This document shows positions 1 to 64,000 of a DNA stretch of 64,000 bases, piece after piece; within the stretch, counting starts at the first letter, position 1; each line of letters starts with the position of its first letter. The stretch spans positions 3,782,001 to 3,846,000 of the forward strand of contig KB899087.1 of the NCBI GenBank assembly GCA_000378025.1. Reading direction: 5' to 3'. The notes beneath the pieces were generated by a model that made no database searches, had not been told where the DNA came from, and worked only from the letters and a program-made list of their open reading frames with translations. This DNA is from Xanthobacteraceae bacterium 501b (lineage in GTDB: Bacteria; Pseudomonadota; Alphaproteobacteria; Rhizobiales; Xanthobacteraceae). A program made the position numbers and the translations under genes.

Positions 1-936
1 CACGCCGATGGCGAGCGTGATGGTGATGACCGCCGGCAGCCCCTCCGGCACCAGGCCCACCGCCAGCGCCACCACCGCGATCAGCGCCTCGCTCCAGCCG
101 TAGCCACGCACCGCGACGGCGAACAGGAACAGCGCCGCCGACCCGCCAAGGGCGAGCCAGGTGAAGCGGCGGGCAAAGGCATCGACCTGCCGCAGCAGCG
201 GCGTCGCCAGCGGCTCGACATCGGCGATCAGCCGGCCGATGCGGCCGATCTGGGTGTGCGGGCCGGTGGAGACGACGATGCCCGCGCCCTGCCCGGCGGC
301 GATGGTGGTGCCGGAAAACGCCATCGAATGACGATCCCCCAGCGCCGCCTCCATTGCGGCCGGCGCCTCGTCCTTGGCGGCGGCGACGGATTCGCCGGTG
401 AGGACGGCCTCGTCGATCAGCATGCCCCGCGCGCGGATCAGCCGCGTATCCGCCGGCACCCGGTCGCCCGCCTCCAGCAGCACGAGGTCGCCGGGCACGA
501 GGTCGCGTGCGTGCACGCTCTGGCGCCGGCTGGCCCGCATCACCGTGGCATGCGGCGCGATCATGTTGCGGATGGCCCGCAGCGCCTGTTCGGCCTTGCC
601 CTCCTGGATGAAGCCGACCAGGGCGTTGACCAGCACCACGGCGACGATCACCCCGGCATCGACATAATGAGCGAGCACGAACGCCGCCGCCGCGCCGGCG
701 AGCAGGAAATAGATCAGCGCATTGTTGAACTGGGCGAGGAAGCGCAGCAGCGGCGAGCGGCCGGGCGGCTCGGGCAGCGCATTGGGGCCATGGGTGGCAA
801 GGCGCGCCTGCGCCTCCTCCGGCGTCAGCCCGGCGCTGGTGACGCCAAGCCGGCCGGCCACCTCTTCATGGGGAATCGCGTGCCAGTGATCGGCGGCGGG
901 ATCGTGCGGCAGGCCGGAGGGAACGGCATCATTCAT
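1..936 (-). CDS. Cation-transporting P-type ATPase, N-terminal part (runs off the left edge)
   Basis: This is the first 312 codons of a P-type ATPase; the gene continues beyond position 1. Translation from the ATG at 936 gives a cation-ATPase N-terminal domain (residues about 15-75), membrane segments around residues 80-120, the actuator domain with the TGES dephosphorylation motif near residue 188, and a PEGLP motif in the membrane helix at the very edge. That helix precedes the phosphorylation loop, which is outside the window. PEGL is typical of the Ca2+/Mn2+ (SERCA/PMR1) and Na+/K+ group, not of heavy-metal pumps, but the ion cannot be fixed from this part. It lies downstream of regA on the same strand, with a gap of about 100 bp. 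Confidence 0.9.
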   Translation of the reverse strand, partial: MNDAVPSGLPHDPAADHWHAIPHEEVAGRLGVTSAGLTPEEAQARLATHGPNALPEPPGRSPLLRFLAQFNNALIYFLLAGAAAAFVLAHYVDAGVIVAVVLVNALVGFIQEGKAEQALRAIRNMIAPHATVMRASRRQSVHARDLVPGDLVLLEAGDRVPADTRLIRARGMLIDEAVLTGESVAAAKDEAPAAMEAALGDRHSMAFSGTTIAAGQGAGIVVSTGPHTQIGRIGRLIADVEPLATPLLRQVDAFARRFTWLALGGSAALFLFAVAVRGYGWSEALIAVVALAVGLVPEGLPAVITITLAIGV

Positions 937-1038
937 CGGTCGGGGGCGCTCGCTGACGTTGCGTTAGCCCGAACCTAGAAGCACACCCTCCCCCGGCCTA
1001 GCGGAGTTTCCCGTATGGCGTCGCGTCGCCGGCCCGGT

Positions 1039-1587
1039 TCAGCGCGGCGCGCGCTTGGCGAGGATGCGCTGGAGCGTGCGGCGGTGCATGGAGAGGCGCC
1101 GCGCGGTTTCCGAGACATTGCGGCCGCACAGCTCATAGACCCGCTGAATATGCTCCCAGCGCACCCGGTCCGCCGACATCGGGTTCTCGGGCAGCTGCGG
1201 CTTGAAATCGCCCTGCGCGTTCAGCGCGGCGCAGATGTCGTCGGCATCGGCCGGTTTGGCGAGATAGTCGACCGCGCCGATCTTCACCGCGTTCACGGCG
1301 GTGGCGATGTTGCCATAGCCGGTGAGGATGATGCCGCGCGCTTCCGGCCGGCGGCGCTTCAACGCGGAAATCACGTCCAGCCCGTTGCCATCGCCGAGGC
1401 GCATGTCCACCACCGCATAGGCCGGTGCGCTGCCCTCGACGCTGGCGAGGCCATCGGCCACGGTTTCCGCCGTCGTGACCATGAAGCCGCGCGTTTCCAT
1501 CGCCCGGGCGAGCCGCTGCAGAAACGGCCGGTCGTCGTCGACAATGAGCAGCGTGCGATCCTGCGGTTCCATGGCGATATCGAGCAT
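1039..1587 (-). CDS. regA: Redox response regulator RegA/ActR
   Basis: Response regulator of the RegB/RegA (PrrBA, ActSR) global redox two-component system, 182 aa. The receiver domain has an acidic cluster at residues 17-19 and phospho-acceptor Asp61 (VVDMRLGDG), with the LAKP lysine further on. A short linker leads to a Fis-type helix-turn-helix at the C-terminus (ETARRLSMHRRTLQRIL), which is almost invariant in RegA proteins. The frame is open to 1662, but the ATG at 1587 is preferred because GGAAAG lies 8 bases upstream and the product then has the usual RegA length. The partner kinase regB is directly upstream, 134 bp away. No senC gene lies between them. Confidence 0.93.
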   Translation of the reverse strand: MLDIAMEPQDRTLLIVDDDRPFLQRLARAMETRGFMVTTAETVADGLASVEGSAPAYAVVDMRLGDGNGLDVISALKRRRPEARGIILTGYGNIATAVNAVKIGAVDYLAKPADADDICAALNAQGDFKPQLPENPMSADRVRWEHIQRVYELCGRNVSETARRLSMHRRTLQRILAKRAPR

Positions 1588-1721
1588 CTCAGTGCTTTCC
1601 AATGTGCCGGCTGCGGCATCCCCGGGCGGGGTCAGAGACCGCCACCCGCGATGCGTCGCCAAGTCGACTTTTGACGCAGCTTATACCCCGAGGGCAGCGA
1701 GATCAAAATGTCGCAACCCTT

Positions 1722-3098
1722 CTACGGCCGGGCGGGCGGCCGGTTCTCCGCCTCCGGTTCACGATCACCTGATATGTCGATCAGCGCGCGCGGCCAGCGC
1801 ACCCCCACCGAGGCGCCATGCGCCGGCGGCGGGCGGTTGACGAAGGTGAGCCCGGCGCCGGTGCGCTCCAGCAGCGTCTTGGCGATGAACACGCCGAGGC
1901 CGAGGCCGTTCTGGTCCTCGCCATCGCTCTCCGTCCCGCGCTTCCAGCGGTTGCGGCCGCGGCTGGTGACATAGGGTGCGCCGATGCTGTCCAGGAGTTC
2001 GATCGGAAAGCCCGGCCCGTCATCGGTGACGGAGATCGTCACCTCGTCCTCGCTCCAGCTGGCGACGATGTTGACCCGCCCTTCGGCGAAATCCACCGCG
2101 TTCTCGACAATGTTGCCGAGGCCATAGAGCAGGCCGGGATTGCGGGCGATGATCGGCTCGCCGGGGGCGCCATTGGGCAGAGTGACGGCGATGGTGATGC
2201 CGAAATTGCGGTGCGGCGCCACCACGTCTTCCAGCAGATGCGAGATCGGCATGCGGTCGAACGGCGCCTCGCCGGCATCCAGCGTGGTCAGCCGGCGCAA
2301 AATGGCGCGGCAGCGCTCGGCCTGTTCGCTCACCAGCTTGATGTCGTCGCTCATCGGGCTGTCGGCCGGCAGCGACCGGGCCAGCTCCTTGGCCACCACG
2401 GTGATGGTGGCGAGCGGCGTGCCCAGCTCATGCGCCGCCGCCGCCGCCAGCCCGTCCAGCGCCGAGAGGTGCTGTTCGCGCGCCAGCACCAGCTCGGTCG
2501 CCGCCAGCGCCTCGGAGAGTTCGCGCGTTTCCTCCGCCACCCGCCAGGCATGCACCCCGATGAAGGCGATGGCGATGGCCAGCGCCAGCCAGATGCCGAC
2601 GAGATAGAGCGTCGGTAGCTCCGGCACAGCGCCCAGCGCGCCACTGCTGGCCCAGGGCAGCGGCATCTGCCAGAAGCCGACCAGCGCCGCGCAGGCCGCC
2701 GCCAGCACGCCAAGCAGGATGGTGGTGCGCGGGGAGAGCGCCGTCGCCGAGATCAGCACCGGGGCGAGAAAGAGCAGCGCGAAGGGGTTGGAAAGCCCGC
2801 CGGTGAGGAAGAGCAGCGCGGCCAGCTGCAGGATGTCATAGGCCAGCAGCCAGGCCGCCTCCACATCCGACAGCCGCCGCGCGCCGGGATTGCGCAGCCG
2901 GAGCGCCAGATTGAGCCAGGCGGACAGCGCCACCACGGCGAGGCTGGCGCCGATCGGCAGCGAGAAGCCGAGCAGCCACTGCACCACCACGATGGCGACG
3001 GTCTGGCCGGAAATCGCCAGCCAGCGCAGGCGGATAAGCGTATCCAGCCGCAGGCCGAAAAAACGTTCGCCAATGGGATGATCGAGCGAGAGCGACAT
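1722..3098 (-). CDS. regB: Redox sensor histidine kinase RegB/ActS
   Basis: Membrane sensor kinase that phosphorylates RegA, 458 aa. About six transmembrane segments occupy residues 25-185. The quinone-sensing heptapeptide GGLSNPF is at residues 100-106. The H-box AHELGTPLA carries His223. The redox-active cysteine of RegB is present as Cys263 (ERCRAIL), matching Cys265 of the Rhodobacter protein. N and G boxes (NIVENAVDFA, DDGPGFP, GLGLGVFIAKTLLERTGA) follow. All known sensing residues are therefore intact. In the family the system controls photosynthesis, CO2 and nitrogen fixation, hydrogenase and respiration genes; the target set here is not visible. Confidence 0.94.
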   Translation of the reverse strand: MSLSLDHPIGERFFGLRLDTLIRLRWLAISGQTVAIVVVQWLLGFSLPIGASLAVVALSAWLNLALRLRNPGARRLSDVEAAWLLAYDILQLAALLFLTGGLSNPFALLFLAPVLISATALSPRTTILLGVLAAACAALVGFWQMPLPWASSGALGAVPELPTLYLVGIWLALAIAIAFIGVHAWRVAEETRELSEALAATELVLAREQHLSALDGLAAAAAHELGTPLATITVVAKELARSLPADSPMSDDIKLVSEQAERCRAILRRLTTLDAGEAPFDRMPISHLLEDVVAPHRNFGITIAVTLPNGAPGEPIIARNPGLLYGLGNIVENAVDFAEGRVNIVASWSEDEVTISVTDDGPGFPIELLDSIGAPYVTSRGRNRWKRGTESDGEDQNGLGLGVFIAKTLLERTGAGLTFVNRPPPAHGASVGVRWPRALIDISGDREPEAENRPPARP

Positions 3099-3286
3099 GA
3101 AGGCCCCTTGCGCGGCGCCCCACCGCGCCGTGGCGCCCTCTATAGCGCCGTTGCCCGCCCAAGCGCGAGAGCGGGCCTCACGTTGACGCGGCCGCGAAAG
3201 AGCCTATTTATGCTGCAACGCACAAGAGCGACGCGCGACAACGACGCGACAGCGCCGAACGGGCGGAATGAACTACGGAGGCTTGC

Positions 3287-4687
3287 ATGGCGATCGGCGT
3301 TTTCGGCGATGTTCCCGATGCGGAAGACGTGGTGGTGGCACCCGAGGTGACGCTTGAAGCGGCCTCGGCGCTGGCGCGGCCGATGTACTGGATGTTCGAG
3401 CTCGGCCACGCCGCGCTCGACCCGCTGCGCATGATGGCCGATGCCGGCCGGCTGTTCTACCGCAACCCCGCCAACCCGCTCAGCCACACCGGCTTCGGCA
3501 AGACTATGTCGGCTTCGCTGGAAATGTTCGAGCGCACCACGCGGCGCTATGGCAAGCCGGACTGGGGCATTGACGAGGTGACGGTCGGGGGCGTTTCCGT
3601 GCCGGTCGAGATCGAGACGGTGTGGGAGCGGCCCTTCTGCAAGCTGCTGCATTTCAAGCGTCATTTCACCAACAAGCCGCGCCGGCCGCAGCCGCGCATG
3701 GTCATTGTCGCGCCGCTGTCGGGCCATTACGCCACGCTGCTGCGCGGCACGGTGCAGACCCTGCTGCCCAATCACGATCTCTACATCACCGACTGGGTGG
3801 ACGCCCGCAACGTCCCGGCCACTGAGGGTCCGTTCAGCCTCGACGACTATATCGACTACGTCATCGAGATCTTCCACCATCTCGGCGGCGGGGTGCATGC
3901 GCTCGCCGTGTGCCAGCCGGCGGTGCCGGTGCTGGCGGCCGTGGCGCGGATGGAGGAGCTGGGCGACCCCGACGTGCCCGCCTCCATGGTGCTGATGGGC
4001 GGGCCGATCGACACCCGCGAGAGCCCGACAGCGGTGAACCATTTCGCCGAAGAGCGGGGTATCGAGTGGTTCCAGCGCAATGTCATCACCACGGTTCCCT
4101 GGCCCAATGCCGGGGTGATGCGCCAGGTCTATCCCGGCTTTCTCCAGCTGCACGGCTTCATGGCGATGAACATGGAGCGCCATCTGAAGGCCCATGCCGA
4201 CATGTTCGGCCATCTGGTGAAGGGCGATGGCGATTCCGCCGCCAAGCATCGCGAGTTCTATGACGAATATCTCTCCGTCATGGACCTGCCGGCGGAATAT
4301 TACCTGCAGACGCTGCAGACCGTGTTCATCGACCACGCGCTGCCGAAGGGCACGATGACCCATCGCGGCGCCAAGGTGGACCCGTCGAAGATCCGCAACG
4401 TCGCGCTGCTCACCGTCGAGGGCGAGAATGACGACATTTCCGGCATCGGCCAGACGCGGGCGGCGCAGACGCTCTGCTCCAGCCTGCCCGACGACATGAA
4501 GGCGCATTATCTGCAGCCGACCGTCGGCCATTACGGCGTGTTCAACGGCTCGCGCTTCCGCGCCGAAATCGCCCCGCGCATCTCCGACTTTGTGCTCAGC
4601 CATAACTGGCCGAAGAAGGGCCACAACCGGCCGGACAGCGACACCCCGACGGGCGGCACGGGCGATCATAAGCCAGCCTCCCAATAG
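3287..4687 (+). CDS. phaZ: Intracellular polyhydroxyalkanoate (PHB) depolymerase, copy 1
   Basis: Mobilises native polyhydroxybutyrate granules to hydroxybutyrate oligomers in the cytoplasm. The 466-aa protein has the PhaZ-type alpha/beta-hydrolase pattern, with a cysteine nucleophile in the AVCQP elbow (Cys209) as in the Ralstonia enzyme. Also present are APLSGHYATLLRGT at residues 142-155, the YITDW motif, the MNMERH stretch and a late catalytic His in VGHYGVF. GGAGG lies about 8 bases before the ATG at 3287. The C-terminal 25 residues are polar and unlike copy 2 at 42788. The last 22 bp overlap the convergent LysR gene. No PHA synthase is in the window. Confidence 0.9.
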   Translation: MAIGVFGDVPDAEDVVVAPEVTLEAASALARPMYWMFELGHAALDPLRMMADAGRLFYRNPANPLSHTGFGKTMSASLEMFERTTRRYGKPDWGIDEVTVGGVSVPVEIETVWERPFCKLLHFKRHFTNKPRRPQPRMVIVAPLSGHYATLLRGTVQTLLPNHDLYITDWVDARNVPATEGPFSLDDYIDYVIEIFHHLGGGVHALAVCQPAVPVLAAVARMEELGDPDVPASMVLMGGPIDTRESPTAVNHFAEERGIEWFQRNVITTVPWPNAGVMRQVYPGFLQLHGFMAMNMERHLKAHADMFGHLVKGDGDSAAKHREFYDEYLSVMDLPAEYYLQTLQTVFIDHALPKGTMTHRGAKVDPSKIRNVALLTVEGENDDISGIGQTRAAQTLCSSLPDDMKAHYLQPTVGHYGVFNGSRFRAEIAPRISDFVLSHNWPKKGHNRPDSDTPTGGTGDHKPASQ

Positions 4688-5568
4688 GGCGGATCGCCGA
4701 ACGCCTCGCGCAGACATTGCGCCAGCGCGCGCAGCTTGGCGGAAGGTTGGCGGCCCTCGGGATGGGCGACATAGATGAATTCCGCCTCCGGCTGGGCGCC
4801 GACATCCACCACCTGAAGCCGGCCGATGCGTATATCGGGGCCGGCGATGAACAGCGGCAACAGCGTGATGCCGAGGCCGGCGGCGGCCGCATCGCGCATG
4901 ATCACGCCGTTATTGACGCGAAGCGCCGGCCGCGCCCGCACTTGGATCGCCTTCCCTTCCGTCACGAAGCGCCAGTCGGCGATGCCGCGATGGGTGTAGA
5001 AAATGCCCCGGTGGGCCTCGAGCTCCTCAAGACTTCCCGGCCGCCCGTTCTGTTCGAGATAATCGGGCGAGGCAACCAGCACCCGCCGGCTGCGGGCGAG
5101 GCGCCAGGCCATCAGCCGGCTGTCGCGCATCGGCCCGTGGCGCACAACGCCATCATAGCCTTCGGCCTGCGCATCTACCACGCGGTCGTCGAGCTCGATC
5201 GTCAGGTCGATCTCCGGATGCTGGCGCAGGAAGGGGTAAAGCGCCGGCCCGATATGTAGCGCCGTCAGCGTCACCGGCGCGGATAGGCGCAGCGGGCCGG
5301 AAAGCGTGCCGCGCCGCTCGGCCAGCGTCGCGGCGGCTACATCCAGGCCGCGAAGCGACTGCGAGGCCAGTTCGAGGAAGATCAGGCCGTCCTCCGTCAG
5401 CGTCAGTCGGCGCGTCGAGCGGTGCACCAGCTTGGCACCGAGCTGCCGTTCAAGCTGCGCCAGACGGTCGCTGACGACGGACTTCGCTAGGCGCAGCCGG
5501 CGGGCCGCCTCACTGATCGAGCCCGCCTCGGCAATGGCGACGAAAGCGGCGATGCCGTCGAGTTTCAT
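4666..5568 (-). CDS. LysR-family transcriptional regulator
   Basis: LysR-type regulator of 300 aa. The N-terminal winged helix-turn-helix covers residues 1-60 (FVAIAEAGSISEAARRLRLA), followed by the LysR substrate-binding fold, which ends in a basic Pro/Leu-rich tail. The ATG at 5568 (MKLDG) is chosen over an in-frame start at 5601, which adds 11 poorly conserved residues. It is divergently transcribed from the SDR dehydrogenase gene, the classical arrangement in which a LysR protein controls its neighbour. The 117-bp space contains a perfect 5-bp inverted repeat. Sequence resemblance is to the CrgA/DsdC-like subgroup with unknown effector. The 3' end overlaps phaZ tail-to-tail. Confidence 0.88.
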   Translation of the reverse strand: MKLDGIAAFVAIAEAGSISEAARRLRLAKSVVSDRLAQLERQLGAKLVHRSTRRLTLTEDGLIFLELASQSLRGLDVAAATLAERRGTLSGPLRLSAPVTLTALHIGPALYPFLRQHPEIDLTIELDDRVVDAQAEGYDGVVRHGPMRDSRLMAWRLARSRRVLVASPDYLEQNGRPGSLEELEAHRGIFYTHRGIADWRFVTEGKAIQVRARPALRVNNGVIMRDAAAAGLGITLLPLFIAGPDIRIGRLQVVDVGAQPEAEFIYVAHPEGRQPSAKLRALAQCLREAFGDPPYWEAGL

Positions 5569-5619
5569 CGTTCGGTTATTCCGGACATGGTTTCCGCTCA
5601 CCGCAGGCTAATCCGAACG

Positions 5620-5633
5620 TGGCGTTATCGCCA
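5620..5633. promoter_or_regulatory. Inverted repeat in the LysR/SDR divergent promoter region
   Basis: TGGCG-TTAT-CGCCA is a perfect 5-bp inverted repeat with a 4-base spacer, located 53 bp before the SDR start and 52 bp before the LysR start. A second spaced pair, CGTTCGG (5569-5575) and CCGAACG (5613-5619), also lies in this gap. LysR proteins bind short dyads in such divergent regions, so these are candidate operator sites; this is inference only. Confidence 0.4.
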
Positions 5634-5685
5634 TACTTCTCCCCGACACGCCGCCGAGGGCGGCCGTATGATGAGGAGAATTGCG

Positions 5686-6450
5686 ATGGGACGTCTTGAG
5701 GGCAAGGTCGCGCTGATCGCCGGCGCCAGTTCCGGCATCGGCCGGGCCGCTGCGGTGCTGTTCGCCCGTGAGGGCGCGAGGCTGGTGCTCGGGGCCCGCC
5801 GCCAAGGCGAGCTGGACGCGCTGGCGGCGGAGATTGCCGCCGAGGGCGGCGCAGCGGCTGTGCTCGCCGGCGATGTGCGCGAGGAGGAGTATGATCGGGC
5901 GCTCGCGGCATTGGCGGCGGAGCGGTTTGGCCGGCTCGACATCGCCGTGAACAATGCCGGCACGCTCGGCGAGAAGGGACCCAGCACCGAGATTTCGGCC
6001 AAGGGCTGGGAGGATACGCTGGCGGTGAACCTCACGGGCTCCTTCCTCGGCGCCAAGCACCAGATCGCGCAGATGCTGAAGACCGGCGCGGGCTCGGTGA
6101 TCTTCACGTCGACCTTCGTCGGCTACACGGCAGCCTTTCCCGGCCTCGCCGCCTATGCCGCCTCGAAATCCGGACTGGTCGGCCTTACCCAGGCGCTCGC
6201 CGCCGAGTTCGGCCCGAAGGGCATCCGGGTGAACGCCATCCTGCCCGGCGCGGTGGAGACCGAGATGTACCGGGAAGCGAACGACACGCCGGAGGCACAG
6301 GCCTTCGTCACGGGGCTGCACGCCCTGAAACGCGTGGCCGCGCCGGAAGAACTGGCCCGCTCGGTGCTCTATCTCGCCTCCGACGACTCGTCCTTCGTGT
6401 CCGGCACCGCGCATCTCGTCGATGGCGGGCTGTCGATCAACCGGAGCTGA
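5686..6450 (+). CDS. SDR-family NAD(P)-dependent oxidoreductase
   Basis: Classical short-chain dehydrogenase/reductase, 254 aa. The coenzyme-binding Gly motif GASSGIG is at residues 13-19 and NNAG near residue 89. The catalytic triad is Ser142, Tyr157 and Lys161 (YAASK). The C-terminal SSFVSGTAHLVDGG is typical of 3-oxoacyl-ACP reductase and glucose dehydrogenase relatives; the substrate cannot be told. The start at 5686 is chosen because GAGGAG lies 8 bases upstream; the frame remains open to 5587 but without a conserved extension. It is divergent from the LysR gene, which is probably its regulator. Confidence 0.9.
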   Translation: MGRLEGKVALIAGASSGIGRAAAVLFAREGARLVLGARRQGELDALAAEIAAEGGAAAVLAGDVREEEYDRALAALAAERFGRLDIAVNNAGTLGEKGPSTEISAKGWEDTLAVNLTGSFLGAKHQIAQMLKTGAGSVIFTSTFVGYTAAFPGLAAYAASKSGLVGLTQALAAEFGPKGIRVNAILPGAVETEMYREANDTPEAQAFVTGLHALKRVAAPEELARSVLYLASDDSSFVSGTAHLVDGGLSINRS

Positions 6451-6538
6451 GCCGGCGTGGCAGATTCGCCTGCCCTCTAACCCCCAGCTAGAGAACACGT
6501 AACCGATCGGCTTGCGATGCAAGCTGATCGGCGCGCGC

Positions 6539-7240
6539 TCAATGTGCGCGGGCGAACATCTCGTTGAAGGAATAGCCGGAACCGCGCACGGTGCGGATCG
6601 GGTCGGGCTGGCGGGGGCGGTTGAGCGCCTTGCGCAGCCGGCCGACATGCACGTCGACCGTGCGCTCGTCGATATAGACGTCCTGCCCCCACACGCCGTC
6701 GAGCAGCTGCTCGCGCGAATAGACGCGGCCCGGCGACTGCATGAGGAATTCCAGCAGCCGGAACTCGGTGGGGCCGAGATGCAGCTCGCGGCCGGCGCGG
6801 TGCACGCGCTTGGTCTCGCGGTCGAGCTCGATGTCGCCGGCCCGCAGCAAGGTGGAGATGTGCTCGGGCTTGGCCCGGCGCAGCAGCGCCCGCACCCGGG
6901 CGACAAGCTCGGGCACCGAGAAGGGCTTCACCACATAGTCGTCCGCGCCGGTGGCGAGGCCGCGCACGCGCTCGGTCTCCTCGCCGCGGGCGGTGAGCAT
7001 GAGGATGGGCATGCGCTCGGTTTCCGGCCGGGCCCGCAGGCGCCGGCACAGCTCGATGCCGGAAAGGCCCGGCAGCATCCAGTCGAGGATCAGAAGGTCC
7101 GGCACGCTTTCGCGCAGCCTTGTCTCCGCCTCGTCGCCCCGCCCGACATTATCGACCGAATAGCCTTCGGATTCGAGATTGTAGCGGAGCAGGAGGGTGA
7201 GGGGCTCCTCATCCTCCACGATCAGTATGTTGGTGGGCAT
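6539..7240 (-). CDS. phoB: Phosphate regulon response regulator PhoB
   Basis: OmpR-type response regulator that activates phosphate-starvation genes by binding PHO boxes, 233 aa. The receiver domain has acidic residues EDEE at 9-12, phospho-acceptor Asp53 (LILDWMLPG) and the VVKPFS lysine. The C-terminal winged helix includes LGPTEFRLLEFLM and the recognition-helix segment DERTVDVHVGRLRKAL characteristic of PhoB. The ATG at 7240 gives the normal length, although the frame is open further upstream. It is the last gene of the minus-strand phoR-pstSCAB-phoU-phoB series, 35 bp after phoU. Confidence 0.96.
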   Translation of the reverse strand: MPTNILIVEDEEPLTLLLRYNLESEGYSVDNVGRGDEAETRLRESVPDLLILDWMLPGLSGIELCRRLRARPETERMPILMLTARGEETERVRGLATGADDYVVKPFSVPELVARVRALLRRAKPEHISTLLRAGDIELDRETKRVHRAGRELHLGPTEFRLLEFLMQSPGRVYSREQLLDGVWGQDVYIDERTVDVHVGRLRKALNRPRQPDPIRTVRGSGYSFNEMFARAH

Positions 7241-7275
7241 GATCTTGATCCCGAGCGTTCGCGGGCCGTGGGGTG

Positions 7276-7989
7276 TCAGGCCGGGAACGCGACGCTGGTC
7301 AGGCTGCTGGTGTCCTGCTTGGGCCGCTCTTCGGTGAGGAGCTGGCCGGTCACAAGATAATGGATGGTTTCCGCGACATTGGTGGCATGGTCGCCGATAC
7401 GCTCGATGTTCTTGGCGCAGAACAGCAGATGCGTGCACAGCGAGATGTTGCGCGGATCTTCCATCATATAGGTGAGCAGTTCGCGGAACAGCGAGGTGTA
7501 GAGCACGTCGACCTCGCCGTCGCGCTGCCAGACTTCCAGCGCCCGCACCTCGTCGCGGGTGGCATAGGCGTCCAGCACCACTTTCAACTGTTCGAGCACG
7601 ATGTTGGACATGTGCTCGACGCCGCGCACCAGCTTCTGCGGGTGGAACTCGCCGGTGAGGGCGAGCACGCGCTTGGCGGTGTTCTTGGCGAGGTCGCCGA
7701 TGCGCTCCAGATCATTGGCGATCCGCATGGCGGCGACGATCTCGCGCAGGTCGCCAGCCAGCGGCTGGCGGCGGGCGATGATGAGCACCGCCTTTTCCTC
7801 GATCTCCCGCTGCAGCAGATCGACCGGGCCGTCGAGCACGATCACCTTCTGGGCGAGCTCGCTGTCGCGCTTGACCAGCGCCTGGACGCTGTCGGCGACG
7901 AGACGCTCGGACTGGCCGCCCATCTCCACCACACTGCGGCCGAGTTCCTTTAGGTCGGTGTCGAACGACGAGACGATATGTTCGGTCAT
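7276..7989 (-). CDS. phoU: Phosphate signalling protein PhoU
   Basis: PhoU links the Pst transporter to PhoR and keeps the Pho regulon off when phosphate is plentiful. The 237-aa protein is all-helical and consists of two repeated PhoU domains. Metal-binding type motifs occur in each half (ERIGDLAKNTAKR and ERIGDHATNVAE), which is diagnostic. The ATG at 7989 has AGAGAGG upstream; the frame extends to 8058 but overlaps pstB. It sits between pstB and phoB. Confidence 0.96.
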   Translation of the reverse strand: MTEHIVSSFDTDLKELGRSVVEMGGQSERLVADSVQALVKRDSELAQKVIVLDGPVDLLQREIEEKAVLIIARRQPLAGDLREIVAAMRIANDLERIGDLAKNTAKRVLALTGEFHPQKLVRGVEHMSNIVLEQLKVVLDAYATRDEVRALEVWQRDGEVDVLYTSLFRELLTYMMEDPRNISLCTHLLFCAKNIERIGDHATNVAETIHYLVTGQLLTEERPKQDTSSLTSVAFPA

Positions 7990-8014
7990 GGGGCAGGCCT
8001 CTCTCGTCGCGGGC

Positions 8015-8836
8015 TCAGCCGAAGCGGCCGGTGATATAGTCGCGGGTGCGGGCTTCACGCGGGTTGGTGAAGATCTCGTTCGAGGCGGCGACCTCGATCA
8101 GTTCGCCGAGATAGAAGAACGAGGTGATGTCGGCGCAGCGCGCCGCCTGCTGCATGTTGTGCGTCACGATGACGATGGTGAATTCCTGCTTCAGTTCGTC
8201 GATCAGGTCTTCGATCTTCGAGGTCGAGATCGGGTCGAGCGCCGAGGTGGGCTCGTCGAGCAGGATCACTTCCGGCCGCACCGCGATGGTGCGGGCGATG
8301 CACAGGCGCTGCTGCTGGCCGCCGGAGAGGCCGAGCGCCGAGGTGTGCAGCCGGTCCTTGGCTTCTTCCCAGATCGCCGCCTTGCGCAGGCACCACTCGA
8401 CGCGCTCGTCCATCTGCGCCTTGGAAAGGCGCTCATGCAGGCGCACGCCGAAGGCGATGTTGTCATAGATCGACATCGGGAACGGGGTCGGCTTCTGGAA
8501 CACCATGCCGATGCGCGAGCGCACGACGGTGGAATCCAGGTCCTTGCTCAGCAGGTCGGCGCCGTCGAACAGGATCTTCCCTTCCGCGCGCTGGCCCGGA
8601 TAGAGCTGATACATGCGGTTGAAGATGCGCAGCAGCGTGGACTTGCCGCAGCCCGAGGGCCCGATCATCGCGGTGACGCGCTTTTCCGGGATCTCGAAAT
8701 TGATGTTCTTCAGCGCGTGGTTGTCGCCGTAGAAGAAATTGAGCTTCTCGACCTTGAGCTTGGACTCGGCCGAGGGCGCGGTGGCGCGGTTGACGGCGGA
8801 GGCGATGTCGATCGACGTCTCGGGTGCGAAATTCAT
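8015..8836 (-). CDS. pstB: Phosphate ABC transporter ATP-binding protein PstB
   Basis: ATPase of the high-affinity phosphate importer, 273 aa. The Walker A motif GPSGCGKST is at residues 59-67, with a Q-loop, the ABC signature LSGGQQQR, Walker [13 protein letters not shown] and the switch His in VTHNMQQA. The C-terminus ([11 protein letters not shown]) is the conserved PstB ending. The ATG at 8836 follows GAGACGGA. A GTG at 8848 that overlaps the pstA stop by 4 bases is the alternative start and would add four residues. The protein acts at the inner membrane with PstA and PstC. Confidence 0.96.
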
Positions 8837-8844
8837 GGTCCGTC

Positions 8845-9678
8845 TCACTTCATCTTCGCCAGGACGAGGCGGGAAAGGATGTTCAGGGTGAGAACCCCGA
8901 CGGTGATGATGAGGGCGCCCGCCCAGGCCAGGGCGACCCAGTCCTCGAAGGGGCTGGCAGCGTATTGATAGATGGCGATCGGCAGGCTCGCCATGGGGGC
9001 GTCGAGGCTGAGCGACCAGCCATTATTGCCGAGCGAGGTGAACAGCAGCGGCGCGGTCTCGCCGGCGGCGCGGGCGATGGCCAGCAGGATGCCGGTGACG
9101 ATGCCGGCCCGGCCGGCGCGCCAGGTAATGAAGGTCACGACCTTCCACTGCGGCGCGCCGAGCGCGAAGGCGGCTTCGCGCAGGCCGATCGGCACCAGGT
9201 TCAGCATGTCCTCGGTGGTGCGAACCACCACGGGGATGATGATGATCGCCAGGGCGATGGAACCGGCCCAGCCGGAGAAGCCGCCGAAGGGCACGACCAG
9301 GAGCTGGTAGACGAACAGGCCGATGAGGATCGACGGGGCGGAGAGCAGCACGTCATTGACGAAGCGCACCGCATTGCCGACCTGCGTCCCGCGGCCGTTC
9401 TCGGCCAGGAAGGTGCCGCACATCAGGCCGATCGGGGTGCCGATGATCAGCGCGACGCCGATCTGGATCAGCGAGCCGACAATGGCGTTGAGCAGGCCAC
9501 CGCCGGCGCCGGGCGGCGCGGTGATGTGGGTGAAGACATGCGGCCCGAGCGCGGGCAGGCCGCGCGCCACCAGGGTCCACAGGATCCAGGCGAGCAGGAC
9601 CAGCGAGAGCGCGGCGAAACCGACGCTGATCGCCTTGACGGTGTAGTCGGTCGCGCGACGGCGGGCGAGGGATGCCAT
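8845..9678 (-). CDS. pstA: Phosphate ABC transporter permease PstA
   Basis: Inner-membrane permease subunit of the Pst phosphate importer, 277 aa with about six transmembrane segments. The BPD-type EAA loop ([19 protein letters not shown]) and the conserved [11 protein letters not shown] segment are present. The ATG at 9678 has GGAG 7 bases upstream. A GTG at 9690, directly after the pstC stop, is possible but lacks a good ribosome site. Its position between pstC and pstB supports the call. Confidence 0.95.
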
Positions 9679-9690
9679 GTGTGTCTCCAC

Positions 9691-10668
9691 TCAGCCCTTG
9701 AGCCGGGACCGGACGAGCAGGCGCGAGAGCGCGAGCACGATGAACGAAATCACGAACAGGATGAAGCCCAGTTCCAGCAGCGCCTGCAGCTTCAGCGAGC
9801 CGATCGAGGCCTCGGGAAACTCGTTGGCGATGGTGGAGGCGATGGTGGCGCCCGGGGCGAACAGCGAGGCCGACATGCGGGTGGCATTGCCGATGACGAA
9901 GGTCACGGCCATGGTCTCACCCAGCGCGCGGCCGAGGCCGAGCATGATGGCGCCGACCATGGCTGTGCGGCCATAGGGCACCGAGACGTTGCGGTAGACC
10001 TCATAGGTGGTGGCGCCGACGCCATAGGCCGATTCCTTGATCATCGGCGGCACCGATTCCAGCACCTCGACGAACATGGCGGTGATGAAGGGCAGGATCA
10101 TGATCGCCATGATCAGGCCGGCGGTGAGCATGCCCGCGCCGAGCGGCGGGCCCTGGAACAACGCGCCGATGATCGGCAGCGGCCCGAGCCATTCGATCAG
10201 CGGCGGCTGCACATAGGCGGCCATCAGCGGCACGACGATGAAGAAGCCCCACATGCCGTAGATGATCGACGGGATCGCGGCGAGCAGCTGGATCGCGACG
10301 CCGATCGGCCGGCGCAGCGGGCCGGGGGCGATCTCGGTGAGGAAGAAGGCGATGCCGAAGGACAGCGGCAGGGCGATGATGACGGCGATCACGGCGCTGA
10401 AGACGGTGCCGAACACCATCACGCCGGCGCCGAACACTTCCGTTACCGGGTTCCACGTCGTCGACCAGATGAAGGACAGGCCGAATTCCTGAATCGCCGG
10501 CAGGCCGCCCTCGAACAGCATGGCGATGATGAGGCCGAGCAGCAGCAGAACGACAATGCCGCTGGTCCATAGAATGCCGACAAAGATCGGGTCGCTGACG
10601 CGGCCGGTCGGCTTGCGCGCGGCGATCAGGCCGGTGCCCGCCTGCCTTCCGCTGAGAGTGGCATCCAT
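9691..10668 (-). CDS. pstC: Phosphate ABC transporter permease PstC
   Basis: Second permease of the Pst importer, 325 aa. The first transmembrane helix is near residues 30-50, followed by a periplasmic loop beginning FIWSTTWNPV, a hallmark of PstC. The membrane core contains the LAAIPSIIYGMWG segment and the EAA loop (ESAYGVGATTYEVYRNVSVP). The ATG at 10668 is preceded by a weak GGA. It lies 186 bp downstream of pstS; that gap contains a hairpin that may reduce read-through from the abundant pstS message. Confidence 0.95.
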   Translation of the reverse strand: MDATLSGRQAGTGLIAARKPTGRVSDPIFVGILWTSGIVVLLLLGLIIAMLFEGGLPAIQEFGLSFIWSTTWNPVTEVFGAGVMVFGTVFSAVIAVIIALPLSFGIAFFLTEIAPGPLRRPIGVAIQLLAAIPSIIYGMWGFFIVVPLMAAYVQPPLIEWLGPLPIIGALFQGPPLGAGMLTAGLIMAIMILPFITAMFVEVLESVPPMIKESAYGVGATTYEVYRNVSVPYGRTAMVGAIMLGLGRALGETMAVTFVIGNATRMSASLFAPGATIASTIANEFPEASIGSLKLQALLELGFILFVISFIVLALSRLLVRSRLKG

Positions 10669-10784
10669 GTCGTGTAATCCTTGGAGCGCCTTGTCACCCG
10701 AAAGCCGCGATCGGCCTGAGGGGCGGCGTGCTGTGACGGAGCGTGGGCGTCGCGGGCGTTAGGGGCAGACTACAATTGGCTGAG

Positions 10785-10834
10785 CCGGACGAGAAGAGGC
10801 GGCCGGACGAGAAGAGGCGGCCGGACGGCCGCCT
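10785..10834 (-). terminator. Hairpin with 18-bp tandem duplication between pstS and pstC
   Basis: A perfect 8-bp stem (10815-10822 with 10827-10834, loop GGAC) lies 20 bp after the pstS stop. It adjoins two perfect 18-bp direct repeats, 10785-10802 and 10803-10820, whose start (CCGGAC) recurs once more at 10821. On the minus strand the hairpin is followed by CTTCTCG, a poor U-tract, so it may attenuate or stabilise pstS mRNA more than stop transcription. Confidence 0.5.
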
Positions 10835-10854
10835 CCTCCCCCTGCAGGGCAGGA

Positions 10855-11895
10855 TCAGTTGGTCCAGACGGCCTTGCCGTCGGCCTTGACTTCGCTGGCC
10901 CAGGCCTTGCGCACTTCGTCCGCAACCGCGTCGGGGAGCGGGATGTAGTGCAGCTTCTCGGCGATGGCGTCGCCTTCGGCGCTGTAGGCCCAGTTGAAGA
11001 ACTTGATGGCCTCGGCCGACTGCGTGGCGTTGGTCGGGTTCTTCGGCAGCAGGATGTAGGTGGCCGAGGTGATCGGCCAGGCGCCTTCGCCAGCGGTGTC
11101 GACCATCGAGGCGGCGAAGTTCTTCGCGCCCTTCCAGTCGGCGGCGGCGGCCGCTTCCATGAAGCTCTTGGTCTCGGGCTTCACGACCTTGCCGGCCTTG
11201 TTCACGAGGTCGGTGGTGGCGAGCTTGTTGGCGGCGGCGTAGATGAACTCGACGTAGCCGATCGCGCCCTTGGTGTTCTTCACGGTGCCGGCAACGCCTT
11301 CATTGCCCTTGGCGCCCGCGCCGACCGGCCACTGGACGGAGGTCGCGGCGCCGACGCCGGACTTCCAATCGGCGCTGGCGGAAGCGAGGTAGGAGGTGAA
11401 CACGAAGGAGGTGCCCGACGAGTCCGAACGGTAGACCGGGACGATGGCGATGTCGGGAAGCTTGGCGCTCTTGTTCAGGGCGGCGATCTTCGGGTCGTTC
11501 CACTTGGTGATCTTGCCCTGGTAGATCTCGGCAATGATCTCGCCATTGAGGGTCAGCGCGTGGTCTTCGCCGAGATTGACGATGGCCACGACCGAACCGA
11601 TCACGGTCGGGAACTGGAGCAGGTTGGCGGATTCGAGCTTGTCGTCCTTCATCGGCGCGTCGGAGGCGCCGAAATCGACGGTGCGGTTGACGATCTGGTT
11701 CTGGCCACCGCCGGAACCGATCGACTGATAGTTCAGGCCCGTGCCGGTCTTTTCCTTATAGGCGGCAGCCCAGGCCTGGTAGACCGGCGCCGGGAAAGAG
11801 GCACCGGCGCCATTGATGTCAGCGGCGAAGGCGGCGCCCGAAAACACGGCGCCGAACGACAGCGCCGCGGCGCCAAGCAGATGGGTGAATTTCAA
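10855..11895 (-). CDS. pstS: Periplasmic phosphate-binding protein PstS
   Basis: Phosphate-capturing component of the Pst importer, 346 aa. A signal peptide of about 24 residues ends AAFA|ADI. The mature protein opens with GAGASFPAPVYQAW and has the phosphate-binding loops YQSIGSGGGQ, DFGASDAPM and SDSSGTSFVFTSYL. The start codon is TTG: AAGGAG lies 7 bases before TTG-AAA-TTC and no better ATG exists. It is the first gene after a triple PHO box and probably opens the pst transcription unit, separate from phoR. Confidence 0.96.
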   Translation of the reverse strand: MKFTHLLGAAALSFGAVFSGAAFAADINGAGASFPAPVYQAWAAAYKEKTGTGLNYQSIGSGGGQNQIVNRTVDFGASDAPMKDDKLESANLLQFPTVIGSVVAIVNLGEDHALTLNGEIIAEIYQGKITKWNDPKIAALNKSAKLPDIAIVPVYRSDSSGTSFVFTSYLASASADWKSGVGAATSVQWPVGAGAKGNEGVAGTVKNTKGAIGYVEFIYAAANKLATTDLVNKAGKVVKPETKSFMEAAAAADWKGAKNFAASMVDTAGEGAWPITSATYILLPKNPTNATQSAEAIKFFNWAYSAEGDAIAEKLHYIPLPDAVADEVRKAWASEVKADGKAVWTN

Positions 11896-12014
11896 GGGTC
11901 TTCTCCTTAGGTCGGGAGATCGGCGGCATCGCGGAGATGGGCCCGGATGCGCGATTGGCCGAAGGGCGGTGGACGTTTCACACGGGAGTCTTACCGCCCG
12001 GGCACCAAGGTTCT

Positions 12015-12043
12015 ATGACCCTTCGATGAAGTCTTGATGACAG
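12015..12043 (-). promoter_or_regulatory. PHO box (PhoB operator) upstream of pstS
   Basis: On the minus strand three direct heptamers occur at exact 11-base spacing: CTGTCAT (12043-12037), ACTTCAT (12032-12026) and GGGTCAT (12021-12015). The PhoB consensus is repeated CTGTCAT separated by 4 bases. The first unit is perfect and the others are partial. The site lies 120-148 bp before the pstS start, immediately after the phoR stop, and points at pstS. Confidence 0.85.
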
Positions 12044-12067
12044 CACAAGCCATTGATAACGCTTGAA

Positions 12068-13360
12068 CTATCTCTTGGCCGCGGAAGCTGTCGACAGGCG
12101 GACCGAGAATGTCGAGCCCGCGCCCGGCACGCTTTCAATGCCCATCTTGCCGCGATGGCGGGCGACGATGTGCTTGACGATGGCCAGCCCGAGCCCGGTT
12201 CCGCCCTGTTCGCGCGAATGGGCGGTGTCGACCCGGTAGAAGCGCTCGGTCAGGCGCGGCACATGCTCGGGGGCGATTCCGGGGCCATAATCGCGCACCG
12301 TCACCAGCGCGTCCGTCCCCTCGCGCTGGATGGCGATCTCGACAAGGCCGCCGGTGGCGCCATATTTCAGCGCGTTCTCGACCAGGTTCTCGAAGACGCG
12401 GATCAGCTCGTCGCGGTCGCCGCGCACCTCGACGGGGTCCGCCGGGGGCGCGAAGGCGATCTCCACCCCGCGCTCGCGGCCGAGCGGGGCCAGCGCGTCG
12501 CGCACATGGCTGACCACGGCGACGAGATCCACCGCCGCCTCGGGCCGAAGATGGGCGTTGAGCTCGATGCGCGAGAGCGAGAGCAGGTCGTCGATCAACC
12601 GCGACATGCGCCGCGCCTGCTCGTTCATGATCTTGAGAAAGCGCTCGCGGGCGCTGGCGTCGTTGCGGGCCGGGCCCTGCAGCGTCTCGATGAAGCCCGA
12701 GAGCGAGGCCAGCGGCGTGCGCAGCTCGTGGCTGGCATTGGCGACGAAGTCGACGCGCATCTGTTCGACCCGGCGCTGCGGGGTGAGGTCGATGAAGCTC
12801 AGCAGCACCGCCTCGGTCGGCGCGCCCTCGCGCAGCAGGCCGGGGCGGATTGGCACGATGTCGGCGCGCAGCCAGCGGTCGATCGGCACGCGCTCGGCGA
12901 ATTCGATCCGACGGGCGGCGCCGTCTGTGATCGAGGCCCGCAGCGCTTCCAGCACTTCGGGCACGCGCACGGCGAAGGAGACGGGATCGCCGACCCGCAC
13001 GCTGGCGAGCAGGCCGACCGCGCCGGCATTGGCGGTGAGCACGGTGCCGCGCGCGTCGAGCAGCAGCGCCGCCTCGGGCAGCGCGCGCACCAGCGCCGGC
13101 AGCCGCTCCTCGGCGCGCGGCGAGGGCTTGGGCTCGCCACCGAAGCGGGCCAGGGCGGCCGCGACCGGGCGCCGGCGCGTCGGCAGCATCGCCCCCAGCG
13201 CCACCAGCCCGCCAATGGCCAGCGCCGCGCCCGGCGTCATCGTGCCGGCCCAGCTCGCGCCACCAAGGCCCAGCGCGGCCGCGGCGAGAATCCAGCGCGC
13301 GCCGATGAGGCGCTCACGCAGCGTATCCTCCGCCAGTTGCTGCGATTCTCCGAGGGCCAT
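12068..13360 (-). CDS. phoR: Phosphate regulon sensor histidine kinase PhoR
   Basis: Sensor kinase partner of PhoB, 430 aa. Two closely spaced hydrophobic segments near the N-terminus (residues 20-60) anchor it in the membrane, with no periplasmic domain, as usual in PhoR. A PAS domain follows at about residues 90-190, then HisKA with His211 (NASHELRTPLAS) and HATPase_c with NALKYGA, DYGPGI and GTGLGLAIVKHI. AGGAAGAG precedes the ATG. It heads the minus-strand pho cluster and diverges from the polyphosphate kinase gene. Confidence 0.94.
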   Translation of the reverse strand: MALGESQQLAEDTLRERLIGARWILAAAALGLGGASWAGTMTPGAALAIGGLVALGAMLPTRRRPVAAALARFGGEPKPSPRAEERLPALVRALPEAALLLDARGTVLTANAGAVGLLASVRVGDPVSFAVRVPEVLEALRASITDGAARRIEFAERVPIDRWLRADIVPIRPGLLREGAPTEAVLLSFIDLTPQRRVEQMRVDFVANASHELRTPLASLSGFIETLQGPARNDASARERFLKIMNEQARRMSRLIDDLLSLSRIELNAHLRPEAAVDLVAVVSHVRDALAPLGRERGVEIAFAPPADPVEVRGDRDELIRVFENLVENALKYGATGGLVEIAIQREGTDALVTVRDYGPGIAPEHVPRLTERFYRVDTAHSREQGGTGLGLAIVKHIVARHRGKMGIESVPGAGSTFSVRLSTASAAKR

Positions 13361-13530
13361 GCCCGCTCTTCCTGCCCAACAATCGTGGACGACGTTGCCA
13401 CCGCCCTTCCGGGCGCGCCGTTCTTTCCTGATATGCTTCTGTCGCGCCTGCCGAAAGGCGAATCGCCTCGCGGCCGAACCTTTCGCAGGCCGGCACGTTG
13501 CCCCTTATTATACAGTTGAAAGGCTTCCAT

Positions 13531-14511
13531 ATGACGAAGAAGCCGGCCACGCCCCCGCCCGCCCCGAAGGGGAAAGCCGAGAAGGGGAAAGTCGCCAAAG
13601 GCAGCGCCAGTAAAAGCAGCGCCGCCGCGCCGGAGCCCGCGCGCCGGGAGGCGGAGCTTTCGGCCGTCGTGGCAGCCTTCTCGGTGGAGGCGGCGGAACT
13701 GCCGCCGCTTATCGCCGCGCACGCTTATGGCAGCGGCGGCTACCCCTATAGCGACCGGCCCAAGCGCAAGACCTATGAGAAGGAACTGCGCGCCCTGCAG
13801 ATCGAACTGCTGAAGCTGCAGGAATGGGTGAAGGCCCAGCACGAGCGCATCGTGATCGTGTTCGAGGGGCGCGACGCCGCCGGCAAGGGCGGCACCATCC
13901 ACCGCCTGACGCAGCACCTCAACCCGCGCTTCGTGCATGTCGTCGCGCTCGACAAGCCGACCGAGGTGGAAGCCGGGCAATGGTATTTCCAGCGCTACAT
14001 CGCCCATTTGCCGCGCCGGGGCGAAATCGCGGTCTTCGACCGCTCCTGGTACAACCGCGCCGTCATCGAGCCGGTGATGGGCTTCTGCACCCCGGCGGAA
14101 AGCGCGCATTTCCTCACCCAGGTGCCGGTTTTCGAGCAGATGCTGCGCGATGACGGCATCAGGCTGTTCAAGATCTGGCTCGACATCGGCCGCGAAATGC
14201 AGCTGCTGCGCCTGCATGAGCGCCATCAGGACCCGCTGAAGCGCTGGAAGCTCTCCCCGGTCGATCTCGCCGCCCCGGCGCGCTGGGACGCCATCGCGCA
14301 GGCGCGCGACACCATGATCGAGGCGAGCCACTCCCCGGTCCCGTGGTCGGTGGTGCTGGCCAACGACAAAATGCGGGCGCGGATCGGAGCCATTCGTCAA
14401 ATCCTCGCCCAAATCCCGTATGAGGGCAGGGATGATGGCGTCGTCGGCATTCCCGACCCGGCCATCGTGCTCGATGGACGCGCCTTTCTCGGCCGTCGCA
14501 CCGCCCGATGA
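13531..14511 (+). CDS. ppk2: Polyphosphate kinase 2 family protein
   Basis: Nucleotide kinase that transfers phosphate between polyphosphate and nucleotides, 326 aa. A Lys/Ala/Pro-rich tail (residues 2-40) precedes the PPK2 core. The Walker A-like motif EGRDAAGKGG is at residues 112-121, the lid-region arginines follow, and Walker B VFDRSWYNR is at 168-176. Single-domain length and the motif set fit PPK2 class I, which favours NDP phosphorylation; class is an inference. It is divergent from phoR, so polyphosphate metabolism sits beside the phosphate regulon. No clear PHO box was seen in the 170-bp gap. Confidence 0.9.
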   Translation: MTKKPATPPPAPKGKAEKGKVAKGSASKSSAAAPEPARREAELSAVVAAFSVEAAELPPLIAAHAYGSGGYPYSDRPKRKTYEKELRALQIELLKLQEWVKAQHERIVIVFEGRDAAGKGGTIHRLTQHLNPRFVHVVALDKPTEVEAGQWYFQRYIAHLPRRGEIAVFDRSWYNRAVIEPVMGFCTPAESAHFLTQVPVFEQMLRDDGIRLFKIWLDIGREMQLLRLHERHQDPLKRWKLSPVDLAAPARWDAIAQARDTMIEASHSPVPWSVVLANDKMRARIGAIRQILAQIPYEGRDDGVVGIPDPAIVLDGRAFLGRRTAR

Positions 14512-14528
14512 ATCGCGAAGGGACCCGA

Positions 14529-15134
14529 ATGCGCCGCCATGGGATCGTCAGCCTGATGCTGGGCATCGGCATGTCGTTCGACGTTACCGGCCTCGCCGCC
14601 GAACCCATGCCGGCGCCCGCCGCCGACTATCGCGCCAAGGCGCGCGCGGCGCAGGGCGTGGAGATGAGCGTGGCGCATCACCAGGGGCAGGTGCGCGTCG
14701 AGGTCGCCACCGGCAACCTGCCCGAGGGCATGGTGAGCCTGATCGATCTCAACCGGCGCGGCATGGTGGTGCTGATGGACGTGCCCGGCATGGACCGCAT
14801 CGCCGTCGAGATGGAGATGCCGCCCGGCTTCGCCTTTTCCGACGCCGGCCGGCAGGGCACCCACACCGGCACCGGCGAGGCGCTGGGAGAGGCGTGCGAG
14901 CTGTGGCGCTTCGAGGTCAAGGCGCTGAACCAGCCGGTGGAGAGCTGCGTCACCGCCGACGGCATCGTGCTCAGGACCACCACCTCGATGGCCGGCAAGC
15001 CGGTGGTGCTGTTCGAGGTCACGGAACTCACGCGCGGCCCGCAGGACCCGGCGCAGTTCACCCTGCCCAAGGGCATGAAGGCGCGCAAACTGCCGTCGAG
15101 CATGCGCAGCCTGCTGCCCGACCTCGTGCGCTGA
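14529..15134 (+). CDS. Exported protein of unknown function downstream of ppk2
   Basis: A 201-aa protein with a signal peptide (basic MRRHG, hydrophobic stretch, cleavage probably after GLAA). The mature part is a soluble, beta-rich domain with one likely disulfide pair (the cysteines in EACELW and ESCVTADG) and repeated GMVVLMDVPGMDRI-type segments. It resembles DUF4412-type outer-membrane/periplasmic proteins, a weak guess. GAAGGGA lies 6 bases before the ATG at 14529. An ATG at 14508 overlapping the ppk2 stop (ATGA) is the alternative. Likely co-transcribed with ppk2. Confidence 0.75.
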   Translation: MRRHGIVSLMLGIGMSFDVTGLAAEPMPAPAADYRAKARAAQGVEMSVAHHQGQVRVEVATGNLPEGMVSLIDLNRRGMVVLMDVPGMDRIAVEMEMPPGFAFSDAGRQGTHTGTGEALGEACELWRFEVKALNQPVESCVTADGIVLRTTTSMAGKPVVLFEVTELTRGPQDPAQFTLPKGMKARKLPSSMRSLLPDLVR

Positions 15135-15157
15135 CCGCCGCCAGCCCGCCCCTGCCC

Positions 15158-16252
15158 TCAGCCGGCGGCGCGGCGGCGTTCCGGCTTTGAGGTGTCGTCC
15201 GGCGCCGCGTCCGGCGCCCCGTCTGGCTCGATCACCGGCAGGGCGGCAAGCGGGTCGACCGAGATGCCCCGGGTGGCGGCGAGGCGGCGGCGGCTCATCA
15301 TCAGCTCGCGGCTGCCCATCAGGATCAGCGCGATGGCGAAGGGCGTCACATAATAGAGCAGGCGCAGCAGCAGCAGCGCGCCCAGCAGCGGCTCGGTTTC
15401 GAACTGAGGCAGCGCCACCAGCATCGCCGCGTCGAACACGCCGAGGCCGCCCGGCGCATGGCTGGCGAAGCCGAGCAGCGTGGCGGAGATGAACACCACG
15501 CCGAGCGCGATCGGGTCGATATAGGGCTGCTGCGGCATCAGCACATACATGGCGGCGGCGCAGAAGGAGAGATCGATGATGCCGATCACGATCTGCATCA
15601 GGGTGAGCTTCCAGCCCGGCAGCGTGACGGTCCAGTGCCCCTTGCCGACGCCGATGCGGCGCGGCTTGAGCCCGACCCAGACGACATAGGCGGCAAGGCC
15701 GCCGAGCAGGGCGAGCCCGATCAGCCGGTTCACCCAGGGCGGCAGATGGTCGACCGCGCTGGCGGCCCAGGGCTCGATGGTGATGCCGAGGCCGAGAATG
15801 GCGATATTGCCGAGCCAGAAGGTGAGCCCGGTGATGAAGCAGAGCTTCGCCACATCCACCGCGCCCAGCCCGTGGGCGGAATAGATGCGGTAGCGCACCG
15901 TGCCGCCGGTGAAGGCGGAGAAGCCGATATTGTGGCCGATGGAATAGGAGGTGAAGGAGGCCAGCGCCGCAACCCGGTAGGGTACATGCGGCTTGCCGAT
16001 GGTGCGCAGGGCGAACCAGTCATAGAAGGTGAGGGTGAAATAGGCCCCCGCCACGAACAGCGCCGCCACGCCGATCCGCCACAGGTCCGTGCCCGAGATC
16101 GCTTCCAGCACCTCGCGCGGCCGGATATGGCGCAGCATCTCGTAGAGAACGAAAACGGCGATGCCGATGATGACCAGGCTCGCGACCAGACCGAGCGTGT
16201 GCCAGCCGAGCCGCGCGCGCAGCCAGCCGGGAATCAGCTTCAGTCCCTTCAT
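15158..16252 (-). CDS. UPF0104 / lysylphosphatidylglycerol-synthase-type transmembrane protein
   Basis: Integral membrane protein of 364 aa with about eight to nine transmembrane helices, matching the flippase-like membrane domain of MprF/LPG synthases. The family motifs SIGHNIGFSAFTGGTVRYR (residues about 104-122) and GFASHAPGGLGVFDA are present. The C-terminal aminoacyl-transferase domain of MprF is absent, so this is the stand-alone UPF0104 form. In the family this domain translocates lipids; the substrate here is unknown. A short Asp/Pro-rich cytoplasmic tail ends the protein. Confidence 0.88.
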   Translation of the reverse strand: MKGLKLIPGWLRARLGWHTLGLVASLVIIGIAVFVLYEMLRHIRPREVLEAISGTDLWRIGVAALFVAGAYFTLTFYDWFALRTIGKPHVPYRVAALASFTSYSIGHNIGFSAFTGGTVRYRIYSAHGLGAVDVAKLCFITGLTFWLGNIAILGLGITIEPWAASAVDHLPPWVNRLIGLALLGGLAAYVVWVGLKPRRIGVGKGHWTVTLPGWKLTLMQIVIGIIDLSFCAAAMYVLMPQQPYIDPIALGVVFISATLLGFASHAPGGLGVFDAAMLVALPQFETEPLLGALLLLRLLYYVTPFAIALILMGSRELMMSRRRLAATRGISVDPLAALPVIEPDGAPDAAPDDTSKPERRRAAG

Positions 16253-16452
16253 CGCGTGCCTGTCCTCGCTGTTATGCCAGTGTGCCGGGCAGCCCTAGCA
16301 GACCCGGCCGGCTTGCGAAACACGTTCAGCGGGCCGGCGGCGCATTAACGCACCCGCCCCGTTCCGCCGATTCTCGCGTCTGTCTGACGCCAGATGGCGG
16401 CGCGGGTGCGACGACGCAATGACAGTCACGCCGGCGTGAGCGCGTTCCACGC

Positions 16453-18336
16453 CTAGAGCCGGACCGGATAACCGATTTCGATGGTGCGCGGGCGCGGCAG
16501 GCCGAAGCGGTCGACCGAGCGCTCGGCATTGCGGGCGAGAAAGGCGAAGACATGGGCCAGTACATCGCGCACGCCGAGAATGTCGTCGGGCGGCATCACC
16601 CGCTCGTGGCCGATGACATAGACCGCGTCGTCGGGTTCGATACCCTGGGCGTAGAGGGCGGGGCCGAGCACGGCCGGGACGTCGATCTGCTGCATGTAGC
16701 CAAAGCGCACATCGACGCGCAGATGCGCGGCGTCCAGCGGCAGCACCCGCACCCGCTCGTCCACCGGCACGCGCGGGCGCGAGGCGATCCACACCGAGAC
16801 GATGACGGCGCGGGTGAACTGCACATTGAGCAGTTCCGACAGGCGCCCCAGCGCCACCGGCGTGACGGCGCCACCGCGCGAGAGGAAGATGGCGGTGCGC
16901 GGGCTTACCGCGCAGCCTGGCGGGCGGCCCTTGGCGACGAACTCGTCCAGCGGCTGGGTGAAGCGGCGCTGCTGCAGCCCCACCCCTTCCATGCCGCGCC
17001 GCCACGACACCATGATCACCAGCACCAGCGCGGCGATCGTCACCGGCAGCCAGCCGCCATCGTGCAGCTTGGTGAGGTTGGCGGTGGCAAAGGACAGGTC
17101 GATCACCGCCAGCCCGCCGGCTAGGCCCACCAGCGCCGGCCAGGGCCAGTGCCAGCGCCGGCGCACATAGGCGACGAACAGGATGGTGGTCGAGACCATC
17201 GCCATCGCCACGGCGATGCCATAGGCGGAGGCCAGCCGGTCGGACGAGCCGAACGACACCACGATGGCGGCGCAGGCCGTCATCATGATCCAGTTGAGCC
17301 GGCCGACATAGATGTGCTGGTCGTTGTGTTCGCTGGTGTAGCGAATCCGCATCGGCGGCAAATAGCCGAGCTCGATCGCCTGCTTGGCCAGCGAGAACAC
17401 GCCGGTGATGATCGCCTGCGAGGCGATCACCGTCGCCAGGGTCGCGAGGATCAGCAGCGGCACCTCGACCATGTCGGGCGCCAGATCGTAGAAGGGATTG
17501 CGCACGGACTCGCGGTGCAGCAGCACATGGGCGCCCTGGCCGTAATAGTTAAGCAGCAAGGCCGGCATGGCGACGAAGAGCCAGGCGCGGGTGATGACCG
17601 GCCGGCCGAAATGGCCGAGATCGGCATAGAGCGCCTCGCCACCTGTTATCGCCAGGAAGGTGGCGCCGAGAATGACGCCGGCGAGCAGCGGATTGTCGGC
17701 CAGGATCGCGATGCCATGGCGCGGGTCGAACGCCGCCAGTACCTGCGGCGCCTGGACGATGCCATGCAGGCCGAGCGCGCCCAGCGACAGGAACCAGACC
17801 AGCATCACCGGCCCATAGAAGGCGCCGATGCGCTCGGTGCCGGCGCGCTGCGAGATGAAGACGAGCAGGATCACCAGCACCGTGGCCGCCACGATCCAGT
17901 GGTCGAGCGCGGGGGCGATCACCTCCAGCCCTTCAATGGCCGACAGCACCGAGATCGCCGGGGTCAGCACGCCATCGCCGATCAGCATCGCGGCGCCGAC
18001 CAGGCCGGCGACCAGCAGCCAAAGCCGCTTGCCATTGGCCGAGCGCTGCAAATCGAGCAGCGTGACCAGGGCGAGGATGCCGCCTTCGCCGTCATTGTCC
18101 GCCCGCAGCACCAGCGTGACGTATTTGAGCGTGATGGAAAGGATGATGGCCCAGGTGATCAGCGACAGCAGGCCGAACACGTCGGCATCGGAGATCGCCG
18201 GGCCGCCCACGGCGTTGAGCCCCTGCTTGAAGGCATAGAGCGGACTGGTGCCGATATCGCCGAACACCACTCCCAGCGCCGCCATCTCGGCGGCGAAGGG
18301 AATCGTCCGGCGTCCCGTGGGGCGACGCTCAGCCAT
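16453..18336 (-). CDS. kup: Potassium uptake protein Kup (Trk-D)
   Basis: Low-affinity K+/H+ symporter of the KUP/HAK/KT family, 627 aa, normal length. The N-terminal GVVFGDIGTSPLYAFK signature is followed by 12 transmembrane segments to about residue 450 and a cytoplasmic C-terminal domain. The ATG at 18336 (MAERRP) is preferred to a GTG at 18366, which adds ten unconserved residues; GGGGGC lies just upstream of it. About 600 bp of gene-free sequence lie upstream. Confidence 0.95.
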   Translation of the reverse strand: MAERRPTGRRTIPFAAEMAALGVVFGDIGTSPLYAFKQGLNAVGGPAISDADVFGLLSLITWAIILSITLKYVTLVLRADNDGEGGILALVTLLDLQRSANGKRLWLLVAGLVGAAMLIGDGVLTPAISVLSAIEGLEVIAPALDHWIVAATVLVILLVFISQRAGTERIGAFYGPVMLVWFLSLGALGLHGIVQAPQVLAAFDPRHGIAILADNPLLAGVILGATFLAITGGEALYADLGHFGRPVITRAWLFVAMPALLLNYYGQGAHVLLHRESVRNPFYDLAPDMVEVPLLILATLATVIASQAIITGVFSLAKQAIELGYLPPMRIRYTSEHNDQHIYVGRLNWIMMTACAAIVVSFGSSDRLASAYGIAVAMAMVSTTILFVAYVRRRWHWPWPALVGLAGGLAVIDLSFATANLTKLHDGGWLPVTIAALVLVIMVSWRRGMEGVGLQQRRFTQPLDEFVAKGRPPGCAVSPRTAIFLSRGGAVTPVALGRLSELLNVQFTRAVIVSVWIASRPRVPVDERVRVLPLDAAHLRVDVRFGYMQQIDVPAVLGPALYAQGIEPDDAVYVIGHERVMPPDDILGVRDVLAHVFAFLARNAERSVDRFGLPRPRTIEIGYPVRL

Positions 18337-18662
18337 GGAGCCCCCGCGCGTCCCCGGCGCCGCCACGGCACGGGCCGGGAAGGCAGTGGCCTGCAGGACC
18401 CGGCCGACCGGCGCTGTGCGCGCGGGCGGGACGGGAGATCAATGGAGAAGACGCGACAGGACGGTGCATGAGGGCCGGGTGTGCGCAGAGCAATGCCGTG
18501 GCATCGGGGGGCGTTGCAGCAATACCCCGCCGCGCCACCGGCGCCAAGCGCTCTCTCGGGGGCGCCGCGGGATCGCGGCGGCCGCGCCGACACCGCGCCA
18601 ACGCCGCACCCACGCGAATGTGAAGACGCCCCGGACGATCGGCCGATTGGGGCGATCGGAAT

Positions 18663-18703
18663 GAGGGAGGGGGATTGGGGGGGCGGTTTAATCCCCCTCC
18701 CTC
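18663..18703. repeat. G-rich perfect inverted repeat (14-bp stem, 13-base loop)
   Basis: The left arm 18663-18676 (GAGGGAGGGGGATT) is the exact reverse complement of 18690-18703. The loop starts with seven Gs, so the plus strand carries at least four G-tracts of three or more and could fold as a G-quadruplex instead of the hairpin. It has no U-tract and no gene reads into it closely, so it is not an obvious terminator. Confidence 0.75.
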
Positions 18704-18777
18704 TACCAGCGGGCCTGTGTTGTCCAAAGGCTTGCGGGCTCCTTGGGACCAGATCCGCTGGCGCGTTTGGATCATTA

Positions 18778-18820
18778 AACGGTTCATCGCTCGCGATCAA
18801 TATCGACTGAACCGTTCGGT
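18778..18820. promoter_or_regulatory. Candidate operator upstream of the TetR gene
   Basis: AACGGTTCA (18778-18786) and its reverse complement TGAACCGTT (18808-18816) form a spaced inverted pair, and the second overlaps the dyad ACCG-TT-CGGT (18811-18820). TetR regulators commonly bind ACCG/CGGT dyads in their own promoters. The site lies 113-155 bp before the TetR start. Confidence 0.45.
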
Positions 18821-18932
18821 CAATTTGTTTACCCGCCCCTCAGCCGCCCTCTGCCACATTGCTTAAAGGCGCCCGGCGCTCCAAACTGTTGTTGCGAATA
18901 AGTCATAATTGCTCATCCCGATCAGATTGTTC

Positions 18933-19646
18933 ATGGCCTCATTACCGGACTTCGCCCATCAACGGACCGAGCGCCGGCCGGCCGGCGGACGGCAGGCCGG
19001 GCCGGGGCGCGCCGAAACGGCCGCCGCCCCCGCCTCCACCAAGCACGACCAGATCCTGCGCGGCGCGCGGGAGGTGTTTCTCGCCTCCGGCTTCGACGGC
19101 GCTAGCATGGGCGAAATCGCCCGCGCCGCCGGCGTCTCGAAGGGCACGCTGTACGTCTATTTCGATTCCAAGGAAAACCTGTTCACCGCCCTGGTGACGG
19201 ATGAATGCACCCGCACCGCCGAAGCCTGCTTCGACCTCGATTCCGACGGACCCACCGAGGAGACGCTGCGGGGCCTCGCCGGACGTTATATCCACGCCAT
19301 GCTCGAGCCGGGCCATATCCGCACCGTGCGGATGGTGATCGGCGTCGGGGAGAAACTGCCCGAGATCGGCCGGGCCTTCCTCCAGGCCGGACAGGAGGCC
19401 GGGGTCAGCCGGCTGTCCGACTGGCTACGGGCCAAGATCGCGCAGGGCGAATTCGTCATCGAGGATGTCGAGATGGCCGCCTGGCAGTTCATGCTGGGCT
19501 GCCAGGGCAAGCTCATCATGCCGATGCTCTTCGGCGACAATACCCACCCGGACGCGGCGACGATCCGCAATGTGGTGGACCAGACGGTGCGCTCCTTCCT
19601 CAGCGCCTTCGCCGCCAAGAAGCCAGGCGAAGCGCCGCCGGCCTAG
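18933..19646 (+). CDS. TetR/AcrR-family transcriptional regulator
   Basis: One-component regulator of 237 aa. A variable Arg/Ala-rich leader (about 35 residues) precedes the TetR DNA-binding domain, with the helix-turn-helix MGEIARAAGVSKGTLYVYF at about residues 67-85. The C-terminal ligand domain resembles the AefR/TetR_C_7 group (GDNTHPDAATIRNVVDQTVRSFL). The ATG at 18933 is preferred to a TTG at 18909. No target gene is adjacent on the same strand; autoregulation is plausible given the upstream dyads. Confidence 0.88.
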   Translation: MASLPDFAHQRTERRPAGGRQAGPGRAETAAAPASTKHDQILRGAREVFLASGFDGASMGEIARAAGVSKGTLYVYFDSKENLFTALVTDECTRTAEACFDLDSDGPTEETLRGLAGRYIHAMLEPGHIRTVRMVIGVGEKLPEIGRAFLQAGQEAGVSRLSDWLRAKIAQGEFVIEDVEMAAWQFMLGCQGKLIMPMLFGDNTHPDAATIRNVVDQTVRSFLSAFAAKKPGEAPPA

Positions 19647-19820
19647 GCGGCGAAACAGGTCGAGGCGCAGCAGGTCGAGGCACCCTCGCCTTCGCCCGTG
19701 CCCGCCGGCGAAAGCCCGCGCCGCTGAGCCCGCACCGCAGACGGCGCGGCCGCGCGGCCTCCACAGGTCAGAGGGTGAACCACCGATCCGGCTTGTTCAG
19801 CCGGGCCGGTGGACCGCGCT

Positions 19821-20924
19821 CTATTGCGAGAAGCCGCCGGTGGAGGGGGCCGGGGCGCCGATCCACTGAGTCTGGCCGTTGTCCGGGGCGGGAGCCGCCG
19901 CAGCCGGCGCGGTCGCGGCGGGAGCCGTTGCCGCCGGCGCCGGGGTGGCGGGAGCGGTCTGCACGGTGGAGGTCGGCGCCGAGGGGCTGGTGCGCGGCGC
20001 GGCGCTGGCGGCCGGCGTGACGGTGGGCGAGATCTGGCGCGGCGTGGCGGTCGGCGCAGGCGTCACCACCGGGGTCGCGCGCGGCGCTGCCGTGGCGGCG
20101 GGAGCCGGCCGCGGCGCCTGCTGGGCCTGCGGCTGGGCGCGCGGCGTGGTCGGGCGCGCCCGCGTGGGCTTCTCTTCCTTGCCCTGCGGGTCGAAGCCGA
20201 CATAGACGATGTAGCGCTCGGAGAGGCCGGGCGTCGGGCGCGGGAAGTTCACATCATCCGCCACCAGGCCGAAATCGACCTGCATCACGTTCGGCCCCAC
20301 TTCAACCGGCACCGAATAGAACTTGGTCCACACCGATTTCGGCGCCGGGCCTTCCTCGACGACGGCGAGACGGATCGGCACGGTGAGCTTGCCCGGGCCG
20401 CCCTTGGGGCCGAGCAGCACCCGGCCCTGAATGCCGACGCGCATGTTCATGTCGGGGGCGGAGAAGCGGCATTCGCGCGAGAACTGGCCGAGCGTCGCCT
20501 GGTAGCGCACGCCGCCATCGGAGGGTTCCGTCACCTGCCAGGCCGCCGCGCCGGCCCGCACCTGGATCGGCGGGCAGGTGAACGCGGAAGGATCGGCATC
20601 GCCTGGTGTAACCGCCGCCGTGCCGGCGCCCACCGCGCCGCCCGCCGCCGCGCTGCCGCCGGTCGGGGCCACGGTGGTGGTCTGCATGGTGGAGCCGAAA
20701 ATGCCCTGGTCGCCGGCATTGCCGGACCCCATCGGGCCCTCATTGCCGTCGCCGCCGCCAATGCCGTTGCCGGCGCAGCCCGCCAGCAGCAGAGCGAGCG
20801 CCGGGAGTGCGAGCCAGTGGCGGGCACGCCCCCTGTGCGTCCGCCCGCGCCTCGCCGCACCGGCCGGCTCGTTCACCTGTTCGGCGTTCCCCACGTTCCG
20901 GCTCCCAACGTCCCCGATACCCAT
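19821..20924 (-). CDS. Pro/Ala/Thr-rich putative lipoprotein
   Basis: A 367-aa protein with a lipobox (ALLLAGC, Cys50 from the ATG at 20924) after an unusually long basic n-region. A GTG at 20876 with GGGGAA upstream would shorten the leader to 34 residues and is a credible alternative start. The middle (residues about 105-240) is a folded, cysteine-containing domain. The last 110 residues are low complexity, almost only Pro, Ala, Thr and Arg, as in cell-wall-spanning linkers. The function is unknown; an envelope-anchored role is inferred. Confidence 0.75.
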   Translation of the reverse strand: MGIGDVGSRNVGNAEQVNEPAGAARRGRTHRGRARHWLALPALALLLAGCAGNGIGGGDGNEGPMGSGNAGDQGIFGSTMQTTTVAPTGGSAAAGGAVGAGTAAVTPGDADPSAFTCPPIQVRAGAAAWQVTEPSDGGVRYQATLGQFSRECRFSAPDMNMRVGIQGRVLLGPKGGPGKLTVPIRLAVVEEGPAPKSVWTKFYSVPVEVGPNVMQVDFGLVADDVNFPRPTPGLSERYIVYVGFDPQGKEEKPTRARPTTPRAQPQAQQAPRPAPAATAAPRATPVVTPAPTATPRQISPTVTPAASAAPRTSPSAPTSTVQTAPATPAPAATAPAATAPAAAAPAPDNGQTQWIGAPAPSTGGFSQ

Positions 20925-21169
20925 ACGCATACTCCCCGCCGTGGCGGCTGGATGGACCCCGGCGCCCTCCCCCGCAGCGCCGGATGGCCGATGTGCTTGA
21001 TCCATACGTTCCCGGACGCTCTTATAGCAGGGGATCGCTGACAGGGAACATGCCCTGACGCCCTCCCGTCAAGCGTCCGCGCGGGCGCGGGGGGCGCAAA
21101 CGCCCGGCCCGCTCCCGTCGTCACTCGGGTTGCCCGCCATCTGGCGCTGCCGCCCGCGCCGGCCGGCCG

Positions 21170-22534
21170 TCACTGGGTCAGCCCCTCGGGCTTGCCGACC
21201 AGGCTGAACAGCAGCGCGGGGTGCTCATTGAGCCGGGCCGCGACCCGCTTCACGTCGTCCAGCGTCACCTTCGCCACCAGCTGGTTGCGGATGTCGATAT
21301 AGTCGATGCCGAGATTGTCGATCTGGATCTGCAGCAGCTGCGAGGCGACCTTGGCCGAGCTGTCGAAGCGCAGGGCGAAGGAGCCGATGAGGTAGCTCTT
21401 GGCGTCCTCCAGCTCCTCCTCGCTCGGGCCTACCGTGAGCAGGCGCTCATATTCCGAGCGGATCAGCGCGGCGCTCTCGCCGGCGCGCTCGTTCTTGGTC
21501 GCGGTGCCGCCGAGGATCAGCGCCGTGTGGTCGAGCGGGGCGAGATGGCTGTAGACCGAATAGGCCAGCCCGCGCTTTTCCCGCACTTCGCTGAACAGGC
21601 GCGAGGAAAAGGCCGAGCCGCCGAAAATGTGGTTGAGCACGAAGGCGGGGATGAAGTCCGGGTCGTCGCGCTTGAGGCCGATGCCGCCAAAGACGATGGA
21701 GGTCTGCGGCACGTCGAGCGTCTTTACCACATCGGTGCCGAGGCGCTGCGGTTCCACGTTCGGCACCGGGGTCAGCTGGGCCTTGGCCGGCAGGGCGCCG
21801 AACATGGCGTCGAGCGCCGGGCCGAGCTTTTCCGCCGTGATGTCGCCGACCACGGCGATCTTCAAATTGTCGCGCGCCAGGGTGCGGCCGACAAAGGCCT
21901 TGAGGTCGTCGCGGCTGATGGTGGGCACGCTCTCCAGCGTGCCGGCCACCGGGCGGCCATAGGGATGGCCGGGGAAGGCGGCGGCCGACCAGCCAAGGCT
22001 CGCCAGCGAGGAGGGGTCGTTCAGCCGCCGGCGCAGCTGGGCCAGCTGGCCCTGGCGGATGCGCTCCACCGCTTCGTCGTCGAAGCGCGGCGCGTTCACT
22101 GCCAGCGCCATCAGCGCGAAGGCGTCGTCGACATTCTCCGAAAGGGTGCGCAGCGAGCCGCCGAGGCTGTCGCGCGAGGCGTCGAAGCGCAGTTCGATCG
22201 CCTTCTCCGCCATCCGGTCCTGGAAGGCGCGGGAATCGAGATCGCCGGCGCCCTCGTCGAGCAGCGAGGAGGTGAGGCTGGCGACGCCGGGCTTTTCCGT
22301 CGGGTCCTGCGCCGCGCCGCCGACAAAAGCGATCTCCATCGCCACCAGCGGCAGGGTGGTGTCGTGCACCAGCCAGGCCTCGATGCCGCCCGGGCTGATC
22401 ACCCGCTGGATGCGCGTGGTCTCGGACTGGGCGAGGGAGGCGGGGGCGAGAGCGATGGTCATGAGGGTGGCCGCGGCGAGGGACAGGAGGGAACGGGAAA
22501 GGCCGGCGCGCCGCGGGGTGGCGGCGCCGGTCAC
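21170..22534 (-). CDS. M16-family peptidase, non-zinc (R/Y) subunit
   Basis: M16B insulinase-type protein of 454 aa with a signal peptide ending SLAQ. At the place of the HxxEH zinc site it has SLTSSLLDEGAG, so it should not bind catalytic zinc. It keeps the C-terminal substrate-binding Arg/Tyr element (REKRGLAYSVYS). The start is a GTG at 22534 overlapping the stop of the zinc-containing partner in GTGA, with GGAGG 7 bases upstream, so the two are translationally coupled. In Sphingomonas-type M16B enzymes such a pair forms one periplasmic heterodimer; the same is inferred here. Confidence 0.88.
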   Translation of the reverse strand: MTGAATPRRAGLSRSLLSLAAATLMTIALAPASLAQSETTRIQRVISPGGIEAWLVHDTTLPLVAMEIAFVGGAAQDPTEKPGVASLTSSLLDEGAGDLDSRAFQDRMAEKAIELRFDASRDSLGGSLRTLSENVDDAFALMALAVNAPRFDDEAVERIRQGQLAQLRRRLNDPSSLASLGWSAAAFPGHPYGRPVAGTLESVPTISRDDLKAFVGRTLARDNLKIAVVGDITAEKLGPALDAMFGALPAKAQLTPVPNVEPQRLGTDVVKTLDVPQTSIVFGGIGLKRDDPDFIPAFVLNHIFGGSAFSSRLFSEVREKRGLAYSVYSHLAPLDHTALILGGTATKNERAGESAALIRSEYERLLTVGPSEEELEDAKSYLIGSFALRFDSSAKVASQLLQIQIDNLGIDYIDIRNQLVAKVTLDDVKRVAARLNEHPALLFSLVGKPEGLTQ

Positions 22535-23922
22535 GAGCGGTCCTCCGCCGGGGCCGCACGCTCGGTGCCCGGCTCGGGCAAAGCGGCGGCGGGGGCGGGC
22601 TTGACCTGCAGCAGCTGGCTGGTCACGGCACGGGCCGGCACCAGCCAACGGCGGGCGGCGTCGCGCACCTGCTCGGCGGTCACGGCCTTGACCAGATCCG
22701 GCCAGATCTTCACGTCCTGCGCGGTGGAGCCGGTGGCGAGCGCGGCGCCGTAGATGCGCGCCAGCGTCGCCTGGTTGTCCTGGGCGTAGATCGCCTCGGC
22801 CACCAGCCGCGTCTTGGCGCGCTCCAGCTCGGCCGGGTCCGGCCCGTCCTTGGCGAGGGCGGCGATGGTCTCGTCCAGCGCGGTCTCCAGCGCTTCCATC
22901 GTCACTTCCGGGCGGGGGGTGACGGAGAGGCCGAAGCGGGTGTCGTCCAGCGCGGTGGACTGGTACCAGGCGCCGGCATTGGCCGCGACAGCCTTGTCGG
23001 CCACCAGCGTGCGATAGAGCCGGCCAGTGGAGCCGCCACCCAGCACCTGGGACAGCACGTCGAGCGCGGCGCTCTCCTGCTTGTCACCCTTATAGGACGG
23101 CACGAGATAGCTGCGCGACAGGCTCGGCTGGCCCACGCGCCCATCGGCCAGCACCAGCCGGCGCTCGGCGCGCGGCGGCGGCTCCTGCGGGCGGACCCGC
23201 TCGGCGGTCTCGGCGCGCCGTTCGACCTTGCCATAGGTGTCCTCGGCGAGCTTCCTCACCTCGTCCGGCTCGACATCCCCGGCCACCACCAGGATGGCGT
23301 TGTTGGGGGTGTAGAAGCGGCGGTAGAAGTCGAGCGCGTCCTGCCGGTTCAGCTGGCGGATCTCGTCTTCCCAGCCAATGATCGGGTGGCCATAGGGGTG
23401 GTTGACGAACATCGCCGCCTGCGCGGCCTCGGAGAGCTGCGAGGCGGGGTCGTTGTCGGTGCGCATGCGGCGCTCTTCCAGCACCACGTCGCGCTCGGGC
23501 AGCACCACCTCATCGGTCAGCACCAGCCCGGTCATGCGGTCGGCCTCGAAGCCCATCACGGTGGCGAGGTTCTGCTTGGCCACGCGCTGGAAATAGGCGG
23601 TGTAGTCCTGCGAGGTGAAGGCGTTCTCCTGCCCGCCAAGCTTGGCCACCACCTGAGAGAACTCGCCCGCCGGGTGGGTGGCGGTGCCCTTGAACATCAG
23701 ATGTTCGAGGAAATGGGCGATGCCTGACTTGCCCGGCTGCTCATCGGCCGAACCGACACGGTACCACACCATATGGGTGACGACGGGGGCGCGATGGTCA
23801 GGCACCACCACCACCTGCAGGCCGTTACCCAGGGTGAATTCCGACACTTCGGTGGCATCGGCGCGCGAGGGGGCCGTGGCGAGGCCGGCGGCGGCGCCGG
23901 CCAGCAGCATCAGAGCGGGCAT
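22531..23922 (-). CDS. M16-family zinc metallopeptidase, catalytic subunit
   Basis: Periplasmic pitrilysin-family peptidase of 463 aa. A signal peptide of about 22 residues is followed by the zinc motif HFLEH at residues 70-74 and the downstream Glu in VVLEERRMR. The inactive C-terminal M16 half ends with the AVTSQLLQVKP segment. The ATG at 23922 has GGAAGA just upstream, whereas the open frame reaches 24228 without sensible sequence. It is followed, with a 4-base overlap, by the zinc-less M16 subunit. Confidence 0.9.
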   Translation of the reverse strand: MPALMLLAGAAAGLATAPSRADATEVSEFTLGNGLQVVVVPDHRAPVVTHMVWYRVGSADEQPGKSGIAHFLEHLMFKGTATHPAGEFSQVVAKLGGQENAFTSQDYTAYFQRVAKQNLATVMGFEADRMTGLVLTDEVVLPERDVVLEERRMRTDNDPASQLSEAAQAAMFVNHPYGHPIIGWEDEIRQLNRQDALDFYRRFYTPNNAILVVAGDVEPDEVRKLAEDTYGKVERRAETAERVRPQEPPPRAERRLVLADGRVGQPSLSRSYLVPSYKGDKQESAALDVLSQVLGGGSTGRLYRTLVADKAVAANAGAWYQSTALDDTRFGLSVTPRPEVTMEALETALDETIAALAKDGPDPAELERAKTRLVAEAIYAQDNQATLARIYGAALATGSTAQDVKIWPDLVKAVTAEQVRDAARRWLVPARAVTSQLLQVKPAPAAALPEPGTERAAPAEDRS

Positions 23923-24224
23923 GATTCTTCCAGTCACAGCTTCATCCGTTTCGGCGACCGCCCGGAGGGCGCCGGGGGCGCACGGCCCGGGATAGGGCCG
24001 CGCAGGGCGGGGAACGCCACACAATGTAGCGACGAAGCGTGCGCGGCGCGACGCGCCGCCGGCGTGCTTCACCGCGAAGTGAGAGAAGCCCGCGGCGGCG
24101 GCAGAGCGCGTCTCCGTGGCGCGTCTCCGTGGCGCGTCTCCGTGGCGCGCATCAACGGCGCGCCTCCAAGGCGCTTTGCCGGCGGGCCTGGCGACGGCGC
24201 GCGGGCGCCGTGCGCTGCAGCCGA
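23923..24224. other. Intergenic interval with hairpin and 13-bp tandem repeat
   Basis: This 302-bp spacer separates the DUF3035-like gene from the M16 pair. It holds a GCGGCGCG/CGCGCCGC hairpin (24043-24059), a possible terminator on the minus strand, and three tandem copies of a 13-bp unit at 24106-24144. No gene was recognised. Confidence 0.6.
24106..24144. repeat. Three perfect tandem copies of a 13-bp unit
   Basis: The unit GCGCGTCTCCGTG occurs at 24106-24118, 24119-24131 and 24132-24144, followed by a partial fourth copy (GCGCG). It lies 81 bp after the stop of the DUF3035-like gene on its transcribed side. It may be a variable-number tandem repeat. Confidence 0.85.
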
Positions 24225-24908
24225 TCAATTGTTCGGCTGGGCCCGGTCGAACCAGGCCGGCATCTTCCAGTCCTTGTCTTCCGGACGATCCGACACCACG
24301 CCATATTTGGCGCCGGGGGCGGGCGTCTGGTAGCCGGGCGGCGGCTGGACCAGCGATTCACGGTCCGGCTCGCCCTCGAACGGGACCGTCTCCTCAGCCT
24401 TCTTGTTGCCCCAGCCGAAGAAGTCGAGCTGGTTGAGCGAGAGGCGGTTGTCGTCATTGGTGCGCCGGTTGTTGAAGCCGGAACCCGTCACCTTGCTGGC
24501 CTTGTAGCCCTTGTCGAGCTCGGCCGGGGTGAGGGTGCGCGAATTGGTGTTGCCGTCGCGGGCGATCGATTCCCACGCTTCGGACCAGTTGGTCTTTTCC
24601 GCCTGCTCGCGGACGACCGCGTCATGGTCCTTCGGCCAGGCCGGGTTCTGCGCGATGGCGGAGGCGTCGCGCGGCGGCGGGAGGATGTCGCCGGTCGGCG
24701 GCACCACCAGCGGGGCGCGCTCGCGATAATCGATATTGGGCGGCGGCGGCGCCACCAGGCCGAGGCCGGTGAGCAGCTGGCCGGTGAGGTTCATCTCCGG
24801 CGGGTCGTCGGCGGCAAAAACCGGCGCGACGCCGAAGGCGCCAGCCATCGTGCAGACCATGGCGCCCCGCAGTAGCGCGGTGCGGGTTGCATGAACTCGT
24901 TTCGTCAT
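24225..24908 (-). CDS. Exported DUF3035-like protein
   Basis: A 227-aa protein with a signal peptide (cleavage probably VFA|ADD). The mature N-terminus contains the YRERAPLVVPP segment resembling DUF3035 (BamF-like) proteins of Alphaproteobacteria, some of which associate with the outer-membrane assembly machine. The rest is polar and largely disordered, with an ERxWxD-poor C-terminus. CAGGAG precedes the ATG at 24908. Family assignment is moderately uncertain. Its place between lspA and an M16 pair is a gene order recalled from rhizobial relatives. Confidence 0.7.
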   Translation of the reverse strand: MTKRVHATRTALLRGAMVCTMAGAFGVAPVFAADDPPEMNLTGQLLTGLGLVAPPPPNIDYRERAPLVVPPTGDILPPPRDASAIAQNPAWPKDHDAVVREQAEKTNWSEAWESIARDGNTNSRTLTPAELDKGYKASKVTGSGFNNRRTNDDNRLSLNQLDFFGWGNKKAEETVPFEGEPDRESLVQPPPGYQTPAPGAKYGVVSDRPEDKDWKMPAWFDRAQPNN

Positions 24909-24993
24909 CCGGTCGTCTCCTGCCGGTCGGGTGAGGCGGGCGAGATGCCGCCCCCGCGCGACCGCTCAAGCGTGCGGAAGATCCGATCTCACC

Positions 24994-25491
24994 TCAGGGC
25001 GGCGATTTTGCGGCGCCCCCGAAGAAGGAAGCATACAAAAGCACGCCCACCCCGGCAACAATGGCGACATCGGAGAGGTTGAACACGTACCAGTAGAAGC
25101 CGAAAGCGTGCAGCGAAATGAAATCGAACACCGCGCCATAGGCCGCGCGGTCGATGGCATTGCCCAGCGCGCCGCCGATCAGCAGCCCCAGCGCCGCCGC
25201 CTCCAGCCGGTTGTCGATGCGCGCCAGCCAGAGCCAGAACAGCAGGGCGGCCGCCACTTTCAGCCCGCCGAGAATCCACCAGCCCTCCGCCCCCAGCGAG
25301 AACAGGCCGTAGCTGATGCCGGTGTTCCACGCCCAGACGATGTCGAGGAAGGGCGCCACCTTCACGATGCCGTCAGGGCCGAAATCGACCCCGCCCAGCA
25401 CGGCGAGCTTGGACGCCTGGTCGGCGACCAGCGCGGCCAGCGCGAAAGCGCCTCCGTAAAGAGTGAACGGGCCGGCGAGGCGGAGGTTCAC
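24994..25491 (-). CDS. lspA: Lipoprotein signal peptidase LspA
   Basis: Inner-membrane aspartyl peptidase that removes prolipoprotein signal peptides, 165 aa with four transmembrane helices. The catalytic aspartates lie in GGALGNAIDRA and FNLSD, and the supporting Asn in WNTGISYGLF is present. The start is taken as GTG at 25491, ten bases after the ileS stop; an ATG at 25524 inside ileS is the alternative. Coupling with ileS is common in bacteria. Confidence 0.93.
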   Translation of the reverse strand: MNLRLAGPFTLYGGAFALAALVADQASKLAVLGGVDFGPDGIVKVAPFLDIVWAWNTGISYGLFSLGAEGWWILGGLKVAAALLFWLWLARIDNRLEAAALGLLIGGALGNAIDRAAYGAVFDFISLHAFGFYWYVFNLSDVAIVAGVGVLLYASFFGGAAKSPP

Positions 25492-25501
25492 GGGGCGCCG
25501 C

Positions 25502-28500
25502 TCATTCCGCCGCCCGCCGGGCATGGGCGAGTTCGCGCAGTGCCATGGCGTCGCGCGGGGTCACGTCCGGATAGTCCGCATCCGTCCCCACCAGCGGCGA
25601 GATCTTCCAGGAGCGGGCGCATTTATGGCCCACCGCCCGGTTCGGCACCACCGCCACTCCAGGCACCTCCGCGAGGCGGAAGGCGTCTTTCGGGCCCTCG
25701 TCGGGCATCAGATGCGCGTCGGAGGTGATGCACACTTCCGCCAGATCCACAGCGCTCACCGCCGCGAACAGGTTCGGGTCGGACACATGCACAACAGGCG
25801 CCGCTTCCAGGCTGGAGCCGATGCGCTTGGCCGCGCGCTCCACTTCCAGCGCGCCGAGCACCACGCGCCGCACCTGGCGGATCTTGCGCCACTCGTCGGC
25901 CAGCGTGTCGTCGCGCCACTTCGCCGGCGTGTCGGGGAAGGTTTCCAGATGCACCGAGCCGGTCTCGGACGGGAAGCGCGCCAGCCAGGTCTCTTCCGCC
26001 GTGAAGGGCAGGATCGGCGCCAGCCACACCACCAGCCGCGCGAACACCTCGTCCAGCACGGTGAGGCAGGCCCGCCGCGTCACCGAGGAGATCGGGTCGC
26101 AGTAGAGCGCGTCCTTGCGCACGTCGAAATAGAAGGCCGACAATTCGCTGGTCATGAAGGCGGTCATCGCCGCGTTCACCCGCTTGAAGTCGAAGCCGGC
26201 ATAGGCCTCGCGCACCACGCCGTCGAGTTCGGCCAGCCGGTGAAGCACCATGCGCTCCAGCGCCGGCATGTCGGCATAGGCGACGCGCTCGGCCTCGCGG
26301 TAATGGTGCAGCGAGCCGAGCAGCCAGCGCAGCGTGTTGCGCAGCTTGCGGTAGGTCTCGACCGTGGTCTTCAGGATTTCCGGCCCGATGCGCAGATCGT
26401 CGGAATAGTCGGAGGCGCACACCCACAGCCGCAGAATGTCGGCGCCGGAATTCTTGATCACCTCCTGCGGGGCGACCACGTTGCCGACCGATTTCGACAT
26501 TTTGCGGCCCTGCTCGTCGAGCACGAAGCCATGCGTCAGCACCACGTCATAGGGCGGGCGCCCGCGCGTGCCGCAGCTCTCCAGCAGCGAGGAGTGGAAC
26601 CAGCCGCGATGCTGGTCCGAGCCTTCGAGATACATCACCCGGTCCGGCCCGCCGGCAAAGGCGCGGTCGGCTTTGAGGTCTTCGCGCACTTCCAGCGTGA
26701 AGGCGTGGGTGGAGCCACTGTCGAACCACACGTCGAGAATGTCGTCGACCTTGGTCCATTCATTGGAACTGTAGTCGGTGCCGAGGAAGCGCTGGGCGGC
26801 GCCTTCCTGGTACCAGGCATCGGCCCCCTCGGTGGCGAAGGCCTCGGCGATGCGGGCATTCACCCGCTCGTCGCGCAGGATCTCGACCGTGCCGTCGCCC
26901 TTGTCCTTGACGAAGACAGCGATCGGCACGCCCCAGGCGCGCTGGCGCGAGACCACCCAGTCCGGCCGGTTCTCGATCATGCCGGTGATGCGGTTCTGGC
27001 CCGAGGCCGGCACCCACTGCACCTTGGCGATGCCGTCGAGCGCGCGGGCCCGCAGCGTATCGCCGCCGGTCGACGAACCGTCCGCCGCCGCGATGTCCTT
27101 GTCCATCGCGATGAACCATTGCGGCGTGTTGCGGAAGATGATCGGCGCCTTGGAGCGCCAGCTATGCGGGTACTGGTGCTTCAGCCGCCCGCGCGCCAGC
27201 AGCTTATCGGCGCCCATCAGCGCCTTGATGACCGCGTCGTTGGCGTCGCCGTCCTTGCCCTTGTCGTCCATCACCCGGGCGCCGGCGAACAGCGGCACAT
27301 GGTCATAGTAGCGCCCGTCCGGGCCGACCGTGTGCGGCACCTCGCCCAGATGGGCGGACATGAACAGGTTGAAGTCGTCGGCGCCGTGGCCGGGGGCGAT
27401 GTGGACGAAGCCGGTGCCGGTGTCGTCGGTGACGAAGTCGCCGGGCACCACAGGCACGCGGAAGTCGAAATAGCCCTGCGCGCCCTCCACGCCGTTCAGC
27501 GGATGGGCGCAGACGAGATGCGTCGGGTCCACCTCGCGGTGGCGCTCGTAAGCCGTGACGCGGGCGGCCTTGAACACCTCTTCCGCCAGCTTGTCGGCCA
27601 GGATGAAGTGCTCGCCCACCTTGGCCCAATTGTCGTGCGGGGCTTCCGTCACCTCGTAGACCGCATAGGTCACGTTCGGCGAGAAGGCGATGGCGCGGTT
27701 GCCGGGAATGGTCCAGGGCGTGGTGGTCCAGATCACCACGCTGGCGCCCTCATAGGAGGGGAACAAATGGATGTCCGCCGCCTCGTCCGCCGGTTCCAGC
27801 CCCTTGGGCAGGCCGCCGGCGGTGGCCGCGCTCTTGCGGTAGCCGGTGACGGGGAACTTGACGAAGATCGTGGTCGACTGGTGGTCGTGGTATTCGACCT
27901 CGGCCTCGGCCAGGGCGGTGCGCTCGACCACCGACCACATCACCGGCTTGGAGCCGCGATAGAGCAGGCCGTTGCTGGCGAATTTCACGATCTCGCGGGC
28001 GATCTGCGCTTCCGCGTCATAGCTCATGGTCACATAGGGGTGCGCCCAGTCGCCCTCGACGCCGAGCCGCTTGAACTCGGCGCGCTGCACGTCGATCCAG
28101 CCCTGGGCGAAGGTCCGGCATTCCTGGCGGAACTCGACGACCGGCACCTCGTCCTTGTTCTTGCCCCGGGCGCGGTACTGTTCCTCGATCTTCCACTCGA
28201 TCGGCAGGCCGTGGCAGTCCCAGCCCGGCACATAGTTGGAATCATGGCCGAGCGCGCCTTGGCTGCGCACCACCACGTCCTTCAGGATCTTGTTGAGCGC
28301 GTGGCCGATATGGATGTTGCCATTGGCATAGGGCGGGCCGTCATGCAGCACGAAGCGCGGGCGGCCTTCGCCGGCCTTGCGCTGCTGGCCATAGAGGTCG
28401 ATCCGCTCCCAGCGCGCCAGCAGCTCCGGCTCGCGCTGCGGCAGGCCCGCGCGCATGGGAAACTCGGTCTGCGGCAGGAACAGGGTGGCGGAATAATCGT

Positions 28501-28573
28501 GCGCCGTCCCCTCGCCGGCCGGTTCTCCGGCGGGCTCGTTCCCAGTGCGACCATCGCTGTTGCGGCTCGTCAT
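25502..28573 (-). CDS. ileS: Isoleucyl-tRNA synthetase
   Basis: Class I aminoacyl-tRNA synthetase that charges tRNA-Ile and edits valine, 1023 aa. The HIGH motif is at residues 88-91 and KMSKS at about 691-695, with a large CP1 editing domain between. The anticodon-binding region follows. The C-terminal zinc module is reduced: one Cys (HKCARSW) remains and the later CxxC is missing, a form I recall from rhizobial IleS. AAGGAG lies 7 bases before the ATG at 28573. The lspA gene follows almost immediately. Confidence 0.97.
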
Positions 28574-28653
28574 GACGCGCTCCTTAGCCTTCGCGCCCGG
28601 TTTAAGCGCAGCGCCGGGCGCGTGCAAGGGAGGGGGCGGTATGAGGCCATGCG

Positions 28654-28761
28654 TGCTTCGAGGCCGGCCTGACGGCCGGCACCTCAGCATGACGACGTCG
28701 CTGGCCGCTTGGAAAGGGCCACGTCATCCTGAGGTGCAAGCGGAGCGAGCCTCGAAGGATG
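28654..28761. repeat. Composite intergenic repeat, copy A1
   Basis: Two arms face each other: 28654-28697 (TGCTTCGAGGCC ... CACCTCAGCATGACGACG) and 28722-28761 (CGTCATCCTGAGGTGC ... GCCTCGAAGGATG), with a 24-base centre. Each arm is itself an imperfect palindrome. The whole element matches, in reverse orientation, the one at 34468-34580. It lies between ribF and ileS, 15 bp from the ribF stop. Confidence 0.85.
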
Positions 28762-28776
28762 GAAGCCACGAGCCCC

Positions 28777-29727
28777 CTACGCCAGCGCCGCCCGTGCCCG
28801 CGCGCTGTCGATGTCCATCTGCGCGATCAGCGCCTCGATGCCGTCGAATTTCAGTTCCGGCCGCAGCCAGGCATGGAAGGCGACGGGCAGCACCCGGCCA
28901 TAGAGGTCGCCTTCATAATCGAACACGAAGGTCTCCAGCCGCGGCGCGCCATCATCAAAGGTCGGGCGGCGGCCGAAGCTGGCCACGCCCTTGTGCCGCA
29001 CGCCGTCGATCTCCACCGTCACCGCATAGATGCCGTGCGCCAGCGCCACCGCCGGGTCGAGCCGCATATTGGCGGTGGGGTAGCCAAGTTCCCGCCCGCG
29101 CTTGTCGCCATGGATCACTTCCGCCGCGATCTCGAACGGCGCGCCCAGCATATGGGCGGCCTGTTCGACGCGGCCCTGCGCCAGCGCGGCGCGGATGACG
29201 CTGGACGAAATCTGCGCGCCCTCATCCAGCAGCGGCGGCACGATTTCCACGCCGAAGCCATGGCGCTTGCCAGCCTCGCGCAAAAACAGCGGCGAGCCGC
29301 CGCGCCCCTTGCCGAAATGGAAATCGTAGCCCGCTACCACCATGGAGACGCCGAGCCGCCCGACCAGGATGTCGGCGACGAAATCCTCCGCCTCGCGCCC
29401 GGCCATGGCGGCGTCGAAGGCCAGCACCACCGCGCCGTCGAGCCCGGTCTCGGACAGCCGCTTCAGCTTCATCGGCTCCGGGGTGAGGCGGAAGATCGGC
29501 TCGGTGGGGCGGAAAAAGGCGCGCGGGTGCGGCTCGAACGTCACCGCCAGCGCCGGCCGGCCCAGCGAGCGGGCCTGGTCGATCGCGGTGCCGATCACCG
29601 CCCGGTGGCCGCGATGCACGCCGTCGAAATTGCCGATGGCGACCACCGGGGCGGCAAGGCCCGCCGGCAGCGCGTCATCCTTGCGCAGGACGGGGAAGGG
29701 ATGCGGGGCGGCGGCGGCGTGGGTCAT
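28777..29727 (-). CDS. ribF: Bifunctional riboflavin kinase / FAD synthetase RibF
   Basis: Converts riboflavin to FMN and then FAD, 316 aa. The N-terminal nucleotidyltransferase domain has AIGNFDGVHRGH at about residues 29-40. The C-terminal riboflavin-kinase domain has GRELGYPTANM and the FVFDYEGDLYGR segment. The ATG at 29727 is chosen; a TTG at 29742 is possible. It is followed by repeat A1 and ileS on the same strand, the common bacterial ribF-ileS order. Confidence 0.95.
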   Translation of the reverse strand: MTHAAAAPHPFPVLRKDDALPAGLAAPVVAIGNFDGVHRGHRAVIGTAIDQARSLGRPALAVTFEPHPRAFFRPTEPIFRLTPEPMKLKRLSETGLDGAVVLAFDAAMAGREAEDFVADILVGRLGVSMVVAGYDFHFGKGRGGSPLFLREAGKRHGFGVEIVPPLLDEGAQISSSVIRAALAQGRVEQAAHMLGAPFEIAAEVIHGDKRGRELGYPTANMRLDPAVALAHGIYAVTVEIDGVRHKGVASFGRRPTFDDGAPRLETFVFDYEGDLYGRVLPVAFHAWLRPELKFDGIEALIAQMDIDSARARAALA

Positions 29728-29841
29728 GTCAGCGCTACGCAACGGGAAGGCCGCCCGGGGGCCGGCGAGGAACAGGCCTGTTAAGTGGCCCCGTCCCGCC
29801 CCGGCGTCAATCCGGGGGAGTCGCGACGGGGCGGCGGCGCA

Positions 29842-30720
29842 CTACCAGGCGAGGCGCGTGGTCACGGCGGCCGGGCGGCCCGGCCCGTCGGCCAGCAGCC
29901 GGGCGAGCGCGCGCGGCTCCACCTCGCCCCCCTGTCCGAGGCCCAGCTCGCCGGCATGGATGCCGGCCGCCACGAACAGGCAGTCAATGCCATGGCCGAG
30001 CGCGCCGGCCAGATCGGTGCGCAGCGCGTCGCCGATGGCAATCGCGCGCGCCTTCGCCACCGGGGCGCCGCGCAGCTTTTCAGCGGTGGCGAAGGCGGTC
30101 TCGTAGATCGGCCGGTGCGGCTTGCCGCAGAACACCACCTCGCCGCCGAGTTCCGCATAGGCCTCGGCGATGGCGCCAGCGCACCAGATCAGGTCGCCGC
30201 CGCGCTCCACCACGATATCAGGGTTGGCGCAGATGAAGGGCAGCCCCCGCCCGTGCGCCGCCGCCAGCGTCTCGGCATAGTCGTCCGGCGTTTCCACCGT
30301 GTCGTCGAACAGGCCGGTGCAGACGATCAGCTCCGCCTCCTCGAACGAAGCGAGGGAGAGGTCGAGGCCCTTATAGATGCCAAGGTCACGCTGCGGGCCG
30401 AGATGCCACATCTTCACCCCCGGCCGCCCGGCCAGCAGCGCGCTCGTCACCATCCCCGAGGTGACGATGGCGTCATAGGCGCTGCGCGGAATGCCGAAGC
30501 CGTCGAGAATGCGGGCGACGCCTTCCGGCTCGCGCGGGGCGTTGGAGACCAGGATCACCGTGGTGCCGGCCTCGCGGGCGCGCACCAGCGCCTGCGCGGC
30601 CGCCTGCGAGCCGAGGACGCCATTATGCAGCACGCCCCACACATCGCACAGGACGAGGTCGTAGCGGGGCGCCAGCGTGGCGAAGGACGAGACGAGGGGC
30701 GGGGTGTTTTCGTGTTCCAT
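29842..30720 (-). CDS. HAD-IIA-family hydrolase (TIGR01459 type)
   Basis: Haloacid-dehalogenase-fold phosphatase of 292 aa. Motif I is LCDVWGVLHNG (nucleophile Asp with the subclass IIA DxWGVL pattern), motif II is VSNAPR, and the C-terminal motif IV GDALRTDLAGA follows a GKPH lysine. This is the NagD/PGP-like class with a C2B cap; the family's substrate is undefined. The ATG at 30720 is used; an ATG at 30732 is in frame. It lies upstream of ribF on the same strand, 114 bp apart. Confidence 0.88.
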   Translation of the reverse strand: MEHENTPPLVSSFATLAPRYDLVLCDVWGVLHNGVLGSQAAAQALVRAREAGTTVILVSNAPREPEGVARILDGFGIPRSAYDAIVTSGMVTSALLAGRPGVKMWHLGPQRDLGIYKGLDLSLASFEEAELIVCTGLFDDTVETPDDYAETLAAAHGRGLPFICANPDIVVERGGDLIWCAGAIAEAYAELGGEVVFCGKPHRPIYETAFATAEKLRGAPVAKARAIAIGDALRTDLAGALGHGIDCLFVAAGIHAGELGLGQGGEVEPRALARLLADGPGRPAAVTTRLAW

Positions 30721-30803
30721 GACGGCGCGCATGCCATGTGCGCGCGCGCCGCACAAGGCCCGCCCCGGCAAGGCAGGGCTGCGGGAACTTTTCGGCACCG
30801 GCC

Positions 30804-31619
30804 TTACGGGCGGAAGGAAGGGCCGTTGGTGATGACCATGCCGTGGCCGGCGACCTCGTTGGCGCGGGGATAGACGCCGCCGAGCACCTCGTCGAAATGC
30901 CGCTTCACCGCCGCATGGCAGCCGCAGCACAGGCCGCGCAGCCGGTCGGGATCGGTGATGCGGATGCGCCCGCGCAGCGGGTCGACCGCGCCGGCCTCCT
31001 TCATCTGCCCGAGCACCCGGCTGATATAGGGCCGGCCGACCGCCAGCATCGAGGCCAGCTGCTCCTGGGTGAGGGTCAGCGTCTCGTCGCCGGTGCGGTC
31101 ATAGGCGGCGAGCAGCCATTTGGCGGTGCGCTGGTCGATGGAATGGGTGGCGTTGCAGGCGACCGACTGGAACACCTGCGCCAGCAGGCAGTCGGAATAG
31201 CGGGCGAACAGGTTGCGCAGCGGCGGCGAGGTTTCCTTGGCCCGTTCCAGCTCGACTCCGTCGAGCCGCAGCAGCGGGCCTTCCATTTGCACAACAGCGC
31301 GGGAGAAGGCCGGCAGCCGGCCCTGGCTGACAATGCCGCCCACCGCGCCCTCGCGGCCGATGCTGGTGATCTCCACCTGCCGCCCATCCTCCAGCAGCAC
31401 CATGAAGGACAGCAGCGCCTGGCCGCAGGGGAAATAGACATGGCGCACATCGTCGCCCGGCTCGTACAGCACGGCGCCGGCCGGCCGGTCGATCCGCCGG
31501 AGATGGCCGCGCAGCAGAGCGAAATCGGCCGGGCGCAGGGCGCCCAGCAGATTATTGCCGCCCGACGAGGTGACGGCGACGCCATGGCCGCCGGCTTCTT
31601 CGCTGGTGTCGACGCGCAT
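30804..31619 (-). CDS. Crp/Fnr-family transcriptional regulator
   Basis: A 271-aa regulator with an N-terminal cyclic-nucleotide-binding-like domain (residues about 25-145) and a C-terminal Crp-type winged helix (TQEQLASMLAVGRPYISRVLGQMKEAG split over the recognition helix). It lacks the four-cysteine N-terminal cluster of Fnr, so an iron-sulfur oxygen sensor is unlikely. An odd CCGCH motif lies near the C-terminus (after RLRGL). GGGGAG precedes the ATG at 31619. It is divergent from the HisKA_2 kinase gene. Confidence 0.88.
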   Translation of the reverse strand: MRVDTSEEAGGHGVAVTSSGGNNLLGALRPADFALLRGHLRRIDRPAGAVLYEPGDDVRHVYFPCGQALLSFMVLLEDGRQVEITSIGREGAVGGIVSQGRLPAFSRAVVQMEGPLLRLDGVELERAKETSPPLRNLFARYSDCLLAQVFQSVACNATHSIDQRTAKWLLAAYDRTGDETLTLTQEQLASMLAVGRPYISRVLGQMKEAGAVDPLRGRIRITDPDRLRGLCCGCHAAVKRHFDEVLGGVYPRANEVAGHGMVITNGPSFRP

Positions 31620-31873
31620 GAACTTCTCCCCTTTGCCGCGTCAACGCACGGACCGGGGAAATGTTCACAAGCGGACAGAACTCAGGTGACGAGTTGGGTA
31701 CAAACAGGCACACTCGCGCACCAGCGGAAATCGCAGCGCTTTGGGGGAGTCCGGTTCGATGTATGCGACTTCCTTGGCGGGCGATCCGGCGCGGGGCGCT
31801 TCGCCCGCGGCGAGCGCCGCCGGGGCCGGAACCCGGCCTTTTGCGCAGGCGCCGTCGGCGCGGCCTTTCGCCC

Positions 31874-32977
31874 ATGAATGACGGCGCAGCCCGTCAGCGG
31901 GACGCTGCAGGCAGCGTCGTCGAGGGCGAATCAGCCACGCAAGGGGGCGGGGAGGGTTCGTTCTTCTGGTCGCTGGTGCGCGCCGCCCAGCCGCTGCGCC
32001 GCCATCCCTGGCTGGCCGATGCGGTGGGCGTGGCGATGTTCGCCGTGGCGCTGGTGCTGCGCTTCGCGGTGGATGGCGAGCTGCCGCCCGGCTTTCCCTT
32101 CCTCACCTTCTTCCCGGCGGTGATCCTCACCACCTTCTTCTGCGGGCTGCGGCCGGGTGTCACCTGCGCGGTGCTGTCGACCTTCGCCGCCTGGTTCTTC
32201 TTCATCGGCCCGGCCAACGACATGCGGGTCGACGGGCAGACGCTGCTGGCGCTCGGCTTCTTCGTCGTCATCGCCGCCATCGACATCACGCTGATCCACT
32301 TCACCTTCAGTGCCGCCGACCGGCTGCGCACCGAGAAGGAGACGACTGCCCGGCTCTATGAGAACCAGCGCACCATGTTCCAGGAGCTGCAGCACCGCGT
32401 CGCCAACAACATGCAGTTCGTCGCCGCCCTGCTCACCCTGCAGAAGCGCAAGGTGGGGCAGGATGCGCGGCAGGCGATCACCGCGCTTGATGAGGCGCGC
32501 TCGCGGCTCGACACCATCGCCCGTATCCACCGCCAGCTCTACGCGCCCGAGCGGCTCGACCTGCCGACCGACCAGTATCTGCGCCAGCTGTGCTGCGATC
32601 TCGTCACCGCCTCGGGCACGGCCGGCATCCGCTCCACGGTGGAGTCGCCGAACCTGCCGCTCAGCGTCACCCAGCTCACCACCCTGTCCATGCTGGTGGC
32701 GGAGATCGTCACCAATTCGCTCAAGCACGCCTTCGTCGAGGCCGATTCCGGCGTCATCACCATCACCGTGCTGCCCGCCGGCCCGGGCCGCTACGAGATG
32801 ACCATCGCCGATGACGGGCGCGGCCTGCCACCCGATGCCGACCTCTCGCGCAGCGACGGGCTCGGCTGGCGCATCATCCAGAGCCTCGCCGCCCAGCTCG
32901 GCGGCAAGGTGGAACTGGCCAGCCGGGTGGAACCCAGCCGCGGCACGGCGGTGCGGGTGCAGTTCGCGCTGGCGTGA
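31874..32977 (+). CDS. Sensor histidine kinase, DUF4118 plus HisKA_2
   Basis: A 367-aa membrane kinase. Residues about 45-150 form a DUF4118 (KdpD-like) four-helix membrane domain. The phosphorylation helix FQELQHRVANNMQFVAAL places the His in the HisKA_2 motif, and HATPase (NSLKHAF, DDGRGLP) completes it. In Alphaproteobacteria such kinases often feed the general stress PhyR or other single-domain regulators; none is next to it. The ATG at 31874 is chosen because upstream in-frame sequence (open to 31661) is Arg/Pro-rich noise. It has no obvious ribosome site. Confidence 0.87.
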   Translation: MNDGAARQRDAAGSVVEGESATQGGGEGSFFWSLVRAAQPLRRHPWLADAVGVAMFAVALVLRFAVDGELPPGFPFLTFFPAVILTTFFCGLRPGVTCAVLSTFAAWFFFIGPANDMRVDGQTLLALGFFVVIAAIDITLIHFTFSAADRLRTEKETTARLYENQRTMFQELQHRVANNMQFVAALLTLQKRKVGQDARQAITALDEARSRLDTIARIHRQLYAPERLDLPTDQYLRQLCCDLVTASGTAGIRSTVESPNLPLSVTQLTTLSMLVAEIVTNSLKHAFVEADSGVITITVLPAGPGRYEMTIADDGRGLPPDADLSRSDGLGWRIIQSLAAQLGGKVELASRVEPSRGTAVRVQFALA

Positions 32978-33081
32978 GCCACCGGACCGGGACGGGAGGC
33001 GTTCACCTCAGCCGCGCTTTGGCGTAAGAGCGAGCCGGCGCGGCGTTGCGGCGGCAACCTCTCATCACCGGCGGGGACAGC

Positions 33082-34416
33082 ATGACTGAGACTTTCGATC
33101 TTCTCCTCAAGGGCGGCACGGTGGTGAACCAGGACGGCACCGGCGCCCGCGATGTCGGCATTCGCGCCGGGCGCATCGCCGGCATCGGGTCGTTTGACGC
33201 CGCCCAGGCCGGCGAGACGATCGACTGCACCGGCCTGCACCTGCTGCCCGGCGTCATCGACACCCAGGTGCATTTCCGCGAGCCCGGCCTCGACCACAAG
33301 GAAGACCTCGAATCCGGCTCCCGCGCCGCTGTCATGGGCGGCGTCACCGGCGTGTTCGAAATGCCGAACACCAACCCGCTCACCACCTCGGCGGAAGCGC
33401 TGGAGGATAAGCTCGCCCGCGCCCATCACCGCATGCATTGCGACTTCGCCTTTTTCGTCGGCGGCACGCATGACAATGTGAAGGACCTGCCGGAGCTGGA
33501 AATGCTGCCCGGCGTGCCCGGCATCAAGGTGTTCATCGGCTCCTCCACCGGCTCGCTGCTGGTGGCCGACGATCCGGGCGTGCGCGCCATCCTCAAGGTC
33601 ATCCGCCGCCGCGCCGCCTTCCATTGCGAGGACGAGCCGCGCCTTGAAGAGCGCAAGGGCCTGCGCGTTCCGGGCGACGCCTCCTCGCACCCGGTGTGGC
33701 GCGACGAGGTCGCGGCGCTGACCGCCACCACCCGGCTGGTCAACCTCGCCCGCTCTGAGGGCAAGCGCGTGCATGTGCTGCATGTCACCTCCCAGGAAGA
33801 GATCGAGTATCTGCGCGGCCAGAAGGATGTCGCGACCGTCGAGGTGACGCCGCATCACCTCACCATGGACGCTTCCTGGTACGCCTCGCACGGCACGCTG
33901 GTGCAGATGAACCCGCCGGTGCGCGAGGCGCGGCACAAGGCGGCGCTGTGGCGCGGGCTGGCGGAGGGCGTGGTCGACGTGCTCGGCTCCGACCATGCCC
34001 CGCACACGCTTGAGGAAAAGGCCAAGCCCTACCCGGCCAGCCCCTCGGGGATGACCGGGGTGCAGACCTTCGTCCCGACCATGCTCGACCATGTGAATGC
34101 CGGCCGGCTGACGCTGGAGCGCTTCGTCGACCTCTCCAGCGCCGGCCCGGCCCGCATCTTCAACATCGCCACCAAGGGCCGCATCGCGGTGGGCTATGAC
34201 GCCGACTTCACTATCGTGGACATGAAGCGGCGCCAGACCATCCGCAATGAATGGATCGCCTCCAAGGCCGGCTGGACGCCCTATGACGGGGTGGAGGTGA
34301 CCGGCTGGCCGGTCGGCACACTCATTCGCGGCAACAAGGTGATGTGGGAAGGCGAACTCGTCGCTCCCGCGCAGGGCGAGGCCATCCGCTTCCTGGAGAC
34401 GCTGGCCAAGGGGTGA
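33082..34416 (+). CDS. Dihydroorotase-like amidohydrolase
   Basis: Cyclic amidohydrolase of 444 aa, closest to PyrC-type dihydroorotase and allantoinase. It carries the metal Lys in GIKVFIGSSTG, histidines in FHCED, HVLHVTS and VTPHHL, and the catalytic Asp in GSDHAPHT. The first metal motif reads DTQVHFRE, with Gln replacing the first His of the DxHxH consensus. It may still be active, as relatives with this motif are annotated dihydroorotase, or be a pseudo-dihydroorotase partner of PyrB. GGGGA precedes the ATG at 33082. No other pyrimidine gene is adjacent. Confidence 0.85.
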   Translation: MTETFDLLLKGGTVVNQDGTGARDVGIRAGRIAGIGSFDAAQAGETIDCTGLHLLPGVIDTQVHFREPGLDHKEDLESGSRAAVMGGVTGVFEMPNTNPLTTSAEALEDKLARAHHRMHCDFAFFVGGTHDNVKDLPELEMLPGVPGIKVFIGSSTGSLLVADDPGVRAILKVIRRRAAFHCEDEPRLEERKGLRVPGDASSHPVWRDEVAALTATTRLVNLARSEGKRVHVLHVTSQEEIEYLRGQKDVATVEVTPHHLTMDASWYASHGTLVQMNPPVREARHKAALWRGLAEGVVDVLGSDHAPHTLEEKAKPYPASPSGMTGVQTFVPTMLDHVNAGRLTLERFVDLSSAGPARIFNIATKGRIAVGYDADFTIVDMKRRQTIRNEWIASKAGWTPYDGVEVTGWPVGTLIRGNKVMWEGELVAPAQGEAIRFLETLAKG

Positions 34417-34467
34417 GGCGCATCCATCGTCCCGGACGGCCGACGTTTCCGGCTCCGCGCGGCTGAT

Positions 34468-34580
34468 CATCCTTCGAGGCTCGCTGCGCTCGCACCTCAG
34501 GATGACGGCGTGATCAGCGGAGAGGAAAAACCTCGTCATGCTGAGGCGCCGGCGCACCGCGCCGGCCTCGAAGCACGCAG
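34468..34580. repeat. Composite intergenic repeat, copy A2
   Basis: The left arm 34468-34507 (CATCCTTCGAGGC ... CACCTCAGGATGACG) and right arm 34534-34580 (CGTCATGCTGAGGC ... GGCCTCGAAGCACGCAG) surround a 26-base centre. It corresponds arm by arm to the reverse complement of copy A1 at 28654-28761. It sits between the dihydroorotase-like and RidA-like genes. Confidence 0.85.
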
Positions 34581-34613
34581 TGTTTTATCATCCCCACCCA
34601 CACAGGCCGCCCC

Positions 34614-35024
34614 ATGCCCCGCCGCACCCTGCAGCCGCCGCAACTGTTCGACAGCCGCCCTTGGGGCTTCTCGCAGGTGAGCGTCTCGCCGCCGGGAACC
34701 CTCGTCCATGTCGCCGGGCAGGTGGCGTGGGATGCCGACGGAAAGGTCAGCGCGGTGGGGCGCGAGGCGCAGCTGCGGCAGGTGCTGCGGCAGGTCATCC
34801 TCGCGGTGGAGGCCGCCGGCGGCACGGCGGACGACCTCCAGATGCTGCGGCTCTATATGCCCGGCTTCCGTTCCGGCCCGGAGGCCGACCTTGTCGGGCG
34901 GGTGCTGGCGGAGGTGTTCGGCACGGAAAACCCGCCGAGCTCCACCTGGATCGGCGTCGACGCCCTCGCCCAGCCGGAATATCTCGTCGAGGTCGACGCG
35001 GTGGCGGTCATCCCCCTGCGGTGA
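34614..35024 (+). CDS. RidA/YjgF-family protein
   Basis: A 136-aa Rid-family protein (VAGQVAWDADGKV in the N-terminal half, VEVDAVAVIPLR at the end). Archetypal RidA enzymes deaminate reactive enamines using an Arg in a PARS-type loop; here the loop reads NPPSSTWIGV and the Arg is missing. This argues for an Rid subfamily without that deaminase activity. The start at 34614 has no strong ribosome site but gives the usual length. Confidence 0.85.
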   Translation: MPRRTLQPPQLFDSRPWGFSQVSVSPPGTLVHVAGQVAWDADGKVSAVGREAQLRQVLRQVILAVEAAGGTADDLQMLRLYMPGFRSGPEADLVGRVLAEVFGTENPPSSTWIGVDALAQPEYLVEVDAVAVIPLR

Positions 35025-35070
35025 GGGGAGCGGTGACGTTCATCCTTCACGGTGCGCTGGCCGACCAATC

Positions 35071-35144
35071 CCTCATGGCCGGGCTTGACCCGGCCACCCA
35101 GGCTTCCGCCTCTCTGGGTCCCCGGGTCACGCCCTGAAATGAGG
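35071..35144. repeat. Palindromic intergenic repeat, family C copy 1
   Basis: It contains the core CCGGGCTTGACCCGG, shared with 47876-47961, then ACCCAGG and a facing CTGGGTCCCCGGGTCA. It is bounded by the 6-bp inverted ends CCTCAT (35071-35076) and ATGAGG (35139-35144). It lies between the RidA-like gene and the methyltransferase gene. Confidence 0.75.
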
Positions 35145-35235
35145 GGAATATACCAGTACTGGCAAACTCGATCTGGGGCGATGAAGCCGGACAGGCCATC
35201 GGTCTATTAGGGGGCGGAAGCCGATATCGGAGCCG

Positions 35236-35817
35236 CTAGGGGGACGTGCGCACCGCATCAAAATAGTCGTTTTGACCTTCATCGACATAGTGACCATGGA
35301 GCCTCATCCCGGCCTGCTCCAGTGCGCTTTGATATTCCTCCTCTCCAAGGGAAAGTGACGGCTGTCCCGTCAGCATGTCATCCCATACGCAAGGTTGGCG
35401 CGGCGCGCTGAACAGGAACCGCCCGCCTGGCTCCAAAGCCCCCGCTACCCGATCAATGACCTTGCGTTGGTCGTTGGCGGGCAGCAGAAACAGGAGGCCA
35501 ACTGCGACGGCTCCATCGAACCTTCGCCGAAAAAAGTCGCTCGTCTGCGCCGCCTCGCAGGCTATCTCGGCGGACGGGAACTGGCGGCGGAACTCCGCCA
35601 CAAGCGCTGGAGAGGCGTCGATCCCGAAGACTTCAAAGCCTTCTTCCGCGAGCACTGTGGAAATAGGTTTGCCCGAACCGCAGCCGACGTCCACCACGGT
35701 TCCGCCTGATGGCAATTGCCTTGCCCATCGACGCACAATCTCGGCGCCTATGCCTGATCGCACCTCGATGAACCTATGCGCGATCGCGTCCCAGCCGCGA
35801 GATGGGTCAATGGCCAT
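35236..35817 (-). CDS. Class I SAM-dependent methyltransferase
   Basis: Small methyltransferase of 193 aa. Motif I (VVDVGCGSGKP) is at about residues 41-51, an acidic motif II Asp in FGIDAS follows, and motif post-III ALEPGGRFLFSAP is present. The substrate is unknown. Its G+C content is visibly lower than the flanking genes, and it is bounded on the downstream side by a family C repeat, hinting at acquisition. It has only a weak ribosome site (CTAAAAG). No operon partner. Confidence 0.85.
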   Translation of the reverse strand: MAIDPSRGWDAIAHRFIEVRSGIGAEIVRRWARQLPSGGTVVDVGCGSGKPISTVLAEEGFEVFGIDASPALVAEFRRQFPSAEIACEAAQTSDFFRRRFDGAVAVGLLFLLPANDQRKVIDRVAGALEPGGRFLFSAPRQPCVWDDMLTGQPSLSLGEEEYQSALEQAGMRLHGHYVDEGQNDYFDAVRTSP

Positions 35818-35990
35818 CTTTTAGAATTAACAGAGTGGTGCGCATCCGCGAGGCCCGAATGGGCGACTTAAGGGCTTCAGATCATCACCGTGAGCCATTG
35901 TCGGTCCCGGTGAACACCCGCCCGGGGATGACGGCGATGCAGGGGGCTCATCCCAAGGCACCGGGCCGCGCCCGCCCCCCACTTACCCCC

Positions 35991-36743
35991 TCAATACGTC
36001 ACTTCCGCCAGATACAGCCCGGCCGAGGGCGCCATCGGGCCGCAGCGTGTGCGGTCGGCGGCCTCCAGCGCGGCGGTCACGTCGTCCGGCGTCCATGCCG
36101 CCTCGCCCACCTTCACCAGCGTGCCGACCATGCTCCGCACCTGATGGTGCAGGAAGGAGCGGGCCTGCGCGTGCACCCTTATCTCCATGCCCGGCCCTTC
36201 CAGCGGCACCGTCTCCACATCAAGCCGGTCGAGCGTCTTCACCGGCGAGGCGGCCTGGCAGCCAATGGCGCGGAAGGTGGTGAAATCGTGCCGGCCGATA
36301 AGCCGGGCCGCGCCTTCCGCCATCGCCTGCGTGTCGAGCGGGCGCAGCACCCGCCAGGCCCGGTTGCGCTCCAGCACCAGGTCCGGCCGGCGGGCGATGA
36401 TGCGGTAGACATAGCGCCGCCCGGTGGCGGAGAAGCGGGCGTGAAAATCCTCGGCGGCCGGCTCGGCCTCCAGCACCGCGACCGGGTGCGGGCGCAGATG
36501 CGCGTTCATCGCGTCGCGCACCGTGTCCGGGCGCCAGTCGCGGGTGAGTTCGATATGGGCGACCTGCCCGGTGGCGTGCACGCCGGCGTCGGTGCGGCCG
36601 GCGCCGTGCACCACCACCTCCTCGCCGGAAAAGCGGCGCACCGCCTCGGCGAGCACGCCCTGCACGGTCCGCCCCGCCGCCTGGACCTGCCAGCCGACAA
36701 AGGGGGTGCCGTCATATTCGATGGTGAGCTTGTAGCGGGGCAT
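35991..36743 (-). CDS. truA: tRNA pseudouridine(38-40) synthase TruA
   Basis: Modifies U38-U40 in the anticodon arm of many tRNAs, 250 aa. The catalytic Asp52 sits in [25 protein letters not shown] at residues 10-19 and the C-terminal [13 protein letters not shown] segment are family hallmarks. The ATG at 36743 gives the standard length. It is divergent from polA. Confidence 0.96.
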
Positions 36744-36872
36744 GGTGTTTTCCTGTGCGCTCTGTAGCGCCGGAAGGCCGGCGCGTCACCTGCGCAGCCC
36801 AATGCCCGCCTCTCACGCCCCTTGCCCCGGCGCGGCGGCGGGGGCATCGTGCGGCGCGAAACGGAGCCCGCA

Positions 36873-39833
36873 ATGCCCGCCACTGATGCCCATCACGAGA
36901 CTGTCGACACCGGCGACCATGTCGTCCTGATCGACGGCTCGGCCTATATCTTCCGCGCCTACCACGCTTTGCCCCCGCTCACCCGTTCCTCCGACAAGCT
37001 GCCCGTCGGCGCGGTGGCGGGGTTCTGCAACATGCTGTGGAAGCTGGTGCGGGCCGGGCAGAATGGCGGCGGCTTCGCGCCGAAGCCGACCCATCTCGCC
37101 GTGGTGTTCGACAAGTCCGAGCAGACCTTCCGTAAGGACATCTACCCGCTCTACAAGGCGCAGCGCCCGGAGCTGCCGGAGGATCTGCGCCCGCAATTCC
37201 CGCTGATCCGCGAGGCCACCCGCGCCTTCGACCTCGCCTGTGTCGAGCAGTCCGGCTTCGAGGCCGACGACCTCATCGCCACCTATGCCGAGCAGGCCAA
37301 GGCCAAGGGCGCTCTTGTCACCGTCATCTCCTCCGACAAGGATCTGATGCAGCTCGTCGATGGGCTCGTGCGGATGTACGACCCGATGAAGGACAAGGCG
37401 ATCGGCGTCGAGGAAGTGTTCGAGAAGTTCGGCGTCGCCCCCGACAAGGTGGTGGACGTGCAGTCGCTGGCCGGCGATTCGGTGGACAATGTGCCCGGCG
37501 TGCCGGGCATCGGCATCAAGACCGCCGCCCAGCTCTTGGGGGAATATGGCGACCTCGACACGCTGCTGGCCCGCGCCGGCGAGATCAAGCAGACCAAGCG
37601 GCGCGAGAACCTGATCGAATTCGCCGACCAGGCCCGCCTATCGCGCCAGCTGGTCACGCTCAAGCGCGACGTGGCGCTCGACGTGCCGCTCGACGACATC
37701 GCCGTGATCGAGCCGGAAGGGCGCAAGCTGATCGCCTTTCTCAAGGCGATGGAGTTCACCACCCTCACCCGCCGCGTCGGCGAGGCCTATGAGATCGACA
37801 TCGCCGCCATCGATCCCGATCCCGGGCTGAAGGCGGGGGGCGGCGAGAGCGGGCTGCTGGCCGCCGGGCTCGACCCGGACACGCGCGAGACCGCGGTGCC
37901 GCTGGACGCGGCGCCGAGCCCGGCGGAAGGCCTCACCCCGCAGGCGCTCGCCGCCGCGCGGCAGGCGGAGGCCACCGCCACCCCGGTCGACCGTTCCCGC
38001 TACGAGACGGTGACGACGCTCGCCCGCCTGCAGGAATGGGTGGCCCGCGCCACGCAGATCGGCTTTGTCGCGGTCGACACCGAGACCACCGGGCTCGACC
38101 CGATGCAGGCGGAGCTGGTCGGCTTCTCGCTCGCCACCGCGCCTAACGAGGCCTGCTATGTCCCGCTCACCCATAAGGGCGGCGATGAGGGCCTGTTCAG
38201 CGAGGGGCTGCTGCCCGGCCAGATTCCTCCCCGCGAGGCGCTTGCTGTCCTGAAGCCGCTGATGGAGGACCCGTCTGTCCTCAAGATCGGCCAGAACCTG
38301 AAATATGATTGGCTGGTGCTCAAGCGCGCCGGCATCGAGGTCGCCCCTTACGACGACACGATGCTGCTGTCCTATGTGCTGGATGCCGGCGCCTCGCCGC
38401 ACGGCATGGACCCGCTGTCGATGCGCTGGCTCGGCCACACCCCGATCAAGTTCGAGGAGGTGTGCGGCAAGGGCAAGGGGCAGATCACCTTCGACCGCGC
38501 CCCGCTCGACAAGGCGAGCGAATACGCCGCCGAGGATGCCGATGTCACCCTGCGGCTGTGGCGGGTGCTGAAGCCCCGCCTCGCCAGCGAGGGCAAGGCG
38601 ACCGTCTACGAGACGCTGGAGCGCCCGCTGGTCGCCGTGCTCGCCCGCATGGAAGCGCGCGGCATCATGATCGACCGCCAGATGCTCTCGCGCCTGTCCG
38701 GCGAGTTCGCTCAAGGGATGGGCCGGCTGGAGGCCGATATTTCCGAGATGGCGGGGGAGAGCTTCAACCCCGGCTCGCCCAAGCAGCTCGGCGACATATT
38801 GTTCGGCAAGATGGCCATTCCCGGCGGGCGCAAGACGCCGACGGGGGCGTGGTCGACGGGCGCCGACGTGCTGGAGGAACTGGCCGAGCAGGGCCACGAG
38901 CTGCCGCGCCGCATTCTCGACTGGCGCCAGCTGCAGAAGCTGAAATCGACCTATGCCGACGCCCTGCCCTCCTATGTCCACCCCGAGACGGGGCGGGTGC
39001 ATTCCTCCTTTGCCCTCGCCGCGACGACGACGGGCCGGCTTTCCTCCTCCGAGCCGAACCTGCAGAACATCCCGGTGCGCTCGGAAGAGGGGCGCAAGAT
39101 CCGCAAGGCCTTCATCGCCGCCCCCGGCCACAAGCTCATTTCGGCCGATTATTCGCAGATCGAACTGCGGCTTCTGGCCGAGATCGCCGACACGCCCTCG
39201 CTGCGCCAGGCGTTCCAGGACGGGCTCGACATCCATGCCATGACCGCCTCGGAAATGTTCGGCGTGCCGATCGAGGGCATGCCGGGCGAAGTGCGCCGCC
39301 GGGCGAAGGCGATCAATTTCGGCATCATCTACGGCATTTCGGCGTTCGGCCTCGCCAACCAGCTCTCGATCCCGCGCGAGGAGGCGGGCGCCTATATCAA
39401 GCGCTATTTCGAGCGCTTCCCCGGCATCCGCGCCTATATGGACGAGACCCGCCTGTTCGCCCGCGAGCACGGCTATGTCGAAACGCTGTTCGGCCGGCGC
39501 TGCCATTACCCCGATATCAATGCCAAGAACCCCTCGATCCGCGCCTTCAACGAGCGTGCGGCGATCAATGCACGGCTGCAGGGCTCTGCCGCCGACATCA
39601 TCCGCCGCGCCATGGTGCGGATGGACGGCGCGCTGGAGACGGCGCGCCTTTCCGCCCGCATGCTGCTGCAGGTGCATGACGAACTGATCTTCGAGGTGCC
39701 GGACGACGAGGTCGCCGCCACCATCCCGGTGGTGCGCGAGGTGATGGAACTCGCCCCCTTCCCGGCGGTGGCGCTGAAAGTGCCGCTGAAGGTCGACGCC
39801 CGCGCGGCGTTGAACTGGGACGAGGCGCACTGA
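36873..39833 (+). CDS. polA: DNA polymerase I
   Basis: Repair and Okazaki-fragment-processing polymerase, 986 aa. The N-terminal 5'-3' exonuclease (LIDGSAYIFRAYHALPPL) is followed by a 3'-5' proofreading domain with its acidic residues intact (FVAVDTETTGLDP, YAAEDADVTLRLW). The polymerase domain has motif A DYSQIELR (from residue 759), motif B RRRAKAINFGIIYG and motif C VHDE (934-937). GGAG precedes the ATG at 36873; the frame upstream to 36822 is unconserved. Confidence 0.97.
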   Translation: MPATDAHHETVDTGDHVVLIDGSAYIFRAYHALPPLTRSSDKLPVGAVAGFCNMLWKLVRAGQNGGGFAPKPTHLAVVFDKSEQTFRKDIYPLYKAQRPELPEDLRPQFPLIREATRAFDLACVEQSGFEADDLIATYAEQAKAKGALVTVISSDKDLMQLVDGLVRMYDPMKDKAIGVEEVFEKFGVAPDKVVDVQSLAGDSVDNVPGVPGIGIKTAAQLLGEYGDLDTLLARAGEIKQTKRRENLIEFADQARLSRQLVTLKRDVALDVPLDDIAVIEPEGRKLIAFLKAMEFTTLTRRVGEAYEIDIAAIDPDPGLKAGGGESGLLAAGLDPDTRETAVPLDAAPSPAEGLTPQALAAARQAEATATPVDRSRYETVTTLARLQEWVARATQIGFVAVDTETTGLDPMQAELVGFSLATAPNEACYVPLTHKGGDEGLFSEGLLPGQIPPREALAVLKPLMEDPSVLKIGQNLKYDWLVLKRAGIEVAPYDDTMLLSYVLDAGASPHGMDPLSMRWLGHTPIKFEEVCGKGKGQITFDRAPLDKASEYAAEDADVTLRLWRVLKPRLASEGKATVYETLERPLVAVLARMEARGIMIDRQMLSRLSGEFAQGMGRLEADISEMAGESFNPGSPKQLGDILFGKMAIPGGRKTPTGAWSTGADVLEELAEQGHELPRRILDWRQLQKLKSTYADALPSYVHPETGRVHSSFALAATTTGRLSSSEPNLQNIPVRSEEGRKIRKAFIAAPGHKLISADYSQIELRLLAEIADTPSLRQAFQDGLDIHAMTASEMFGVPIEGMPGEVRRRAKAINFGIIYGISAFGLANQLSIPREEAGAYIKRYFERFPGIRAYMDETRLFAREHGYVETLFGRRCHYPDINAKNPSIRAFNERAAINARLQGSAADIIRRAMVRMDGALETARLSARMLLQVHDELIFEVPDDEVAATIPVVREVMELAPFPAVALKVPLKVDARAALNWDEAH

Positions 39834-39868
39834 GGGGCGGGGCGGGCCGACCGGCGGTGGGAGCGGTC

Positions 39869-40747
39869 CTAGGGCGATCCTGAAAGAAACGCGCCGGCCG
39901 TGAACCCGGAGAGAGCCGCCTCGGGCAGGCGGACCTCGGCCGCGAGAACATCCTGTCCGCCACCAAGGCTGCGCATCGTCTTCCAGTCGGCCTTGCCGAA
40001 GCGGGAGTCCGATGCGGCGAAGCCCAGATTTTCCGTCTGGTAATCCTGGACGAAGGCTTTTCCCTCTTGCGAGAGGACAACCCGGTTGGCGCGGGGGTCG
40101 AAAACCAGAACCCTGGTGGTGTCGACATCCGGGCTTTTGCGGGAAGCGACGCCACGCGCGGTCGCCGCCACTGACAGCGCCGCGAAGATTTCGGCGTCCT
40201 GAGCCTTGCCGGTGCCCCGCAGCTGCGTCGCGATCTCGCTGCCAAGGATCGCTATCTTGCCGTAGTCCGCAGCGGTGAGGGCCTCTTTGACCTTGTCGGA
40301 ATAGGCCGTCGCATAGCCTTCGGCGTTCTCGACGCCGCCGAGTGCCTGAACCCACGCCGCTTTGTCCGAGAAGCGTTCGATCAGGTTGGCCGCGCTCGTC
40401 ACGTAGAAATCGGCGAAGACGATTTCCGGGTATTTGCACTTCACTTCTCTTATCGGAACCTGTTCGATAAAAGACGTGGTCGAGATGGCCCTGTATTCAA
40501 TCGAGTCGTTGCACACGTCTTCGAGGACTTCGTAGATTCCCACACCTCGGGCCGCAGCGTTCGCCTTGGCCCAGGCGTCACCGTTCTTCCGTCGCTCGAT
40601 GACGACGTTCACCGCGACGTTGTCGTTGGTCCGGGTGATGATGCGGACCTTGACCCGATCGGCGAAGGCGACGCCGGCGGAAAGCCAGCAGCCGAGGCCC
40701 AGTATCCAACCGCACGAGACGCCGAGGCGACGCCAATGACCCATCAT
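39869..40747 (-). CDS. Exported protein of unknown function (second gene of a two-gene unit)
   Basis: A 292-aa protein with a signal peptide (MMGHWRRLG, hydrophobic core, cleavage near AFA|DRV). The mature N-terminus is a beta-rich segment, and residues about 110-200 look helical and repeat-like. Three cysteines sit in CNDS, KCKY and the leader. No domain was recognised. AAGGAGGGG precedes tandem ATGs at 40747 and 40744. It follows the membrane protein gene by 26 bp, so the two are probably co-transcribed. G+C content is lower than that of polA. Confidence 0.8.
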   Translation of the reverse strand: MMGHWRRLGVSCGWILGLGCWLSAGVAFADRVKVRIITRTNDNVAVNVVIERRKNGDAWAKANAAARGVGIYEVLEDVCNDSIEYRAISTTSFIEQVPIREVKCKYPEIVFADFYVTSAANLIERFSDKAAWVQALGGVENAEGYATAYSDKVKEALTAADYGKIAILGSEIATQLRGTGKAQDAEIFAALSVAATARGVASRKSPDVDTTRVLVFDPRANRVVLSQEGKAFVQDYQTENLGFAASDSRFGKADWKTMRSLGGGQDVLAAEVRLPEAALSGFTAGAFLSGSP

Positions 40748-40773
40748 CCCCTCCTTCTATCGGCACGGGCTGT

Positions 40774-41424
40774 TCAGCGCGGAGCGGCCGCCGCCTCGCC
40801 CCTCTGCAGGCTGACAAATGCGATCACAATCCAAGCGACAAAGCACAACCCAACGAAGATCAAAGAATAAATGATCATGGAAAGATAGTTTTCGAGCACC
40901 CAACCCTCCAGGGTGGGCCCTCGGCCAAAGACGACGCCGACCGCGCTGCCGCCATTGGCGGCGATGTCGACGCCCGCGAGGTCATAGCCGACGCGGACAT
41001 CCGCGTTGATGCCAACGAGCCCCATGCGATAGGCGACCTGGGCGCGCGGCGGCACGACGGCATCGACCGTGTAGATGTCGTCTGTCACCAGTTGGGGAGT
41101 GGAACGCAGCCAGATCGCCCCGCTTCGCACGAACTCGACGGCCTGCCCGCTGCCCCGCCGGCTGCGGAAGCACGGGCCGGTCTCGCCCGGCGGCAGCAGG
41201 CATTGAAATCCGAAGCGGCCGACACTGATCGGTTGGCTCATGGATCGGTTGATGAAGCGGACAATGGCCTGCCGATCGTCCGCTCCACCGGAATAGGAAA
41301 TGGTGTACTCGATGAAGCGGGTGTTCTTGAGCTCGACAACCGCAGAATTCAGCAGCCAACCGAGCGCCCCGGCGATTATCGCGAGGACATAAGGCGCATT
41401 GCTGTCCCTGAAGATACTGCCCAT
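40774..41424 (-). CDS. Membrane protein of unknown function (first gene of a two-gene unit)
   Basis: A 216-aa protein with one transmembrane helix at residues about 9-30 (near AIIAGALGWLLNS) and another at about 182-205 before a short cytoplasmic tail. Between them lies a roughly 150-residue, probably periplasmic, beta-rich domain. The topology resembles a sensor or structural envelope protein; no family was recognised. GGAGGAGG precedes the ATG at 41424. The exported protein gene at 39869 follows. Confidence 0.78.
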   Translation of the reverse strand: MGSIFRDSNAPYVLAIIAGALGWLLNSAVVELKNTRFIEYTISYSGGADDRQAIVRFINRSMSQPISVGRFGFQCLLPPGETGPCFRSRRGSGQAVEFVRSGAIWLRSTPQLVTDDIYTVDAVVPPRAQVAYRMGLVGINADVRVGYDLAGVDIAANGGSAVGVVFGRGPTLEGWVLENYLSMIIYSLIFVGLCFVAWIVIAFVSLQRGEAAAAPR

Positions 41425-41588
41425 GGCTGCCTCCTCCGGCACGGCACAGCAGAAGCAACGCAAGAGGACGGATCTTGGCGGGGCGTTCTCGCGTCATCTA
41501 TGCCGGTACAATATGCCCCCCATATTTTGCGTGGGAACGCCTCCCGTCAAGATTGTATTTTCACGACGCACAAGCCGATACGTGTCCC

Positions 41589-42422
41589 TCAGAACTCCAC
41601 GTCGAGTTCCTCCATCTCGTCCGGCTCCTCCCGCGCCGCCGTGGTCCATTCCTTCATCGCGGGCAAAGCGAGCATGGTCTTGCAATAGGCCCGGCTCCTG
41701 GCGTCCAGCGGCACGTCATAGGTGGTGAAGCGGGCGCAGACCGGGGCGTACATCGCGTCCGCCAGGGTCGGGGCCGGCCCGAACAGATAGGGCCCGCCAT
41801 AGGTCTTCAGGCACTCGGTCCAGATGGCGAGGATGCGGACGATGTCGCCCTGCGCGCCGCTCCACACCTTGAAGCCGGGATGGTGCGCCTTGAGGTTCAT
41901 CGGCAGCGCCGAGCGCAGATTGGCGAATCCCGAATGCATCTCGCCGCTGATGGAGCGGCAATGCGCCCGCGCTGCGCGATCCCTAGGCAGAAGCCCGGCC
42001 TCTGGCTTCAATTCGTGCAGGTACTCGGCAATGGCCAGCGTGTCCCAGATCCGCAGCCCCTCATGGTCGAGGCGCGGCACCAGGAAAGAGGAGGATTGCA
42101 GCAGCAGCTCGGCGCGGATTGCGGGGTCGTCGGCGGAGACGCGCGCCTCCGCCACATCGAGCCCCGCCAGCCGGCACAGCAGAAAGCCCCGCAGCGACCA
42201 GGACGAATAATTCTTGCTGCTGATGGTCAGCACCGCCGCCGGCGGGGCGGCGGTGGATGCGGCAGTGGATTCGGCGGCGGCCGCTTTCGCCACGGGCTTG
42301 GCGCCCGCCTTCACGCCCGCCGCCGTGCTCGGGGCCTTCTTCGTCCCGCGCGCGTCGGGCGTGGCGGCAGGCTTCGAGGCACCCTTGGCGGCGGGCTTGG
42401 CGGTCGAGGTCGGGGCGGGCAT
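41589..42422 (-). CDS. Glutathione S-transferase-like protein with Lys/Ala/Pro-rich N-terminal tail
   Basis: A 277-aa protein. Residues about 65-135 form a thioredoxin-like GST N-domain (KNYSSWSLRGFLLCRLAGL) and the helical C-domain follows (ADAMYAPVCARF). Preceding it is a 60-residue tail made almost only of Ala, Lys, Pro, Thr and Ser (segments such as KPAAKGASKPAATP), like histone H1 tails. AGGAAG lies upstream of the ATG at 42422; starting at the GST domain has no alternative ATG. GST of this type without the tail is common; the fusion is unusual. Substrate unknown. Confidence 0.83.
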   Translation of the reverse strand: MPAPTSTAKPAAKGASKPAATPDARGTKKAPSTAAGVKAGAKPVAKAAAAESTAASTAAPPAAVLTISSKNYSSWSLRGFLLCRLAGLDVAEARVSADDPAIRAELLLQSSSFLVPRLDHEGLRIWDTLAIAEYLHELKPEAGLLPRDRAARAHCRSISGEMHSGFANLRSALPMNLKAHHPGFKVWSGAQGDIVRILAIWTECLKTYGGPYLFGPAPTLADAMYAPVCARFTTYDVPLDARSRAYCKTMLALPAMKEWTTAAREEPDEMEELDVEF

Positions 42423-42787
42423 GGCAGGCTTCCTGTTCCGGCGGCGCGTCCATTGTGCGGCCCGCAAGCGGCAATCACACTTCGTGCCATTCCTGACGGG
42501 GGTATGACGCGCCCAGTGCCGCCCGGCATCCCCGCGCAAGCCACACGCGGCAGAGTGCTCGCCGGGTGCGTTGGCCGGGTGCGTGCCCGCTACTCCGCAA
42601 CCGTCTTGGCAGCGGCCTTGCATCCGCTCTAGGATGGGTCCGGCAGGCCCCATTACAGGCGAACCGTGCGCCCCGCACCGATCGCCGCACATGGACCCTC
42701 TGCCGGAGCGCGCATGACCTCTCGCCGCCCACACTGTTGTCGCCCGAGCTGCTGCCGCGCAGGCTTTTGCCGGAAGATTCCCCGCCG
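42423..42787. other. Divergent intergenic region, GST to phaZ2
   Basis: 365 bp between two divergent starts. Open frames here read as Arg/Pro-rich noise. No convincing promoter, repeat or RNA was found by eye. Confidence 0.6.
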
Positions 42788-44005
42788 ATGATCTATGCCG
42801 CCTATCAGGCCCAGTCCGACCTCCTCGATCCGATCCGCCTGGCCGCGCGCCTGTCGCGGCAGATGATCGGCACGATGGGCGGCTTCGGAGACACGCCGCT
42901 GCTGCGCAATGTCACCGCCGTCTGCGAGATGATCGAGCGCGCCGGGCTCAGCCATGCGCGCCCGACCTTCGACATCGGCACCGTCACCTCAGGCAATCGC
43001 GAGGTGGAGGTGCGCGAGGAGGTGGCGCTGACCCTGCCCTTCGGCTCGCTGCTGCATTTCGCCAAGGATGTCGACCAGAAGCAGCCGCGCCTGCTGGTGG
43101 TGGCCCCGCTGTCCGGCCATTTCGCCACGCTGCTGCTCGACACGGTGAAGACGCTGCTGCCGGAAAACGACGTCTACATCACCGACTGGCACAATGCCCG
43201 CGACGTGCCGCTCTCCGCCGGCGGCTTCGGCTTCGACGATTATGTCGGCCATGTCGTGCGCTTCCTGGAGGAGATCGGGCCGGGCGGGCATGTGCTCGCC
43301 GTGTGCCAGCCCTGCGTGCAGGTGCTCGCCGCCTGCGCCGTCATGGCGCAGGAGAACAACCCCGCCCAGCCGCTGTCGATGACGTTGATGGCCGGGCCGG
43401 TCGATACCCGCATCAACCCGACCAAGGTCAACGAGCTCGCCACCTCCAAGCCGATGGAATGGTTCGAGCAGAACCTCATCGCCACCGTCCCGCCCGGCTA
43501 CAAGGGCGCGGGGCGGCGGGTCTATCCCGGATTCCTGCAGGTCAGCGCCTTCATGGCGATGAATCTGGAGCGCCATGTGAAGGCGCATGTCGGGCTGTTC
43601 GAGAACCTCGCCATGGGCGAGCACGACAAGGCCGACACCACCAAGACCTTCTATGACGAGTATTTCGCCGTGCTCGACCTCGCGGCCGAGTTCTATCTGG
43701 AAACCATCGACAAGGTGTTCCAGCAGCATGAGCTGCCGCGCGGCGTGCTCACCTATCGCGGCGGCAGCCTGGATTTCCGCGCCATCCGCCGCACCGCGCT
43801 GCTCACCGTGGAGGGCGAGCGCGACGATATCTGCGCGGTCGGCCAGACGGTGGCGGCGCAGGACATCTGCACCGGCCTGCGTCCGCATCTGCGCCGCCAC
43901 CACATGCAGGCCGGGGTGGGCCATTACGGCGTGTTCTCCGGCCGGCGCTGGAAGGGCCAGGTCTACCCGCTGGTGCGCAACCACATCCTCGCCGCGGATG
44001 CGTGA
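42788..44005 (+). CDS. phaZ: Intracellular polyhydroxyalkanoate (PHB) depolymerase, copy 2
   Basis: A 405-aa paralogue of the product at 3287-4687, sharing APLSGHFATLLLDTV, YITDWHNARDVP, the cysteine nucleophile elbow AVCQPCVQVL (Cys173), MNLERHVKAH and the late VGHYGVFSGRRW His. It lacks the longer N- and C-terminal extensions of copy 1 and has the length usual for intracellular PhaZ. The ATG at 42788 has GGAAGA about 12 bases upstream. It is followed by a repeat-rich spacer, then homospermidine synthase. Confidence 0.92.
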   Translation: MIYAAYQAQSDLLDPIRLAARLSRQMIGTMGGFGDTPLLRNVTAVCEMIERAGLSHARPTFDIGTVTSGNREVEVREEVALTLPFGSLLHFAKDVDQKQPRLLVVAPLSGHFATLLLDTVKTLLPENDVYITDWHNARDVPLSAGGFGFDDYVGHVVRFLEEIGPGGHVLAVCQPCVQVLAACAVMAQENNPAQPLSMTLMAGPVDTRINPTKVNELATSKPMEWFEQNLIATVPPGYKGAGRRVYPGFLQVSAFMAMNLERHVKAHVGLFENLAMGEHDKADTTKTFYDEYFAVLDLAAEFYLETIDKVFQQHELPRGVLTYRGGSLDFRAIRRTALLTVEGERDDICAVGQTVAAQDICTGLRPHLRRHHMQAGVGHYGVFSGRRWKGQVYPLVRNHILAADA

Positions 44006-44020
44006 GGGGGGGGCGATGCC

Positions 44021-44116
44021 GTCATCCCGGACGGCAACAGGCCGATCCGGGATCGCGCGCCGTGCCACCAGACCACGACCCGATCCCGGCCCTCGCCGAA
44101 GCTCGGCCGGGATGAC
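44021..44116. repeat. Palindromic intergenic repeat, family B copy 1
   Basis: It starts GTCATCCCGG and ends CCGGGATGAC (inverted ends), with internal CCGGGATCG and CGATCCCGG arms. In reverse orientation it aligns with the element at 55436-55529. Confidence 0.8.
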
Positions 44117-44145
44117 GCCCGCACCGCGAACCTCTCCCTGTCCGC

Positions 44146-44191
44146 CGTCATGCTGAGGTGCCGGCCGCAAGGCCGGCATTGAGGCACGCAG
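44146..44191. repeat. Half copy of the composite A repeat
   Basis: CGTCATGCTGAGGTGCCGG ... GAGGCACGCAG matches the right arm of copy A2 (34534-34580) in the same orientation. The other arm is missing; a family B element occupies the flank instead. Confidence 0.75.
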
Positions 44192-44314
44192 CCCACGTCG
44201 CGCGCCTCCCCCCGCCGCCCCGTCACGCGCCCGTCACCATTGACGCGGCAGGCTGCGGCGTCCCATGGTGCGCGCGCATCTGTGCCTTTTGGAACCAAAG
44301 GAGTGTCCCCGCGA

Positions 44315-45742
44315 ATGTCAGTCTGGCCGGTCTACGGAAAAATCGACGGTCCCCTCGTGCTCATCGGCTTCGGCTCGATCGGGCGCGGCATCCTGCCTCT
44401 CCTGGAGCGGCACTTCGATTTCGACAAGGAAAGCCTGACCGTCATCGACCCGGTGGACGACCACCGCGCCCTGCTGGACGAGCGCGGCATCCGCTTCCTG
44501 CAGCTCGCCATCACCCACGAAAACTACCGCGAGGTGCTGACCCCCCTGCTCACCACGGGCGGGCGCGGCTTTGTCATCAACCTCTCGGTCGACACCGGCT
44601 CGGTCGACCTGATGCTGTTCGCCCGCGAGCTCGGCGCGCTCTACATCGACACGGTGGTCGAGCCCTGGCTCGGCTTCTATTTCGACAAGGACGCCACCCC
44701 CGCCAGCCGCTCCAATTATGCGCTGCGCGAATCCATGCTCAAGGCCAAGCGGGCTAATCCCGGCGGGCCCACCGCCGTCTCCTGCTGCGGCGCCAATCCG
44801 GGCATGGTGTCCTGGTTCGTCAAGCAGGCGCTGGTCAACCTCGCCACCGATACCGGCCTCGCCTTCACCGAGCCGACCAGCCGTGAGGGCTGGGCGGAGC
44901 TGATGAGCCGCGTCGGCGTCAAGGGCATCCACATCGCCGAGCGCGACACCCAGCGCGCCCGCGACCCGCGCCCCTTCGGCATGTTCGTCAACACCTGGTC
45001 GGTCGAGGGCTTCGTCTCCGAAGGCCTGCAGCCGGCCGAGCTTGGCTGGGGCACGCACGAAACCTGGATGCCGGAAAACGGCCACACCCATAATTTCGGC
45101 TCCGGCGCGGCGATTTACCTGATGCAGGCCGGTGCGGCGACCAAGGTGCGCACCTGGTGCCCGACGCTGGGCCCGCAGCACGGCTTCCTCGTCACCCATA
45201 ACGAATCGATCTCGATCGCCGACTATTTCACCGTGCGCAACGGCGCGCAGGTCGCCTACCGCCCGACCTGCCACTATGCCTACCATCCCTGCAATGACGC
45301 GCTGCTGTCCTGGCACGAGATGTTCGGCAATGAGGGCCGGTTCGACGGCAACTGGTCGATCCTGACCGAGCACGAGATCGTCGACGGGCGCGACGAGCTC
45401 GGCGTGCTGCTCTATGGCCACGCCAAGAACGCCTATTGGTACGGCTCGCAGCTCACCATCGAGGAAGCCCGCGACCTCGCCCCCTACCAGACCGCGACCG
45501 GGCTGCAGGTGACGTCAGCCGTGCTCGCCGGCATGGTGTGGGCGCTGGAGAACCCGGAAGCCGGCATCGTCGAGACCGACGAGATGGACTATCGCCGCTG
45601 CCTGGAAATCCAGAAGCCCTATCTCGGCACGGTGCAGGGCTATTACACCGACTGGACCCCGCTGGACGGCCGCCCCGGCCTGTTCCCCGAGGATATCGAC
45701 CCCACCGACCCCTGGCTGTTCCGCAACATTCTGGTGCGGTGA
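44315..45742 (+). CDS. hss: Homospermidine synthase
   Basis: Makes the polyamine sym-homospermidine from two putrescines (or spermidine plus putrescine) in an NAD-dependent reaction, 475 aa, the size of the Blastochloris viridis enzyme. The N-terminal Rossmann motif IGFGSIGRGILP is at about residues 17-28. SCCGANPGMVSWFV and the WGTHETWMP and NAYWYGS segments are conserved in the family. The ATG at 44315 (MSVWPVYG) fits family starts; the frame is open 75 bases further. It is the main polyamine enzyme of many Hyphomicrobiales. Confidence 0.94.
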   Translation: MSVWPVYGKIDGPLVLIGFGSIGRGILPLLERHFDFDKESLTVIDPVDDHRALLDERGIRFLQLAITHENYREVLTPLLTTGGRGFVINLSVDTGSVDLMLFARELGALYIDTVVEPWLGFYFDKDATPASRSNYALRESMLKAKRANPGGPTAVSCCGANPGMVSWFVKQALVNLATDTGLAFTEPTSREGWAELMSRVGVKGIHIAERDTQRARDPRPFGMFVNTWSVEGFVSEGLQPAELGWGTHETWMPENGHTHNFGSGAAIYLMQAGAATKVRTWCPTLGPQHGFLVTHNESISIADYFTVRNGAQVAYRPTCHYAYHPCNDALLSWHEMFGNEGRFDGNWSILTEHEIVDGRDELGVLLYGHAKNAYWYGSQLTIEEARDLAPYQTATGLQVTSAVLAGMVWALENPEAGIVETDEMDYRRCLEIQKPYLGTVQGYYTDWTPLDGRPGLFPEDIDPTDPWLFRNILVR

Positions 45743-45760
45743 GGGATCACGGCCGGGGGG

Positions 45761-46564
45761 TCACCCCTCCCGGCCGATGGTGAGGCAGCGCCGGCGGGCG
45801 GCTTCCAGCCCTTCGGCCACAACATCGGCAAGGCCGGCCGCGCGCAGCGCCTCCAGCCCGGCCGCCGTGGTGCCGGCATAGTCCACCATCTCGGCAACGA
45901 AATCCGCCGCCGGCTGTTCGCTTCCCGCCAGCAGCGCGCCGGCGGCGTGGAACAATTGTCCCACCGCCCGCCGCGCCACCTGCGGATCGACGCCCTGCCC
46001 CTGCGCATAGTCCTGCACGCTGGCGGCGAAGGCGGCGACGAAGCCCGGCACCGGGCCGGTGATGGCGGTGAACACGTCGATCTGGCTTTCATCAGGCACC
46101 TCGTCGGTGATCCCGCAGGCGGAGAACAGCGCCCGCACCACGCGCCGATCGGCCGGGGTGACGCCCGCCCCGGCGAACCAGGGCGAATAGGCCATGCCGA
46201 TGGCGGCGGCGGGCGAGGACATCGCCCGCACCACCCGCGCCCCGCCGCTGATCGCGCCCAGATCCTCCACGCTCACCCCGGCCATGACAGAGACCACCAG
46301 CCGCCCCGCGCCTTCAAAGCGCAGCGGACGCCCGGCGGCGGGCGGCAAGGCGAGCAGCAGCGTGTCGCATTCTTGCCCCAGCACCTGCACCTCGCGGGTC
46401 CAGTTCAGCGCGGGATAGTGGGCAAGCGCGGCGACCGGCCCGGAGCGGTTGGCGATCCACATCCGCGCCGGGTCCACCGCCTCGGCCCGCAGCAGCGCCG
46501 TGGCGATGGCCACGCCCAGCTGTCCGCAGCCGACCAGACCAAAGCTGCCGTGCATTTTGTCCAT
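45761..46564 (-). CDS. Pyrroline-5-carboxylate reductase-like protein
   Basis: A 267-aa NAD(P)-binding protein of the ProC fold. The N-terminal Rossmann motif is LVGCGQLGVAIATALL, followed by the ANRS nucleotide-specificity loop and the helical C-terminal dimerisation domain with TAITGPVPGFVAAF, where ProC has GSGPAY. The altered signature makes a strict proline-synthesis role uncertain; ProC-like paralogues are common. GGGAGGGGG lies upstream of the ATG at 46564. It is convergent with homospermidine synthase and divergent from hemH. Confidence 0.83.
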   Translation of the reverse strand: MDKMHGSFGLVGCGQLGVAIATALLRAEAVDPARMWIANRSGPVAALAHYPALNWTREVQVLGQECDTLLLALPPAAGRPLRFEGAGRLVVSVMAGVSVEDLGAISGGARVVRAMSSPAAAIGMAYSPWFAGAGVTPADRRVVRALFSACGITDEVPDESQIDVFTAITGPVPGFVAAFAASVQDYAQGQGVDPQVARRAVGQLFHAAGALLAGSEQPAADFVAEMVDYAGTTAAGLEALRAAGLADVVAEGLEAARRRCLTIGREG

Positions 46565-46655
46565 GGTGCCCCCTCCCGCCGTGAACCTCGGCGCGCCGGG
46601 CAGCGTACAACGCTCTGCCGGAAAACGCGCGGGCCGCCACGCACGCCTGCGACAT

Positions 46656-46685
46656 GCGCCCGGTTGGAATGCGCCCGGTTGGAAT
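46656..46685. repeat. Two perfect tandem copies of a 15-bp unit upstream of hemH
   Basis: GCGCCCGGTTGGAAT occurs at 46656-46670 and 46671-46685, followed by GCGCC. It lies 65 bp before the hemH start, inside the divergent promoter region shared with the ProC-like gene. Confidence 0.8.
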
Positions 46686-46749
46686 GCGCCGCCCATCCAC
46701 CTATAAGCACGGCAGAAGCTGCCGGCAGCGATCCGTCGAGGGAGTACCG

Positions 46750-47859
46750 ATGACCAAGCCTGTTCCGGTGGACGCGGCACACGTGGCTCTCGCCCCCGCT
46801 CTCACCCCCGCCCTCCGCCGCGGCCCCGATGGCGGGCTGCCCGCCGGCCATCCGCCGGTCAAATTCGGCAAGATCGGCGTGCTCATCGTCAATCTCGGCA
46901 CGCCGGACGGCACCGACTACTGGTCGATGCGCCGCTATCTCAAGGAGTTCCTCTCCGACCGCCGGGTGATCGAGGTCAACCGCGTGCTGTGGTGGTTCAT
47001 CCTCAACGTCATCATCCTGTCGATCCGCCCGCAGGCCAAGGGCAAGGACTACGCGACGATCTGGAATAACGAGCGCAATGAAGGCCCGCTGCGCACCATC
47101 ACCCGGTCGCAATCGGAAAAGCTCGGGGCTGCGCTGGCCCCGCGCGACGACCGCCTCGTGTTCGACTGGGCGATGCGCTACGGCCAGCCTTCCATCGCCT
47201 CGCGCATCGAGGCGCTGCAGGCGGAGGGTTGCGAGCGCCTGCTGCTCATCCCGCTCTACCCGCAATACGCCGCCGCCACCTCGGCCACGGTGTGCGATGC
47301 CGCCTTCGACGCGCTGAAGAAGATGCGCTGGCAGCCGGTGCTGCGCGTCGCCCCGCACTGGCCGGACGAGCCGGCCTATATCGAGGCGCTGGCCAATTCT
47401 ATCACCTCGGAACTGGCGAAGCTCGACTGGGAGCCGGAGCTGGTGCTCGCCTCCTTCCACGGCATTCCGAAGGAATATTTCGACAAGGGCGACCCCTATC
47501 ACTGCTACTGCTACAAGACGATCCGGCTGGTGCGCGAGCGGCTCGGCTGGCCCGAGGGCAGACTGCGCCTCACCTTCCAGTCGCGCTTCGGCAGCGCCGA
47601 GTGGCTGACGCCCTACACCGACAAGACGGTGGAAGCGCTGGCGAAATCCGGCGTGAAGCGCCTCGCCGTGCTCACCCCCGGCTTTGTCGCCGACTGCCTG
47701 GAGACGCTGGAGGAAATCGCCGGCGAAAACGCCGAGATCTTCCACCATAATGGCGGCGAGAAGTTCCACTTCATCCCCTGCCTCAACGATAGCCCCGACG
47801 GCATCAAGGTGCTGGAAGCGGTGGTGAAGCGCGAGCTGAAGGGCTGGGCGGAGCTTTAG
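46750..47859 (+). CDS. hemH: Ferrochelatase
   Basis: Inserts Fe2+ into protoporphyrin IX, the last haem step, 369 aa. The fold starts LIVNLGTPDGTDYWSMRRYL. The metal-binding His is in ASFHGIPKEYFDKGDPY and the acidic partner in GFVADCLETLEEI, both intact. A roughly 35-residue hydrophilic N-terminal extension precedes the core. GAGGGAG lies 6 bases before the ATG at 46750. Monocistronic as far as can be seen. Confidence 0.96.
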   Translation: MTKPVPVDAAHVALAPALTPALRRGPDGGLPAGHPPVKFGKIGVLIVNLGTPDGTDYWSMRRYLKEFLSDRRVIEVNRVLWWFILNVIILSIRPQAKGKDYATIWNNERNEGPLRTITRSQSEKLGAALAPRDDRLVFDWAMRYGQPSIASRIEALQAEGCERLLLIPLYPQYAAATSATVCDAAFDALKKMRWQPVLRVAPHWPDEPAYIEALANSITSELAKLDWEPELVLASFHGIPKEYFDKGDPYHCYCYKTIRLVRERLGWPEGRLRLTFQSRFGSAEWLTPYTDKTVEALAKSGVKRLAVLTPGFVADCLETLEEIAGENAEIFHHNGGEKFHFIPCLNDSPDGIKVLEAVVKRELKGWAEL

Positions 47860-47875
47860 GGGCACCCAAGACCAC

Positions 47876-47961
47876 CCTCATCCCCGGGCTTGACCCGGGG
47901 ACCCAGCCCTCTTCGGCGTCGCGCAGGCCCGGGTGGCCGGGTCGCGCCCGGTCCTGAGGGG
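47876..47961. repeat. Palindromic intergenic repeat, family C copy 2
   Basis: CCCCGGGCTTGACCCGGGG plus ACCCAG, with a facing CCCGGGTGGCCGGGTCGCGCC arm. It shares the 15-base core with 35071-35144. It lies directly after hemH and could form a strong hairpin in the hemH transcript, though without a U-tract. Confidence 0.7.
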
Positions 47962-48071
47962 ATGTGTGGGAGTGGAGCGCCCCGCGTATCAACCGCGAAA
48001 CCGAACGTGTCTTGCCGGCCCGACGGCCATCACGGATGCAGAGGTCCCGCCCCTCCCGACAAGAGCCGCGC

Positions 48072-48635
48072 ATGTCCGACGCCCCCGCCCCCCGCACCGA
48101 ACTGCAGAAGATGCTGGCCGGCGAGCTCTACCGCGCCGGCGATCCGGAGATCCAGGCGGCGCAGCGGGCGAACTTCGCCTGGCTGGCGCGGTTCAACGCC
48201 TCGCTCACCCTCTCGCGCGAGGAGCGGCGCGAACTGGTGCGCGAAGGGGTCGGTTCGGCCGGGGAGCGCACTGGCATCCGCCCGCCCTTCCATTGCGACT
48301 ACGGCTTCAACATCCATCTCGGCACGGGCGTCTTTCTCAATTTCGACTGCGTGATCCTTGATGTAATGCCGGTGCATATCGGCGACGGCACCGAGATCGG
48401 CCCCGGCACCCACATCTACACCGCGGACCACCCGCGCGACCCGGAGGTGCGCCGCTCCGGCCTGCAATATGGCCGTCCGGTGCGGATCGGCCGCAATGTC
48501 TGGATCGGCGGCAAGGCCCTTATCCTGCCGGGCGTCACCATCGGCGACGATGCGGTGATCGGCGCCGGCGCGGTGGTGACACGCGACGTGCCGGCCGGCG
48601 CCACGGCGGTGGGCAACCCGGCGCGGGTGCGGTGA
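48072..48635 (+). CDS. Sugar O-acetyltransferase (maltose acetyltransferase / NodL-like)
   Basis: Left-handed beta-helix acetyltransferase of 187 aa. The N-terminal Mac domain (MLAGELYRAGDPEI) is followed by hexapeptide repeats. The catalytic His lies in THIYTADHPRDP, and NVWIGGKALILPGVTIGDD is the classical coil pattern. It uses acetyl-CoA; the acceptor (maltose, galactoside or a Nod-factor-like sugar) cannot be inferred. The ATG at 48072 is used, with only a weak AAGAG ahead. Confidence 0.9.
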   Translation: MSDAPAPRTELQKMLAGELYRAGDPEIQAAQRANFAWLARFNASLTLSREERRELVREGVGSAGERTGIRPPFHCDYGFNIHLGTGVFLNFDCVILDVMPVHIGDGTEIGPGTHIYTADHPRDPEVRRSGLQYGRPVRIGRNVWIGGKALILPGVTIGDDAVIGAGAVVTRDVPAGATAVGNPARVR

Positions 48636-48648
48636 GAGGCGGCCCGGC

Positions 48649-49182
48649 CTATTCCGCGCGGCGGCTGGTGCCGGCGAAGCGCTCGGTGAAGGCCAGCACC
48701 GCATAAGCGGCGAGGAACAGCACGCTCGCCGCCATCAGCCAGCGCACCTGCGTCTCGCTCACATCGGTTTCCAGCCGCATCAGCGCCTTGAGCAGGGTGA
48801 TGGCGGCGATCGCCATCAGCGAGGCGAACAGCTTGAGCTTCAGCTCGAAGAAGCTGATCCGCATCATCCAGGCCGGCGATTCCGGCGCCTGCCGGCGGTC
48901 GATCTGCTCGACGAAATTCTCGTAGCCGGACTGGATGACGATCACCATCAGCCCGCCGACCAGCACGAGGTCGATCAGGTTGAGCAGTTCCATGATGACA
49001 GCCGTCTCGGTGAGGCTGAAGATCTGCAGCGCGAAGGCCCACAGCCGCGCGGCGAAGGCGACCACCAGCAGCACGAGGGCGAAGGCCAGCCCGAGAAACA
49101 GCGGCACCATCGCCCAGCGGCTGAGCAGCACAATGCGGACGATGAAGCGCCCCGGCCAGCCCGACATCTCCGCCGCCATCAT
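48649..49182 (-). CDS. UPF0114 (YqhA-type) membrane protein
   Basis: A 177-aa inner-membrane protein with four predicted helices (for example FLGLAFALVLLVVAFAARL and LVLVGGLMVIVIQSGYENFV split by polar turns). ARISF-like ISFFELKLKLFASLMAIAAI is the conserved UPF0114 block. Function is unknown in the family. Tandem ATGs at 49182 and 49179 both lie just after AAAGGGCGG. It is convergent with the acetyltransferase gene. Confidence 0.88.
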   Translation of the reverse strand: MMAAEMSGWPGRFIVRIVLLSRWAMVPLFLGLAFALVLLVVAFAARLWAFALQIFSLTETAVIMELLNLIDLVLVGGLMVIVIQSGYENFVEQIDRRQAPESPAWMMRISFFELKLKLFASLMAIAAITLLKALMRLETDVSETQVRWLMAASVLFLAAYAVLAFTERFAGTSRRAE

Positions 49183-49370
49183 CCGCCCTTTCCGCCCCTG
49201 CCCGCCGGCCACCCCGCACCGGGCGGCCGATGCTAGCGGAGGAGCGGCGCGGGTTCAAAGGGGCGGCGCGGGGCACAGGCGCAGACACAAGGGGAGACCA
49301 GAATGGGACGAGATGCACTGGCGCACCACCCCTCGGGGCTTATCCCTCTGAAACGGCAGTGCAGCCGCCC

Positions 49371-49841
49371 TCACGCATCCTCGGCAAACACCACGTCGGT
49401 CGTGTCACTGTAGAAGGCGAACTCGAACCCGCACTCAAGACCAAGGGCGCCGATATCCATCAACTGCCTGGGCCAAAGAATAGGCCCTCCCGTATTGTAC
49501 CGGGACCACCAGATGCAGTTGAAACGAATCTCCCATCCCCTTTGTCTCAATGTGGTGGCATCAAAGCGCACCTCGGCCAGACGGGTCAGCATCCAGTCGA
49601 GATGACGGCGTAGATCGCGCGACGTGACATGGCTCTCTGTGTCGAGAAACCATGCATTGAGGGGCGAGACACGGTGACGCCCACGACTCAACAGCACGAT
49701 TTCGCCCTGCCGCGTCAGACGCGTCGGTGTGAGGCCGGTCGCGCGCGTGACCTCATCGGGGTCTGACCCGCCGGTGTAGATGTTGAGATGAACCGCGGTG
49801 CGATCGCAGGTGGCGTAGTCGTCGTTGTATTCTTCCTTCAT
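49371..49841 (-). CDS. DUF4279-type protein coupled to an ArsR regulator
   Basis: A 156-aa cytoplasmic protein. DPDEVTRATGLTPTRLTRQG in the N-terminal third and DLRRHLDWMLTRLAEV in the middle match the pattern of DUF4279, whose function is unknown. Its ATG overlaps the stop of the upstream ArsR gene (ATGA), so it is translationally coupled. Its G+C content is clearly lower than the ArsR gene. This suggests an immigrant or fast-evolving accessory gene attached to the regulator. Confidence 0.8.
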   Translation of the reverse strand: MKEEYNDDYATCDRTAVHLNIYTGGSDPDEVTRATGLTPTRLTRQGEIVLLSRGRHRVSPLNAWFLDTESHVTSRDLRRHLDWMLTRLAEVRFDATTLRQRGWEIRFNCIWWSRYNTGGPILWPRQLMDIGALGLECGFEFAFYSDTTDVVFAEDA

Positions 49842-50644
49842 GGATGCGTTCTTGGTGTTTGTTGGCGGGCCATCTGAACCGGCGCACCCCCCTCCCCCTC
49901 CCGCCAGTCCGGCGGCAAGTGGAAGGTGGCGATCAGGCCGGCCTCGCCGGCGCGGGTGAGGGTGAGGGCGCGGCTGCCGGGCACCCGGGCCAGCCAGCCG
50001 AGCGTGAGCAGCCGCTCCAGCAGGCCGGCGCCGAGCCGGCCGGAGAGGTGCGGGCGGCGCTCGCTCCAGTCGAGGCAGGTACGGCAGAGCGGGCGGGCGC
50101 GGCCGCCTTTGCCGGCTCTCTCGCCCGCCCCATCAAGGTCGAGGCCGAAATCGGCCAGAAACGCCCGCCCCTGCGGCGTCGGCTCCACCGCTTCGCCGTC
50201 ACTGGAGAGCCGCAGATGCCCCTGCGCCTCCAATGCTCCGAGCAGCGCCACCGCCAGCCGGCCGGCGAGGTGGTCGTAGCAGCTGCGGGCAAGGCGCAGC
50301 GCGCCGTCGCGCGGCCCGGGTGGGCGATGGCGCGGCGGGCCCAGGGTCGCCGCCAGCATCAGCGCGTGCAGCACCTCGGCGATCTCCCGCGAGGCCAGCC
50401 GGTAATAGCGGTGCCGCCCCTGCGCCCGCGCCGCCACCACCCCGGCCGCGGCCAGCTTGGCGAGGTGCCCGCTGGTGGTGGGCGCGCTCACCCCGGCATG
50501 GCGGGCGAGCTCCCCCGCCGTCAGCGCCGGCCCGCCCATCAGCGCCAGCAGCATGTTGGCGCGCGCCGGATCGCCCAGCAGCGCCGCGATTTCGGCGATA
50601 CGGGCTCCGGAGGCGAAGGAGGTTGTGGCGGCGAGCTGGTTCAT
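49838..50644 (-). CDS. ArsR-family transcriptional regulator with C-terminal extension
   Basis: A 268-aa regulator. Residues about 10-95 form an ArsR winged helix (LTAGELARHAGVSAPTTSGHLAKLAAAGVV split at the turn, then GRHRYYRLAS). The extra 170 residues include a CRTCLDWSERRPHLSGRLG motif whose Cys pair could bind metal or sense redox. This long form occurs in other Proteobacteria next to transporters, and a DMT transporter gene starts divergently at 50762. It overlaps the DUF4279 gene by 4 bases. Confidence 0.87.
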   Translation of the reverse strand: MNQLAATTSFASGARIAEIAALLGDPARANMLLALMGGPALTAGELARHAGVSAPTTSGHLAKLAAAGVVAARAQGRHRYYRLASREIAEVLHALMLAATLGPPRHRPPGPRDGALRLARSCYDHLAGRLAVALLGALEAQGHLRLSSDGEAVEPTPQGRAFLADFGLDLDGAGERAGKGGRARPLCRTCLDWSERRPHLSGRLGAGLLERLLTLGWLARVPGSRALTLTRAGEAGLIATFHLPPDWREGEGGAPVQMARQQTPRTHP

Positions 50645-50761
50645 GGCGCGACTTTAGCCCTGCCCACCGCGCCCGTCAGCCGATGACGCTTCGGCCACGG
50701 CCGAAACATCGGCGCCGTGCGGTGGGCTAGACAAGGCGCCCCTACCACTGCCGGACGCCCC

Positions 50762-51661
50762 ATGGAAAAGCCCCGCCTCGCGGTCGAACTCGCCCTTCTG
50801 CTGCTGCTCTCGACCCTGTGGGGCGCCTCCTACAGCTTCATCAAGATCGGCGTGGAAACCCTTCCGCCGCTCAGCTTCATCGCCGCCCGCACGGCGCTGG
50901 CCGGCGCTGTGCTTTATGCCGTGCTGCGCGGGCGCGGCCTGCGCCTGCCGGCGGACCGGGCGACGTGGCGCGCCTTCCTCATCCAGGCCTGCCTCAACAG
51001 CGCGGTGCCCTTCACCCTCATCGCCTGGGCGGAGACGCGGCTCGGCGCCGGGCTCGCCGTCATCCTCAATGCCACCACGCCAATCTTTGCCTTCCTGATG
51101 GCGGCGCTCAGCGGGCGGCATCCCTCCGGCGGGGCCCTGCGGGGGGTGGGCGTCGCGTGTGGGCTGGTGGGGACGGGCCTCGTGGTGGGGACGGAAGCGC
51201 TCGGTGCGGACGCCTTCGCGACGCCGGCGGCGGTGCTGGCGCCGCTCGCCATTCTCCTCGCCACCGCCTGCTATGCCGGGGCGGCGCTGTTCGGGGCGCG
51301 CTTTGCCGGGCTCGATCCGATGCTGCCGGCCTGCGGCTCGCTGCTGTGCGGCACGGTTCTGCTGGCGCCGCTGGCGCTGGTGGTCGACCGCCCCTGGCAG
51401 CTTTCCCCCTCGCCCGCTTCGCTGGCGGCGTTGATGGCGCTGGCGCTGGCCTGCACCGCCTTGGCCTTCGTGCTGTATTTCCGGCTGCTGCGCACGCTCG
51501 GCCCGGTCGGCGCCACCGCGCAGGCTTATCTCCGCGTGCCGATCGGCGTCGGCATCAGCGTCGTCTTCCTCGGCGAGGCGCTGGCGCCCACCGCCTGGCT
51601 CGGGCTCATCGCGGTGGTGATCGGCGTCGCGGCGATGACGCTGCCGGGGCGCTCACGCTAA
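50762..51661 (+). CDS. DMT-family (EamA) transporter
   Basis: Drug/metabolite exporter-type permease of 299 aa with ten transmembrane helices arranged as two EamA repeats (LWGASYSFIKIG near the start, the second repeat near residues 150-290). The substrate is unknown; it could export an amino acid or drug. It diverges from the ArsR gene with a 117-bp gap and may be its target. A strong hairpin follows the stop. Confidence 0.9.
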   Translation: MEKPRLAVELALLLLLSTLWGASYSFIKIGVETLPPLSFIAARTALAGAVLYAVLRGRGLRLPADRATWRAFLIQACLNSAVPFTLIAWAETRLGAGLAVILNATTPIFAFLMAALSGRHPSGGALRGVGVACGLVGTGLVVGTEALGADAFATPAAVLAPLAILLATACYAGAALFGARFAGLDPMLPACGSLLCGTVLLAPLALVVDRPWQLSPSPASLAALMALALACTALAFVLYFRLLRTLGPVGATAQAYLRVPIGVGISVVFLGEALAPTAWLGLIAVVIGVAAMTLPGRSR

Positions 51662-51678
51662 GCCCTCCGCCGAACAAA

Positions 51679-51706
51679 ACGGCCGGCGTGTCGCCACGCC
51701 GGCCGT
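51679..51706. terminator. Bidirectional terminator between the DMT gene and rpsA
   Basis: ACGGCCGGCGTG (51679-51690) and its perfect complement (51695-51706) form a 12-bp stem with a 4-base loop. Read on the minus strand it is followed by TTTTGTT, a good intrinsic terminator for rpsA. On the plus strand it ends the DMT transporter unit with a weaker tract (CTTCAGCTTT). Confidence 0.88.
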
Positions 51707-51778
51707 CTTCAGCTTTGTCGATCCGCGCTCAGGCGGGCCGGGTCAGGCGGATCAATCCGCCTTCTCCAGAGAGGCCGA

Positions 51779-53485
51779 TCAATCGGCCTTCTCGGCCTGC
51801 TTCTTCAGCGCGGCGCCGAGGATGTCGCCGAGCGAGGCACCGGAATCCTGCGAGCCGAACTGGGCCACGGCTTCCTTTTCCTCGGCGATTTCCAGCGCCT
51901 TGATCGAGACCTGCACCTTGCGCGCCTTGCGGTCGAACAGGGTGACGCGGGCGTCGAACTTCTCGCCGACGGCGAAGCGGTCCGGACGCTGGTCGCCGCG
52001 GTCGCGGGCCAGTTCCGAGCGCTTGACGAAGGCGGTCATGTCAGAGCCGATGATCTTCACATCGACGCCGCCATCCTTCACGTCGATCACTTCGCAGGTG
52101 ACGATCGCGCCCTTGCGCAGTTCGCCAGCATCCTGGAAGGGGTCGCCGCCAAGCTGCTTCACGCCGAGCGAGATGCGCTCCTTCTCGACATCCACGTCGA
52201 GAACGACCGCCTTGATCATGTCGCCCTTCTTGAACTCCTCGATCACCTGCTCGCCGGGACGGTTCCAGTCGAGATCCGACAGGTGGACCATGCCGTCGAC
52301 GTCGCCGTCGAGGCCCAGGAACAGGCCGAACTCGGTCTTGTTCTTGACCTCGCCCTCGACCACCGCGCCGGCCGGATACTTCTCGGCGAAGGCGTCCCAG
52401 GGGTTCTGCAGCGTCTGCTTGAGGCCGAGCGAGATGCGGCGCTTGACCGGATCCACCTCGAGGATCGCCACTTCCACTTCCTGCGAAGTGGCGACGATCT
52501 TGCCGGGGTGGACGTTCTTCTTGGTCCAGCTCATCTCGGAGACGTGGATCAGGCCTTCGATGCCCGGCTCCAGTTCCACGAACGCGCCGTAGTCGGTGAT
52601 GTTGGTGACGCGACCCTTGAAGCGGGCCTCGACCGGGTACTTGGCCTCGATGCCCTCCCACGGATCGCCGAGCAGCTGCTTCATGCCGAGCGAGATGCGG
52701 TGGGTCTCGTGGTTGATCTTGATGATCTTCACCTTGACCGTCTGGCCGATGGAGAGCACCTCGGTCGGGTGGTTCACGCGGCGCCAGGCGATGTCGGTGA
52801 CATGCAGCAGGCCGTCAATGCCGCCGAGATCAACGAACGCACCGTAATCGGTGATGTTCTTGACCACGCCGTCGATGACCTGACCCTCTTCGAGGTTCTG
52901 CACCAGCTCGTGACGCTGCTCGGCGCGGGTCTCTTCGAGAACCGTGCGGCGCGAGACGACGATGTTGCCGCGGCGGCGATCCATCTTGAGGATCTGGAAG
53001 GGCTGCGGGTTGTGCATCAGCGGGCCGACATCGCGGATCGGGCGAATGTCCACCTGGGAGCGCGGCAGGAACGCCACGGCGCCGTCGAGGTCGACGGTGA
53101 AGCCGCCCTTGACCTGGTTGAAGATCACGCCGGTGACCTTCTCGGTGGCGTTGAACGCCTTCTCGAGGCGGACCCAGCTCTCTTCGCGGCGGGCCTTGTC
53201 GCGCGACAGCACGGCTTCGCCCAGCGCGTTCTCGACGCGCTCGAGATAGACCTCGACCTCGTCGCCGACCTTGATTTCCTGGTCGCGGCCGGGGCCGGCA
53301 AATTCCTTCAGTGCCACGCGGCCTTCGGTCTTCAGGCCGATATCGATGATCGCGAGATCCTTCTCGATCGCGACGACGATACCCTTGACGACTGAACCTT
53401 CGGCGAGCTCCGATTCACCGAAGCTCTCTTCGAGCATGGCAGCGAAATCGTCACGAGCGGCGGCAAGCGTTTGAGTAGCGGACAT
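51779..53485 (-). CDS. rpsA: 30S ribosomal protein S1
   Basis: mRNA-binding ribosomal protein of 568 aa built of six S1 domains. Repeats such as [22 protein letters not shown] and [23 protein letters not shown] (each quoted block lies around residues 210-330) are evident. The ATG at 53485 follows AAGGAG by 7 bases. The Asp/Lys C-terminus is short. In relatives rpsA directly follows aroA-cmk; here 3.7 kb with four other genes separate cmk from rpsA. Confidence 0.97.
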
Positions 53486-53873
53486 AGATGCTCCTTGCCA
53501 GGATCTGCGCCGGATTGGGTTGAATGAGCCTCTTCCTCCACGGGCGCCGGGACTGGCAGGCCCGGCGCTGTCCACCCGCAAAGGCGAACCCGGCGCGCTG
53601 GCCGTGAGGGACAAGGCTTTGAAAACGCCACGCCACGCTGCCCGGGCGCGGCCCCCTAGAGGGAGCCGTCACGCATGGGCACGCGGTACTGTCCGGGGCA
53701 CGCCGCGAGGCAGGATCGGAGGACTGGCCTCCAAGCACGGAGAGCGCGCATCCCGCGCCCCCGGCCCTCCCGATTGACCGCCTCGATTAAGTGGTGGCCC
53801 GGACAAGCGCGTGCAATAGCGCAAGGGGAGGGGAAGGGCAAGGGTGGGGGGCTACGCTATTCTCTTCGGCGAT
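53486..53873. other. Interval between the caspase-like gene and rpsA
   Basis: 388 bp upstream of rpsA that should contain its promoter and leader. The sequence returns from A+T-rich to G+C-rich at about 53870. No further gene, repeat family or recognisable leader RNA was seen. A polypurine run (AAGGGGAGGGGAAGGG) occurs near 53820-53840. Confidence 0.6.
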
Positions 53874-55307
53874 CTATTCGGCTTCCTTTGACAGCCGATC
53901 AGCAATGCTCGCAATATGAGCCAGAACGTCTTCCTCGATTTTATTCGCGATATTGGCGATTTTCGGTGCTAGGTCTGCACTCCAACTGAATTTGTACCAG
54001 CGGCGCGTCAGCTCGGCTCCGGCGTCGGCAAATGCATCCCATCTTGTTCGAGGGTGACGCGTGGACAGTTCAAACAAGTAGCAATTTTCAAGACTCGGCG
54101 CGCATGTAATAGCCAATATTATTTGCTGAAGTGACATGTAACGGGGAATAAACTTGATTTTCTGCTGAACTCTGCCAACTGGAAGATTGATTTCTAGCGT
54201 TATTTTTTCCTCTTTATCGCGATGAGGCGCCATTCCCGCGGCCAGTCTTGTGATTTCGCTAAATGATAATGCAAGCTCTGTACTAGAAATATCCGCCGTT
54301 ACAAATTCATCTAAACGCTTTTCGCTTCTAAGGACTCTGGCTACGAACGTTTTGGCAGAGTCCTCCAAATAGTCATCGTGTTCTACAAATTCTATATCAT
54401 AGTAATCTTCCAAGTTACTACTGGATAATTGATCCTTTATCTCATCAAATATATATGATATTACATTTTCTACCCTCTCTTTATTAGCTAAACGCGATTC
54501 GTATTTCGCTAGAATGGATGATGTGTTTTGACCGCCTTCTAGCTCGCTTTCGGCTTCATTTCTTAAATCGTCAGATGTAATCGATTTCGATATCCACTTC
54601 GAATCAAAAATATCTTTGAATTTAATCAAGCAACTTGCTTCTTCAACAAAAGTTTCGCGCGCAGATGCCTGAAGAACGAAATGCGGGGCTCTTTCATCAT
54701 TAGATAAATATTGATCTTTCAGCGCAGAAATAATATCCAAATAATATATCGGTCCAGATGTCGAGCGTGTGGCCGCAATGCAAAATCTCTCCGTGAACTC
54801 TCTCAATGGTTCGCCCATGAGAGAAGTTTCTGATTCTTGACACGATGCTATTTGAATTATATTCTTTATAGTTCCTTTGTTGTTATTTATAAATTCTCTG
54901 TATCCTTTTATAAAAGGTGTACCAGAATTACATGCGTCTATTATCATTACAGTTGTAGTTGGAGAAATGTCTCGAATTACTGTAGTTAGTTCAGAATGAG
55001 ACAATCCAGTTTCATTAGGGTGAATTTCATTAAAATCGTAGCAGCAAAAATAAAATTCTTGCCCGTTACTAAATCCATGTCCAGAAAAGTAAAAAAGAAC
55101 TTCATTAATTTCTGATTGATTTGAAAGCAGATTCCTTAATGTCATCTTCAAGTCGGTGGAATTGACATCTTTCAGGCGATGGACCTTCGAATAACGGCCT
55201 GTCGCTACAATCAATTCGCCAATGGCGTCGACGTCCGCATTGCATGAGGGCAACGGATTTAGAAGTTTATATTCCGAATTACCAACGAGTATCGCCACCG
55301 ATGACAT
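53874..55307 (-). CDS. Caspase-like cysteine protease (peptidase C14 family), A+T-rich
   Basis: A 477-aa protein. The first 230 residues are a caspase/metacaspase domain: VAILVGNSEY at the start, catalytic His77 in YFSGHGFSNG and catalytic Cys126 in MIIDACNSG, with the surrounding beta-strand pattern. The remaining 250 residues match nothing I recognise; they are helical, acidic in the middle and end in an amphipathic helix. There is no signal peptide or membrane segment. Base composition is unlike everything around it: 19 of 60 bases are G or C at 54361-54420. Bacterial caspase-like genes often belong to immune or programmed-death systems, but no partner gene is adjacent, so that role is only a hypothesis. 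GGAGG lies 12 bases before the ATG. Confidence 0.88.
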   Translation of the reverse strand: MSSVAILVGNSEYKLLNPLPSCNADVDAIGELIVATGRYSKVHRLKDVNSTDLKMTLRNLLSNQSEINEVLFYFSGHGFSNGQEFYFCCYDFNEIHPNETGLSHSELTTVIRDISPTTTVMIIDACNSGTPFIKGYREFINNNKGTIKNIIQIASCQESETSLMGEPLREFTERFCIAATRSTSGPIYYLDIISALKDQYLSNDERAPHFVLQASARETFVEEASCLIKFKDIFDSKWISKSITSDDLRNEAESELEGGQNTSSILAKYESRLANKERVENVISYIFDEIKDQLSSSNLEDYYDIEFVEHDDYLEDSAKTFVARVLRSEKRLDEFVTADISSTELALSFSEITRLAAGMAPHRDKEEKITLEINLPVGRVQQKIKFIPRYMSLQQIILAITCAPSLENCYLFELSTRHPRTRWDAFADAGAELTRRWYKFSWSADLAPKIANIANKIEEDVLAHIASIADRLSKEAE

Positions 55308-55335
55308 GATTATCGAAATCCTCCGCTATTATCTT

Positions 55336-55364
55336 AGAATAGACAGATAAAAGAACGTTATCAA
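55336..55364 (-). promoter_or_regulatory. Predicted promoter of the caspase-like gene
   Basis: Minus-strand TTGATA (55364-55359), 17 bases, then TATTCT (55341-55336): near-consensus -35 and -10 boxes at optimal spacing, about 30 bases before the start codon. Confidence 0.6.
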
Positions 55365-55375
55365 TTCTGAATTGA
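55361..55375. promoter_or_regulatory. Perfect palindrome overlapping the caspase -35 box
   Basis: TCAATTC-T-GAATTGA is a perfect 7-bp inverted repeat with a single central base. It overlaps the predicted -35 hexamer, the position expected for a repressor operator. No regulator gene is adjacent. Confidence 0.55.
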
Positions 55376-55435
55376 CATCAACGACCTCTCGCCGGTGCCG
55401 GGCGCCGGCGCCAAGGCGCGAGCCCCGGGAACTCC

Positions 55436-55529
55436 GTCATCCCGGCCGCAGCCGAAGGCGGAGAGCCGGGATCGTCCACCAGAATAGGGAGGCGATCCCG
55501 GACAGGACCTGCGGTCCTTCCGGTATGAC
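55436..55529. repeat. Palindromic intergenic repeat, family B copy 2
   Basis: GTCATCCCGGCCG ... GCCGGGATCG, a 19-base centre, CGATCCCGGAC ... CCGGTATGAC. In reverse orientation it aligns with 44021-44116. It lies 61 bp from the palindrome upstream of the caspase-like gene. Confidence 0.8.
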
Positions 55530-55608
55530 GTCGGCGGAAACGTTTTCAAGCAGGCTCTCGGCAGGATGCGACCGTCGCGCTCCGGCCCCTCGCCCCGACA
55601 ATCGCCCC

Positions 55609-55893
55609 TCACCGTCTCCCCGCCCGCACCACCGCCGCCACGCCCAGCAGGATGAGGCCGGTGCACACGCCGCTGGCGATGACGGCGGCGGGGGTCATGC
55701 GGGCGCCGCCGGCAAGGCTCAGCGGGCCGAGGCGCACCTCATAGGCGGCCTTCATCTCCTCAGGATGCGTCGGGGGCGCGGCCAACCAGTCGAGCGCGGG
55801 GGTGGCGTTGCCACCCGCCACGCGAGCGGCGGCGCCCGGCGCGGGGGCGGTGTCCGGCATGGTGGCGCGGGATAAGGCGGGAACGGGCGGCAT
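55609..55893 (-). CDS. Small membrane protein of unknown function
   Basis: A 94-aa protein with an Ala/Pro-rich N-terminal half and a single C-terminal transmembrane helix (AVIASGVCTGLILLGVAAVV) ending in Arg residues. It resembles a CbtB or cobalt-transport-associated small protein only in size; no family was recognised. GGAG lies 7 bases before the ATG at 55893; an ATG at 55860 is in frame. It lies 102 bp after cobF on the same strand. Confidence 0.6.
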   Translation of the reverse strand: MPPVPALSRATMPDTAPAPGAAARVAGGNATPALDWLAAPPTHPEEMKAAYEVRLGPLSLAGGARMTPAAVIASGVCTGLILLGVAAVVRAGRR

Positions 55894-55995
55894 CGGCGTC
55901 TCCTGCAGCGGAGGCGCGATTATGAACCGGATCGGCGGGCCGTCGAGGCTTTCCGCGTCGAGGCTTTGCTCGTTGAGGCGTTACCCGTCGAGGCT

Positions 55996-56763
55996 TTAAC
56001 CGTCCCGCCGCGCCAGCCACACATCCATCACCCAGCCGCGCGCCGCCTTCACCTGCGCCCGCGCCTCCGCAATCGCCCCGGCGACCTCGGCGCACGCGCC
56101 GGCGTGCAGCACCTGCCCCGCCGTGCCGAGATTGGCCCCCCACCAGAGCTGGCCCTGAAAGCCGCGCGCCGCCAGCGCGGCGAGCCCGGTTCCATCGTCC
56201 AGCAGCACGGCGAAGGCGGGGGCATCAGGCGTTTCGGCGGCGAGATGGCGGCCGGTGGTGAGCAGCACCTCCTCGCCAATGGCGTTCAGCGGCATCGCAT
56301 GCGCTGCGCACAGCGCCTGCAGCGCGGTGACCCCCGGAAACACCTCGACGGTGAAATCGGTCTGCGCCCTCGCCCCCGCGAGCACCCGCAACGTCGAATC
56401 ATAGAGCATCGGGTCGCCCCAGACGAGGATCGCGCCGATCCCGTCCTCGGCCAGCTCGCCGGCGATCAGCCCGGCCAGCAGGTTCGCCCGAGCGCCGTGC
56501 CAGTCCGCCACCGCGCCCTCGTAATCCTTCCGCGCGCCCGCGAGAGCGGCGGGGCGGCGGGGCGGGCTGGGCGCGCGCACCACCCGGTGGCCCGGCTTGC
56601 CGAAGCGGACGATCAGCGCCTGCCGGGCCACCACCAGCTCCCCGGCGCCCTCGGATTTGTCGAGCAGGAAGAACACGTCCGCCCGGCCAAGCGCTGACAT
56701 GGCGTGGCCGGTGAGCCCTTCCGCCTCGCCCATGCCGATGCCGATGACCAGCACATGGCGCAT
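55996..56763 (-). CDS. cobF: Precorrin-6A synthase (deacetylating)
   Basis: SAM-dependent methyltransferase of the aerobic cobalamin pathway that methylates C-1 of precorrin-5, 255 aa. The N-terminal VLVIGIGMGEAEGLT is the tetrapyrrole-methylase pattern and ILVWGDPMLYDSTLR the second conserved block. The C-terminus (WGANLGTAGQVL) fits CobF. It starts 3 bp after the preceding carboxymuconolactone-decarboxylase-family gene, so it is in the cmk operon by position. No other cob gene is in the window and no cobalamin riboswitch was seen. Confidence 0.92.
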   Translation of the reverse strand: MRHVLVIGIGMGEAEGLTGHAMSALGRADVFFLLDKSEGAGELVVARQALIVRFGKPGHRVVRAPSPPRRPAALAGARKDYEGAVADWHGARANLLAGLIAGELAEDGIGAILVWGDPMLYDSTLRVLAGARAQTDFTVEVFPGVTALQALCAAHAMPLNAIGEEVLLTTGRHLAAETPDAPAFAVLLDDGTGLAALAARGFQGQLWWGANLGTAGQVLHAGACAEVAGAIAEARAQVKAARGWVMDVWLARRDG

Positions 56764-56766
56764 GGC

Positions 56767-57230
56767 CTAGTCCGCCTTTGCAGCGAGACCGCGATCGGCA
56801 AACACTTCCTTGGCGATCATCAGCGCGTCCAGCGCGGCGGGGAAGCCGGCATAGAGCGCCATCTGCATGATCACCTCCACCACCTCCTCGCGCGTGGCCC
56901 CGACATTCAACGCCGAGCCGATATGCACCCGCAATTCGCGCGCGGCATGGCCGAGGCAGACCAGCCCGGCGACGGTAGCGAGCATGCGGGCGCGCAGATC
57001 GAGCCCGGGGCGGGAATAGATGTCGCCATAGCCGAACTCGAAAATGTAGCGGGCGAAATCGGGGGCCACATCGCCCAGCGCCGCCATCACCTCCTGGCCG
57101 GAGCGGCCGGTGATCTCGGCGAGCCGCGCCTGGCCGCGAAGGAGGCGGTCCGTGTCTTCCGCTACGGCGGCATTGGACGAGTTGGTCGCATCGGCCTGAT
57201 CGTCCATCTCATTACCCTCACTACGCCAGC

Positions 57231-57234
<4 letters not shown>
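56767..57234 (-). CDS. Carboxymuconolactone decarboxylase (AhpD-like) family protein
   Basis: A 155-aa helical protein with the CMD block [24 protein letters not shown] and [20 protein letters not shown]. It lacks the CxxC of the AhpD peroxidase (a single Cys in VCLGH), so it is more likely a decarboxylase-like or uncharacterised member. The ATG at 57234 overlaps the cmk stop (ATGA) and has GGAGGG upstream; an ATG at 57207 is an alternative. Its link to cmk and cobF is positional only. Confidence 0.86.
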
Positions 57235-59230
<1,996 letters not shown>

Positions 59231-59246
59231 TCAAGCCTTGTCTGTG

Positions 59247-59314
59247 ACGTTAGATGTCGTGTGGCGTCAGATGTAATGCGACGTTAGATGTGGTGCGACG
59301 TTAGATGTGGTGCG
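59247..59314. repeat. Four tandem copies of a 17-bp unit upstream of aroA
   Basis: Units at 59247-59263, 59264-59280, 59281-59297 and 59298-59314. The last two are identical (ACGTTAGATGTGGTGCG); the first two differ at a few positions. The array ends 20 bp before the aroA start codon, in the region where its promoter and leader should be. Confidence 0.88.
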
Positions 59315-59502
59315 AAGTTCGGCCCCCGGCGGGGAGCGGTAACGCGCAACGCCGGCAGAAGCCTTCCCCGGCGGCGCAGTGGGCGCCCCTCCTAGCATGC
59401 GGGCGCTGCTGCCGCCACGGCCCTCGCAGATGCGGCTTGACTCCGCCCCGCGAGCGGTTCAATGGGAGCACCCTTTCCATCACCACCCCGAGGTCCGAAA
59501 CC

Positions 59503-59904
59503 GTGGTGAAACCTGAATTAGGCACCAAGCGCGTCTGCCCCGTCACGGGGCGGAAGTTCTACGACCTGAACAAGGATCCGGTGATCTCGCCCTATACCGG
59601 CCAGATCGTCCCGATCACCCTGCCGGTGACGCGCGGCCGCGCAGAAGCGCCGCGTGCCCCCGTGGCGGCGGTGGTCGACCCCGATCTGGAAGAGGTCGCC
59701 GAGGTCGAGCTGGTCTCGCTCGAGGACGCCGACGAGGAAGCCGCCGGCACCACCAAGGCGGCGGTTGTCGACGACGACCTGGAAATCGATGACGACGAGG
59801 TCGCCACCGACGATGACGACACCTTCCTCGAAGAAGACGAGGACGGCGACGATGACGTGACCGATCTGATCGGCGACGGCATCGAGGACGACGAGGAAAG
59901 CTGA
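59503..59904 (+). CDS. FYDLN-acid family protein (TIGR02300)
   Basis: A 133-aa protein of the alphaproteobacterial TIGR02300 family. The N-terminus GTKRVCPVTGRKFYDLNKDP carries the name-giving FYDLN motif and one Cys of a zinc-ribbon-like start. The C-terminal half is almost entirely Asp and Glu. The start is GTG at 59503 (a second GTG follows at 59506), with GAGG upstream; the longer frame from 59305 is not protein-like. It is divergent from aroA. Function is unknown. Confidence 0.9.
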   Translation: MVKPELGTKRVCPVTGRKFYDLNKDPVISPYTGQIVPITLPVTRGRAEAPRAPVAAVVDPDLEEVAEVELVSLEDADEEAAGTTKAAVVDDDLEIDDDEVATDDDDTFLEEDEDGDDDVTDLIGDGIEDDEES

Positions 59905-59930
59905 ACGAGGAAAGCCCTGGGGACGGATCA

Positions 59931-59947
59931 CTCGATTTAAAATCGAG
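59931..59947. repeat. Perfect inverted repeat after the FYDLN-acid gene
   Basis: CTCGATTT-A-AAATCGAG, an 8-bp perfect dyad with one central base, 26 bp after the stop codon and 125 bp before tRNA-Ala. No U-tract follows, so it is not a clear terminator; a regulator site for the downstream tRNA is possible. Confidence 0.5.
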
Positions 59948-60071
59948 GCTTGCAGTCCGATCCGCCATGTGCTTTACGACCACTCCGCCCCGGGTTGTTC
60001 CCGGGTCGGCAAGTCCGGATGAGAACCCAAGGTGCAGCGCTCCGGCGCTTCACGCATCCGGCACCCTCGGT

Positions 60072-60147
<76 letters not shown>

Positions 60148-60313
60148 AATCTCTCCCGGTAAGCGGCATTTCACCCTTAGCGACCAGGGCCCTGTTGGCG
60201 GCCCGTAGCGGCGCGACGCTTGTTCACGGGCGGCGCCTGTGCGGCGCTGGCGCCACGCCACAGCGGGGTTGCCTTTCGCGCCTGCCTTCCACTGTCTGTT
60301 GAGCCTGTAAGAG

Positions 60314-60345
60314 AAGGCCCTGCCCGGGCAGCCGGGCAGGGCCTT
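60314..60345. terminator. Strong hairpin between tRNA-Ala and the DoxX gene
   Basis: AAGGCCCTGCCCGG (60314-60327) and its perfect complement (60332-60345), a 14-bp stem with loop GCAG. It is followed by TCTCAGTTTGT on the plus strand and CTCTTAC on the minus strand. It lies 25 bp after the DoxX stop and probably serves both convergent units. Confidence 0.85.
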
Positions 60346-60369
60346 TCTCAGTTTGTACGCAAGCCCGGC

Positions 60370-60768
60370 TCAGCGCCGCTCGGCCCCGCGCAGCGCATCG
60401 ACGCTCCACGGGCCGGGGCCGGCGAAGACAAGATAGAAGAACACGAAGCAGTACAGCGCCGCGAGTTCGCCGCCATTGACCAGCGGGTAGAAATCCTTGG
60501 GCGCATGCACCAGGAAATACGCCACCGCCGTCATGCCGGAGAGGATGAAGGCGGTCGCGCGCGAAAACAGCCCGATCAGCAGCAGCGCGCCGCCGACCAG
60601 CTCGATGATGCCGGCCATGCCAGACATGGAGGTGAGGCTCACGCCGCTCATCGGCGTCGCCGGAAAGCCCAGCACCTTGGTGGTTCCGTGCTGCATCAGC
60701 AGCAGCGCCGCCATGATTCGCAGCAGGCTGAGAATATGCGGGGCCAGTCGCGTCAACGTGCCAATCAT
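60370..60768 (-). CDS. DoxX-family membrane protein
   Basis: A 132-aa inner-membrane protein with four helices and the DoxX pattern (QHGTTKVLGFP, then GIIELVGGALLLIGLFSRATAFIL split at the turn). Functions suggested for the family include redox homeostasis and quinone-linked roles; none can be fixed. AGAGGACG precedes the ATG at 60768; the frame upstream to 60819 is not conserved. Confidence 0.88.
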   Translation of the reverse strand: MIGTLTRLAPHILSLLRIMAALLLMQHGTTKVLGFPATPMSGVSLTSMSGMAGIIELVGGALLLIGLFSRATAFILSGMTAVAYFLVHAPKDFYPLVNGGELAALYCFVFFYLVFAGPGPWSVDALRGAERR

Positions 60769-61061
60769 CGGGTCGTCCTCTCGGGGCTCATGAATTGCCG
60801 GCCCGCCAGCCTGCCCCAACCGCCCCGCCGCTTCAATGCGGGCGCGAGCGCGTCAACGATGCGTGGCACAAAGTTCATGACGCAACTGCGAATGATGGAT
60901 TGAAGGGAAGACCTCAAAACGCTAGACCAAGAGTGGGAAAAGGCTCGGGGCCTCTCGTGGCGATCGGCTCAACCCGTTGGCGTTGCGTACATTTCAGCCA
61001 TGGCTGAATTTCCATCACGGCGTCGGGGCCCGCATCGGCTCCACCCAACAGGGCATCTGAA

Positions 61062-63740
<2,679 letters not shown>

Positions 63741-63758
63741 GCGGGCTTGCATGAGCAT

Positions 63759-63788
63759 GGGAGCGGCCGGCAAAGGTCGGCCGCTCCC
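63759..63788 (+). terminator. Hairpin after ppdK
   Basis: GGGAGCGGCCG (63759-63769) pairs perfectly with 63778-63788, loop of 8 bases, 19 bp after the ppdK stop. It is followed by GAAATGCG and not a U-tract, so termination may be partial. Confidence 0.7.
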
Positions 63789-63814
63789 GAAATGCGCAAG
63801 GTCAATATCCCGTC

Positions 63815-63845
63815 TTGACTTAGAGCGCGCTCGAACCCCTAGCCT
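63815..63845 (+). promoter_or_regulatory. MerR-type promoter with 19-bp spacer
   Basis: TTGACT (63815-63820), a 19-base spacer, TAGCCT (63840-63845). The spacer contains the perfect palindrome GAGCGCGCTC (63823-63832). Over-long spacers with a central dyad are the hallmark of promoters activated by MerR regulators. It lies 28 bp before the MerR start, so autoregulation is likely. Confidence 0.7.
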
Positions 63846-63873
63846 CCGCTGCGTCGTGGCAAAAAGGGCGATC

Positions 63874-64000
63874 ATGAAGATCGGGGAACTGGCGAAGCGC
63901 GCGGGATTATCGGCCCATACCATCCGCTATTACGAGCGGATCGGGTTGCTGCCCTATGCTGACCGGGACCGTTCGAGCCAGCGCGATTACGACGCATCGA
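63874..64000 (+). CDS. MerR-family transcriptional regulator, N-terminal part (runs off the right edge)
   Basis: The first 42 codons of a MerR regulator. MKIGELAKRAGLSAHTIRYY is the winged helix-turn-helix with the family YYERIGLL motif next. The effector domain lies outside the window, so metal, redox or drug specificity cannot be told. AAAAAGGG lies 6 bases before the ATG, and a MerR-type promoter is directly upstream. Confidence 0.93.
   Translation, partial: MKIGELAKRAGLSAHTIRYYERIGLLPYADRDRSSQRDYDAS

Follow-up and report, generated by a model that had tools for sequence, protein, structure and literature searches.

Immune systems of bacteria in which a caspase works together with partner genes include type IV Thoeris, Canu and subtype III-E CRISPR, as described in the literature. 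Gasdermin/CARD and NLR-related caspase systems are also named in PMC12799240. Type IV Thoeris, attributed to Rousset et al. 2025 (as cited in PMC12847820 and PMC12799240), combines a TIR protein with a caspase-like protease that is activated by N7-cADPR, and the TIR and effector genes of the systems described there are encoded in one operon (PMC12847820). The Canu prototype consists of three genes, coding for a caspase, CanB and a gated nuclease, and its caspase carries a C-terminal Ig-like fold (PMC12799240). In EACC1 systems, up to 50 alternative C-terminal domains have been described (PMC7159879). The hotspots of P2/P4 phage satellites are small loci of high turnover, about 1-5 kb long and with many defence genes, that lie between two conserved genes (PMC9122126).

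The caspase-like gene presented here is located in the window, a stretch of DNA of 64 kb analysed over its whole length, and it departs from the EACC1, Canu and type IV Thoeris systems in at least one tested defining feature of each. With Canu it would share an anti-phage protease of the caspase fold, and both protease domains resemble that of the paracaspase MALT1 (here by sequence profile). By contrast with the three-gene Canu prototype of PMC12799240, the window gene is alone, its neighbours are conserved housekeeping genes and no neighbour recurs in its family; where the Canu caspase has its Ig-like fold, sequence searches of Pfam and the PDB point to no Ig family. The open-access literature yielded no solitary caspase of such build and no rpsA-linked defence spot. 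The original prediction of an undescribed system is thus fair with respect to that literature, Pfam, NCBIfam and PADLOC, the type IV Thoeris protease being set apart by description only. The features of the locus are as follows.

53874..55307, minus strand: caspase-like protease gene of 477 aa (ORF with ATG start, stop codon included)
54636..55307, minus strand: Peptidase_C14 protease domain, residues 1-224 (p20/p10-like, our naming), with a Pfam match over residues 4-164 and strong family conservation to about residue 220
53877..54635, minus strand: family-specific C-terminal domain, residues 225-477, without known relative
55233..55235, minus strand: codon of Asp25 (55 of 55 rows), which aligns with the S1-pocket residue Asp365 of MALT1
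55077..55079, minus strand: codon of the catalytic His77, from the sequence, 55 of 55 family rows
54936..54938, minus strand: codon of Asp124 (55 of 55 rows), which aligns with the S1-pocket residue Asp462 of MALT1
54930..54932, minus strand: codon of the catalytic Cys126, from the sequence, 55 of 55 family rows
55320..55324, minus strand: ribosome-binding-like GGAGG, 12 nt before the caspase ATG, read from the sequence
55336..55364, minus strand: sigma-70-like promoter TTGATA-17-TATTCT upstream of the caspase gene, from the promoter scan
55609..55893, minus strand: small conserved ORF (94 aa) that anchors the cargo spot on the left in the nearer relatives
51779..53485, minus strand: rpsA (ribosomal protein S1), start chosen at MSATQ, right-hand anchor of the cargo spot
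53780..53851, no strand: conserved tract on the rpsA side, where similarity to 9 relatives ends at 53849-53852, with different sequence beyond

The G+C content of the caspase gene is 0.403 versus 0.678 for the window, and no 1434-nt stretch outside the gene falls below 0.614. It is also the only ORF of at least 200 aa in the 64-kb window with both GC and GC3 below 0.52. These figures bear out the A+T-rich composition that had been claimed for the gene, exemplified by the 19 G or C among the 60 bases at 54361-54420. Accidental base composition was ruled out by the same window-wide comparison of GC and GC3, and the ORF is not a chance one, because its protein aligns end to end with a family. The four sigma-70-like sites found in the caspase region are no excess over chance (2.7 +/- 1.7 in shuffles). 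On one side, the caspase gene is flanked by what we read, from the translation, as rpsA; the other side has the small conserved ORF and genes that we read in the same way as CobF-like, cmk and aroA. The neighbours are housekeeping genes conserved in relatives, as proposed earlier, to which it can be added that the site is a genus-wide cargo spot and not an ordinary housekeeping junction.

The N-terminal part (residues 4-164) is assigned by Pfam to Peptidase_C14 (PF00656) with 53.2 bits, the cut-off being 21.4, and an E of 4.3e-14. The His77/Cys126 dyad had been described as intact, and both residues are indeed seen in the window protein and in all 55 aligned rows of its family, this alignment being made of the window protein and 54 further rows, with plasmid copies and two near-copies omitted. 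A PDB search with the family profile retrieved metacaspase-9, another metacaspase and then the MALT1 paracaspase, all through the protease part only, and with the window protein alone MALT1 was found at E 0.1-0.4, below non-caspase top matches. These weak top matches (eIF3a, E about 0.01) were rejected as PDB relatives of the window protein. HMMER aligns Asp25 and Asp124 with two aspartates of MALT1, 99 positions apart, which by our own count of the numbering appear to be the Asp365 and Asp462 that PMC4357240 includes among the S1-pocket residues of MALT1. The acidic S1 pocket of MALT1 consists of three residues; these two are matched in the caspase family and the third, Glu500, was not placed. 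According to PMC4357240, metacaspases and paracaspases prefer Arg/Lys at P1 and caspases prefer Asp. On the basis of this rule and of the two conserved aspartates, we predict cleavage after Arg or Lys for the window protease.

Caspase domains as such are widespread. A match to the query was obtained in 93 of the 297 genomes of the order, and among the matches listed nearly all concern the protease part only. Beyond the gene itself, two of those listed extend well into the C-terminal half (genomes G033 and G193). The PADLOC 'caspase' model PDLC02987, which matches 51 of the 55 family rows, covers residues 5-183 only of the window protein (model positions 5-158 of 453), so that no defence model spans the whole protein.

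The C-terminal 250 residues, in which no family had been recognized at the outset, match no credible Pfam, NCBIfam or PADLOC model and no PDB chain with E below 0.09. When this part was searched as a family profile, the best PDB match (E 0.095) was judged to be due to chance, and the same holds for the Pfam searches with the C-terminal part of single members, where seven families were each found in one member at E 0.02-0.04 and none was common. Besides NF047832, which is discussed below, NCBIfam searches with the 55 rows returned a chlamydial porin model in 5 of them (best E 3.9e-5) and four further models that each match one member (best 5.4e-4). All of these matches fall on rows other than the window protein and are probably chance resemblances. 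Within the domain, Phe335 is kept in 50 of the 55 rows and Trp423 in 51. The C-terminal part is less conserved than the N-terminal part in 1485 of 1485 pairs, with median identities of 16% versus 37%, a faster divergence that would suit, without proving, a domain under arms-race selection, for instance one that senses phage parts. Although the plasmid copies were kept out of the C-terminal profile, it recovers them (L033 at 2.7e-51, L034 at 1.5e-46, L032 at 1.1e-42 and L035 at 4e-19), a recovery that is only partly independent because those copies sat in the seven-sequence alignment that found the other members.

The family comprises at least 60 distinct full-length proteins of 438-572 residues, encoded by bacterial genomes, plasmids and predicted viral contigs. 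Members with a named organism belong to at least six phyla: Pseudomonadota, Nitrospinota, Bacteroidota, Bacillota, Cyanobacteriota and Spirochaetota. It was built with a seven-sequence alignment from the best 80 of 217 confirmed places in bacterial genomes and from 24 viral-contig matches; viral contigs were searched deliberately, and the viral share of the family is not a frequency. A single-sequence scan of bacterial genome contigs gave no match in the same collection that yielded the family with the seven-sequence alignment, and 50,697 phage records contained no match to the window protein or to the protein of viral contig L162. The 60-member set excludes copies that are fragmentary, broken or short (L084, L089, L100, L111, L113, L126, L128, L129, L131 and L174, with L111 being a broken copy in Helicobacter), matches below 200 bits, five identical duplicates and the full-length copy of G033 (L046), which a filter on strand took out because it is on the minus strand. 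This G033 relative adjoins genes for a cytosine methyltransferase and a Vsr-like protein (names read from the ORFs). Plasmids also harbor full-length copies, and two of these plasmids measure 4.9 and 6.5 kb.

The distribution of the gene is patchy. Within the genus, it is present in one of 30 genomes, that of the window itself; G312 and G313 give only weak matches, to the caspase domain and elsewhere in the genome. The corresponding stretches of 29 relatives gave no match to the gene at E 1e-5, so that the outcome named beforehand as refuting, homologues at this locus in most relatives, did not occur. The C-terminal profile is found in one of 296 sampled genomes of the taxonomic family and in two of 398 of the phylum, the window's own genome being counted; these sets are samples, and two Bradyrhizobium genomes found with the seven-sequence alignment also carry the domain. 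In a tree of 61 rows, the window protein groups with proteins from Caulobacter, Sphingomonas, a Paracoccaceae, two Bradyrhizobium and a viral contig (100/91), followed outward by a Minwuiaceae protein (100/97) and then a Nitrospinota protein (98/77). This mixed grouping is consistent with transfer, and paralogy or binning error may also explain it. The horizontal acquisition put forward in the original prediction is supported by the single occurrence among the 30 genus genomes, the sparse C-terminal domain and relatives scattered over phyla, plasmids and viral contigs.

The gene is also solitary. Three predicted ORFs of at least 80 aa were taken on each side of the 60 family loci and clustered (329 ORFs, a size limit at which shorter partners would be missed); here, as in the genus spot described below, neighbours are longest-ORF picks and not curated genes. 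No neighbour of this size recurs in more than two unrelated loci, in agreement with a self-contained protease. The clusters of three or four loci correspond to structural genes of viruses read as P2-like (L162, L166, L167, L168 and L171) and to near-identical Lachnospiraceae loci, and all remaining clusters are pairs of loci. A toxin-antitoxin pair and a conserved operon were rejected, no recurrent partner of at least 80 aa being present. For the nearest neighbours, 104 of 118 proteins were considered, the 14 omitted being from P2-like loci, from near-identical loci or, for two of them, short ORFs. Among the 25 of 105 families listed, no defence family dominates: resolvases account for 5 of the 104, phage integrases for 3, PemK toxins and Uma2 for 2 each, and an HpaII endonuclease and a cytosine methylase for 1 each. 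In 59 of the 60 loci the caspase gene is A+T-richer than the rest of its own locus, the exception being an A+T-rich Paraclostridium plasmid. In viral contigs L162, L168 and L171, read as P2-like, it lies between tail-completion and baseplate-spike genes (about 6400-11500), and PHROGs tail-completion, tail-terminator, spanin, baseplate and spike families surround it, with three members each.

The position of the gene is best seen by comparison with its genus, in which cmk was found in 30 of 30 genomes. The cmk-rpsA stretch was compared in 29 relatives, one of which (L062) was dropped as its contig ends before rpsA, leaving 28. The gap before rpsA ranges from 0.37 to 4.9 kb among relatives. An A+T-rich ORF of at least 200 aa occupies the spot in 14 of the 28; the other 14 are without one, so that the site is often free of such cargo. 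Within the same cmk-rpsA stretches, 18 ORFs of this type are found in 71.6 kb inside the spot versus none in 202.8 kb outside. This interval, from the cobF side to rpsA (53849-55609 in the window, loci L048-L076 in the relatives), thus serves the genus as a cargo hotspot. Pfam and PADLOC scans covered 17 of the 18 cargo ORFs, all but L060:5521-6540, and 11 of the 14 occupied spots match PADLOC models of known and candidate systems at E<=1e-3, several of them modestly and to candidate models. As a background, none of the three other ORFs of the spot that were tested, three only (EAL, GGDEF-EAL and transposase), gave a match. By Pfam and PADLOC, the cargo of the occupied spots is as follows.

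L058: CBASS cyclase (5e-144) and Cap15-type effector (2e-85)
L064: dCTP deaminase, dCTPase model (5e-163)
L060 and L069: GmrSD/NsnA (4e-58 and 1e-32), in L069 also with a HEPN protein
L053: AAA ATPase, PDC-S59 (2e-40)
L051: DUF3800, PDC-M04A (1.5e-31)
L050 and L055: HEC-07 twice (2e-12 and 2e-9)
L059: SIR2 with a STAND-like region, ThsA-type SIR2 (2e-9)
L057: TIR-type effector (8e-9)
L072: RelA/SpoT protein, PDC-S33 (5e-8), and an unmatched 341-aa ORF
L048, L052 and L054: no PADLOC match (DUF3800, a 510-aa ORF and a GHKL-like ATPase, respectively)

Cargo may have been swapped at this spot by recombination in the conserved flanks. Site-specific integration was considered and rejected, as there are no direct end repeats and no integrase among the spot ORFs. 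On the rpsA side, the edge at 53849-53852 abuts a putative rpsA promoter, TTGCCC-17-TATTGC on the rpsA strand (read by eye, the promoter scan not having reported it), so that selection on the promoter may explain the edge better than an att site. Like the P2/P4 hotspots of PMC9122126, the spot is a small, defence-rich locus between conserved genes, and some relatives of the caspase are found in P2-like viral contigs. The window spot differs from them in being chromosomal, beside rpsA, and the place of the caspase in the P2-like contigs, between the tail-completion and baseplate-spike genes, also differs from the cos-adjacent hotspot described in that article.

Position and distribution support a defence role, and an immune role, as originally suggested, is backed by the defence-type occupants of the same site and by carriage on plasmids and viral contigs. 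We consider it likely that the window gene encodes a single-gene anti-phage (anti-mobile-element) protease, with a C-terminal sensor and inhibitor and an N-terminal executioner predicted to be specific for Arg/Lys. As it is a solitary caspase at a site where relatives often carry anti-virus genes, it is probably a stand-alone, virus-triggered switch for death or shut-down. The N-terminal 224 residues would be a caspase-fold cysteine protease of the metacaspase/paracaspase type, to judge from His77/Cys126 and the probable acidic S1 pocket. The fast-evolving C-terminal 250 residues would hold this protease off and recognize a signal of infection, most likely a phage protein or damage caused by the phage. 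Once triggered, the protease would be released to cut host or phage proteins, and the infected cell would die or stop growing before phage release. The gene would have moved as one unit before coming to lie in the genus-wide cargo spot in front of rpsA. It would act much as the caspase does in type IV Thoeris or in Canu, without a TIR operon or partner genes. The dyad, the two-domain family, the solitude, the patchy distribution and the hotspot are observed; the defence function itself, the specificity for Arg/Lys, the trigger, the substrate, autoinhibition by the C-terminal domain and the outcome, whether death or dormancy, are steps that we infer.

Several other roles have to be weighed against this one. 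Toxins, transposon cargo and metabolic morons are likewise found among A+T-rich mobile single genes, which is a point against the defence reading. The gene could encode a toxin-like protease, or one that maintains a plasmid or prophage by addiction or competition, with no specific anti-phage role. This is unlikely in our view, since no neighbour of at least 80 aa recurs (smaller antitoxins would escape this search) and since the window genome carries it on the chromosome, at a place that defence genes often occupy in relatives. In its favour are the solitude and mobility of the gene and its presence on very small plasmids, as well as its state in E. coli, where matches occur in 174 of 5426 genomes, for the most part on plasmids; at least 80% of the gene is retained in 3 of these 174, and less in the other 171. 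In 37 of the 40 E. coli rows listed only the last 37% of the gene is covered, and one record that was examined has IS2 directly before the remnant. A cellular protease for stress or proteostasis, orthocaspase-like and gained by transfer, with no immune role, appears very unlikely. Roles in cell death, stress or photosynthesis have been suggested for caspase homologues of other bacteria, but a C-terminal domain present in one of 296 genomes of the taxonomic family, carriage by mobile elements and a hotspot position argue against such a function here.

The remaining alternatives assign the protein to a described two-component system. It might be the effector half of a TIR-caspase pair of the type IV Thoeris kind, with the TIR protein encoded elsewhere in the genome and the C-terminal domain binding a cyclic ADP-ribose messenger, which seems to us quite unlikely, though not to the degree of a stress protease. 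A TIR protein with an N7-cADPR-activated caspase-like protease as executioner of anti-phage immunity is known (PMC12847820), and by analogy the window protease could play the same part, its C-terminal domain of about 250 aa serving as a ligand pocket. The only TIR_2 match of the genome (G000, contig 1, 933633-933953) is 2.9 Mb from the caspase, so that a dispersed pair is conceivable. However, TIR and effector share an operon in the systems of PMC12847820, whereas the window spot holds one cargo gene. Moreover, 33 of the 54 genomes or records that carry the family, some of them fragments, have no match at E 0.001 to TIR_2, the one TIR family searched; by the coordinates listed, a TIR gene within 8 kb seems to occur only at L115, about 5.5 kb away with genes between (assuming that contig numbers follow record order), and no neighbour gene recurs in the family loci. 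An EACC1-associated caspase, as part of a two-gene membrane conflict system, is hardly credible, despite a common build of N-terminal caspase domain and additional C-terminal region. The best NCBIfam match is NF047832 ('caspase_w_EACC1'), which fits every one of the 55 family rows (best E 6.6e-23), but the window protein reaches 68.3 bits against a cut-off of 140. The upstream 94-aa ORF seems, from its translation, to hold one hydrophobic helix, like EACC1 proteins, but it is also present in relatives without the caspase. The family has one fixed C-terminal domain and not the up to 50 alternatives of PMC7159879. PF19953 (EACC1) has no match in the genome, a result that is weak because the control genomes likewise gave none.

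The single-gene protease can be placed in a broader frame, which we advance tentatively, as possible rather than likely: a trans-phylum caspase that would be initiator and executioner in one, its C-terminal domain sensing the virus directly and unleashing an Arg/Lys-specific death protease, with no second messenger, nuclease, gasdermin or CRISPR partner, and spreading as a one-gene module via prophages, plasmids and the rpsA-side spot. If this is true, sensing and killing would be joined in one chain in at least six phyla, which would be among the simplest forms of caspase immunity, and the family would allow the origin of caspase death switches to be tested directly. The spot next to rpsA is in addition a practical source of candidates, as 3 of its 14 A+T-rich cargo spots (L048, L052 and L054) have no PADLOC match.

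A few minor observations concern the spot and the family. In the gap of L057, L059, L060, L063, L066-L068, L070, L072 and L073, a G+C-rich ORF of about 520-700 aa is found, sometimes beside A+T-rich cargo; those tested, from L057 and L067, are an EAL and a GGDEF-EAL protein. At L050:3878-6551, the HEC-07-like gene appears to be split, with a DDE transposase ORF between its parts, by comparison only with the longer single ORF of L055. The E. coli plasmid copies (L034 and L186-L188) lie near a gene for a single-stranded DNA-binding protein. Finally, a dispersed palindromic element with arms CGTCATCCCGG ... CCGGTATGACG is located at 55434-55531, just upstream of the caspase gene, and similar sequence occurs in L049, L050, L051, L053, L057 and L070.
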